Shown: piece by piece, positions 1 to 34,510 of the stretch
How positions within the stretch are numbered: the stretch's first letter is position 1
How the letters are laid out: every line of letters begins with the position of its first letter
Origin: Streptacidiphilus carbonis
GTDB taxonomy: Bacteria; Actinomycetota; Actinomycetes; Streptomycetales; Streptomycetaceae
Assembly (NCBI RefSeq): GCF_000787775.1
Contig: NZ_BBPM01000041.1
Span: 37,046 to 71,555, forward strand
Reading direction: 5' to 3'
DNA: 34,510 bases
Translations under genes and position numbers: made by a program
The notes under the pieces: generated by a model
The model's database searches: none
What the model was told of the DNA's origin: nothing
The model's input: only the letters and a program-made list of their open reading frames with translations

Positions 1-23
1 CGGCGGGCCGGGGGCAGGCGCCC

Positions 24-977
24 TCAGCCCGCCGTCCTGGCCTTGATCCGCGGCGCGTCCCGGGAGAACGGCCGGAACCCGAGGCCGTAGTAGAGCCCGC
101 GCGCGGCGGGGTGACCCGGTGCCCCAAGGCAGGCGACCGTCATGTGGGTGGCCCCGGCAGCCCGCGCCAGCTGCATCCCGTGCAGCAACATCGCCCGGGC
201 CAGCCCCCGGCGCCGGTAGTCCGGATGCGTCCCGACCGGCTCGAACTCGGCGGTCTTGTTCACCTCGTCGAGCCACATGATCGTGGAGCAGGCCATCGTC
301 CCGTCCGGCGCCTCCACCAGCAGGTGCTGGTCGCCGCGGTACGGCGGCGACTGCCGGACGCCCTGGTAGGCCTCGGCCGAGTACGGCGAGGGGGCCCAGG
401 CGGCCAGGTGGGCCTGGACCACGGCCTCAGGACCGGCTTCGTCGGCGTTGCGGAACCGGAACCCGTCCGGCTGCACCGGCTGCTCCACCTCGACCAGGTC
501 CCGCTCGTTGAGCTGGGTCCACTCCCCGTCGTCGCCGAGCGCCTCCGGGTCGTCGCCGTAGCCGTGCGCCGACCACCGCCGCAGGCCGAACTCGTCGGCG
601 GCGCTGGGCAGTACGGTGCGTTCGAGGCCCGCGGCCAGGTCGTCGAACCAGTCGATCACCTCGTCCACCAGCGCGGCGTGGTCGGGATGGACCTGGTATG
701 CCAGGTAGGCGCCGGTGACGTCCCTCACCGACCCGTCGCTCCGCCGCACCTGACGCGGCATCTGGGCCCACGCCCAGGCCACCAGGTCCCCTTCGGAGAA
801 CCACAGCCGACGCGGCCAGCTCGCGCCCTGCGCGGCATGCCCCTTGCCCCAGTTCCAGGCCAGCTCGCCGTACGACGCGTCGGCGTTCACCAGGTCCGGG
901 CGGGCGGCGGTCACCCGCTGCGCCATGCCCTGCATGAGCCGGATGTCCGCGGCGGTCAGAAGCTCGACATTCGTCAT
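24..977 (-). CDS. GNAT family N-acetyltransferase
   Basis: A 317-residue protein with a C-terminal GNAT fold. Around residues 248-272 it has the acetyl-CoA pyrophosphate-binding motif A (THPDYRRRGLARAM, the R/Q-x-x-G-x-A pattern) followed by an amphipathic helix, and near the C terminus the motif-B-like YYGLGFRPF. The first half (about residues 1-170) is probably a second, degenerate GNAT-like domain, as in many tandem actinobacterial GNATs. The family moves an acetyl group from acetyl-CoA to an amine; the substrate cannot be read from sequence. The ATG at 977 has no strong Shine-Dalgarno sequence. It is divergent from the PadR gene, with about 160 bases between the two starts. Confidence 0.88.
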   Translation of the reverse strand: MTNVELLTAADIRLMQGMAQRVTAARPDLVNADASYGELAWNWGKGHAAQGASWPRRLWFSEGDLVAWAWAQMPRQVRRSDGSVRDVTGAYLAYQVHPDHAALVDEVIDWFDDLAAGLERTVLPSAADEFGLRRWSAHGYGDDPEALGDDGEWTQLNERDLVEVEQPVQPDGFRFRNADEAGPEAVVQAHLAAWAPSPYSAEAYQGVRQSPPYRGDQHLLVEAPDGTMACSTIMWLDEVNKTAEFEPVGTHPDYRRRGLARAMLLHGMQLARAAGATHMTVACLGAPGHPAARGLYYGLGFRPFSRDAPRIKARTAG

Positions 978-1065
978 GAGGGGTCACTGTGCCAGGACCC
1001 GGTACCGCCGTCGAACCGCTTTCCGGGACCCCCGTCGGCAAAGATCTTGACGGTCGGGCTTGCCG

Positions 1066-1089
1066 AACGACTACTACCGATATATCGTT
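1066..1089. promoter_or_regulatory. Candidate PadR operator upstream of the padR gene
   Basis: A perfect 10-bp palindrome CGATATATCG (1078-1087), unusually AT-rich for this genome, sits about 50 bases before the PadR start. It is framed by a longer arm pair, AACGA (1066-1070) and TCGTT (1085-1089). PadR proteins often autorepress through AT-rich dyads next to their own promoter, so autoregulation is inferred. The site could also serve the divergent acetyltransferase gene. Confidence 0.5.
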
Positions 1090-1138
1090 GAGGCATCGAG
1101 ACCACTCGATAGAACTCGTTCATGAAAGGACGAAGATC

Positions 1139-1816
1139 ATGCGTACAGGAATTCCATTCGAAGACGCGCAGCCCGGGGGCCGACCCGGCCGGGGCGGGCG
1201 CGGAGAACACGGTCACCGGGGGCGCGGTCCGCGCGCCGAGTTCCGGCAGGCGTTCGGCGGGTTCGGCCCGCCCCGCGGAGAGCCCGGATTCGGTCCGGGG
1301 CCGTTCGGACCCGGACCCGGTTTCGGTCCGTTCCGGGGCGGTGGTCCTGGTGGGCGCGGCGGCCGTCATGGCGGCCGGGCCCGGCGCGGCGACGTCCGCG
1401 CCTCGCTGCTGGCGCTGCTCAAGGAGCGGCCGATGCACGGCTACGAGATGATCCGCGAGATCGCGGAGCGCTCGGGCGGCGGCTGGAAGCCCAGCCCCGG
1501 ATCGGTCTACCCCACTCTCCAGATGCTGGAGGAGGAGGGGCTGATCAGCAGTGAGGAGACCGGCGGCAAGAAGCTGTTCCAGCTCACCGACACCGGTCGG
1601 GCCGAGGCCGACAACGGCCCGGAGGCCCCGTGGGACCAGGCCGGCCAGGGCGAGCACTGGCAGGTCTTCAGGGAGTTCGGCCAGGCAGAGGGGGCGGTGC
1701 GGGACGCACTGCGGCAGGTGGTCATCACCGGCAGCCCCGAGCAGCGCACCAAGGCGCTCGCCGTGCTGGCCGACGCCCGCAAGAAGCTCTACCTGATCCT
1801 CGCCGAGGAGGCATGA
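1139..1816 (+). CDS. PadR family transcriptional regulator with Gly/Arg/Pro-rich N-terminal extension
   Basis: A 225-residue protein. The winged-helix PadR domain occupies about residues 80-150: VRASLLALLKERPMHGYEM leads into the recognition helix and wing (PSPGSVYPTLQMLEEEGLI, then the KKLFQLTDTGR turn). The C-terminal helices (about 160-225) are the usual dimerisation part. The first 75 residues are a low-complexity run rich in Gly, Phe, Pro and Arg, probably disordered. ATG 1139 is chosen because AAAGGA lies 8 bases upstream; the reading frame stays open further upstream but without a ribosome site. A palindrome at 1078-1087 suggests autorepression. PadR proteins usually control a neighbouring transporter or enzyme, but none is obvious here. 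Confidence 0.9.
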   Translation: MRTGIPFEDAQPGGRPGRGGRGEHGHRGRGPRAEFRQAFGGFGPPRGEPGFGPGPFGPGPGFGPFRGGGPGGRGGRHGGRARRGDVRASLLALLKERPMHGYEMIREIAERSGGGWKPSPGSVYPTLQMLEEEGLISSEETGGKKLFQLTDTGRAEADNGPEAPWDQAGQGEHWQVFREFGQAEGAVRDALRQVVITGSPEQRTKALAVLADARKKLYLILAEEA

Positions 1817-1824
1817 CCCGGTGA

Positions 1825-1849
1825 CCGCCCCGGCTACACCACGGGGCGG
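1825..1849. terminator. Bidirectional terminator-like hairpin between convergent genes
   Basis: Perfect 7-bp stem CCGCCCC (1825-1831) / GGGGCGG (1843-1849) with an 11-base loop, just after the PadR stop and overlapping the last codons of the convergent HAD gene. No T tract follows, which is common for actinobacterial terminators. Confidence 0.5.
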
Positions 1850-2727
1850 ATCGGGGGTTCGCGCAACAGCCGGTCCACATGGGAGCGGCGCAGACCCTGG
1901 CCCGGGTCGACCGGAAGCAACAGCCGGTCGGCCCGGGCCCTGCTGTCCCTGAGCACCGCCTCCGGGATGAGGTCGTCCACCCAGGCGAAGGGCCGGCCCG
2001 CGGCATGCCGGACGATCGGCAGCCAGTCCCCGCCCGCCCTGCGCCCCACCGGGACGAACGGCAGCTCGGGCAGGTGCAGCAGCGGCGCGATGCAGAGATT
2101 GGCGTACGCCTCCCAGGTGCTGGCCCAGACCAGTTGGTAGACCTCCGCGAGCTCGCGGAGCCAGGTGCCGTGCCGGGCGGATATCAGCACGGTGCTGCCC
2201 TGGATCCGGTAGATGGTGAAGTCGCCCTCGGGGCGCGGGCAGACGGGGTTGAGCACGCCGTCGACGTCCAGGTACAGCAGCGGCTTGTCGGCACGGGTCC
2301 GGACACCGGCTGGGGCGCTGCGGGGTGGCGCGCTGCCGGGTGGCTTGCTGCCGGTCAGGGCGCCGCCGGTGGGGGTGCTGCCGGTGCGGCGCGGCACCGG
2401 CAGGGGATCGGCTGGCAGGGGATCGATGGAGGGCTCCGGGAGCGGCGGCGGCGCGGTCGGGTGTGACCGCTGCGGCACGGCTGTGACCGCTGTGGTGTCC
2501 GACGTGCCGTGGGCCGTTGTGGTTGCGGTCGACCGGGGGCGCGGGGTGCTGTCGCGCGCCTGGCCGTGCAACCGCGCGCCGGATGGCGAATGGCGGCGCG
2601 AGGGGTGGCGTACTTGCGGAACACGGCAGTTGAGGGCGGCCCAGGGGGGTGGTGCATTCCGCGCGGGTCGCCTGAAACCGGGCGAGGTCTTTGGGACCAT
2701 CGTATCTGTGGGTTGACTGTTGCTCAC
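1834..2727 (-). CDS. HAD-like hydrolase domain protein with long Pro-rich N terminus
   Basis: A 297-residue reading frame whose second half (from about residue 147) carries HAD-superfamily motifs. LLYLDVDGVLNP is motif I (DxDGVLN, nucleophile Asp then general acid Asp), VWASTWE is the motif II region, and FAWVDD is the motif IV acidic pair. Such proteins are annotated in actinobacteria as HAD domain-containing proteins without a known substrate. The first 145 residues are Pro/Thr/Arg-rich and probably disordered, so the true start may lie further in. The GTG at 2727 has no Shine-Dalgarno and overlaps by 8 bases the possible TTG start of the divergent gene; at least one of these starts is probably wrong. 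Confidence 0.75.
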   Translation of the reverse strand: MSNSQPTDTMVPKTSPGFRRPARNAPPPWAALNCRVPQVRHPSRRHSPSGARLHGQARDSTPRPRSTATTTAHGTSDTTAVTAVPQRSHPTAPPPLPEPSIDPLPADPLPVPRRTGSTPTGGALTGSKPPGSAPPRSAPAGVRTRADKPLLYLDVDGVLNPVCPRPEGDFTIYRIQGSTVLISARHGTWLRELAEVYQLVWASTWEAYANLCIAPLLHLPELPFVPVGRRAGGDWLPIVRHAAGRPFAWVDDLIPEAVLRDSRARADRLLLPVDPGQGLRRSHVDRLLREPPIRPVV

Positions 2728-3406
2728 GCTGCGCAGCAGACTTCGTCGTGGCGACCGGCCGACGGGCGCCGATGCTTCTGCCCCGTCCCCTGCCGACGAT
2801 GTGGTGGACCACGTGTTTCCTGACCTCTACGGTGCCGCGGATCTGCACAGCCCCGAAGACCTCCAGAACCCTGGAGACCCCCACGGTGCTGACGATCTGT
2901 CCGGTGCCGAGCATGCACGCCCGCGCCCCGAATCCGCGGGCGCGCTCGCGCCGGTGCTGGCGCGTGCCCGCCGACGGGCCGTCCGCGCGGGCGACGGCGA
3001 GATCGACAGCGGGCACCTGCTGCACGCCCTGCTGGAGAGCGACGAGCACGCGCTCGGCCTGGCGGCCCCTTCGCCCACCCAGGCAACCAGACTGATGGGG
3101 TATCTGGCCCAGCGGAGCATCGGGTTCGGGCGCCACTGGCAGCAGGGAGAGGGTGAGAGCGCCGACGAAGGGTCCGGCATATCCAGGCAGCGGCTCGCAC
3201 TGCCGCTGCCGCCGGGACTCAGCGACGCCGCCGCGGCGGCTGTCGGCCGCTGCCGGGTCGCCGCGCTGCTGCGGGACGCCGCCGAGGCGGATCCGCTGGA
3301 CCTGCTCGCCGAACTCGCCTCGGACCCGGCCAGCCGGGCGGCCAAGATGCTCAAGGGGGCCGGCGCCGACCCTGCCGCGGTGGCGGAGCGGGCCCGCCGG
3401 CGCTGA
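2720..3406 (+). CDS. Clp N-terminal (repeat) domain protein
   Basis: About 228 residues if TTG 2720 is the start; a later GTG near 2800 is also possible, since no good ribosome site decides it. From about residue 75 it resembles the Clp N-terminal repeat: APVLARARRRAVRAGDGEIDSGHLLHALLESDEHALGL, the helix-turn-helix that in ClpA/ClpC binds adaptors and substrates. A second, weaker repeat follows near residues 160-215. It has no AAA+ module, so it is not an unfoldase; short Clp-N proteins are common in Streptomyces and might act as decoys or adaptors (inference). The N-terminal 70 residues are acidic and low-complexity. Confidence 0.7.
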   Translation: MLTLRSRLRRGDRPTGADASAPSPADDVVDHVFPDLYGAADLHSPEDLQNPGDPHGADDLSGAEHARPRPESAGALAPVLARARRRAVRAGDGEIDSGHLLHALLESDEHALGLAAPSPTQATRLMGYLAQRSIGFGRHWQQGEGESADEGSGISRQRLALPLPPGLSDAAAAAVGRCRVAALLRDAAEADPLDLLAELASDPASRAAKMLKGAGADPAAVAERARRR

Positions 3407-3481
3407 GCGGGGACGGGGCAGCGGGGAGACGGGGGCAGGTGGGGGAAGGGGGCCGGGGGCGGAAGCCGGGACGTGGCGAGA

Positions 3482-3507
3482 CCCGGGAGCGGTATCCATC
3501 TCCCGGG
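3482..3507 (-). terminator. Hairpin terminator downstream of the tRNA-like RNAs
   Basis: Perfect 8-bp inverted repeat CCCGGGAG (3482-3489) / CTCCCGGG (3500-3507) with a 10-base loop. On the minus strand it lies about 27 bases beyond the outer stem of tRNA-like unit 2, so it is well placed to end a transcript running from the gene at 4594 through both RNAs. It could also act for the plus-strand gene ending at 3406. No T tract follows. Confidence 0.55.
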
Positions 3508-3533
3508 CCTCTGGTGATGCCACCCAATTGCTT

Positions 3534-3671
3534 GCGCCAGCACGTTTAAGAGCTGCGGATCATTCTCAAATCGCCGTGTTCTGCCTTTGAACTACCCCTG
3601 CAGGATGGAGCAGGGGGCCGGACTTGAACCGGCATCCGACGATGGTCGTCCGCACTCGTTCGACCTGGCGC
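3534..3671 (-). ncRNA. Permuted tRNA-like RNA, unit 2 (Gly-like acceptor, T-CCA)
   Basis: Read on the minus strand, the element carries tRNA parts in permuted order. 3' anticodon-stem strand CGTCG (3641-3637), 3-nt variable loop GAT, T arm GCCGG-TTCAAGT-CCGGC (3633-3617), 3' acceptor CCCCTGC (3616-3610), discriminator T (3609), CCA (3608-3606), linker TCCT, 5' acceptor GCAGGGG (3601-3595), U8-A9, D arm GTTC-AAAGGCA-GAAC (3592-3578), A26, 5' anticodon-stem strand CGGCG (3576-3572), then A32-T33. Acceptor pairs 7/7 and anticodon stem 5/5 with one G-U. A15/T48 and D-loop GG are present. Outside this core, GCGGA/TCCGC, GAG/CTC and GCGCCAG (3671-3665)/CTGGCGC (3540-3534) can pair into a long closing stem, as in Y RNAs. 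Boundaries are set by that outer stem. Either a YrlA-type tRNA mimic or a circularly permuted tRNA-Gly gene; no function is proven. Confidence 0.75.
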
Positions 3672-3683
3672 TCGGCGGCGAAT

Positions 3684-3818
3684 GCTGAATCTGGAGCGAG
3701 AGTCTGAGATTGATCGCGGCTGCCTCTGCCTGCTTGGGCTACCCCGGCCCGCTGGTGCCGGGGGGAGGAGTCGAACCTCCACTGGACCGCGTCGGTCACG
3801 ACAAGCTTCAGTTTCAGC
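3684..3818 (-). ncRNA. Permuted tRNA-like RNA, unit 1 (A-CCA)
   Basis: Same architecture as the neighbouring unit, 12 bases apart. Minus strand: anticodon-stem strand CGCGGT (3791-3786), variable loop CCAGT (3785-3781), T arm GGAGG-TTCGACT-CCTCC (3780-3764), 3' acceptor CCCCGGC (3763-3757), discriminator A (3756), CCA (3755-3753), 4-nt linker GCGG, 5' acceptor GCCGGGG (3748-3742), U8-A9 (3741-3740), D arm beginning GCCC with D-loop GG (3739-3722), and anticodon-stem strand GCCGCG (3720-3715) followed by A-T. The acceptor pairs 7/7 and GCCGCG/CGCGGT gives 6 pairs including one G-U. A15 and T48 can form the Levitt pair. Further out, GCTGAA (3818-3813) can pair with TTCAGC (3689-3684), which sets the ends given. 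The D stem has three good pairs and a C-A mismatch. It starts about 45 bases after the stop of the gene at 3863-4594, so it may be co-transcribed with it. Confidence 0.72.
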
Positions 3819-3862
3819 TTGCGCTCCTGGCGCACCCCGCCCGAGGACGGGGGTCTATGGGG

Positions 3863-4594
3863 CTACCCGAAGAGGTAGCCGAACACCTTGCCGCCGACGC
3901 GCCGGTCGCTGACCTCCGCGCCGTTGGCTTCCTCACGAGCGTACTTCACCGCCTGCTGCAGCTTCTCCACCCGCTCCAGCAGGTCGTTGACCCGCTTCGC
4001 GGGCAGGGCGCCGGAGAACTTGACGGTGGTCCAGTAGCCGACGGCGACGTCCTCCGTGTAGACCTCGACCTGGGCCGGGTGCTTCTCGGTGGCCTCGGCC
4101 TTGACGTGGTTCCGCATGACCTTGCGGGTGCGGATGGTCCGGGTCGGCTCGGTGCGCCAGGAGTCCGTCGACTCGTCCCGCGACCAGGCCTCCGAGGCGT
4201 CCAGGACCGGCAGCTTCTTGACGAAGGTGTGCAGGTCGACCAACTGCTTCTCCAGGAACAGGAGGTAGCTGACCGGCGCGGCCTCGACGATGACGTCGCC
4301 GTCGACGACGACGTCGGCCTTGGCCGTGCAGTTGGCCCAGTCCTTGGTCGCGGTGACGTCGAAGAGGCGGGTCAGCGTGGCGGCGGTGGACCTGAGTACG
4401 TCCTCGGCCTTCACCTGGACCCGGGTCGACTCGGGCGGGAACTGGTCGCCCTCCTCGTCCTTGGGCTGGTACGTCCGCGAGATCCCGGCCAGGAGCGCGG
4501 TCTTCTGCACGTCGTGGTGGGCTTGGGTGAGGTCGGCGAAGGACTTGGACTTGACGCCCTTCTCCACCGCGATGATCTGATTGAGCTTGGTCAC
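3863..4594 (-). CDS. Conserved actinobacterial protein of unknown function (DUF7873-like), linked to tRNA-like RNAs
   Basis: A 243-residue soluble protein, GTG start at 4594 with GGGAG 5 bases upstream. It begins MTKLNQIIAVEKGVKSKS, is rich in Lys and acidic residues, has no signal peptide or membrane segment, and ends with a basic helical region (ERVEKLQQAVKYAREEANG) then GYLFG. I recall the family as DUF7873, found in Streptomyces and possibly actinophages; that assignment is from memory. No catalytic motif is evident. The tRNA-like RNA pair lies immediately downstream on the same strand, so an RNA-binding or RNA-processing role is a reasonable guess, but only from context. The final codons form a 7-bp hairpin (GGCTACC/GGTAGCC). 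Confidence 0.75.
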   Translation of the reverse strand: MTKLNQIIAVEKGVKSKSFADLTQAHHDVQKTALLAGISRTYQPKDEEGDQFPPESTRVQVKAEDVLRSTAATLTRLFDVTATKDWANCTAKADVVVDGDVIVEAAPVSYLLFLEKQLVDLHTFVKKLPVLDASEAWSRDESTDSWRTEPTRTIRTRKVMRNHVKAEATEKHPAQVEVYTEDVAVGYWTTVKFSGALPAKRVNDLLERVEKLQQAVKYAREEANGAEVSDRRVGGKVFGYLFG

Positions 4595-4654
4595 GCTCGC
4601 TCCCTTCGGGCCGGGTCGAACGCTAGCACGGAGATCGCTCGGTGAAGTCGGGAT

Positions 4655-5557
4655 TTATCGGGCTCCGGCCCTGCTCCCGGCGATGAACTCGCGGATCAGC
4701 CGGGCGAGGACGGCCGGCTGGTCCAACGGGATCAGCGTGCGGGTGTCCGCCACCTCCACCAGCCGTCCCTGTGGCAGCAGTTCGGCCAGACGCCGGCCGT
4801 GCGCCGACGGCATCACCCGGTCCTCGGCCGCCCAGACCACCAGCGCCGGGCGGTCGAATCCGGGCAGCGATTCAGCCGTCCTGACCAGGAGCTGACGGTC
4901 CGCCATGACCGCTCGCAGCATCCGCACGGCGTCCCTGCGGATCCCGGGCTGCCGCATGGCCGGCCGCACCCAGCGGGCGGTGGCGGCGTCCCCCCGCAGG
5001 GTGAGTTGCCCGAAGGCGACCGGGAGCCGTCGCAGCGCCCGGAGCCGCATCTGCTGCATGAACAGCCCGAACAGCGTGGGCGGCAGCCTGCCGCTGAGCG
5101 CGAGGGTCCTGCCGGTGAGCCCCGGCGGGAGATTGTCGAAGGCCTCGCAGGAGGCCAGTACGGCCCGGCCCACCCGGGTCCGGGCGCTTCCGTCGCACAT
5201 CAGCAACTGGACCAGAGCGCCACCGGTGTCACTGCCGACCAGGGTGACGTCCCGCAGGTCGAGCCGGTCCATGAACTCGGCGACCAGAGCGGCGATCCCG
5301 GGGAGGGAGAGGTCGGCGTCGGCGCGGACCGGGTGGCGGTGCGCACCGAACGGCAGGGTCGGCAGCAGGCACCGGTGGTCGGCCGCCAGGTCGGCAACCG
5401 GGCCCTCCCAGAGTGAGGCGTCCATCAGCATTCCGTGCAGCAGCACGACTGTCGGACCGTCACCACCGCTGTCCTGGTAGCTGATCGTCCCGGCGGAGAG
5501 TTCGAGTTCGAGCTCCCTATCCTTCTCTTTCGCCTTCTCCTTGCCCTCGGTGCTCAT
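4655..5557 (-). CDS. Alpha/beta hydrolase
   Basis: A 300-residue alpha/beta hydrolase. The oxyanion strand is VVLLHGMLMDASLWEGPV (about residues 37-55). The nucleophile elbow is VGSDTGGAL, where the usual G-x-S-x-G reads G-S-D-T-G: Asp stands at the nucleophile position, as in haloalkane dehalogenase-type enzymes. The acidic residue is likely in VVWAAEDRVMPS. At the catalytic-His position the sequence reads VADTRTLIPLDQP rather than the usual G-x-x-H, so activity is doubtful or altered. ATG 5557 is chosen because it overlaps the stop of the upstream hydrolase in an ATGA junction, a sign of translational coupling. The N-terminal 20 residues are Lys/Glu repeats. Confidence 0.83.
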   Translation of the reverse strand: MSTEGKEKAKEKDRELELELSAGTISYQDSGGDGPTVVLLHGMLMDASLWEGPVADLAADHRCLLPTLPFGAHRHPVRADADLSLPGIAALVAEFMDRLDLRDVTLVGSDTGGALVQLLMCDGSARTRVGRAVLASCEAFDNLPPGLTGRTLALSGRLPPTLFGLFMQQMRLRALRRLPVAFGQLTLRGDAATARWVRPAMRQPGIRRDAVRMLRAVMADRQLLVRTAESLPGFDRPALVVWAAEDRVMPSAHGRRLAELLPQGRLVEVADTRTLIPLDQPAVLARLIREFIAGSRAGAR

Positions 5558-6465
5558 GCTGTCGGCTCCGGCAGATGCCGCAGCAGGAAGGAGAGTTCGG
5601 CCTCGACGGCCTGCTCGTGCGACTCCAGGAACGGCGCGTAGTGCCGTCCGGACACCCGGACGACCTCCCCGCGCGGGGCCCGCCCAGCCGCCTGGACGCC
5701 GGGCTCGGTGAGCACGCTCTGGTCCTGGTCGCAGACGAGCACCAGCAGCGGGCACGTCACCTGGTCCGCCTTGAGCCCCGGTCGGTAGAAGCCGACCTGG
5801 AGGGCAATGCGTGCGGCCACCCGCTGGTCCCAGTCGGTGTGGACGCCGTCGGGGTCCAGGGCCCGGGTGCCGTCCATGGCGTCGGGCGTGGTGAGCGAGG
5901 CGACCTCGCCGCGATGGCCGGCGGCGGGCACCAGCAGCGGCTCCCGGCCGATCAGCGCGCCGAGTCCGTCCGCGACGGCCAGGCCGGTGAGGCGCAGCAG
6001 CGCGGGCAGGGTCATGTTGCGCAGCGCGTTGGGCGCCGCGGCCCGGCCGTCGGCGAGCGGAGTCTGCGCGATCACCGAGGCCAACTGCGGGTTGGCCGCA
6101 GCCACTTCGAAGACCTCACCGCCGGCCAGGGAGAAGCCCCAGAGTGAGACGGCGGCCGGGTCGACGTCGGGCAGGGCGGCGGCGAAGCCGATCGCGGCCT
6201 GCCAGTCTGCGAGCTGTTCGCCGATGTCGACCACCTGCCGGGGACTGCCGCCGCTCCCGCCGAAACGGCGGAAGTCGAAGGCGAGGACGGCGAACCCGGC
6301 GGCGTTGAACCGCTGTGCGAACCGGTCGCTGGCCGGCCCCTTGGTGACCGCCGTCCCGCCGGCCATGATCACGCAGCCGCCGTTGGTCCCCGGGTAGTGC
6401 AGCGCGGCGCATTCGGTGCTGCCGCTGGCGAAACGGACTGTCTCTCGTCGCACGGACACCGTCAT
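5554..6465 (-). CDS. Alpha/beta hydrolase (esterase-like)
   Basis: A 303-residue alpha/beta hydrolase of the dienelactone-hydrolase/YcjY-like type. The oxyanion region is GGCVIMAGGTAVTKG, followed by FAVLAFDFRRFGGSGG. The nucleophile motif is LWGFSLAGGEVF (G-F-S-L-A-G), the acidic residue lies in LVLVCDQDQSV, and the His in VSGRHYAPF. ATG 6465 is preferred over an ATG 12 bases upstream because GGAGGT precedes it at 4-base spacing. It heads a two-gene unit with the following hydrolase (ATGA overlap) and is divergent from a TetR gene, which probably controls both from the dyad at 6505-6522. Substrate unknown. Confidence 0.85.
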   Translation of the reverse strand: MTVSVRRETVRFASGSTECAALHYPGTNGGCVIMAGGTAVTKGPASDRFAQRFNAAGFAVLAFDFRRFGGSGGSPRQVVDIGEQLADWQAAIGFAAALPDVDPAAVSLWGFSLAGGEVFEVAAANPQLASVIAQTPLADGRAAAPNALRNMTLPALLRLTGLAVADGLGALIGREPLLVPAAGHRGEVASLTTPDAMDGTRALDPDGVHTDWDQRVAARIALQVGFYRPGLKADQVTCPLLVLVCDQDQSVLTEPGVQAAGRAPRGEVVRVSGRHYAPFLESHEQAVEAELSFLLRHLPEPTA

Positions 6466-6504
6466 GCCGACCTCCATGTGGTCTCGAAGTCATCCTCGCT
6501 AAAA

Positions 6505-6522
6505 GTGAACCACGTGGCTCAC
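6505..6522. promoter_or_regulatory. Candidate TetR operator
   Basis: An 18-bp dyad, GTGAACCACGTGGCTCAC, pairs at 8 of 9 positions around a CCACGTGG core. It lies 39 bases before the hydrolase start and 120 before the TetR start. TetR regulators commonly repress divergent neighbours from such a site; binding is inferred. Confidence 0.5.
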
Positions 6523-6642
6523 AATCGTGTCAGGTCATTCTTGCCAGGACTTCTCCGGATCGTCGGGCGGCTTGCCCGGCTGGATCGGGCGACCTGGCAT
6601 CATCGACCGGGTTGTGCAGCGACAGCGAGAGGACGTCTGACC

Positions 6643-7329
6643 ATGGACGACGCCGATGGCCACGCCGATGCCCAGGGCGATTCCGAGGCCGGATCCCAGG
6701 CGGAGGGGACGGTCGGCTACCGGCGCTCGACGGGATCGCGGCGGGGCGAGGCCAGGCGCCGGGACCTGCTCGAACGCGTCACCGACGACCTCGCGGTGAA
6801 CGGCCTGGCCGACTTCTCGCTACGGCGTGCCGCGCGGTCGGCCGGAACCACGCACAAGGTGCTGCTGTACCACTTCGACGGAGTGGAGGACCTGCTCAAG
6901 CAGGCCGTCTTCCAACTGCGCGGACGGCGGATCGACAGTGCGCTGGCCGCGGCCCGGGGAGCCGGGGATGCGCGGACCCGGACCCTGGCGGACCGGGTCC
7001 GCGCCATCTGGCCGATCCTGATGGGCGAGGAGACCGGGCTGCGCCGGGTACTGGACCAGGCCATCGGCCTGGCGATGTACGACCCGGTGCGCTACGCGGA
7101 GCTCGGGCAGGGGGCGACCAGGCAGTATCTGCCGTCACTGCTCTCCCTCTGCCCGGAGGGCTGGTCCGACCAGCGGAAACTCGAGGTCGCCGAGATGATC
7201 CTGGCGACCCTGCGGGGCTTCATCGTGGACCGCGCGACCAGCGACGGCGAGGGCTACCCGGCCGGGGCCGACGCCGGCTTCGAGGCCCTGGCGCGCGCGC
7301 TGGAACGCGAGGAGGCCGCCGACGGGTAG
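6643..7329 (+). CDS. TetR/AcrR family transcriptional regulator
   Basis: A 228-residue protein. The TetR DNA-binding domain spans about residues 37-90: a first helix (ARRRDLLERVTDDLAVNGL), the helix-turn-helix (FSLRRAARSAGTTHKVLLYHF) and the closing DGVEDLLKQAV. The rest is the helical ligand and dimer domain. The first 30 residues are acidic and low-complexity. ATG 6643 has GAGAGGA 9 bases upstream; longer frames upstream lack a ribosome site and run through the intergenic operator. Divergent from the two hydrolase genes, which are the likely targets. Confidence 0.88.
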   Translation: MDDADGHADAQGDSEAGSQAEGTVGYRRSTGSRRGEARRRDLLERVTDDLAVNGLADFSLRRAARSAGTTHKVLLYHFDGVEDLLKQAVFQLRGRRIDSALAAARGAGDARTRTLADRVRAIWPILMGEETGLRRVLDQAIGLAMYDPVRYAELGQGATRQYLPSLLSLCPEGWSDQRKLEVAEMILATLRGFIVDRATSDGEGYPAGADAGFEALARALEREEAADG

Positions 7330-7372
7330 CCGTGGTGCGGCTGCGGCTGCGGGTGCGCGTGCTGTCCTCGGC

Positions 7373-8218
7373 CTACTGGTGGACGGTGAAGCCGTGTTTG
7401 CTTCCGAGCTCGGCCAGGCTGCTCTGGCCGGGGATCCCGTTGGCATCGGCGCCGCTGAAGCCGAGTCGGCGCTGCCAGGCCGCGTACGCCGTCACGGTGT
7501 CCGTGCCGAAGGATCCGTCGACCCGCTGGGCCGGGAGCAGGCCCTCGGACTCCAGCGCCTGCTCGACCGGGAGCACGTCGGCGCGGTGCGCGGCGCTGCC
7601 CTGCGGGGCCGGGCCGTCCCGATGGGCGGAGTCGACGACATTGGCGAGGCTGACGCTGACGGCCGGGCCCGACGGGCTGGACCAGCGCCAGGAGGCGACC
7701 GCCTTGCCGCCGCGGTAGTCGCGCGGGTCCGCGGTCGGCGGGCACTGCCCGTCCGGGAAGCGCGGGGCGAAGTACCCGGTCACATAGCTGTCGGCGCGGG
7801 CGTGCGAGTGGCTCCAGACGCCGTTGCCCTGACCGTTGTCCCCGGCGCCGCTCTGAATGCTGTTGCCGCCCTTGGTGTAGACGTTCACCGGGTCGAATCC
7901 GACGACGATCTCGGTGTGCGACCCATCGCCGAAGTCGACCTCCGCCCCGACGCTGGGGTACTCCGACCACTGCCCGTGCGCCTTGGCATGGGCGGCGATC
8001 GCGGACACGCTGTCGACCTTCGGCACGATCGCGCTCAGACCCACGTCATTGAACATGTCCCAGTCGAAAATGGCGCACCACGGCACGCCGTCCTCGCCGT
8101 ACTCCTGGCCGAACCGGGTTCTGTTGTTCCAGCCGTCGCCGCTCACCCAGGTCTCGTAGACCCGTTCCGGGATGGACATGACGTGGTCGACGAGCTGCTT
8201 CCACTGCGGTGCGCCCAT
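7373..8218 (-). CDS. CHAP-domain amidase/endopeptidase-like protein with C-terminal peptidoglycan-binding-like region
   Basis: A 281-residue protein with an N-terminal CHAP (papain-like Cys,His amidohydrolase) domain. The catalytic Cys is probably C48 in VPWCAIFDWDMF and the His H101 in FGDGSHTEIVVG. The order and spacing fit phage and actinobacterial CHAP enzymes. Residues about 215-281 resemble a peptidoglycan-binding domain (VEQALESEGLL...VDGSFGTDTVTAYAAWQRRLGF...GIPGQSSLAELG). There is no signal peptide or membrane segment, as in phage endolysins, yet no phage gene is nearby. ATG 8218 has GGGAGG about 8 bases upstream. It probably cleaves peptidoglycan amide bonds if exported or released. 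Confidence 0.82.
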   Translation of the reverse strand: MGAPQWKQLVDHVMSIPERVYETWVSGDGWNNRTRFGQEYGEDGVPWCAIFDWDMFNDVGLSAIVPKVDSVSAIAAHAKAHGQWSEYPSVGAEVDFGDGSHTEIVVGFDPVNVYTKGGNSIQSGAGDNGQGNGVWSHSHARADSYVTGYFAPRFPDGQCPPTADPRDYRGGKAVASWRWSSPSGPAVSVSLANVVDSAHRDGPAPQGSAAHRADVLPVEQALESEGLLPAQRVDGSFGTDTVTAYAAWQRRLGFSGADANGIPGQSSLAELGSKHGFTVHQ

Positions 8219-8454
8219 ACTGCGAACCTCCCGGCTTCGAAGAACGAGCCGGACGGCACCACCGCCGCCCCGCCGGATGCAGCGTTTCGGAGAACCAATG
8301 CGTCATCCAGTACCGACCCGCAGAAGTTCGGCAATTACCGACACTGTTACGGAAACTGGGCCAAGATAGACAAATTTCGCCCGATCCGTCGCGTGCTGCT
8401 GTCGTGATGTCACGGATCGGACGGCTCCGTGCACCTGACTGTAGGAGCTGCGGT

Positions 8455-8988
8455 GTGACCGACGGAGGGATGCCGACTGTGCAGGATGACGACGGTTTCG
8501 TGCTGCTCTACCGGCAGCACCGGTCGGCGTTGGTGTGGCATGTGCGGAGCCATGGTGCGAGCGAGGCGGAAGCCACTGACGCGGTGCAGGATGCCTTCGC
8601 CGCGGCGCTGCGTGCGGGGGGCCGGATCCGTGATGGGCGGGCCTGGCCGGCCTGGCTGCGGACGGTCGCGTTGCGGTCGTACCTGCGGGGGCGCAGGGGA
8701 GCGGACGGGCTGTTGGTGCTGGTGGCTGATCCCCCTGATCTGGTTGCGGCAACCGGGTCCGTCGGCGATGCGGTCGAGGCGCATCGGGAGGAGGAGTTGG
8801 TGCTGTCGATGCTGGCTGCGTTGCCGGCCAGGCAGCGAGAGGTCTTCGGGCTGCACTACGAGGGGTGGAGTACCGCCGAGATCGCCGCCCGCCTCAGCAT
8901 GGGGCAGCCGGCGGTCCGGCAGAACCTCGCCCGCGCCCGCCGAACACTCAGGGAGTCGATCAGCGAAAAGGAAGGGGCGCCCGAATGA
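8455..8988 (+). CDS. RNA polymerase sigma factor, sigma-70/ECF type
   Basis: A 177-residue ECF-size sigma factor. Region 2 is FVLLYRQHRSALVWHVRSHGASEAEATDAVQDAFAAAL through WLRTVALRSYLR (about residues 13-80). Region 4 is LAALPARQREVFGLHYEGWSTAEIAARLSMGQPAVRQNLARARRTL (about 122-168), with a clear helix-turn-helix. It has no C-terminal SnoaL-like extension, so it is not ECF41. GTG 8455 is preferred over ATG 8407 because AGGAG (8443-8447) precedes it at 7-base spacing. Its stop overlaps the next start (ATGA), and the gene after that overlaps too, so the three are probably one translationally coupled operon. Confidence 0.87.
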   Translation: MTDGGMPTVQDDDGFVLLYRQHRSALVWHVRSHGASEAEATDAVQDAFAAALRAGGRIRDGRAWPAWLRTVALRSYLRGRRGADGLLVLVADPPDLVAATGSVGDAVEAHREEELVLSMLAALPARQREVFGLHYEGWSTAEIAARLSMGQPAVRQNLARARRTLRESISEKEGAPE

Positions 8989-9563
8989 ATGCCGGCGATG
9001 GCGGACATGACGACGAGTACGACGCGACGGATGAGTTGGTCCGGAGGGTCAGGGCCCGGTTCATTGCATGCTCCGACGCGACATTCGACTTCGACGCCGG
9101 GCTGGCCGACGTCCGCAGGCGTGCCGGGCTGCCGGTCGCGCCGTCCGGCGCCGGCATCGGCGCCGTCGGTCGCATCGACGGGCTCGCGTCGCTGCTCGGC
9201 GCCGTGGAACAGCGCGGAGCTGGTGCCGATTCGGCGATCGATCAGATCCGGTGTGCCCGTGAGGTCCTGTTCGAACTGCGCCACGCCTTGCTTACGCGGA
9301 CGCCGTTCGATGCCGGGCAGTTGCTGGACCGGATCGGCGGCCAGGTCGAGCGGGCCGACCGGATCCTCAGGGACAGCGGCACCTCACTGGACGAGGCGAT
9401 TTCTCAGCGACTCGGCGAGGTGCTCGACCATCCGGTGGACACCGCCGGGGAGCTGCGGGCTCTGCGCGGTGAGGTCGCTTCTCCCGGGCTCGGTGGACGG
9501 CGGGACAGCAGCCCCTCTGCGTCGCGAGCACGGGCGGCCCGCGACGCCGAACCCTGGCCGTGA
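8985..9563 (+). CDS. Hypothetical protein coupled to the sigma factor
   Basis: A 192-residue protein I do not recognise. It starts at ATG 8985, overlapping the sigma-factor stop, with AAGGAAGG upstream. It is soluble, Asp/Arg-rich and mainly helical, with no membrane segment and no zinc-binding H-x3-C-x2-C motif, so it is not a classical anti-sigma factor. Position between a sigma factor and a transporter, with 4-base overlaps on both sides, suggests a regulatory or accessory role. The C-terminal 35 residues are low-complexity and Arg/Ser-rich. Confidence 0.75.
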   Translation: MNAGDGGHDDEYDATDELVRRVRARFIACSDATFDFDAGLADVRRRAGLPVAPSGAGIGAVGRIDGLASLLGAVEQRGAGADSAIDQIRCAREVLFELRHALLTRTPFDAGQLLDRIGGQVERADRILRDSGTSLDEAISQRLGEVLDHPVDTAGELRALRGEVASPGLGGRRDSSPSASRARAARDAEPWP

Positions 9564-10831
9564 GGACCGGCGTTCGGATGCTGGTCCGGGGAGGCGACTT
9601 CCGCACCTTCTACGCCGGATATGCGACCTCGTTGCTGGGGACGGCGATGTCGACCCCAGCGGCCGCGTTCGCCGTGCTGGGCGCGGGTGGTAATGCGACC
9701 GGCCTGGGTTGGGTGATGGCAGCGGGGATAATGCCGCAGGTCGCCGTAATGCTGCTGGGCGGAGTGGCTGCCGATCGGTTCAGCCGGCGGCGGGTGATGC
9801 TGGCCGCAGACGCGACCCGCTGCGCCGCGCAGGTGGCCATGGCCGCCGCACTGTTCCTCGGGCGGCCGCACATCTGGCTGTTCGTTCTGCTGGCAGTGTT
9901 CCGGGGAACGGGTGAGGGCTTCTTCCGCCCCGCTCTCAGTGCGCTCACCGTCGAGATCACCCCACGCAATGAACTCGGCGACGCGAACGCTCTGTTCGGC
10001 CTCGCGCGGTCGGCGACCACGATCGCAGGACCGGCCCTGGCCGGGCTCCTGATCAGCGTCAGCGGACCGGCGCTCGTCATCGCGCTGGACGCCATGTCGT
10101 ACGGAGTGAGCGCGCTGGCCCTGGGGCGCCTTCGCGTTGGCGGTGCCGCTGCCAGTGATCCCGTATCAGGGCGATCGCTTGTTCGCGATCTGGGGGAGGG
10201 GTGGACGGAGTTCCGATCCCGCCCCTGGCTGGTGGCGACCACCGTGCAGTTCGCCTTCGTCAACCTGGTCGTGTGGGGGCCGTTCCTGCTGCTCGGGCCG
10301 GTGCTGTCGGTCCAACGCCTCGGTGGCGCGGGGGCGTGGGGCGTGATCATGGCGGCGTTCGGCGCGGGAGCGGTCGGGGGCGGGTTGATCGCCCTGGGTC
10401 GCAGGCCCAGGCGCCCGCTGGTCTGGTCCACCGTTGCGACGCTCGGCTACGGGCTGCCGTGCGCCCTGTTGGCGATCCAGGCGCCGGTCGCGGCCGTTGC
10501 CGCGGGCGCGGTGGCAGCCGGGATCGGCTCGGCCCTGTCGGCTGCCTTCGCCGGTACGGTCCTGCAGCAGCAGGTGCCTGCGGCAGCGCTCGCACGCGTC
10601 AGTTCATACCAGACGTTGGGCAGTTACTCGGCCGGCCCGATCGGCCTCATGGCGGCCGGACCGCTGGCTCTCGCCGTCGGTCCCGCTGCCGTCCTCTGGT
10701 CCGCCGCAGCCTGGGCGACCTTGAGCAGCATGGCGGTCCTGGCCGTACCCGCCGTCCGGGCGACGGAGTACGCAGCCCGGCCGAGCCCCCATCCTCCCGC
10801 CGTCTCCAGCGTGCACGATCGCTCCCGCTGA
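9560..10831 (+). CDS. MFS transporter (EntS-like exporter family)
   Basis: A 423-residue major facilitator protein with about 12 hydrophobic segments. Residues 10-35 give the first helix after FRTFYAGYATSLLG. The loop 2-3 motif A is GGVAADRFSRRRVMLAAD, and helix 4-5 carries FRGTGEGFFRPALSALTVEI. The arrangement matches the MFS_3/enterobactin-exporter-like group, usually efflux of small molecules. The GTG start overlaps the upstream stop (GTGA), so it is coupled to the sigma-factor operon. Substrate not readable. Confidence 0.9.
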   Translation: MRTGVRMLVRGGDFRTFYAGYATSLLGTAMSTPAAAFAVLGAGGNATGLGWVMAAGIMPQVAVMLLGGVAADRFSRRRVMLAADATRCAAQVAMAAALFLGRPHIWLFVLLAVFRGTGEGFFRPALSALTVEITPRNELGDANALFGLARSATTIAGPALAGLLISVSGPALVIALDAMSYGVSALALGRLRVGGAAASDPVSGRSLVRDLGEGWTEFRSRPWLVATTVQFAFVNLVVWGPFLLLGPVLSVQRLGGAGAWGVIMAAFGAGAVGGGLIALGRRPRRPLVWSTVATLGYGLPCALLAIQAPVAAVAAGAVAAGIGSALSAAFAGTVLQQQVPAAALARVSSYQTLGSYSAGPIGLMAAGPLALAVGPAAVLWSAAAWATLSSMAVLAVPAVRATEYAARPSPHPPAVSSVHDRSR

Positions 10832-10859
10832 ACCACACCCTCGCGGGAGAATGGCGGGC

Positions 10860-11762
10860 ATGGATGACGCTGCTGTGTTGGCCGACGACGGTGTTCGGTT
10901 GTGGGCGGTGCGGTCGGGGGACGGGGTACCGGTGGTGTTCTGTCATGGCGGGCCCGGGTTGTGGGACACCCTCGGCGATGCTGCTGCGCTGCTGCTCGGT
11001 GACGGGGTGGCCGTGTATCGGTGGGATCAGCGCGGGGCCGGGCGGTCGGAGCGGTGCGGGCCGTACTCGGTGGGGCAGTCGGTGGCTGATCTGGACGCGG
11101 TCCGCAGGCATTTCGGGCTGGACCGGATGACGCTGCTCGGCCATTCCTGGGGTGCCCAACTGGCCCTGGAGTACGCGTTGCGGTATCCCGAGCGGGTGGA
11201 GCGGCTGGTCTATGTGTCCGGTATCGGGATCGATCCGTCGGCCAGTTGGCGTGGTGCGTTCCGGGAGCGGTTCTGGGAGCGGCTCGACGGTGAGCGGCTG
11301 GAGCGGTGGACCTTCCTCGACGGTCTGCCGCGCGGTGGGGAGGAAGACCGTGAACTCTGCGTGCTGCAGTGGTCGACGGACTTCGCAGACCCTGACCCGG
11401 ACGTGTGCATCGCGCATGCCGAGCGCATGGCGACTCCCTGGTTCGGAGTCAACTTCGAGTGCAGTGCGGCGATCAACGCCGAGAACAGGCGCGACTGGGG
11501 AACCCCTGCGCTGCGCGCCCGTTGCACGGGGCTGCGGGTGGCGACCCTGATCGTGGACGGGGAGTTGGACCTGCGGCCGCGTGACGCCGTGGACTCGTTG
11601 GAGGCCGCGCTGCCCGAGGTGTCCAGGGTGGTCCTCAAGGGAGCGGGCCATCTTCCGTGGGTGGAGGAGCCGGCGGGGTTCGGGGCCGCGGTTCGGGGGT
11701 TCGTGCTGGAGCGTGGCGGCCCCGGAGACGGCGCATCGCCGCCGGCCGGACCGCTGCGCTGA
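10860..11762 (+). CDS. Proline iminopeptidase-like alpha/beta hydrolase
   Basis: A 300-residue S33-type hydrolase. It carries the family hallmarks: HGGPG (residues 29-33, oxyanion hole), WDQRGAGRS, nucleophile S96 in GHSWGAQLALEYALRYP, the acidic residue in VDGELDLRP and the His in GAGHLPWVEEP. The family removes N-terminal proline from peptides or hydrolyses amides and esters. ATG 10860 is chosen because GGGAGA lies 9 bases upstream; ATG 10851 is also in frame but sits almost on that site. It follows the MFS gene by 28 bases and may belong to the same operon. Confidence 0.85.
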   Translation: MDDAAVLADDGVRLWAVRSGDGVPVVFCHGGPGLWDTLGDAAALLLGDGVAVYRWDQRGAGRSERCGPYSVGQSVADLDAVRRHFGLDRMTLLGHSWGAQLALEYALRYPERVERLVYVSGIGIDPSASWRGAFRERFWERLDGERLERWTFLDGLPRGGEEDRELCVLQWSTDFADPDPDVCIAHAERMATPWFGVNFECSAAINAENRRDWGTPALRARCTGLRVATLIVDGELDLRPRDAVDSLEAALPEVSRVVLKGAGHLPWVEEPAGFGAAVRGFVLERGGPGDGASPPAGPLR

Positions 11763-12045
11763 TGACGGCGAGGGCGATGGTCGCGAGGCCTGAGGCGGCC
11801 AGTACCTGACGGGGGCCCGGGACGGTGGTGAGCGGGCCGCCGAGGGCGGTGCCGACGGGGGACGCGGTGAGCAGGGCACCGCGAGCAGGGAGTACCTGCC
11901 CGCGGTGTCCCAGGCGTGCAGGACCGAGGAACCGACAAGCCGTGCTGAACCCGATCCTCTACATCGCCCTATGTCCGCGAGGAGCAGTCGCCGTGCGGGG
12001 AGGCGGTGCCGACGGGGGCCGAACAGGAGTGCGCCGGCCGTGCCC
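11720..12045 (-). pseudogene. Decayed MFS transporter fragment
   Basis: No intact gene fills 11763-12127, but minus-strand translation gives transporter-like sequence in two frames. From about 12045: TAGALLFGP, then HRLPARRLLLADI (an MFS motif-A loop) and LVGSSVLHAWDTAGRYSLLA. After a frameshift near 11880 it continues as GALLTASPVGTALGGPLTT and PRQVLAASGLATIALAVISA, typical of a last MFS helix pair. The middle of the protein is missing. The fragment overlaps the 3' end of the hydrolase gene on the other strand. I read it as a remnant with an internal deletion and a frameshift. Confidence 0.5.
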
Positions 12046-12127
12046 GTCCCGCGTCAAGGGGCGATGGCGGCCCGGAGGGCGATGGGGCTGGGTCGCGGGG
12101 AGCTGTGCGGCGTCAGATGATCGGATC

Positions 12128-12379
12128 ATGGACGACGTGAGCGGTCGTACCGCGCAGGTGTGGATCAGGGACGAGGTCGAGGGCGAGGCCGATCCGAAGC
12201 ATGTCGTGATGCAGGTCTACGACCCGCGGAAGCGCCCGGTGGGGCCCGAGGCCGTGGTCCGGACCAGGCACGACGTGATCGCTGTCGCCGACGAGTACGG
12301 GGTCCGGCTGGACCAGGTGCAGTTCCTCGGCGACAGCGCGCGGACCGTGGACCAGAACTCCGGTCCGTCGCCCGCCTGA
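12128..12379 (+). CDS. Small hypothetical protein
   Basis: An 83-residue acidic protein starting MDDVSGRTAQVWIRDEV. A possible beta-strand pattern (HVVMQVYDP, VVRTRHDVIAVADEYGVRLDQVQFLG) suggests a compact alpha/beta fold. No membrane segment, no signal, no motif I recognise. The ribosome site is weak. It is followed after 28 bases by another small gene in the same direction. Confidence 0.55.
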   Translation: MDDVSGRTAQVWIRDEVEGEADPKHVVMQVYDPRKRPVGPEAVVRTRHDVIAVADEYGVRLDQVQFLGDSARTVDQNSGPSPA

Positions 12380-12407
12380 CCTGCGATGTCGCCCGTCCGG
12401 GCGAACC

Positions 12408-12668
12408 ATGGAGGTCGAAGTGGACCGAGATGACCTTCGGGCGCTGTTGGAGGCCGAGGGGATCCGGCGCAGCGCGTACAGCCTGGACGGGGGACTCCCG
12501 GACAACGCCTACTGCCTGGACCGCGACGGGGCCGACTGGATCGCCTACCACTTCGGCCGGGGCAGCTGCTCCTGGCTCCAAAGGTTCCGCGCCGAGTCGC
12601 CGGCCTGCGAGTACCTACTGGGCCTGCTGCGCGCGGACGCCCGGGCGCAGCAGGCCCCACGCTTCTGA
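12408..12668 (+). CDS. Small hypothetical protein, possibly immunity-like
   Basis: An 86-residue protein: LRALLEAEGIRRSAYSLDGGLPDNAYCLDRDGADWIAYHFGRG and then ACEYLLGLLRAD. The pattern of a short helix, two strands around a G-G-x-P-x-x-A-Y turn and a C-terminal helix resembles small actinobacterial proteins sometimes classed with polymorphic-toxin immunity proteins, but I cannot name a family with confidence and no toxin lies beside it. Two starts compete: ATG 12408, and GTG 12420, which has GGAGGT upstream at 4-base spacing. Confidence 0.6.
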   Translation: MEVEVDRDDLRALLEAEGIRRSAYSLDGGLPDNAYCLDRDGADWIAYHFGRGSCSWLQRFRAESPACEYLLGLLRADARAQQAPRF

Positions 12669-12832
12669 GCCCCGCCGGGCACCTTTCGACGCGGGTGCTC
12701 CCGAGATCAGGACGGCGGCGGTCAGGGTTCTCTTCACTGCCGACCTTTTCAGGTCGACTCCAAGATGAATCCGCAGCCTTCGCACCGGGAGGACGCCGCT
12801 CACCGTACCTGATCCCGGGCACGATGCGTGAC

Positions 12833-13225
12833 TCAGTTCTCCGTGACCCAGCCCGCTTGTCGGGTGTCGGTGATCCGTTGGAAGGCTCCTTCGACCTCTC
12901 CGGCGTCGACGATCTCGGCGATGGCCTCGACCATCACGGAGATGCCGGGGGCGCGGACGATGAGGCCGTCGGAGCACCAGAAGGAGGCTGCCTCGCGGGT
13001 CTCGTTCCACTGGTGCATCAGGCGATCGACTTCGGCGAGGGTGAAGATCGTCGCGGTCCAGCCCGAGCCGTCGGGAAGGTGGATCCAGGCGTCGACATTG
13101 CAGACGTCATCGGGGAGCTCGTCCGGCCCGACCGCGAACCGGGCCTCGAAGCCGTCGCCTTGGACGCAGTAGAACGGGCCTTCCCACCGGCCCCCTGCCG
13201 TGCTCCTGATCTTGTCCTCGTTCAC
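12833..13225 (-). CDS. Hypothetical protein
   Basis: A 130-residue soluble protein starting MNEDKIRSTAGGRWEGPFYC. Two tryptophan-rich strand regions (DAWIHLPDGSGWTATIFTLAEVDRLMHQW and ASFWCSDGLIVRAPGISVMVEAIAEIV) suggest an alpha/beta fold. No catalytic motif, signal or membrane segment. It stands alone between a plus-strand pair of small genes and the sugar-porter gene, with about 90 bases to the latter. Confidence 0.65.
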   Translation of the reverse strand: MNEDKIRSTAGGRWEGPFYCVQGDGFEARFAVGPDELPDDVCNVDAWIHLPDGSGWTATIFTLAEVDRLMHQWNETREAASFWCSDGLIVRAPGISVMVEAIAEIVDAGEVEGAFQRITDTRQAGWVTEN

Positions 13226-13315
13226 GCCCGGAGCATGGCAGTAGCCGCGCCCCGCGGCAAGGCTCCGGCCCCGCCGGAAGAGGGAGCCTGGTGGGGCCGC
13301 AGGGCGACCGGGCCG

Positions 13316-14734
13316 TCAGCCCATGGACTCCAGGGTGCGGCCCTTGGTCTCCTTGATGAAGAAGTAGACGAAGGGGATGGAGAGCAGGGCGAAGCAGGCG
13401 TAGATGACGTAGGTCGCCGACAGGTTCCAGTCGGACATGGTCGGGAAGCTGACGGTGATGGCCCAGTTGGCGATCCACTGGGCGGCTGCGGCCACCGAGA
13501 GGGCCAGGGCGCGGATCTTGTTGGGGAACATCTCGCCGAGCAGGACCCAGACCACCACGCCCCAGGAGAAGGCGAAGCAGAGCACGAAGACGTGGGCCGC
13601 GACCAGGGCGACCGTGGCCTGTGTGTTCGGGAGGGTGGCCGTGGTGCCGGTGCCGTGGCGGTAGGAGAAGGCCCAGGCCGCCACGCCGAGGGCGACGGCC
13701 ATGCCGGCCGAGCCGGTGAGGGCCAGCGGACGGCGGCCGATCCGGTCGACCAGGGCGATCGCGATGACCGTACCGACGATGTTGACCAGTGAGGTGGAGA
13801 CGCTGATCAGCAGCGAGTTGCTGGCGTTGATGCCGACCGACTGCCACAGCAGAGAGGAGTAGTAGAAGATGACGTTGATGCCGACGAACTGCTGGAACAC
13901 CGAGGCGCCGATGCCGATCCAGACGATCGTCTGCAGCCCCGCCCGGCCGCCCAGCAGGTCGCTCAGACTGGACTTGTGCTCGGAGGCCATCACCTGCTGG
14001 ATCTCCGCGATCCGGGCGTCCGGGTCGCTGTCCTGGCCCTCGACGTCGCGCAGCACCGCGCGGGCCCGGTCCATCCGGCCGACGGAGATCAGGAAGCGCG
14101 GCGACTCGGGGATGGCGTAGGACATCAGGAAGTAGATCAGCGCCGGCACGGTCTCCACGCCGAGCATCCACTGCCAGGCCTGGATGCTCGCGAGGTGGTC
14201 GTTGGGGTTGCCGCCGGCGGCCTCGTTGAGGGCGTAGTTGACCAGCTGGGAGATGAAGATGCCGAGCACGATCGCGCCCTGCTGGAACGAGGCCAGCCGC
14301 CCGCGCACGGCGGGCGGGGCGACCTCGGCGATGTAGGCGGGGGCGATGACCGAGGCCATGCCGATGGCCACACCGCCGACCACGCGCCAGATGCCGAGGG
14401 TGAAGATGTTGGGCGGAAACATCGAGCCGACGCCGCTGATGGCGAACAGGACGGCCGCGATCTGCATCACCCGGATGCGGCCCGTCCGGTCCGCCAGCCA
14501 GCCCGCGCCCATCGCACCGGCGGCCGAACCCAGCAGCGCGACCGAGACCACCAGGGCGGTCTCGCCGCTGCCCACGCCGAAGTGGTGCTGGATGCCGGTG
14601 ACCGCGCCGCTGATGACGGAGCTGTCGTAACCGAACAGAAAGCCGCCCATCGCGGCTGCGGCGGCGATGAAGATGACGTGACCGAGGCTGCCCTCGCGGG
14701 AGGCTGGTTGCTGTGATGTCGCCGAACTGGTCAG
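13316..14734 (-). CDS. Sugar porter family MFS transporter
   Basis: A 472-residue MFS protein of the sugar-porter branch. It has FLFGYDSSVISGAV in helix 1, GWLADRTGRI in loop 2-3, PESPRFL after helix 6, FQQFVGINVIFYYSS in helix 7, DRIGRRPLAL in loop 8-9, and KETKGRTLESM at the C terminus, the family's PETKG signature. It likely imports a sugar or polyol by proton symport. No ATG, GTG or TTG precedes the first helix in this frame for a long way, whereas a CTG at 14734 has GGAGG 6 bases upstream, so a CTG start is inferred. The cytoplasmic C terminus lacks obvious additions. Confidence 0.9.
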   Translation of the reverse strand: MTSSATSQQPASREGSLGHVIFIAAAAAMGGFLFGYDSSVISGAVTGIQHHFGVGSGETALVVSVALLGSAAGAMGAGWLADRTGRIRVMQIAAVLFAISGVGSMFPPNIFTLGIWRVVGGVAIGMASVIAPAYIAEVAPPAVRGRLASFQQGAIVLGIFISQLVNYALNEAAGGNPNDHLASIQAWQWMLGVETVPALIYFLMSYAIPESPRFLISVGRMDRARAVLRDVEGQDSDPDARIAEIQQVMASEHKSSLSDLLGGRAGLQTIVWIGIGASVFQQFVGINVIFYYSSLLWQSVGINASNSLLISVSTSLVNIVGTVIAIALVDRIGRRPLALTGSAGMAVALGVAAWAFSYRHGTGTTATLPNTQATVALVAAHVFVLCFAFSWGVVVWVLLGEMFPNKIRALALSVAAAAQWIANWAITVSFPTMSDWNLSATYVIYACFALLSIPFVYFFIKETKGRTLESMG

Positions 14735-14740
14735 TGGAAG

Positions 14741-14745
14741 CCTCC
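14741..14745 (-). promoter_or_regulatory. Ribosome binding site supporting a CTG start
   Basis: GGAGG on the minus strand, 6 bases before the CTG at 14734-14732. It decides the start of the sugar-porter gene because the only nearby in-frame alternative is an ATG inside the first membrane helix (the MGGFLFGYD segment). Confidence 0.6.
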
Positions 14746-14847
14746 GAGGGTGCGGCGGGACGCGGCACCGGCCGCGTCCCCGAACTGATGGTCCGTCCGG
14801 CCAGCCTAAGAACGGGGGCCGTACGGGGACGGACGCCAGGCCGTTCC

Positions 14848-14886
14848 CTGGGCCGTCCGGGTGCACGCCTGCCCCGGACGGCCCAG
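14848..14886 (-). terminator. Strong hairpin downstream of the flavin-binding protein gene
   Basis: Perfect 14-bp inverted repeat (14848-14861 / 14873-14886) with an 11-base loop, starting 21 bases after the stop of the gene at 14907 on the minus strand. It separates that gene from the sugar-porter gene, so the latter probably has its own promoter within 14750-14850. Confidence 0.65.
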
Positions 14887-14906
14887 AGCACTCCGGACGG
14901 GTGGGA

Positions 14907-15587
14907 TCAGTGTTCGACCGGGCAGCCCTCGGGCCCGGCGAGGCGGACGTCCCGTCGGCGCAGCAGCTGGGTGCGGGCGCCGGGGTCGGCGGGGCGGTCG
15001 CGGAGGCGCAGCTGTTCGGCGACGGCGGTCTGGAAGTCGGTGGTCTTCTTGTCGTCGTACTTGAACTTGGGGCGGACCTCCTCGATCCGCAGCCGCAGCC
15101 CCCGGATGGCGGACAGCATCCGGCCGAACGGCGGTTCGCCGGGCACGATCGGACGGTGTGGCACGTCCGGTTGCATGCGGGCGGTCTGACGGTCCAGCAG
15201 GGCGGCCTTGGCGGCCGGGTCGTCCACCGGTTCGGCGGTGCAGACCAGGTGGACCGAGGCGTAGTAGGTGGTGGGGACGCCGTCCTCGGGCGGAGTGTCC
15301 GCCGGGGCGCGCCAGGGTCCGGGGACGAAGGCGTAGTCGTCGGTGACGGCCAGGGTGACCCGGGGGTTGGCCTCGATGGCGGCCCAGACCGGGTTGGGCC
15401 GGGCCAGGTGCAGCAGCACCTCGTCGCCGCCTCCGGCTCCAGCGCTTCCCACATACAGGAACTGGGTCGGCACCAGCACCGGCGCGGCGCCGTCCGGGCC
15501 GTTGGCGGCGAGCACGCCGAAGTCGCGGGCGGAGAGCCAGGCGCGCCACTCGTCGTCGGCGCCGCGGTCCCAGGGGTTGATCAGCAT
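14907..15587 (-). CDS. FMN-binding negative transcriptional regulator (PaiB-like)
   Basis: A 226-residue PaiB/split-barrel flavin-binding protein. It begins MLINPWDRGADDEWRAWL and has the barrel strands FGVLAANGPDGAAPVLVPTQFLY and VLLHLARPNPVWAAI. The YYASVHLVCTAEPVDDPAAK region follows, and FKYDDKKTTDFQTAVAEQLR is the conserved C-terminal segment. PaiB proteins bind FMN and in Bacillus repress sporulation and protease genes; many homologues may simply be flavin oxidoreductases. ATG 15587 has GAGG 10 bases upstream; a GTG three codons earlier overlaps that site. It is divergent from the MocR gene across a perfect palindrome, so MocR probably controls it. Confidence 0.85.
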   Translation of the reverse strand: MLINPWDRGADDEWRAWLSARDFGVLAANGPDGAAPVLVPTQFLYVGSAGAGGGDEVLLHLARPNPVWAAIEANPRVTLAVTDDYAFVPGPWRAPADTPPEDGVPTTYYASVHLVCTAEPVDDPAAKAALLDRQTARMQPDVPHRPIVPGEPPFGRMLSAIRGLRLRIEEVRPKFKYDDKKTTDFQTAVAEQLRLRDRPADPGARTQLLRRRDVRLAGPEGCPVEH

Positions 15588-15621
15588 GGTCGACACACCT
15601 CGCGTCGCGGTGGACAGGATT

Positions 15622-15637
15622 TATGCACTAGTGCATA
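15622..15637. promoter_or_regulatory. Perfect 16-bp palindromic operator between MocR and PaiB-like genes
   Basis: TATGCACTAGTGCATA is fully self-complementary and ends one base before the MocR GTG start. It fits a GntR-type operator, so the regulator likely represses its own near-leaderless transcript and perhaps the divergent flavin-protein gene. Confidence 0.65.
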
Positions 15638-16993
15638 GTGTTCTTTGTGCTAGGAGATTATCGGATCACGGGACGCCGGGCCACTGAGATCGCGGCCGAC
15701 ATCGAACACGCCGTCAGCTCCGGCATCCTGGAGCCGGGCACCGCGCTGCCGCCGCTGCGGGATCTGGCCGGGGAGTTGGGCGTCAACCCCAACACGGTGG
15801 CCGCCGCCTACCGGTTGCTGCGGGACCGCGGCGTGATCGAGACGGCCGGACGACGCGGCAGCCGGATCCGCTCCCGCCCCTCGCTCACCCCCCGCGACGC
15901 CTTCCGCCCCGCCGTCCCGGCCGGCACCCGTAACCTCGCCGACGGCAACCCCGACACCGCGCTGCTGCCCGACCTGGAGGCCGCGGTGCGGGCGGCCGCG
16001 CTGGAGCACCGCGGCGACCCGGTGATGTACGGGGGGCCGTCGCTGGACCCCCGGCTGCGCGGCCTCGCCGAGTCGTCCTTCGCCGCCGACGGGATCCCGG
16101 CCGCCCCGGTCGGCGTCGCCTCGGGATCACTGGACGCCCTGGAACGGATCTTCCTGGCCCGGCTGCGCCCCGGCGACGCGGTCGCCGTCGAGGACCCCGG
16201 CTGGGGCAGCCTGCTCGACCTGCTGCCCGCCCTCGGCCTGAAGGCCGTGCCGGTCGCCGTGGACGACCGGGGGCCGGTGGTCGCGGACGTGGCCAGGGCG
16301 CTGGACGAAGGAGTCCGCGCGCTGGTGGTCACCGACCGCGCGCACAACCCCACCGGCGCCGCGATCGGCGCCGAGCGCGCCGCCGCGCTGCGGGCGCTGC
16401 TGACGGAGCGTCCGGGCGTGCTGCTGGTCGAGGACGACCACGGCCACGGCATCGTCGACCTGCCGTTCCACCCGCTCTGCGCCGGACCGGACGGCACACC
16501 CACCACCGCGGCCTGGGCGGTGCTGCGCTCCGCCGCCAAGTCCCTGGGGCCGGACCTGCGGGTGGCCGTGTTCACCGGCGACCCGGAGACCATGGACCGG
16601 GTACGCGGCCGCCAGCGGCTCGGCGCCGGGTGGGTCAGCCATCTGCTGCAGCGCACCGTCGCCGGGCTGTGGGCGGTGGAGGACAGCGCCCCCGCGGCGG
16701 CGTCCTACCGGGTCCGTCGGGACGCGCTGCTGTCGGCGCTTGCGGAGCGCGGGGTGGCGGCGCACGGCCGCAGCGGCCTGAACATCTGGATCCCGGTGCC
16801 GGACGAGACCGCGGCCTTCGCCGGGCTGCTCCAGCGCGGGTGGGCGGTGGCGCCCGGCGCGCGGTTCCGGCTCGCCTCGCCGCCCGGCGTGCGGCTGACG
16901 GTCTCCCCGTTGACGGTGGACGAGATGCCGGGGCTGGCCGAGGACGTCGCCGCCGTGCTGCGGGGCAGCGACGGCGACGTCCGCGGGGTGTGA
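15638..16993 (+). CDS. MocR-type regulator (GntR HTH plus aminotransferase domain)
   Basis: A 451-residue fusion protein. Residues 14-80 are a GntR winged helix (ATEIAADIEHAVSSGILEPGTALPPLRDLAGELGVNPNTVAAAYRLLRDRGVIE). After a linker, residues about 95-445 form a fold-type I aminotransferase-like domain. K301 in SAAKSLGPDLRV is the expected PLP Schiff-base lysine, D233 and N237 sit near the cofactor site (VTDRAHNPTG), and an acidic pair is in VEDDHGHG. MocR proteins sense PLP-linked ligands. GTG 15638 is the longest start; a GTG at 15647 is also possible. A palindrome ends exactly at the start, so the message is probably close to leaderless. Confidence 0.9.
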   Translation: MFFVLGDYRITGRRATEIAADIEHAVSSGILEPGTALPPLRDLAGELGVNPNTVAAAYRLLRDRGVIETAGRRGSRIRSRPSLTPRDAFRPAVPAGTRNLADGNPDTALLPDLEAAVRAAALEHRGDPVMYGGPSLDPRLRGLAESSFAADGIPAAPVGVASGSLDALERIFLARLRPGDAVAVEDPGWGSLLDLLPALGLKAVPVAVDDRGPVVADVARALDEGVRALVVTDRAHNPTGAAIGAERAAALRALLTERPGVLLVEDDHGHGIVDLPFHPLCAGPDGTPTTAAWAVLRSAAKSLGPDLRVAVFTGDPETMDRVRGRQRLGAGWVSHLLQRTVAGLWAVEDSAPAAASYRVRRDALLSALAERGVAAHGRSGLNIWIPVPDETAAFAGLLQRGWAVAPGARFRLASPPGVRLTVSPLTVDEMPGLAEDVAAVLRGSDGDVRGV

Positions 16994-17035
16994 GCCCCGG
17001 CCGCGGCCCGGGTTCGGGGTGTGTGGGGGTTCGGG

Positions 17036-18628
17036 TCAGCCGATGAGCAGGCCCTGCGCCCTGGCGTGCTGCAGCCAGTTCGCGTACCCGGCCGTCATCA
17101 GGTCGTACAGCTGGTCGTCGGTCAGGTTCGCCGGGTCCTGGACGCAGAAGAAGTCGGCGTTGTCGAGGTAGCGGCCCGGCAGGTCGTCCAGCTCCTCCAG
17201 GAAGCGGAAGGTGCCGTCGCCCCAGTTCGCCGCCATCGCGGCGAACCGGCGGGCGAACCGCGACTGCTTGGCGGGCGGCGCGGCCTCGGCGACCTGGGGC
17301 GCGTCGACCGACTTGGAGGACCGCCCAATGCCCATGAACTGCCAGAACAGCGGCTCGTAGCTGGAGGAGAGGACATGGGCCTTGGTGGCCGCCTCGCTGG
17401 TGGTGTGACCGTCCGTCACGAACATCACATAGACCGGCTGGCGGTCCGAGATCGGGCCGTTCCGCAGGTCGGCCGAGCCGAAGTACTGCTGGCGGATCAG
17501 GTGCATGGCCGCGGCGTAGTCGGTGCCGCCCTCCAGCCGCCACTGCTGCAGCATCCGGTCCGTCCAGCCCTGGTAGCTGTCCATGCCGACGCTGCCGGCC
17601 TCGTGCCCGCGCGCGCCGAACAGGAACACGTCCACCTGGGCGTTGTCGTCGAAGCGCAGCCCGAGCGCCAGCACCCGTTCGACCAGTGACTGGACCTTGC
17701 CGGAACGGTAGAGGCCGCCCATCGAGCCGGAGATGTCCAGGCAGAGGGCGACCCGGGCGGTGTGCTCGGACAGGCCGCGCTTCTCCAGGGTGACCGCGGC
17801 GCGCTTGGTGAGGTCGAGCAGATTGCGGTCGCCGCGGTCGGCGAGCTGCTTCTCCAGGTTGATCAGCTTCTGCTTCTTGAGGCTTATCGGGGCGCCCGGG
17901 GCGCCCGGGGCGGCCGGGGCGGCCCCGGCGGGTGCGGACGCGACCGGTGCGGGGGCAGGCTGCTGGTACTGGGGCGCGGGCTGCTGATACGGCTGCTGCT
18001 GGTACTGCTGCTGGTACTGCGGTTGCTGCGGCGGCGCGGGCTGCTGGTACTGCGGCGGGGGCGGGCCGAAGCCCGCCGGGGGCTGCTGCGCCGGCTGCTC
18101 GTCGCCCTCGACGGAGATGCCGAAGTCGGTGGCCAGCCCCTCCAGGCCGGAGGCGTACCCCTGCCCGACCGCGCGGAACTTCCACTCCCCGCCGCGCCGG
18201 TAGAACTCGCCGAACAGGAACGCCGTCTCGCTGGTCGCGCCCTCGATGTCGAACTCGGCGACGCTGCCGCCGTCCTGGGTCATCACCCGCAGCCGCAGCC
18301 CGGGCACCTGGCCGAAGGTGCCGCCGTCGGCGGAGGCGCCGACCACGATGCGGTCCACGGCGGGCTCCACCGCGGCCAGGTCCAGCAGCACAGCGTCCAT
18401 CATCTCGCCGGGCTGGGGCCGCTTGCCCTCGTACCGCACCGAACCGGAGGCGTGCTGCGGCTGGTTGTAGAAGACGAAGTCGGCGTCCGAACGCACCTTG
18501 CCGGAGCTGTCGAGCAGCAGCGCGGACACGTCCACGTCCGGGCCGGGCGCGTCGGTGCGCCAGCTCACCACCGCGTGCAGGGCTGTCGTCGGTACGGGGC
18601 AGTTGGCGCCCTTGCGCATCGAGGTCAT
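17036..18628 (-). CDS. TerD domain - von Willebrand factor A fusion protein
   Basis: A 530-residue cytoplasmic protein. Residues 1-175 are a TerD domain (RKGANCPVPTTALHAVVSW, then FVFYNQPQHASGSVRYEG and the GQVPGLRLRV and AFLFGEFYRRGGEWKFRAVGQG strands), the calcium-binding fold of the tellurium/stress-resistance system. Residues 177-248 are a Gln/Pro/Ala-rich linker with YQQP repeats. Residues 290-480 are a vWA domain with MIDAS motif DISGSMGG (298-304), a Thr in WRLEGGTDYAAAM and an Asp in FVTDGHTTSE. The C-terminal 25 residues are helical. ATG 18628 is preceded by AGGAT. The family is typical of Streptomyces Ter clusters; here no other ter gene is adjacent. Confidence 0.9.
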   Translation of the reverse strand: MTSMRKGANCPVPTTALHAVVSWRTDAPGPDVDVSALLLDSSGKVRSDADFVFYNQPQHASGSVRYEGKRPQPGEMMDAVLLDLAAVEPAVDRIVVGASADGGTFGQVPGLRLRVMTQDGGSVAEFDIEGATSETAFLFGEFYRRGGEWKFRAVGQGYASGLEGLATDFGISVEGDEQPAQQPPAGFGPPPPQYQQPAPPQQPQYQQQYQQQPYQQPAPQYQQPAPAPVASAPAGAAPAAPGAPGAPISLKKQKLINLEKQLADRGDRNLLDLTKRAAVTLEKRGLSEHTARVALCLDISGSMGGLYRSGKVQSLVERVLALGLRFDDNAQVDVFLFGARGHEAGSVGMDSYQGWTDRMLQQWRLEGGTDYAAAMHLIRQQYFGSADLRNGPISDRQPVYVMFVTDGHTTSEAATKAHVLSSSYEPLFWQFMGIGRSSKSVDAPQVAEAAPPAKQSRFARRFAAMAANWGDGTFRFLEELDDLPGRYLDNADFFCVQDPANLTDDQLYDLMTAGYANWLQHARAQGLLIG

Positions 18629-18710
18629 ACCGACATCCTGCCTGCTGCGGCCCGTGTGACAAGGCATCCGTACCGATCCGTGACACCTTCGCGTCGCGTC
18701 GCGTGGCACG

Positions 18711-18761
18711 GGTGAGGGGCGGCGACTCCCGGAAGCCCGGGGACGGTCGCCGCCCCTCACC
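18711..18761 (-). terminator. Strong terminator after the DUF5302 gene
   Basis: Perfect 16-bp inverted repeat (18711-18726 / 18746-18761), with a further small CCCGG/CCGGG stem in the 19-base loop. It lies 18 bases after the DUF5302 stop on the minus strand and upstream of the TerD-vWA gene, insulating the two. Confidence 0.75.
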
Positions 18762-18778
18762 TGCGCACGCTCCCGGCG

Positions 18779-19039
18779 TCAGCCGCTCTTGCGGCGGAAG
18801 TCGCGCTGTCCGCCGGACTTGCCGTGGGCTCCGTGGATCTTGGACGTCTCGGCGCTGCCGCCTGCGGTCGCGGAGTCGGCGTGCTGGCCGCTCTTGCGGG
18901 CCAGCGCCTCACGGAACTTGCGCTTCACGTCCTCCGCCGTGTCGGCGGAGCCGGTCGCCGCCTGCTGCGCGTCCTCGGCCTCAGCCTCCGGCGCTGCCGC
19001 GTCGCCGGAGGTCTTGTCGGCCACTGCGTCTTCAGCCAT
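18779..19039 (-). CDS. DUF5302 domain-containing protein
   Basis: An 86-residue small hydrophilic protein. The family signature is clear: [18 protein letters not shown] followed by [20 protein letters not shown] at the C terminus. The N-terminal third is Ala/Glu/Asp-rich and probably disordered. It is widespread in Streptomyces and of unknown function. ATG 19039 has AGGAGG at 5-base spacing, a strong ribosome site implying good expression. Monocistronic, with a strong hairpin terminator downstream. Confidence 0.88.
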
Positions 19040-19118
19040 GGGGGCCTCCTGTCGTCAATCGAGCACAGCCCGTTCGGCTGCCTGCACAGTCTGGCACGGG
19101 ACGGCGGCCCGGTATTGA

Positions 19119-19628
19119 TCAATGGTCGGCGGCGGAGGCTCCCAGGCGTGCCGCCGGGGTGACACCGGCGCCCCCGGCGGTGTCCAGGCGATCGGTGAGC
19201 CGCTGCAGCATCCCGTGCAGCAGTCGGATCTCGGCCGGGTCCAGCCCGAGGTCGGCGGCGCAGTCGCGGACGGCGCGCCGGGCGTCAGCCGAAAGGCCGG
19301 CCCCCTTGGCGGTGAGGTTGACGTCGACCGAGCGCTCGTCCTGGATGCTGCGGGTGCGCTGCACCAGGCCGGCCGCCTCCAGCCGCTTGAGCAGCGGCGA
19401 CAGCGTGCCGGAGTCCAGCCGCAGCAGCTCGCCGATGCGCTTGACCGGCAGTTCGCCGTGCTCGGTCAGCGCCAGCAGGACCAGGTACTGGGGGTAGGTG
19501 ATCCGGAGCTCGCCCAGGGCGTCGCGGTAGAGGCTGCCGAAGGCGCGGGAGGCGGTCTGCAGGGCGAAGCAGATGTGGTCCTCCAGGCCGAGGAGGTCGT
19601 CGGCGGTTGCGGTGGGCTGCTTGGACAT
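19119..19628 (-). CDS. ohrR: Organic hydroperoxide-sensing MarR regulator OhrR
   Basis: A 169-residue MarR-family protein of the OhrR group. C20 in LEDHICFAL is the conserved peroxide-reactive cysteine. ITYPQYLVLLAL, LDSGTLSPLLKRLEAAGLV and RTRSIQDERSVDVNLT are the recognition helix and wing and closely follow the family pattern. Oxidation of the Cys by organic peroxides releases the operator. The C-terminal tail (about residues 150-169) is longer than usual. It is divergent from the ohr gene across a perfect 18-bp palindrome. Confidence 0.92.
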   Translation of the reverse strand: MSKQPTATADDLLGLEDHICFALQTASRAFGSLYRDALGELRITYPQYLVLLALTEHGELPVKRIGELLRLDSGTLSPLLKRLEAAGLVQRTRSIQDERSVDVNLTAKGAGLSADARRAVRDCAADLGLDPAEIRLLHGMLQRLTDRLDTAGGAGVTPAARLGASAADH

Positions 19629-19644
19629 GTTTCAAGAGTACTAC

Positions 19645-19662
19645 TCAGTTGTGCACAACTGA
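19645..19662. promoter_or_regulatory. OhrR operator in the ohrR-ohr intergenic region
   Basis: TCAGTTGTGCACAACTGA is an 18-bp perfect palindrome, 17 bases upstream of the ohrR start and about 58 before the ohr start. A TTGTGCACAA core between divergent ohrR and ohr is what an OhrR operator would look like. A second half-like AATTGTGTGTG follows at 19662-19672 and may be part of an additional weaker site. Confidence 0.75.
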
Positions 19663-19720
19663 ATTGTGTGTGATGCTTATGGGGCAGGGAACGCCGAGAG
19701 CAATCCAGGAGGAGACACCG

Positions 19721-20134
19721 ATGGACGCCATCTACACCGCCGCAGCCACCGCCAATGGACGTGAGGGCCGCGCCGTGAGCTCCGACGGGCAGCTCGACCT
19801 CACCCTGGCGATGCCGCCCGCGCTGGGCGGCGACGGCAAGGGCACCAATCCCGAGCAGCTGTTCGCGGCCGGCTACGCCGCCTGTTTCGCCAGCGCCCTC
19901 GGCCTGGTCGGCCGTCAGGCCAAGGTCGACACCAGCGAGGCCTCGGTGACCGCCGAGGTCAGCATCGGCAGCAACGACAAGGGCGGGTTCGGCCTGGCCG
20001 TGGTCCTGCGGGTGGAACTGCCCGAGGCGCTCCAGGGCGAGACCGGCCGCGGCCTGGTCGAGCAGGCGCACCAGGTCTGCCCGTACTCCAACGCGACCCG
20101 CGGCAACATCCCGGTCGAGCTGGTAGTCGAGTAG
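19721..20134 (+). CDS. ohr: Organic hydroperoxide resistance protein (Ohr/OsmC family)
   Basis: A 137-residue Ohr peroxidase. The two redox cysteines are C55 (GYAACFASAL) and C120 (AHQVCPYSNATRGN), and GTNPEQLFAAGYAACF is the family signature. Ohr reduces organic and fatty-acid hydroperoxides using lipoyl-dependent reductants. The ATG has AGGAGG about 8 bases upstream. Expression is probably induced by peroxides through OhrR and the palindrome upstream. Confidence 0.95.
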   Translation: MDAIYTAAATANGREGRAVSSDGQLDLTLAMPPALGGDGKGTNPEQLFAAGYAACFASALGLVGRQAKVDTSEASVTAEVSIGSNDKGGFGLAVVLRVELPEALQGETGRGLVEQAHQVCPYSNATRGNIPVELVVE

Positions 20135-20182
20135 TCGAGCAGTCGACAGATCTCTTTGTTACCACTTCTCCACTTCTCCTTC

Positions 20183-20210
20183 AGGCGGTCACCGGTTCCG
20201 GTGGCCGCCT
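20183..20210. terminator. Bidirectional terminator between ohr and a marR gene
   Basis: A 13-bp stem AGGCGGTCACCGG / CCGGTGGCCGCCT with one G-T pair and a 2-base loop, between the convergent genes ending at 20134 and 20231. It is likely shared by both. No clear T tract on either side. Confidence 0.65.
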
Positions 20211-20230
20211 GTCGGCATGTTGACGCCGGG

Positions 20231-20782
20231 TCAGAGATCGTCGGGGGAGCGTTCCTCGGCGTCCACGAAACGGCGCAGCAGTCGGAGCAGGTGGCTGCGC
20301 TCGTCCGGTTCGAATCCGGCGAGCAGGCTCTGGCCCGCCGCGTCGGCGCGGCTGTGGATCTCGGCCAGAACGGAGCGTCCGGAATCGGTCGCCTCGATGG
20401 CATGGGCGCGTCGGTCGGTGGGGTGCTGGCGGCGCACCGCGAGCCCGCGCGCCTCCAGTTCGTCGATGGTGCGAACCATCGTGGACTTGTCGCTGCCCAG
20501 GCGGACGATCAGATCGCGCTGGGTCACCGGACCGCCCCGGTCCAGTTGCAGCAGTACGCCCGCGTGGCGGGGGTCGATGCCCAGGGGCTGCAGCCGTCGG
20601 CCGAACTCCCTGGCCGAGCGGCGGTGCGCGCGGCGCAGCAGCAGGCCGACGGCCCCGGCCTCGGTGAGCCGACCGGTGGCCTGCAGGGCGGTGTGTGCGG
20701 CGTCCTCGGCGTCTACGTCTACGTCTACGTCTGCGTCGGGGTCGGCTCCGGCCTCGGCGTCGGAAAGGGGGTTGGCGTCCAT
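20231..20782 (-). CDS. MarR family transcriptional regulator
   Basis: A 183-residue MarR protein. The winged helix lies at about residues 65-140: DPRHAGVLLQLDRGGPVTQRDLIVRLGSDKSTMVRTIDELEARGLAVR, then the wing HPTDRRAHAIEAT. The C-terminal helices dimerise. The N-terminal 35 residues are acidic with a D-V-D-V-D-V run encoded by a GTCTAC hexamer repeat (20711-20737), so this stretch may vary in length. It has no reactive Cys like OhrR. It is divergent from the membrane protein and multicopper oxidase genes and probably controls them from the dyad at 20805-20834. Confidence 0.87.
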   Translation of the reverse strand: MDANPLSDAEAGADPDADVDVDVDAEDAAHTALQATGRLTEAGAVGLLLRRAHRRSAREFGRRLQPLGIDPRHAGVLLQLDRGGPVTQRDLIVRLGSDKSTMVRTIDELEARGLAVRRQHPTDRRAHAIEATDSGRSVLAEIHSRADAAGQSLLAGFEPDERSHLLRLLRRFVDAEERSPDDL

Positions 20783-20804
20783 GGGGACCGAGTATATGCT
20801 CCAG

Positions 20805-20834
20805 TTGAGATAGTTCCATTTGGGACTGTCTCAA
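20805..20834. promoter_or_regulatory. Candidate MarR operator, 30-bp dyad
   Basis: Left arm TTGAGATAGTTCC and right arm GGGACTGTCTCAA match at 11 of 13 paired positions around a 4-base centre. The dyad is 22 bases from the MarR start and 35 from the divergent membrane-protein start, the expected place for a shared repressor site. Confidence 0.6.
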
Positions 20835-20869
20835 TAGGGACTTGAAATCCACACGGGGAGGAAGCCGCC

Positions 20870-21319
20870 ATGGAGCAGGGCAGATCGGGAGTGCGGGTAG
20901 CCGCGCTACGGGCACTCAGGGGGGCGACCGTGCTGGCCGGGCTGCTGGCGGTCGCGCAGCCGGTCCTCGCGGGCGGGTTCCTGCAGGGGCACTATCCGCT
21001 GCTGCAGGCGCATGAGATCGCCGCGATGATCCTGGCCACGGCGGTGCTGCTGGCACTGGCGGCCGCGGTGGCGGCGTGGCGTCCGGGCGGGGCCCCGGTG
21101 GCGATCGTCAGGGAGCAGGCGATCGCCCTGGTCGTCATCGCACTGCAGATGATGCTCGGTTTCAGCCGGGAGCTGATCATCCATGTCCCGCTCGGGGTCG
21201 GTGTGGTGGTCATCGTGCTGAGGAACGCCAGGTCGGCCTGGACGCTGCCGCTGCGACCCCCGTCGGACAGTGCCGTGGAGGCTCAGGCGCGGACGGCGCA
21301 CGCCGGGGCGGACGCATGA
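20870..21319 (+). CDS. Small integral membrane protein
   Basis: A 149-residue protein with four predicted membrane helices: about residues 16-36 (GATVLAGLLAVAQPVLAGGF), 47-68 (EIAAMILATAVLLALAAAVAAW), 80-97 (REQAIALVVIALQMMLGF) and 101-118 (ELIIHVPLGVGVVVIVLR). Conserved His and Gln residues (LLQAHEI) lie at the helix 1-2 connection. I do not recognise a named family; the layout resembles small heme-binding or DoxX-like membrane proteins, but no metal motif is certain. GGGGAGGA precedes the start. Its stop overlaps the start of the multicopper oxidase (ATGA), so the two are made together. Confidence 0.75.
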   Translation: MEQGRSGVRVAALRALRGATVLAGLLAVAQPVLAGGFLQGHYPLLQAHEIAAMILATAVLLALAAAVAAWRPGGAPVAIVREQAIALVVIALQMMLGFSRELIIHVPLGVGVVVIVLRNARSAWTLPLRPPSDSAVEAQARTAHAGADA

Positions 21320-22932
21320 GCCGGCCCGCGATGAGCCGGCGCCGCTTCCTCGGCATCGGCGGCGCCGCAGTGCTGGGCGCCGGTGCGGTGGCGGCCGGGT
21401 CGCCTTATCTGGAAGGCATGCTGAAGCAGGGTCAGCCCGGGTTGCTGCTGCGCAGCGCCGCTCCGCTGCCCCGCCCCTACCAGGTGCGGCTGCCGCGCCC
21501 GCAGGTGCTGGCACCGACCCGAAGCGACGCCACCGCCGACTACTACGAGATCACCCAACGCCCGGCGCTGCTGCGGATCCTGCCCGGGCTGGACACCGAA
21601 GCCTGGACCTACCAGGGCAGTTACCCCGGCCCCACGCTGGTGTCCCGGTCCGGGCGCCGGACGGTGGTGACACACCGCAACCAGCTGCCGCAGCCCACCG
21701 TCGTCCACCTGCACGGAGGCCACACGCCGACCGCGAGCGACGGCTATCCGACCCAGCTGGTCCACCCGGCCGGGACGGGCGGCGGGGCCGGCGCCATGGC
21801 GGGGATGGCGGGGATGGCGGGGATGGCGGGGATGAGCGGCGGGGCGGGCGGCATGGCCGCGATGGACAGCGGCGACGGCTCCAGCCGGCGCACCTACACC
21901 TACCCGGTCGACCAGCGGGCCGCGACGCTCTGGTACCACGACCACCGGATGGGCTTCACCGGCCCCCATGTGTGGCGCGGTCTGGCCGGCTTCCACCTGG
22001 TCACCGACGACGAGGAGGCGTCCCTCCCGCTGCCGCGCGGGGAGCGGGACCTGCCGCTGATGATCAGCGACCGCTCCTTCGCCGCCGACGGCTCCTTCGC
22101 CTACCCGGCGCTGGACGGCTCCGAGGTCACGCCCGGGGTCACCACGCCGTACATGAACGGGGTGCTCGGCGACACGGTGCTGGTCAACGGCGCGCCCTGG
22201 CCGGTACTGGACGCCGACCGGGCCCGCTACCGGCTGCGCATCCTCAACGCGTCCAATGCCCGCCGCTACCGGCTGGCCCTGGACCCGCAGCCGCCGGGCG
22301 GCGGCGGCCTGGTGCAGATCGGCAGCGACGGCGGCCTGCTGGCGGCGCCGGTCGCTCACGACAGCATCGACGTCGCCCCGGCGGAGCGGTTCGACGTGGT
22401 CGTCGACTTCTCCCGCTACCCGGCCGGGACCAGGGTGCGGCTGGTCAACCGGCTCGGCAGCGGCGGCACCGCCGAGGTGATGCGGTTCGACGTGGGCGGC
22501 GGGGCGGTCGCCGACGACTCCAGGATCCCGGCCGGACTCTCCACGATCGCTGCCCTGGACCCGTCCAGGGCAGCGGCGACCCGCACCTTCCTGTTCCAGA
22601 AGTCGGACAGCGGCTGGACCATCAACGGCCACGGGTACCGGCCGGGACGCTCACTGGCCACGCCGCGGCTGGGCACCACCGAGGTCTGGCGCTTCGTCAG
22701 CGACTTCCACCACCCGGTGCACCTGCACCTCAACCACTTCCAGGTGGTGTCCCGCAACGGCGCGGACCCCGGCCCCTTCGACGGCGGCTGGAAGGACACC
22801 GTGGATGTGCAGCCCGCCGAGGCGGTCGAGATCGCGGTGCGCTTCGAGGACTACGCGGGCCGCTTCATGCTGCACTGCCACAATCTGGAGCACGAGGACA
22901 TGGCGATGATGGCGGACTTCACCACCCGCTGA
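21316..22932 (+). CDS. Tat-exported multicopper oxidase
   Basis: A 538-residue secreted multicopper oxidase. The Tat signal is SRRRFLGIGGAAVLGAGAVAAG (residues 7-28). Four copper-binding segments are complete: HLHGGH (131-136), WYHDH (206-210), HPVHLH (466-471) and HCHNLEHEDM (520-529), the last with the T1 copper Cys 521 and axial Met 529. Three cupredoxin domains are implied, as in bilirubin-oxidase/CotA-like and copper-efflux oxidases. A Met-rich loop (about 161-183) sits between the first two sites and may bind Cu(I). The family oxidises phenols, metals or Cu(I) with oxygen. ATG 21316 overlaps the upstream stop; ATG 21331 is an alternative. Confidence 0.92.
   Translation: MSRPAMSRRRFLGIGGAAVLGAGAVAAGSPYLEGMLKQGQPGLLLRSAAPLPRPYQVRLPRPQVLAPTRSDATADYYEITQRPALLRILPGLDTEAWTYQGSYPGPTLVSRSGRRTVVTHRNQLPQPTVVHLHGGHTPTASDGYPTQLVHPAGTGGGAGAMAGMAGMAGMAGMSGGAGGMAAMDSGDGSSRRTYTYPVDQRAATLWYHDHRMGFTGPHVWRGLAGFHLVTDDEEASLPLPRGERDLPLMISDRSFAADGSFAYPALDGSEVTPGVTTPYMNGVLGDTVLVNGAPWPVLDADRARYRLRILNASNARRYRLALDPQPPGGGGLVQIGSDGGLLAAPVAHDSIDVAPAERFDVVVDFSRYPAGTRVRLVNRLGSGGTAEVMRFDVGGGAVADDSRIPAGLSTIAALDPSRAAATRTFLFQKSDSGWTINGHGYRPGRSLATPRLGTTEVWRFVSDFHHPVHLHLNHFQVVSRNGADPGPFDGGWKDTVDVQPAEAVEIAVRFEDYAGRFMLHCHNLEHEDMAMMADFTTR
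21796..21831 (+). repeat. In-frame 9-bp tandem repeat encoding Met-Ala-Gly
   Basis: Four perfect copies of ATGGCGGGG inside the multicopper oxidase gene, giving (Met-Ala-Gly)4 and followed by Met-Ser-Gly. The repeat length is a multiple of three, so slippage would change the Met count without a frameshift. Confidence 0.85.
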
Positions 22933-22945
22933 GGCAGCCGCAATT

Positions 22946-23010
22946 GAGCCGACGTCAGCTCAGATCGGCTCAGGTCGGCCCAGCTCAGGTCGGCCCAGCT
23001 CAGCTCAGCT
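22946..23010. repeat. Degenerate CTCAG/GGTCGGCC tandem repeat between convergent genes
   Basis: A run of imperfect CAGCTCAGGTCGGCC units (two near-perfect 15-mers at about 22969-22998) with flanking CAGCTCAGCT copies, spanning the gap between the multicopper oxidase and decarboxylase genes and the last decarboxylase codons. GAGCCGA (22946-22952) and TCGGCTC (22965-22971) can form a hairpin that may act as a terminator. Confidence 0.6.
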
Positions 23011-24427
23011 TCGCGAGGAGGTCCGCGCCCGCCGCGCGGGCCTCCTCGATCAGCGCTGCCAGATCCTGCTCCGACACGGCCGGGTTGATCAGGCAGGCCC
23101 GGACCGCTTCGCGGCCGTCCAGCAGGGTACCGGTGACGAACGTGCGCCCGCGCTCCTGGACCGCCACCGACAGCGCCTTGTTGACCTGCTCCAGCTGTTC
23201 GGCGGACACCCCGGCAGGGGCGTAGCGGAAGGCGGCGATGGAGCTCTCAACCTCGGCCATCAGCTCCAACTCGGGGTCTGCGGCGACCAGTTCACCGAGT
23301 CGCCGAGCCATCGCGGTGCAGTGTGCGACATCGCGGGTGATGCCGTCACGGCCCGAGGCGGCGATGGTCGCCCAGACCTTGAGCGAGCGGAACGGCCGGG
23401 TCTGCTCGATGCCGTACTCGGAGAACCAGCCCAGGCCGCCGGCGTTCTCGTCCCTGAGGTAGGAGGGGACCAGGCTGAAGGTGCCGCGCAGCTCCACCGG
23501 GTCGCGGACCAGGACGCAGCCGCAGTCGACCGGGACGCCCAGCCACTTGTGCGGGTCCAGCGCCAGCGAGTCGGCCCGGTCCAGTCCGGCGTAGCGGTCG
23601 GCGATCACCGGGTCCAGTACGCCGAAGGCCCCGTAAGCGCCGTCGACGTGCAGCCACAGCCGCTCCTCGGCGCAGACGTCGGCGATGGCGGCCAGGTCGT
23701 CCACGGCGCCGGTGTTGACCGTCCCGGCGGAGGCGACGGCGAGGAAGGGGTGCAGCCCGGCGGTCCGGTCGGCCTTGATCTGCTCCCGCAGCGCGGCGGG
23801 GTCCAGATGCCCGGCCGCGTCGGTGGCGACCACCCGAAGGGCGCGGCCGCCCAGTCCGAGCAGTTCGACGGCCTTGCGGACACAGGAGTGGGTCTCCGCG
23901 CTGACATAGCCGACCAGCGGGGGCAGCGCCGCCAGGCCCTCTGCGCGAACGTCGACGCCCAGCCGCCGGGCGGCCCGGTTGCGGGCGGTACCGAGGGCCA
24001 CGATCGTCGCCATGGAGGCGCCGGAAGTCAGCAGTCCCGCGCCGGCCGGGTGCGGGAACCCGGCGAGCTCGGCTATCCAGCGCACCACCGTGCGCTCCAG
24101 GTGGACGTCGGCGTGGTCGCCGCCGGCCGAGCTGGGGTTCATCGCGGCGGCGGCCAGCGCCGCCAGCACCCCGGCCGGGGCGGGGGCGGCGTTCACCCAG
24201 CCGAAGAAGCGGGGGTGCCCGTTGCCCATCGGGTACGGCAGCACGTCCCCGCCGATGTCCGCGACCAGCTCGTCCAGACCCCGGCCGCCCTGCGGCAGCG
24301 GCAGCGTCAGCAGCCGCTCGCGGGCGGCGGGGTCCATCGCCTGCCAGACCGGTCCGTCGGGCAGTCCGCCCAGGTAGTCGGCCAGCAGGTCCACAGCGGC
24401 GTGACCCGCCGTACGGAAGTCGTTCAT
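23000..24427 (-). CDS. PLP-dependent group II decarboxylase (aromatic-L-amino-acid decarboxylase-like)
   Basis: A 475-residue fold-type I enzyme. K294 in DPHKWLGVP is the PLP Schiff-base lysine, D262 in HVDGAYGAF contacts the pyridine nitrogen, H180 in SAETHSCVRKA is the ring-stacking His, and HPRFFGWVN and NPSSAGGDHADVHLE are the N-terminal substrate-side segments. Length and order fit tyrosine/tryptophan/DOPA decarboxylase-like proteins; exact substrate is unknown and aldehyde-synthase activity is possible. ATG 24427 begins MNDFRTAGHAAVDLLADYL, the usual N-terminal helix; the longer upstream frame has no ribosome site or family similarity. Confidence 0.9.
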   Translation of the reverse strand: MNDFRTAGHAAVDLLADYLGGLPDGPVWQAMDPAARERLLTLPLPQGGRGLDELVADIGGDVLPYPMGNGHPRFFGWVNAAPAPAGVLAALAAAAMNPSSAGGDHADVHLERTVVRWIAELAGFPHPAGAGLLTSGASMATIVALGTARNRAARRLGVDVRAEGLAALPPLVGYVSAETHSCVRKAVELLGLGGRALRVVATDAAGHLDPAALREQIKADRTAGLHPFLAVASAGTVNTGAVDDLAAIADVCAEERLWLHVDGAYGAFGVLDPVIADRYAGLDRADSLALDPHKWLGVPVDCGCVLVRDPVELRGTFSLVPSYLRDENAGGLGWFSEYGIEQTRPFRSLKVWATIAASGRDGITRDVAHCTAMARRLGELVAADPELELMAEVESSIAAFRYAPAGVSAEQLEQVNKALSVAVQERGRTFVTGTLLDGREAVRACLINPAVSEQDLAALIEEARAAGADLLAKLS

Positions 24428-24555
24428 ACCGATGATCGTACGGTGGGGCGATGGGGGCGGCCGTGCTGACCCACCCCGCGAGGGCGCCACTGCTCGCGGC
24501 GGCAGCGCTCTGACCTGTGTCGCAGCTGTGATCGCAGAACGCGCACAACTGGGGG

Positions 24556-24620
24556 ACGCGCGTAGAGAAAAGGACATGACAAGTTAACCGGATCCCACTT
24601 CCGTCAAGTTCTACGCGCGT
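24556..24620. promoter_or_regulatory. Widely spaced 11-bp inverted repeat upstream of the phospholipase gene
   Basis: ACGCGCGTAGA (24556-24566) and TCTACGCGCGT (24610-24620) are perfect reverse complements 43 bases apart, ending 64 bases before the start codon. The AT-richer stretch between them (TAGAGAAAAGGACATGAC, AAGTTAACC) probably holds the promoter. The arms may be paired operators or a leader stem. Confidence 0.5.
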
Positions 24621-24684
24621 GGTTCTTCGGTTGGCACGCCGGCCCGCCGGGGCTGACGAACCATCACATACCCAGGGAGAAACG

Positions 24685-25668
24685 ATGATCCGGACCACCC
24701 TGCGTCGCGCCGGAACCATCCTCGCGGCCTGCGCGGCAGCGCTCGGCACCGCCCTGCCCGCCCACGCCGCCGGCACCTACACGGCGTTCGCCTTCTCGCT
24801 CACCAGCACCGAGCCGACGATCTACAACTTCATCAACTCGGCCACCAGCACGCTCGACATGACGATGTACGAGCTCAGCGACAGCACCGCGGTGGCGGAC
24901 CTGGTCGCGCGCGAGAAGGCCGGGGTGACCGTGCGGGTCATCCTGGACGGCACGAGGACCTCCGTCAACGGCTCCGCCTACTCCACGCTCAAGGCAGCCG
25001 GCGTCGGCGTCGTCTACTCCTCCAGCAGCTACGTCTACACCCACCAGAAGACCATCACGGTCGACGGCGCCGAGTCGCTGGTCCTCACCGGCAACCTCAC
25101 CTCGAAGTACTACACGACCAGCCGCGACTACGGCGTCTTCGACACCGACAGCACCGACGTCGCCGCCATCGAGAAGGTCTTCGACGCGGACTACGCCCAC
25201 ACCGCGATCACCCCGGGCGACGGCGACAACCTGACCTGGTCGCCCACCGACTCGCAGACCCGGCTGCTCAGCGTCATCAACGGCGCCACCAGGACCCTGG
25301 ACGTCGAGGAGGAGGAGTTCAGCGACAGTGCCGTGGTCAACGCGATCGTGGCCCGGGCCAAGGCCGGCGTGACCGTGCGCGTCGTGCTGGAGTACCCGTC
25401 GGACTACTCCTCCGAGGTCTCCGCCGTGAAGGCGGCCGGCGGCACGGTGCGCGGCTACTCCTCCAGCACCGGGTACTACATCCACGCCAAGGCGATCGTC
25501 GCCGACTACGGCCTGTCCACCGCGAAGGTGGAGGCCGGCTCCATGAACATCACCAGCAACTCGCTCGGCAACAACCGCGAGCTGGGCATCATCCTCACCG
25601 ACACCGGCGTCGAGGGCGTCATCGAGACCGCCTTCGCCTCCGACTACTCCGGCGGTGCCTCGGCCTGA
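24685..25668 (+). CDS. Secreted phospholipase D-like protein
   Basis: A 327-residue protein with a Sec signal peptide (residues 1-28, cleavage likely after AHA) and two HKD half-sites. The first is H120-Q-K-T-I-T-V-D, the second H267-A-K-A-I-V-A-D, each followed by the Asn of the motif (GNLTS and GSMNITSNS). This places it in the PLD superfamily, which hydrolyses phosphodiester bonds through a His-phosphoenzyme. It is smaller than classical Streptomyces PLDs (about 500 residues), so it could be a phospholipase or a nuclease-like member. ATG 24685 has GGGAGAAA just upstream. Confidence 0.88.
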   Translation: MIRTTLRRAGTILAACAAALGTALPAHAAGTYTAFAFSLTSTEPTIYNFINSATSTLDMTMYELSDSTAVADLVAREKAGVTVRVILDGTRTSVNGSAYSTLKAAGVGVVYSSSSYVYTHQKTITVDGAESLVLTGNLTSKYYTTSRDYGVFDTDSTDVAAIEKVFDADYAHTAITPGDGDNLTWSPTDSQTRLLSVINGATRTLDVEEEEFSDSAVVNAIVARAKAGVTVRVVLEYPSDYSSEVSAVKAAGGTVRGYSSSTGYYIHAKAIVADYGLSTAKVEAGSMNITSNSLGNNRELGIILTDTGVEGVIETAFASDYSGGASA

Positions 25669-25690
25669 CCCCGCACCAGGGCGCCGCCGA

Positions 25691-25717
25691 TGTCACAACC
25701 GGGGCGGCTGCTCTGTC
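25691..25717 (+). promoter_or_regulatory. ECF41-type sigma factor promoter
   Basis: TGTCACA (25691-25697), exactly 16 bases, then TGTC (25714-25717). The known ECF41 target promoter is TGTCACA-N16-CGTC, so only one -10 base differs. The start codon follows within about 9 bases of the -10, implying a nearly leaderless message. ECF41 targets are typically oxidoreductases or epimerases, and the gene here fits. Confidence 0.65.
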
Positions 25718-25725
25718 CTACGGGT

Positions 25726-26514
25726 ATGGACACATCGAAGAAGCAGATGCGGGTGGCGGTCGCGGGCGGGACCGGAGTGGTCGGACGCCTGGTGGTGGCG
25801 GCGCTGGAGGCCGAGGGGCACGAGGCGGTGGTGCTCTCTCGCTCGAAGGGGGTCGACCTGACCACCGGTGCCGGGCTGGACCGGGCGTTGGACGGCGTGG
25901 GCGCGGTGATCGACGTCAGCAACACGATCACGATCCGGAGGAGCACGGCGGTCAGCTTCTTCGAGCGGGCCGCCGGGCACCTGCTCGCGGCGGGGACGAA
26001 GGCCGGGGTGTCGCACCATGTCGCACTGTCGATCGTGGGGTGCGACCGGGTCGGACTGGGCTACTACGCAGGGAAGGTCCGGCAGGAGGAGCTGGTGCTG
26101 GCCGGGCCGGTGCCGGGCAGTGTGCTCCGGGCCACGCAGTTCCACGAGTTCGCGGCGCAGCTGCTGGAGCGGGGCGGCCCCATGCCGTTCGTGCTGGCGC
26201 CGAGGATGCGCAGCCAGCCGGTCGCCGCGAGCGAGGTGGCGACGGCCCTGGTGGAGCTGGCCACCGGCGACCCGGTCGGGATGGCGCCGGATCTGGCCGG
26301 TCCCGAGGTGAGGGAGATGTCCGACCTGGTACGGGCCGTGCTCCGGGCCCGCGGCAGCCGCCGCCCGGTGCTGAGCCCGCGCCTGCCCGGCGCGGTCGGC
26401 CGCGCGATGCTCGGCAGCGGCCTCCTCCCGTCCGCCCCCGGCCCGCGCGGCACCCAGACCTTCGAGCAGTGGCTCCTCGCCGACACGGCCGCACACGCCG
26501 GCACCCGGCGCTGA
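25726..26514 (+). CDS. NAD(P)-binding protein, NmrA/atypical SDR-like
   Basis: A 262-residue Rossmann-fold protein. The dinucleotide motif is VAVAGGTGVVGRLVVAAL (residues 10-27, GGxGxxG). A short second strand with VVLSRSKGVDL follows, then VGAVIDVSNTI and VSHHVALSIVGCDRV, and GYYAGKVRQEELVL with the active-site-like Tyr-x-x-x-Lys spacing (YYAGK) of extended or atypical SDRs. The C-terminal half is the substrate domain, function unknown. ATG 25726 follows an ECF41-like promoter almost immediately, so expression probably depends on an ECF41 sigma encoded elsewhere, in response to an unknown signal. Confidence 0.85.
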   Translation: MDTSKKQMRVAVAGGTGVVGRLVVAALEAEGHEAVVLSRSKGVDLTTGAGLDRALDGVGAVIDVSNTITIRRSTAVSFFERAAGHLLAAGTKAGVSHHVALSIVGCDRVGLGYYAGKVRQEELVLAGPVPGSVLRATQFHEFAAQLLERGGPMPFVLAPRMRSQPVAASEVATALVELATGDPVGMAPDLAGPEVREMSDLVRAVLRARGSRRPVLSPRLPGAVGRAMLGSGLLPSAPGPRGTQTFEQWLLADTAAHAGTRR

Positions 26515-26545
26515 GCCCGTCCGCTCCGCCGTGAACGCCGCCGGC

Positions 26546-27031
26546 TCAGCCGCGGGGTTCGGGGAGGGCTATGGCGTCGGTGGGTGGGCCGGGGTTGGGG
26601 CGGCGGGGTTCTCGGTCGCCGGCAGTGGGTGGGATGCCGTCGGGGCCGTTGCCGCGGGTGCGCGGGCGGTGGAGGCGGTCGGCGAGGTAGCGCATCGGGG
26701 CGCTGAGGGCGATGACCACCGAGTGGTGGGTGACGACCCGGAGGAACTGGCGGGGGCCTCCCAGGTGGCCGCCGTAGTTCGGCGGACGGAGGCCCCGTCG
26801 GCCCCCGGGCAGGTCGGCGCGCTGGAGCGGGTAGGCGATGAACGGCCACAGCGGCAGCAGTGCCAGGACCGCCAGATTGATCATCAGCGCCCGGACCGGG
26901 TGGCGGCGGCGGACCGGGTGACGGCGGCGCGCGGCGCGGTAGTGGTGACGCCGGGCCAGGTCGTTGATGTCATGCTCGGCCCATGGCGTGCGGCCCAGCA
27001 GCTGACGGAGCGGGCGGGGAAGTGACGGCAT
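26546..27031 (-). CDS. Small membrane-associated hypothetical protein
   Basis: A 161-residue protein. A basic N-terminal region with Arg/His repeats (RRHHYRAARRRHPVRRRHPVR, residues 27-47) leads into one membrane helix (LMINLAVLALLPLWPFIAYPL, about 49-69), then possibly a second weak helix (THHSVVIALSAPMRYLADRL). The C-terminal 45 residues are Pro/Arg-rich and disordered. ATG 27031 has GGAGG 6 bases upstream. I do not recognise a family. It is convergent with the preceding gene and divergent from the lnt gene. Confidence 0.65.
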   Translation of the reverse strand: MPSLPRPLRQLLGRTPWAEHDINDLARRHHYRAARRRHPVRRRHPVRALMINLAVLALLPLWPFIAYPLQRADLPGGRRGLRPPNYGGHLGGPRQFLRVVTHHSVVIALSAPMRYLADRLHRPRTRGNGPDGIPPTAGDREPRRPNPGPPTDAIALPEPRG

Positions 27032-27151
27032 ATCAGGCCTCCTTGGCTCCAAGGGTGCCCCCGGACTGCTCCGATCGGAAGCGGTTCCCGTGTTCGAAGT
27101 GCTGATCAGGGGGAATGCGTCGACACTGGGGTGTGGTGACTGAGGAGAGGG

Positions 27152-28810
27152 ATGCAGGTGCGGAGTGTTGCGGGGCGGGGGTCCGGTGGTGACCCGGCCG
27201 AGGCGGGCGGCTTCGGCGGACAGGCCGAGCGGGGCGGACAGGCCGTTGTGACCGAGGAGGGCGGGGCGGAGCCCGTGCCCGACCCCGGGCCGGGCCGCCG
27301 GGAGCGGCTGCGCCGACTGGCGCGCCGTTCGCGGATGCCGCTGCTCGCCGCCGGGACCGGGGCGCTGCCGGTGCTGGTCTTCCCCACCGTCGGCTGGTGG
27401 TGGTTCGCCTATGTCTGCCTGGTGCCGCTGATGCTGGTGCTGCGGACCGCCCCGGACCGGCGGCGGGCCATGGTGCTCGGCTGGTGGGGCGGGATCGGCT
27501 TCCTGGTCGGGGTGATGAGCTGGCTGATCCCCACGCTCAGCGTGGCGATCCTGGTGCTCGCCGCGCTGCTCGGGCTGTTCTGGGCGCCGTGGGGCTGGCT
27601 GGTGTGGCGGCTGCTGCGCGGCAGCCCGCACGCGGGGCGGGCGGCGGCGGCCGTGGTGCTGGTGCCGTGCGGCTGGTTGGCCATCGAGACCATCCGCTCC
27701 TGGCAGTACCTCGGCGGTCCGTGGGGACTGCTCGGAGCCAGCCAGTACCAGCGGCATGCGGCGCTGGTGCTGGCCTCGGTCGGCGGCGTGTGGCTGGACA
27801 GCCTGTTCATCGTGGCGGTGAACACCGCCGTGGTGGTGCTGATCGCGGGCTGGGGCCGTTCCGCCGTGGCCTACGGCACCCTGCTGGCGCTCGCCGGCTG
27901 CACCGCGGCGGCACTGGCCTGGGCGCCGCAGCCCCGGCTGACCGGTGCGGCAGCCACTGTCGCCGTGGTCCAGCCCGGCGGTTCGTCCGACCTGGACAAC
28001 CGTACCGAGAACGGCGAGCAGCTCACCCGCGCGCTCATCGGCACCCGTCCCGACCTGGTGGTCTGGGGCGAGAGCAGCCTCGGCTACGACCTGGGGGACC
28101 GTCCGGACCTGACCGCCCAGCTGGCCGTGCTGTCCCATCAGCTCGGCGCGGACCTGCTGGTCAATGTGGACGCGGCCCGACCCAACGGGGCGATCTACAA
28201 GAGCTCGGTGCTGATCGGCCCGCAAGGGCTGACCGGGCAGCGCTACGACAAGATCCGGCTGGTGCCGTTCGGCGAGTACATCCCGATGCGCCCGGCGCTG
28301 GGCTGGATCACCTCGTTCTCCAAGGCCGCCGCGGTGGACCGGCGCCGGGGCACCACCCCGGTGATCATGACTGTGCCGCGGCCGGAGGGCGGGACGCTGA
28401 CGATCGGGCCGCTGGTGTGCTTCGAGTCGGCGTTCCCCGACATGAGCCGGGCCCTGGTGAACCGGGGTGCGCAGGTGGTGGTGGTGCAGTCGTCCACCTC
28501 GACGTTCCAGGGGACCGCGGCGCCCGAGCAGCACGCCTCGCTGGCCGCGTTCCGGGCCGCCGAGACCGGCCGCCCGGTGGTGCAGGCGACGCTCACCGGT
28601 GTCAGTACCGCCTACGACCCGCTGGGACGCCAGGTCGGCCGGGCGCTGGGCACCGACGACCGGGGGAGCCTGGAGTACCGTATGCCGCTGGCGACCGGCT
28701 CCACCCTGTACGACCGCTGGGGCAACTGGGTGCCGGCCGGCTGCTGCCTGCTGCTGGTGGTCGCGGCGGGCGGCTGGGTGCTGCTGGAGTGGCGGAACCG
28801 ACGCCCCTGA
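27152..28810 (+). CDS. lnt: Apolipoprotein N-acyltransferase
   Basis: A 552-residue membrane enzyme. Residues about 62-255 hold six membrane helices. Residues 265-510 form the nitrilase-like domain with the catalytic triad E307 (VVWGESS), K367 (YDKIRLVPFGEY) and C423 (LVCFES), and a last helix lies near 530-550. Lnt adds the third acyl chain to the N-terminal Cys of lipoproteins; in actinobacteria it acts in the plasma membrane on Lsp-processed lipoproteins. The N-terminal 60 residues are a polar extension of doubtful reality. The ATG has GAGGAGAGGG directly before it; a GTG at 27248 just before the helices is an alternative start. Confidence 0.9.
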   Translation: MQVRSVAGRGSGGDPAEAGGFGGQAERGGQAVVTEEGGAEPVPDPGPGRRERLRRLARRSRMPLLAAGTGALPVLVFPTVGWWWFAYVCLVPLMLVLRTAPDRRRAMVLGWWGGIGFLVGVMSWLIPTLSVAILVLAALLGLFWAPWGWLVWRLLRGSPHAGRAAAAVVLVPCGWLAIETIRSWQYLGGPWGLLGASQYQRHAALVLASVGGVWLDSLFIVAVNTAVVVLIAGWGRSAVAYGTLLALAGCTAAALAWAPQPRLTGAAATVAVVQPGGSSDLDNRTENGEQLTRALIGTRPDLVVWGESSLGYDLGDRPDLTAQLAVLSHQLGADLLVNVDAARPNGAIYKSSVLIGPQGLTGQRYDKIRLVPFGEYIPMRPALGWITSFSKAAAVDRRRGTTPVIMTVPRPEGGTLTIGPLVCFESAFPDMSRALVNRGAQVVVVQSSTSTFQGTAAPEQHASLAAFRAAETGRPVVQATLTGVSTAYDPLGRQVGRALGTDDRGSLEYRMPLATGSTLYDRWGNWVPAGCCLLLVVAAGGWVLLEWRNRRP

Positions 28811-28906
28811 CCCGGATGGCCGCCTCTGACCCGGATGCGCGAGATCCTGCCCGATTCCGGGCAGGATTCTTGGTTCCGACGGCCTGGATGCGTAAGGTCA
28901 CTGCTT

Positions 28907-29215
28907 GTGCCCAGTCCTGCCCGCGCCACCGCGCCGACGTCTCCCGCCGCGTCCGCCGTACCCGATGATCTGCTCGACCATCTGGCCCGCACCACGGCCC
29001 TCGGGCCCAACGAGGCGGCGCGGGTCGTCGCCGACGTCCTCGCCTACTTCGCCGAGAGCGCCGAGGAGTACGTGCGCCGCAGGCACGGCGAGCTGAAGGC
29101 GCGCGGGCTGACCAACGACCGGATCTTCGAGCGGATCGGCGCGGAGCTGCCGCAGCGGCGGGTGCGCGCGCCGGAGCTGTCCGCCCGGCAGCTGCGCCGG
29201 CTCGTCTACGGCTGA
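28907..29215 (+). CDS. Conserved small protein upstream of glmS
   Basis: A 102-residue protein, all-helical after a disordered N terminus: DDLLDHLARTTALGPNEAARVVADVLAYFAESAEEYVRRRHGELKARGLTNDRIFERIGAELPQRRV ending ARQLRRLVYG. The helix pattern with the G-L-T-N-D-x-I-F turn is conserved in proteins of this size as I remember them, but I cannot give a function. GTG 28907 is the likely start because it marks the beginning of the compositionally typical protein; ATG 28835 is a weaker candidate. It lies 87 bases before glmS on the same strand. Confidence 0.65.
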   Translation: MPSPARATAPTSPAASAVPDDLLDHLARTTALGPNEAARVVADVLAYFAESAEEYVRRRHGELKARGLTNDRIFERIGAELPQRRVRAPELSARQLRRLVYG

Positions 29216-29302
29216 GCCGGACCGGGACGACCGGTCCGTCCCTCTGCCGGGTTCACCCTCACCCTCCACCCTCAGACTCACCCACGACATAAGGAGTCCT
29301 GT

Positions 29303-31129
29303 ATGTGCGGAATCGTCGCCTACATCGGTCCCAGGGACGCCGCGCCCATCCTGCTGGAGGGACTCCAGCGCCTCGAGTACCGCGGCTACGACTCCGCCGG
29401 GGTCGCCGTCGCCGCCAAGGGCGGGCTCAAGGTCCGCAAGAGCAAGGGCCGGGTCGGAGAGCTGGCCGCCCTGGTACCGGCCCGTTTCTCCGGCAAGGCC
29501 GGCATCGGGCACACCCGCTGGGCCACCCACGGCGAGCCCAGTGACGCCAACTCGCACCCGCACCTGGACGGCGCCGAGCGCATCGCCGTGGTGCACAACG
29601 GGATCATCGAGAACGCCGAGGAACTGCGCGCCAAGCTGGTCGCCGACGGCTGCGTGTTCGCCTCGGAGACCGACACCGAGGTGCTCTCGCACCTGATCGC
29701 GAGCCTCGCCACCGAGGGCGTCGAGCTGGAGGACGCCGTGCGGGCCGCCCTCAAGCACGTCGTCGGCACCTACGGCATCGCCGTGCTGGACGCCGAGCAG
29801 CCCGACCGGATCGTGGTGGCCCGCAACGGCAGCCCGATCGTGCTGGGCATCGGCGAGAAGGAGATGTTCGCGGCCTCCGACGTCTCCGCCCTGGTCCGCT
29901 ACACCCGCCAGGTGGTCCACCTGGACGACGGCGAGCTGGCGACGGTGCGCGCCGACGGCTTCAACACCTTCACCCAGGAGGACGCCCGGGCCACCGCCAA
30001 GCAGCCCTCCACCGTGGACTGGGAGGAAGCCTCCTACGACACCGGCGGCCACGCCCACTTCCTGCTCAAGGAGATCCACGAGCAGCCCACCTCGGTGGAG
30101 CGCACTCTCAGCGGCCGGGTCGACGAGCGGTTCTCCACCGCCCATCTGGGCGGCCTCAACATGGACGCCCGCGAGGCGCGGGCCTTCACCCGGGTGAAGA
30201 TCCTCGGCTGCGGCTCCGCCTACTACTCCGGCGAGCTGGGCGCCCAGCTGATCGAGGAGCTGGCCCGGATCCCCGCCCACGCCGAGCCTGCCTCCGAGTT
30301 CCGCTACCGCAACCCGGTGATCGAGGCGGACACCCTCTACATCGCGGTCAGCCAGTCGGGCGAGACCTACGACACCCTGGCCGCCGTGCAGGAGATCAAG
30401 CGCAAGGGCGGACGGGTCCTCGGCGTCGTCAACACCGTGGGCAGCGCCATCGCCCGGGAGTGCGACGGCGGGATGTACCTGCACGCAGGTCCGGAGATCT
30501 CGGTCGCCTCGACCAAGGCGTTCACCTCCACCTCCATCGCCTTCGCGCTGATCGCGCTGCACCTGGGCCGGGTCCGCGACCTGTCCCCGGCGGACGGCCG
30601 GCGGATCTGCGCCGGACTGAAGGCCATCCCGGACCAGATCCGGGAGATCCTGGCGCAGGAGAAGGAGATCGAGGAGCTGGCCGCCAAGTACGCGGACCAC
30701 CCCGGGATGATGTTCGTCGGCCGGGTGCGCGGCTGGCCGGTGGCCCGCGAGGGTGCGCAGAAGCTCAAGGAGGTCTCCTACGTCCACGCCGAGGCCTACC
30801 CGGCGAGCGAGCTCAAGCACGGCCCGCTGGCGCTGATCGGCCCGGACCTGCCGACCGTCGCGGTGGTCCCGGACGACGAGCTGCTGGAGAAGAACCTCAC
30901 CACGCTGGGCGAGATCCGGGCCCGCCGCGGCCCGGTGCTGATGGTCGGCCACACCCGTCCGGACGCCAAGCTCGCCGAGGACGCCATCCTGGTGCCCAAG
31001 AACGAGCCCGAGCTGGACCCGATCCTGCTCGGCATCCCGCTCCAGCTGTTCGCCTACTACGCGGCGGTGGCGCTGGAGCGGGACGTCGACAAGCCGAGGA
31101 ACCTGGCGAAGAGCGTCACCGTCGAGTAG
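29303..31129 (+). CDS. glmS: Glutamine--fructose-6-phosphate aminotransferase (isomerizing)
   Basis: A 608-residue enzyme that makes glucosamine-6-phosphate for peptidoglycan. The N-terminal Ntn glutaminase starts MCGIVAYIG, where Cys2 is the nucleophile after Met removal, and RWATHGEPSDANSHPH and HNGIIEN are substrate sites. Two SIS sugar-isomerase domains follow (ILGCGSAYYSGELGAQLIEELARIPAHAEPASEFRYR and SQSGETYDTLAAV; FVGRVRGWPVAREGAQKLKEVSYVHAEAYPASELKHGPLALI). The C-terminal DKPRNLAKSVTVE is the invariant tail. AAGGAG precedes the start. I see no glmS ribozyme core in the 87-base leader. Its last 14 bases overlap the convergent next gene. Confidence 0.97.
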   Translation: MCGIVAYIGPRDAAPILLEGLQRLEYRGYDSAGVAVAAKGGLKVRKSKGRVGELAALVPARFSGKAGIGHTRWATHGEPSDANSHPHLDGAERIAVVHNGIIENAEELRAKLVADGCVFASETDTEVLSHLIASLATEGVELEDAVRAALKHVVGTYGIAVLDAEQPDRIVVARNGSPIVLGIGEKEMFAASDVSALVRYTRQVVHLDDGELATVRADGFNTFTQEDARATAKQPSTVDWEEASYDTGGHAHFLLKEIHEQPTSVERTLSGRVDERFSTAHLGGLNMDAREARAFTRVKILGCGSAYYSGELGAQLIEELARIPAHAEPASEFRYRNPVIEADTLYIAVSQSGETYDTLAAVQEIKRKGGRVLGVVNTVGSAIARECDGGMYLHAGPEISVASTKAFTSTSIAFALIALHLGRVRDLSPADGRRICAGLKAIPDQIREILAQEKEIEELAAKYADHPGMMFVGRVRGWPVAREGAQKLKEVSYVHAEAYPASELKHGPLALIGPDLPTVAVVPDDELLEKNLTTLGEIRARRGPVLMVGHTRPDAKLAEDAILVPKNEPELDPILLGIPLQLFAYYAAVALERDVDKPRNLAKSVTVE

Positions 31130-32507
31130 CCGGTGCCTCAGCGCTCTCGTGGGCGAGGTGCGCGGTGATCACCAGGGTGCCGTCCTCCACCTGGTAGTCC
31201 AGCGGGACGCCGAGCCGGCGCAGGGTCGCGATCATGCCGCTGTTGGAAGCGGTGGTGACCGCGTAGACCTCGTCGATCCCGGCGTCCCGCGCCAGCTCCA
31301 CCAGCCGGCGCACCAGCTCGCTGCCGAGGCCCCGGCGCTGCCGGGCGTCCTCGACCAGGACGGCGATCTCGGCGCTGTCGTCGTCCCACATCAGATGGGC
31401 GAGCGCGGCCAGACTGCCGTCCGGGGCCTCGGCGGTGAGGGTCTGGCCGTAGCGGGGCTCCAGCAGATGGCCCAGGTAGCGGTCGCTCTCGGCGGCCGGG
31501 CCGTGGTAGCGCCGGCGCAGGGTCTGGCTGCTGCACCGCTCGTGCAGGGCGATGGCGGCGGCCCGGTCCGAGGGGTCGGCCCGACGCACCGTCAACTCCT
31601 CGGCGGGGAACCCCTCTCCGTCCAGCTCGATGAGCGAGCGGGTGCCCGGGACCCGCGGGCCGAGCTGGGCGTCCAGCTCCACCAGCGCCCGGGCACGGGC
31701 GAACTCGGTGGGAGTGAACGGCGGTTCGTCCCGGGTGACCAGCAGGATGCCGCCGGACGGGTCGCGCAGCCGCATGGTGCTGCCGTCCAGCTCGTCCTCG
31801 TCGATGCCGCCGGGCCGTGAGCGGATGGTGCAGCGGCCGAACAACTGGCGCAGTGCCAGCGGGAGTTCGGCGGCGTCCAGGGCGGTGCGGGTGGCCAGGT
31901 TGAGGATCCTGGTCGGGACGTCGACCAGGTCGTGCGCGTCCGCGCGCTCCAGCCACACCTCGGTGCCGCCGGCCGCGACGACGGCCCGGGTGATGTCCTG
32001 GGCAGCGGTCCGCTGATGGGCCTGGACCACGAACTCGTCGACGGTCTCGTCGGCGAGCGGGTGCGCCTGCATGGAGATGATGTTGACGGGCAGGTCGGCC
32101 AGCGCCCGGCACAGCCCGGCCAGGCTGCCCGGCGCGTCCGGGACGGTGGTCCGGATCCGCCACAGCGGCCATTCGGCGGACCGCGGCGAGTGCGGGGAGC
32201 GCGGCGGGAGCGCCGCTGCCCCGGGCACCGCCGCCTCGGTAGGCGCGGACGAGAGGATGTCGCCGGGCGCGGGCCCCGGCGGGGCGTCCGGATGGCGGTG
32301 CTTCCACCAGCTGTGCCAGACCGCTGTCGCCAGCAGCGCCACCGCGGACGCCACCAGAAGGACCGGTCCGTCGTGGCCGTGGACGACGACGTTGGCGATC
32401 AGATCGGCGACGGCCACCGCCGTGAACACCGCTGACAGCTCCACGGTGTCGCGGCGCCAGTGGTGCCGGGAGGTGCGCTTGTGGTTACGGTTCGTCAATT
32501 CAGCCAT
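31116..32507 (-). CDS. Membrane-anchored ACT domain - GNAT acetyltransferase fusion
   Basis: A 463-residue three-part protein. Residues 20-65 hold two short hydrophobic helices (VFTAVAVADLIANVVVHG, VLLVASAVALLATAVWHSW). Residues about 112-185 are an ACT-like ligand domain (LWRIRTTVPDAPGSLAGLCRALADLPVNIISMQAHP). Residues 305-450 are a GNAT domain with LTVRRADPSDRAAAIALHERCS and the acetyl-CoA motif DARQRRGLGSELVRRLVELA. ACT domains bind amino acids, so an amino-acid-gated acetyltransferase is a reasonable inference. Similar proteins are common in Streptomyces and unstudied as far as I know. It overlaps glmS by 14 bases tail to tail. Confidence 0.83.
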   Translation of the reverse strand: MAELTNRNHKRTSRHHWRRDTVELSAVFTAVAVADLIANVVVHGHDGPVLLVASAVALLATAVWHSWWKHRHPDAPPGPAPGDILSSAPTEAAVPGAAALPPRSPHSPRSAEWPLWRIRTTVPDAPGSLAGLCRALADLPVNIISMQAHPLADETVDEFVVQAHQRTAAQDITRAVVAAGGTEVWLERADAHDLVDVPTRILNLATRTALDAAELPLALRQLFGRCTIRSRPGGIDEDELDGSTMRLRDPSGGILLVTRDEPPFTPTEFARARALVELDAQLGPRVPGTRSLIELDGEGFPAEELTVRRADPSDRAAAIALHERCSSQTLRRRYHGPAAESDRYLGHLLEPRYGQTLTAEAPDGSLAALAHLMWDDDSAEIAVLVEDARQRRGLGSELVRRLVELARDAGIDEVYAVTTASNSGMIATLRRLGVPLDYQVEDGTLVITAHLAHESAEAPATRR

Positions 32508-32563
32508 GTCAGCATCTTGTCGAACCGGTGTTTCGCGGTCACCAACGGATCATGACCAGAACG

Positions 32564-32956
32564 TTAAGAGTGTTTGATTCCGTTTTGTCCGGAATGCGCC
32601 AAGGTGGGGGCCGAGGGCGGGACCTGGTCGGCCCCGCGCAGCTGCTCCAGCAGGCCCTGCTGGTCGGCGAGCAGCACGGTCAGGATCCGCCGGGCGCACC
32701 GCAGCAGCTCCGCCACATCGCCACCGGCCAACGCGTACACCACAGTTGGCCCCTCGCGGCTGGACACCACGATACCGGAGCGGCGCAGCAGGGCGAGTTG
32801 CTGGGAGAGGTTGGAGGGCTCGACGCCGATGTCGGCGAGGAGCTCGCGGACCGGCCTGGGGCCGCCCTGGAGCAGTTCCAGGACCCGGATCCGGACCGGG
32901 TGGCCGAGCATCCGGAAGAACTCGGCCTTGACCTGGTAGAGCGGCGGCTGGGTCAC
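32564..32956 (-). CDS. ArsR family transcriptional regulator
   Basis: A 130-residue winged-helix protein: YQVKAEFFRMLGHPVRIRVLELLQGGPRPVRELLADIGVEPSNLSQQLALLRRSGIVVSSREGPTVVYAL (residues 7-76). It has no Cys at all, so the metal-sensing CxC sites of ArsR/SmtB are absent and the signal must be something else. The GTG start overlaps the stop of the roadblock gene (GTGA), so the two are translationally coupled. Confidence 0.87.
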   Translation of the reverse strand: MTQPPLYQVKAEFFRMLGHPVRIRVLELLQGGPRPVRELLADIGVEPSNLSQQLALLRRSGIVVSSREGPTVVYALAGGDVAELLRCARRILTVLLADQQGLLEQLRGADQVPPSAPTLAHSGQNGIKHS

Positions 32957-33363
32957 AGGTCGAGCCCGGCCTCGACCTGGTTCAGCTGGCGGCGGGCCAG
33001 GGCGAGGTTGGCGCGGTTGCGGTCCAGTACCAGGTAGAGGAACAGCCCCTGGCCGCTGTTCGAGGTCAGCGGGCGGATCAGGTGGTACTGGCTGGTGAGG
33101 GTGGTCAGGATGTCCTCGATGCGGCCGCTGAGGTTGAGCATCTCCATGACCCGCAGCTTGGCGCGGACCACGTCGGTGTTGCCCGCGGCGGCGACGCCCA
33201 GGTCGAAGTCGCTGCCGCCGCCCATGGCACCGAGCGCCATACCGCTGTTCACGTCCACGAGGGCGGCGCCGAGCGCGCCCTCGATCATCATTGCCTGCTT
33301 GAGTGCGACGTCGATGTCTTCCATGGCGATGACGTTACGTAGCCGAACGGCTACGGCACTCAT
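32953..33363 (-). CDS. Roadblock/LC7 domain protein
   Basis: Up to 136 residues; starting at ATG 33324 gives 123 residues and the family-typical N terminus MEDIDVALKQAMMIEGALGAALVDVNSGMALG. The roadblock fold is recognisable: a long first helix, the GALGAALVDVNSG strand pair, the AGNTDVVRAKLRVMEML helix, then the SSQYHLIRPL-like strand and LDRNRANLALARRQLNQVE C-terminal helix. In actinomycetes such proteins regulate Ras-like GTPases (MglB/CvnB type), but no GTPase gene is adjacent. Neither start has a clear ribosome site. It is coupled to the downstream ArsR gene. Confidence 0.8.
   Translation of the reverse strand: MSAVAVRLRNVIAMEDIDVALKQAMMIEGALGAALVDVNSGMALGAMGGGSDFDLGVAAAGNTDVVRAKLRVMEMLNLSGRIEDILTTLTSQYHLIRPLTSNSGQGLFLYLVLDRNRANLALARRQLNQVEAGLDL
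33338..33355. promoter_or_regulatory. Perfect hairpin/palindrome at the roadblock gene start
   Basis: CGTAGCC (33338-33344) and GGCTACG (33349-33355) with a GAAC loop. If the roadblock gene starts at 33324 this lies 14-31 bases upstream, at operator position; if it starts at 33363 it is inside the coding region. The ArsR protein encoded in the same operon is the natural candidate to bind it. Confidence 0.5.
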
Positions 33364-33427
33364 GAATTGCAGAAGACCGCAACCCGCACCGCGGCGGGGT
33401 GTACCGTGTCGGCGCTTCCGGCCCGGG

Positions 33428-34225
33428 TCAGGCCGGGAAGCGCTCCAGGACGGGGCGCTTGGCGAGCCGGCCGTCGCCGGAGGACTTGCCGGTGAGCCGG
33501 CGCAGCACCCAGGGCGCCACATGCACGCGCAGCCAGTGCAGGTCGGCGCGGAGCTTGGCGGCCCGGGGGACAGGAGGGGCCGGGGGCGGGGGCTCGCGCC
33601 AGTCGAAGGACGGGGCGAAGCCCAGCGCCTGCAGCACGCCCTCGGCGACCCGGCGGTGGCCCTCAGCGGAGAAGTGCAGCCGGTCCTCGGCCCACATCTG
33701 CGGGTCGTCGAAGGCGGGGACGTTGAAGAGGTCGACCACGGTGATGTTGTCGCGCTCACCGAGTTCGCCGACGAATCGTTTGAGCCGCAGGGTCTGCGGC
33801 ATGATCCGGGCGCTGCTGCGCATCCGGCGGCTGGGGTCGACGCTGTAGAACATCACCAGCCGGTGGGCGCCTGCGGCGAGCCGCTCGGCGAGTTCGCCGA
33901 GGGTGCGTTCCACCTGGTCGAGGTCGCATCCGGGGCGCATCACGTCGTTGAGCCCGCCGGCCAGGGTCACCAGCTCGCCGCCGAGAGCCACGGCGGCGTC
34001 CCCCTGTTCGTCCGCAATCTGACCGATCAGCTTTCCCCGCACGGCGAGATTCGCGTAGCGGAACTCCGCGCCGCTGTCGGCGGCGGCTAGTTCGGCTGCG
34101 AGGCGTTCGGCGACCCGGTCGGCCCACCCGCGGTAGTGGCCGTTCGGCAGGACGCTGTCGCACATGCCTTCGGTGAACGAGTCGCCGAGCGCGACCATGC
34201 TGCGGAAGACGGGGCTCTGGCTCAT
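33428..34225 (-). CDS. SGNH/GDSL hydrolase
   Basis: A 265-residue esterase/lipase-type SGNH hydrolase. Nucleophile S16 is in MVALGDSFTEGM (block I), the Gly is in ANLAVRGKLI (block II), the Asn in LAGGLNDVMRPG (block III), and Asp and His in EDRLHFSAEGHRRVA (block V). No signal peptide, so it acts in the cytoplasm. The C-terminal 50 residues are basic and helical. Substrate unknown; typical members cleave esters of small carboxylic acids. ATG 34225 is the clear start of the fold. Confidence 0.9.
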   Translation of the reverse strand: MSQSPVFRSMVALGDSFTEGMCDSVLPNGHYRGWADRVAERLAAELAAADSGAEFRYANLAVRGKLIGQIADEQGDAAVALGGELVTLAGGLNDVMRPGCDLDQVERTLGELAERLAAGAHRLVMFYSVDPSRRMRSSARIMPQTLRLKRFVGELGERDNITVVDLFNVPAFDDPQMWAEDRLHFSAEGHRRVAEGVLQALGFAPSFDWREPPPPAPPVPRAAKLRADLHWLRVHVAPWVLRRLTGKSSGDGRLAKRPVLERFPA

Positions 34226-34510
34226 AGTCCAAGAATCTTAAGGCCTCGCTGCCGGGACGCTGCCGCCGAGGTCAGCCGCCCTGTGCCGGTGGTTCGGCGC
34301 GCTGAAGTCAAGACCGTCCGGGTGGGCCTTTGTGAGCTGTGGTCAGGTCGGGTCCAAAGTGACATTACTGCTGGCATGACAAGGAGTTACTTGGCTTGTT
34401 ATATTCGTCAAGTCTGCGGTCCGGGGTGGACCGCGGGGGGATTCCGCATGCCTGTCGGGCACTTGGGCCGTTGCTGCCAGGTCCGCTCGGGGTGGGAGCG
34501 GCCCGGCCCG
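34226..34510 (+). other. Intergenic region with possible promoter and start of a gene running off the window
   Basis: 285 bases with no complete gene. Around 34396-34415 is an unusually AT-rich stretch (TTGGCTTGTTATATTCGTC) that looks like a promoter, with TATATT as the likely -10. At 34448 an ATG with a G-rich run 8 bases upstream opens a frame that stays open for 21 codons to the window edge. The predicted residues (MPVGHLGRCCQV) match nothing I recognise, so this is only a possible partial gene. Confidence 0.3.

Follow-up and report, generated by a model that had tools for sequence, protein, structure and literature searches.

The bacterial YrlA-type Y RNAs have been described as partners of Ro60/Rsr (TROVE). 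Circularly permuted tRNA genes occur in algae and archaea. In the passages of the literature cited here, YrlA appears as a modular RNA that holds Rsr through its basal stem and PNPase through its tRNA-like domain (PMC8394870), and bacterial Y RNA is circularly permuted relative to tRNA (PMC11472068). The rsr-yrlBA operon of Salmonella is given with two Y RNAs in the cited part of a third paper, which also raises the possibility that YrlA acts as a decoy against a tRNA-cutting nuclease (PMC7790460).

The window, i.e., the whole stretch of 34,510 nucleotides from Streptacidiphilus carbonis that was analyzed, carries two minus-strand RNAs of about 135 nt each, located 3' of a DUF7873 gene. In each unit the T arm comes first, then the 3' acceptor strand; past a short linker stand the complementary 5' acceptor strand, the dinucleotide UA and the D arm. 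An anticodon-like helix flanks these tRNA-like parts and continues into a long basal stem. The window RNAs have the build of a YrlA-type Y RNA and not that of a permuted tRNA gene. The features, all on the minus strand, are as follows.

3863–4594, minus strand: DUF7873 gene (PF25283), 243 aa; Pfam E 3.9e-119 over residues 1–242; constant neighbor of the RNAs
3835–3853, minus strand: G+C-rich hairpin in the gap between the DUF7873 gene and unit 1, read from the sequence; possible terminator or processing site
3684–3818, minus strand: unit 1, Y-like RNA (3818–3684); basal stem 3818–3813 with 3689–3684 and the permuted module between them, from a pair count over 30 sequences
3791–3786 and 3720–3715, minus strand: unit 1 anticodon-like strands
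3764–3780, minus strand: unit 1 T arm, GGAGG TTCGACT CCTCC; T stem 100% paired, n=30 sequences
3742–3763, minus strand: unit 1 acceptor-like stem, CCCCGGC (3763–3757) with GCCGGGG (3748–3742); 98.6% of cells paired, double changes at 7/7 pairs
3756–3749, minus strand: unit 1 linker between the acceptor strands, ACCA (3756–3753) and GCGG (3752–3749)
3722–3739, minus strand: unit 1 D arm, preceded by TA; from the sequence and the 30-sequence pair count
3534–3671, minus strand: unit 2, Y-like RNA (3671–3534); basal stem GCGCCAG (3671–3665) with CTGGCGC (3540–3534)
3641–3637 and 3576–3572, minus strand: unit 2 anticodon-like strands
3617–3633, minus strand: unit 2 T arm, GCCGG TTCAAGT CCGGC; 100% paired, n=33 sequences
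3595–3616, minus strand: unit 2 acceptor-like stem, CCCCTGC (3616–3610) with GCAGGGG (3601–3595); 100% paired, double changes at 7/7 pairs, n=33
3609–3602, minus strand: unit 2 linker between the acceptor strands, TCCA (3609–3606) and TCCT (3605–3602); TA and the D arm follow 3' of GCAGGGG
3482–3507, minus strand: G+C-rich hairpin 3' of unit 2, CCCGGGAG with CTCCCGGG, read from the sequence; possible transcript end

The first-pass annotation of this DNA had proposed two tandem units with tRNA parts in circularly permuted order, and all the elements that it named were found on the minus strand where it had placed them. A strict descriptor and the sequence agree on this order for both units. The descriptor matched exactly twice in the window, at units 1 and 2, against a total of 4 matches in 100 dinucleotide shuffles searched on both strands, more than chance would give. 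Unit 2 folds far better than its shuffles (z -3.25, 0/200 as good) and unit 1 does so moderately (z -1.63, 12/200 as good). With R1, a unit-2 model built from 33 sequences (the window, 19 bacterial loci, one phage and 12 of 80 viral loci), unit 2 of the window, itself among the 33, scores 133.9 bits. A terminator scan that requires a T run gave nothing at the hairpin of 3835–3853, and the window has no T run at the hairpin of 3482–3507 either; hairpins 3' of unit 2 are also seen by eye in some phage loci.

A YrlA-type Y RNA had also been named as the nearest known form, and the Rfam scores agree: unit 2 is matched best by RF02553 (31.6 bits), and no other family is listed over most of unit 1 (21.7 bits for RF02553), although neither score reaches the cut-off of 69. 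At the gathering cut-off, no RF02553 match was obtained in 20 loci. The permuted module with its T, acceptor and D arms is present in both units, and each has a long basal stem formed by its 5' and 3' ends, weaker in unit 1 than in unit 2. No Ro60/TROVE gene lies next door, and the only TROVE match of this genome is on another contig. The tandem pair had been regarded as unusual, a view that does not hold against the two Y RNAs of rsr-yrlBA in the cited part of the Salmonella paper (PMC7790460).

Conservation was followed in the best 80 of 539 bacterial DUF7873 matches, found with the window protein as query in Streptomyces and close genera, and in the best 80 of 188 viral ones, some loci being near-identical in both collections; the sets A3 and A4 hold only dereplicated units with linkers of at most 11 nt. 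The unit-2 alignment, with 33 dereplicated sequences of bacterial and phage origin, shows double changes at 29 of the 33 predicted pairs. The structure was derived from the same alignment, which favors it, and with this reading 96.3% of cells pair, compared with 38.1–45.8% when the partners are slid by 1–3 columns, and none of 500 shuffles reached as high a value. The two long basal helices of unit 2 are paired in 97.0% and 90.6% of cells. In unit 1 (n=30), pairing reaches 98.6–100% of cells in the helices of the T, acceptor and D parts and the outer helices are weak, with 79.8, 36.7, 65.0 and 58.2% for helices 1–4; when viral unit-1 sequences were folded alone, two of four were no stabler than shuffles. 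In 164 of 200 distinct units the anticodon-like helix, which RNAalifold missed, is 5 bp or longer; with the 3' strands exchanged between units, the number falls to 74.4 on average. The permuted tRNA-like fold and the basal stem of unit 2 are conserved by compensatory change. The acceptor pairing within each unit and the match of the anticodon-stem strands, both pointed out in the first-pass annotation, are upheld in homologous loci, where it had proposed looking for conserved paired positions.

A circularly permuted tRNA gene, spliced or circularized to a working tRNA, would share with these units the cloverleaf arms, U8 and the anticodon-like stem, and CCA stands in both units of the window. 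Among the bacterial relatives (best 80 of 539), however, only 25 of 151 linkers start with NCCA, and the linkers vary in length between 4 and 40 nt (descriptor limit 45), so the intact CCA and the exact 4-nt spacer that had been given weight are local traits; no conserved CCA or chargeable acceptor end is present. The anticodon end opens into the long basal stem with no anticodon loop, and joining the ends would not complete an anticodon arm. Both basal motifs of unit 1 were found in 78 bacterial loci; nine of these lack the T loop, and their unit 1 measures 80–91 nt. All nine copies carry a single imperfect stem-loop in place of the module, with 5–6 pairs kept at its foot, which indicates that retention of the basal stem does not depend on the module. 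We know of no bacterial splicing of this kind. The identity as permuted tRNA genes, at which the early reading had hinted, was rejected on the CCA, linker and module-replacement counts, and we regard it as very improbable.

Permuted order could also be imitated if the units were remnants of tandem tRNA arrays, in which the 3' half of one tRNA and the 5' half of the next look permuted. Tandem tRNA-Asn genes only a few bases apart (L185, L186) do mimic the permuted module and score 45–47 bits with R1, so searches for permuted tRNAs need such a control, and phage copies of the cassette often lie in tRNA clusters. No tRNA in standard order is conserved around the units in 26 relatives, however, the Rfam tRNA cut-off is not reached in the window, and the basal pairing of unit 2 shows compensation, which together make this origin extremely improbable as a present identity; as an evolutionary source, tandem tRNA arrays are possible. 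A standard tRNA search had been expected to miss both units, but ARAGORN calls a spurious tRNA-Phe over unit 1 (3753–3841) that borrows its T arm and 3' acceptor strand. Calls of this type cover unit 1 in 6 of the 26 relatives, four as tRNA-Phe and two with another anticodon.

The RNAs are closely linked to the DUF7873 gene. At least one permuted module lies 3' of this gene in all of the best 80 of 539 bacterial loci, and with the window added the descriptor finds unit 2 in 81/81 and unit 1 in 70/81. Nine phage regions were opened out of 73 matching records, and in eight of them DUF7873 is followed by permuted RNAs (phages of Arthrobacter, Gordonia, Pseudanabaena, Vibrio, Klebsiella and Rhizobium). 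The ninth, a Microcoleus phage region (L086), has neither a descriptor nor an R1 match beside DUF7873. By eye, the gap 3' of its gene (3238–3650) shows a hairpin resembling a T arm, together with possibly matching acceptor strands about 65 nt apart, and a HEARO RNA match (3441–3650) overlaps the end of this region. Among the best 80 of 188 viral loci, four of which hold less than 900 nt downstream, the descriptor finds a module within 900 nt downstream of DUF7873 in 65, compared with three upstream and none antisense. R1 matches near DUF7873 were counted by hand at E 0.01 in 76 of these 80 loci, 12 of which had helped to build the model. Seventy-four of the 76 are downstream on the same strand. 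The match of L118 lies on the opposite strand, about 1.2 kb past the gene, and that of L136 just upstream; these two loci are natural rearrangements of the cassette. No R1 match was found in L097, L098, L122 and L158, the last of which ends 125 nt past the gene.

The same linkage holds at the genome level. DUF7873 is present in 92 of 150 Streptomycetaceae genomes, and R1 matches of at least 58 bits occur in 92/92 of these and in 0/58 of the others, the threshold having been chosen after the gap was seen (the next match, at 55.9 bits, lies beside TROVE). Positions were compared for all 93 top R1 rows, 24 lower R1 rows and 22 TROVE rows. Ninety-two of the 93 top matches lie 143–292 nt downstream of DUF7873 on the same strand, and the remaining one overlaps a partial DUF7873 match in G334. 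Conversely, only two of 94 DUF7873 gene matches have no such R1 match downstream, namely this partial match and a second copy in G439. Eleven of the 24 weaker matches are beside TROVE, at a distance of 0.9–1.2 kb, each covering only model positions 44 to 100–107, and two others that were opened are tandem tRNA-Asn genes; a partial match like the eleven occurs in G340 without TROVE. In phages, R1 separates less cleanly, since several TROVE-linked RNAs match end to end at 20–41 bits and the DUF7873-linked RNA of L090 reaches only 43.2 bits. The phage copies of the cassette are often found inside tRNA clusters. In one such cluster, that of Gordonia phage Phendrix (L083), a tmRNA match is seen at 569–1097 (89 bits, cut-off 47). 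In the early reading, the permuted order, the compensated pairing and YrlA as the nearest form were sound, the hint of tRNA genes was not supported, and the adjoining DUF7873 gene had been missed.

Such a constant position is also what would be expected if the RNAs regulated the DUF7873 gene or the end of its mRNA, as a 3' UTR element with tRNA mimicry and not as a separate RNP. The 92 unit-2 matches on the same strand, 143–292 nt past the gene, fit this and cotranscription is possible. The RNA lies upstream of the gene in L136 and on the opposite strand in L118, however, and two RNAs with different basal stems exceed the need of a 3' end, and we consider a 3' UTR role unlikely.

A further explanation is that the units are YrlA Y RNAs of the ordinary kind, working with a Ro60/Rsr encoded elsewhere, and that DUF7873 is a mere neighbor or accessory. 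The RF02553 scores are alike, 21.7–38.0 bits for DUF7873-linked and 26.4–42.4 bits for TROVE-linked units, the latter also below the cut-off of 69, and the own genome does possess a TROVE gene, on another contig. TROVE occurs in 89 of the 150 Streptomycetaceae genomes, with both genes in 62, DUF7873 only in 30, TROVE only in 27 and neither in 31. This co-occurrence is above expectation (Fisher p 0.017, kinship not corrected), and some functional tie is thus possible. Nevertheless, no TROVE match was found in 30 of the 92 DUF7873 genomes, nor in 27 of the 32 viral DUF7873 records tried (32 of 89 loci, many of which may be fragments), and in the 150 genomes R1 never reached 58 bits without a DUF7873 match. 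The DUF7873-RNA link persists where no TROVE gene is found.

TROVE genes in Streptomycetaceae and phages have permuted tRNA-like RNAs of their own (L001, L187, L188, L175–L178). Among the five phage records with both genes, permuted RNAs lie upstream of TROVE in four (L175–L178); in the fifth, L174, the descriptor finds none at the TROVE locus. The TROVE-linked RNAs share the same tRNA-like module and differ in the basal part: 10 of 14 such units have UACUUC upstream of the T arm, a motif seen in none of 259 DUF7873-linked units. The basal motifs of the DUF7873 type occur in 211 of the 259 (69 of 109 viral units) and in 3 of the 14. In this count the motifs were chosen after the data had been seen, the 14 units were picked by hand, and a unit of L083 (at 3878) that lies within a tRNA array was excluded beforehand. 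With separate RNAs at TROVE in four of the five phages, service to a Ro60 encoded elsewhere appears a rather unlikely account of the RNAs beside DUF7873.

For DUF7873, 7508 relatives were scored at E 0.001 among 7999 candidates in one search. Its predicted fold is confident (pLDDT 94, pTM 0.78) and consists of long helices and a long beta hairpin, and the invariant or nearly invariant ATxKHPAQ (residues 168–175), judged from its place in the sequence, falls on the turn that joins strands 151–166 and 175–194. Four proteins have a pI of 5.7–6.6, slightly acidic and not basic. Pfam at E 0.001 gives DUF7873 alone, with no TROVE domain, and no other known fold or family was found. No solved structure matched the model at a Foldseek E of 0.001 or better, and the Ro60 fold is not among the fold matches listed, an absence that is no proof. 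A weak fold match (probability 1.00, E 1.4e-2) was obtained with the uncharacterized crAss-like phage protein A0A7M1RW91 of BFVD, which may be a distant relative.

In a tree of 61 DUF7873 proteins (bootstrap not settled, midpoint root), all 14 sampled bacterial proteins fall into one clade of 16 rows (99/98) whose other two members are viral, surrounded by a broad diversity of viral proteins, and the genes neighboring the cassette are not widely shared. The cassette is therefore probably phage-derived and taken over by actinomycetes. Across the phylum, DUF7873 was found in 6 of 296 genomes, all Streptomycetaceae, and single proteins are listed from Micromonospora, Polymorphospora and Actinocrinis. 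Deinobacterium chartae, a control genome far from actinomycetes, matches both DUF7873 and TROVE.

On balance, DUF7873 and the two RNAs of YrlA architecture probably form a Ro60-independent RNP cassette of phage origin, in which the stem would bind DUF7873 and the mimic would meet tRNA- or RNA-processing enzymes. By analogy with the binding of Rsr by YrlA, the basal stems would bind DUF7873, and the tRNA-like module may present the RNP to enzymes that recognize tRNA, such as modification enzymes or nucleases like PNPase. Alternatively, the module could act as a decoy for tRNA-cutting enzymes, a role that would suit phages carrying tRNA clusters. The cassette would have arisen in phages, often within such clusters, and then have passed to Streptomycetaceae and some related actinomycetes. 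The different basal stems of the two RNAs suggest two binding modes or two particles. We lean, with somewhat less assurance, to a broader proposal: DUF7873 would be a further family of proteins that bind Y RNAs, with no relation to Ro60, and phages and actinomycetes would employ it with a matched pair of tRNA-mimic RNAs. This Ro60-independent RNP would most likely protect, repair or redirect the processing of tRNAs, or serve as a decoy for host defences that cut tRNAs, and the basal stem would be an exchangeable address for the protein.

A permuted tRNA mimic is here tied to a protein family other than Ro60, and the linkage extends over phages of Vibrio, Klebsiella, Rhizobium, Gordonia, Arthrobacter and a cyanobacterium as well as the 92 Streptomycetaceae genomes. 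The Y RNA would thereby be split into two halves, an exchangeable basal address and a constant tRNA mimic, and the DUF7873 family would be given a testable role. What the mimic recruits would become testable in strains without Ro60, and phage tRNA clusters are a possible cradle of Y RNAs.

Compared with the algal and archaeal permuted tRNA genes, the units share the order of the halves and differ in having no conserved CCA, no anticodon loop and, in unit 1, a dispensable module. The likeness to YrlA (RF02553) is closer: in the cited parts of the three papers, YrlA is a permuted tRNA mimic of about 90–150 nt whose T-, D- and acceptor-like arms are carried by a basal stem of the 5' and 3' ends (PMC8394870, PMC11472068, PMC7790460), and two Y RNAs are present in Salmonella as here (PMC7790460). 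The units differ from YrlA in their partner gene, DUF7873 instead of TROVE/Rsr, in their basal-stem motifs and in scoring below the RF02553 cut-off. The Rsr (Ro60)-Y RNA-PNPase machine, RYPER, follows in the cited passages a proposed modular logic, with the basal stem for the protein and the tRNA-like module as effector (PMC8394870), and the same logic may apply to the present cassette, whereas the linkage here does not need TROVE and DUF7873 has no detected likeness to it. A search of open-licence papers yielded no family of Y-type RNAs with a partner protein besides Ro60. The RNA architecture is already known; such a partner was not met in that literature, and DUF7873 is a strong candidate new RNP partner of Y-type RNAs.
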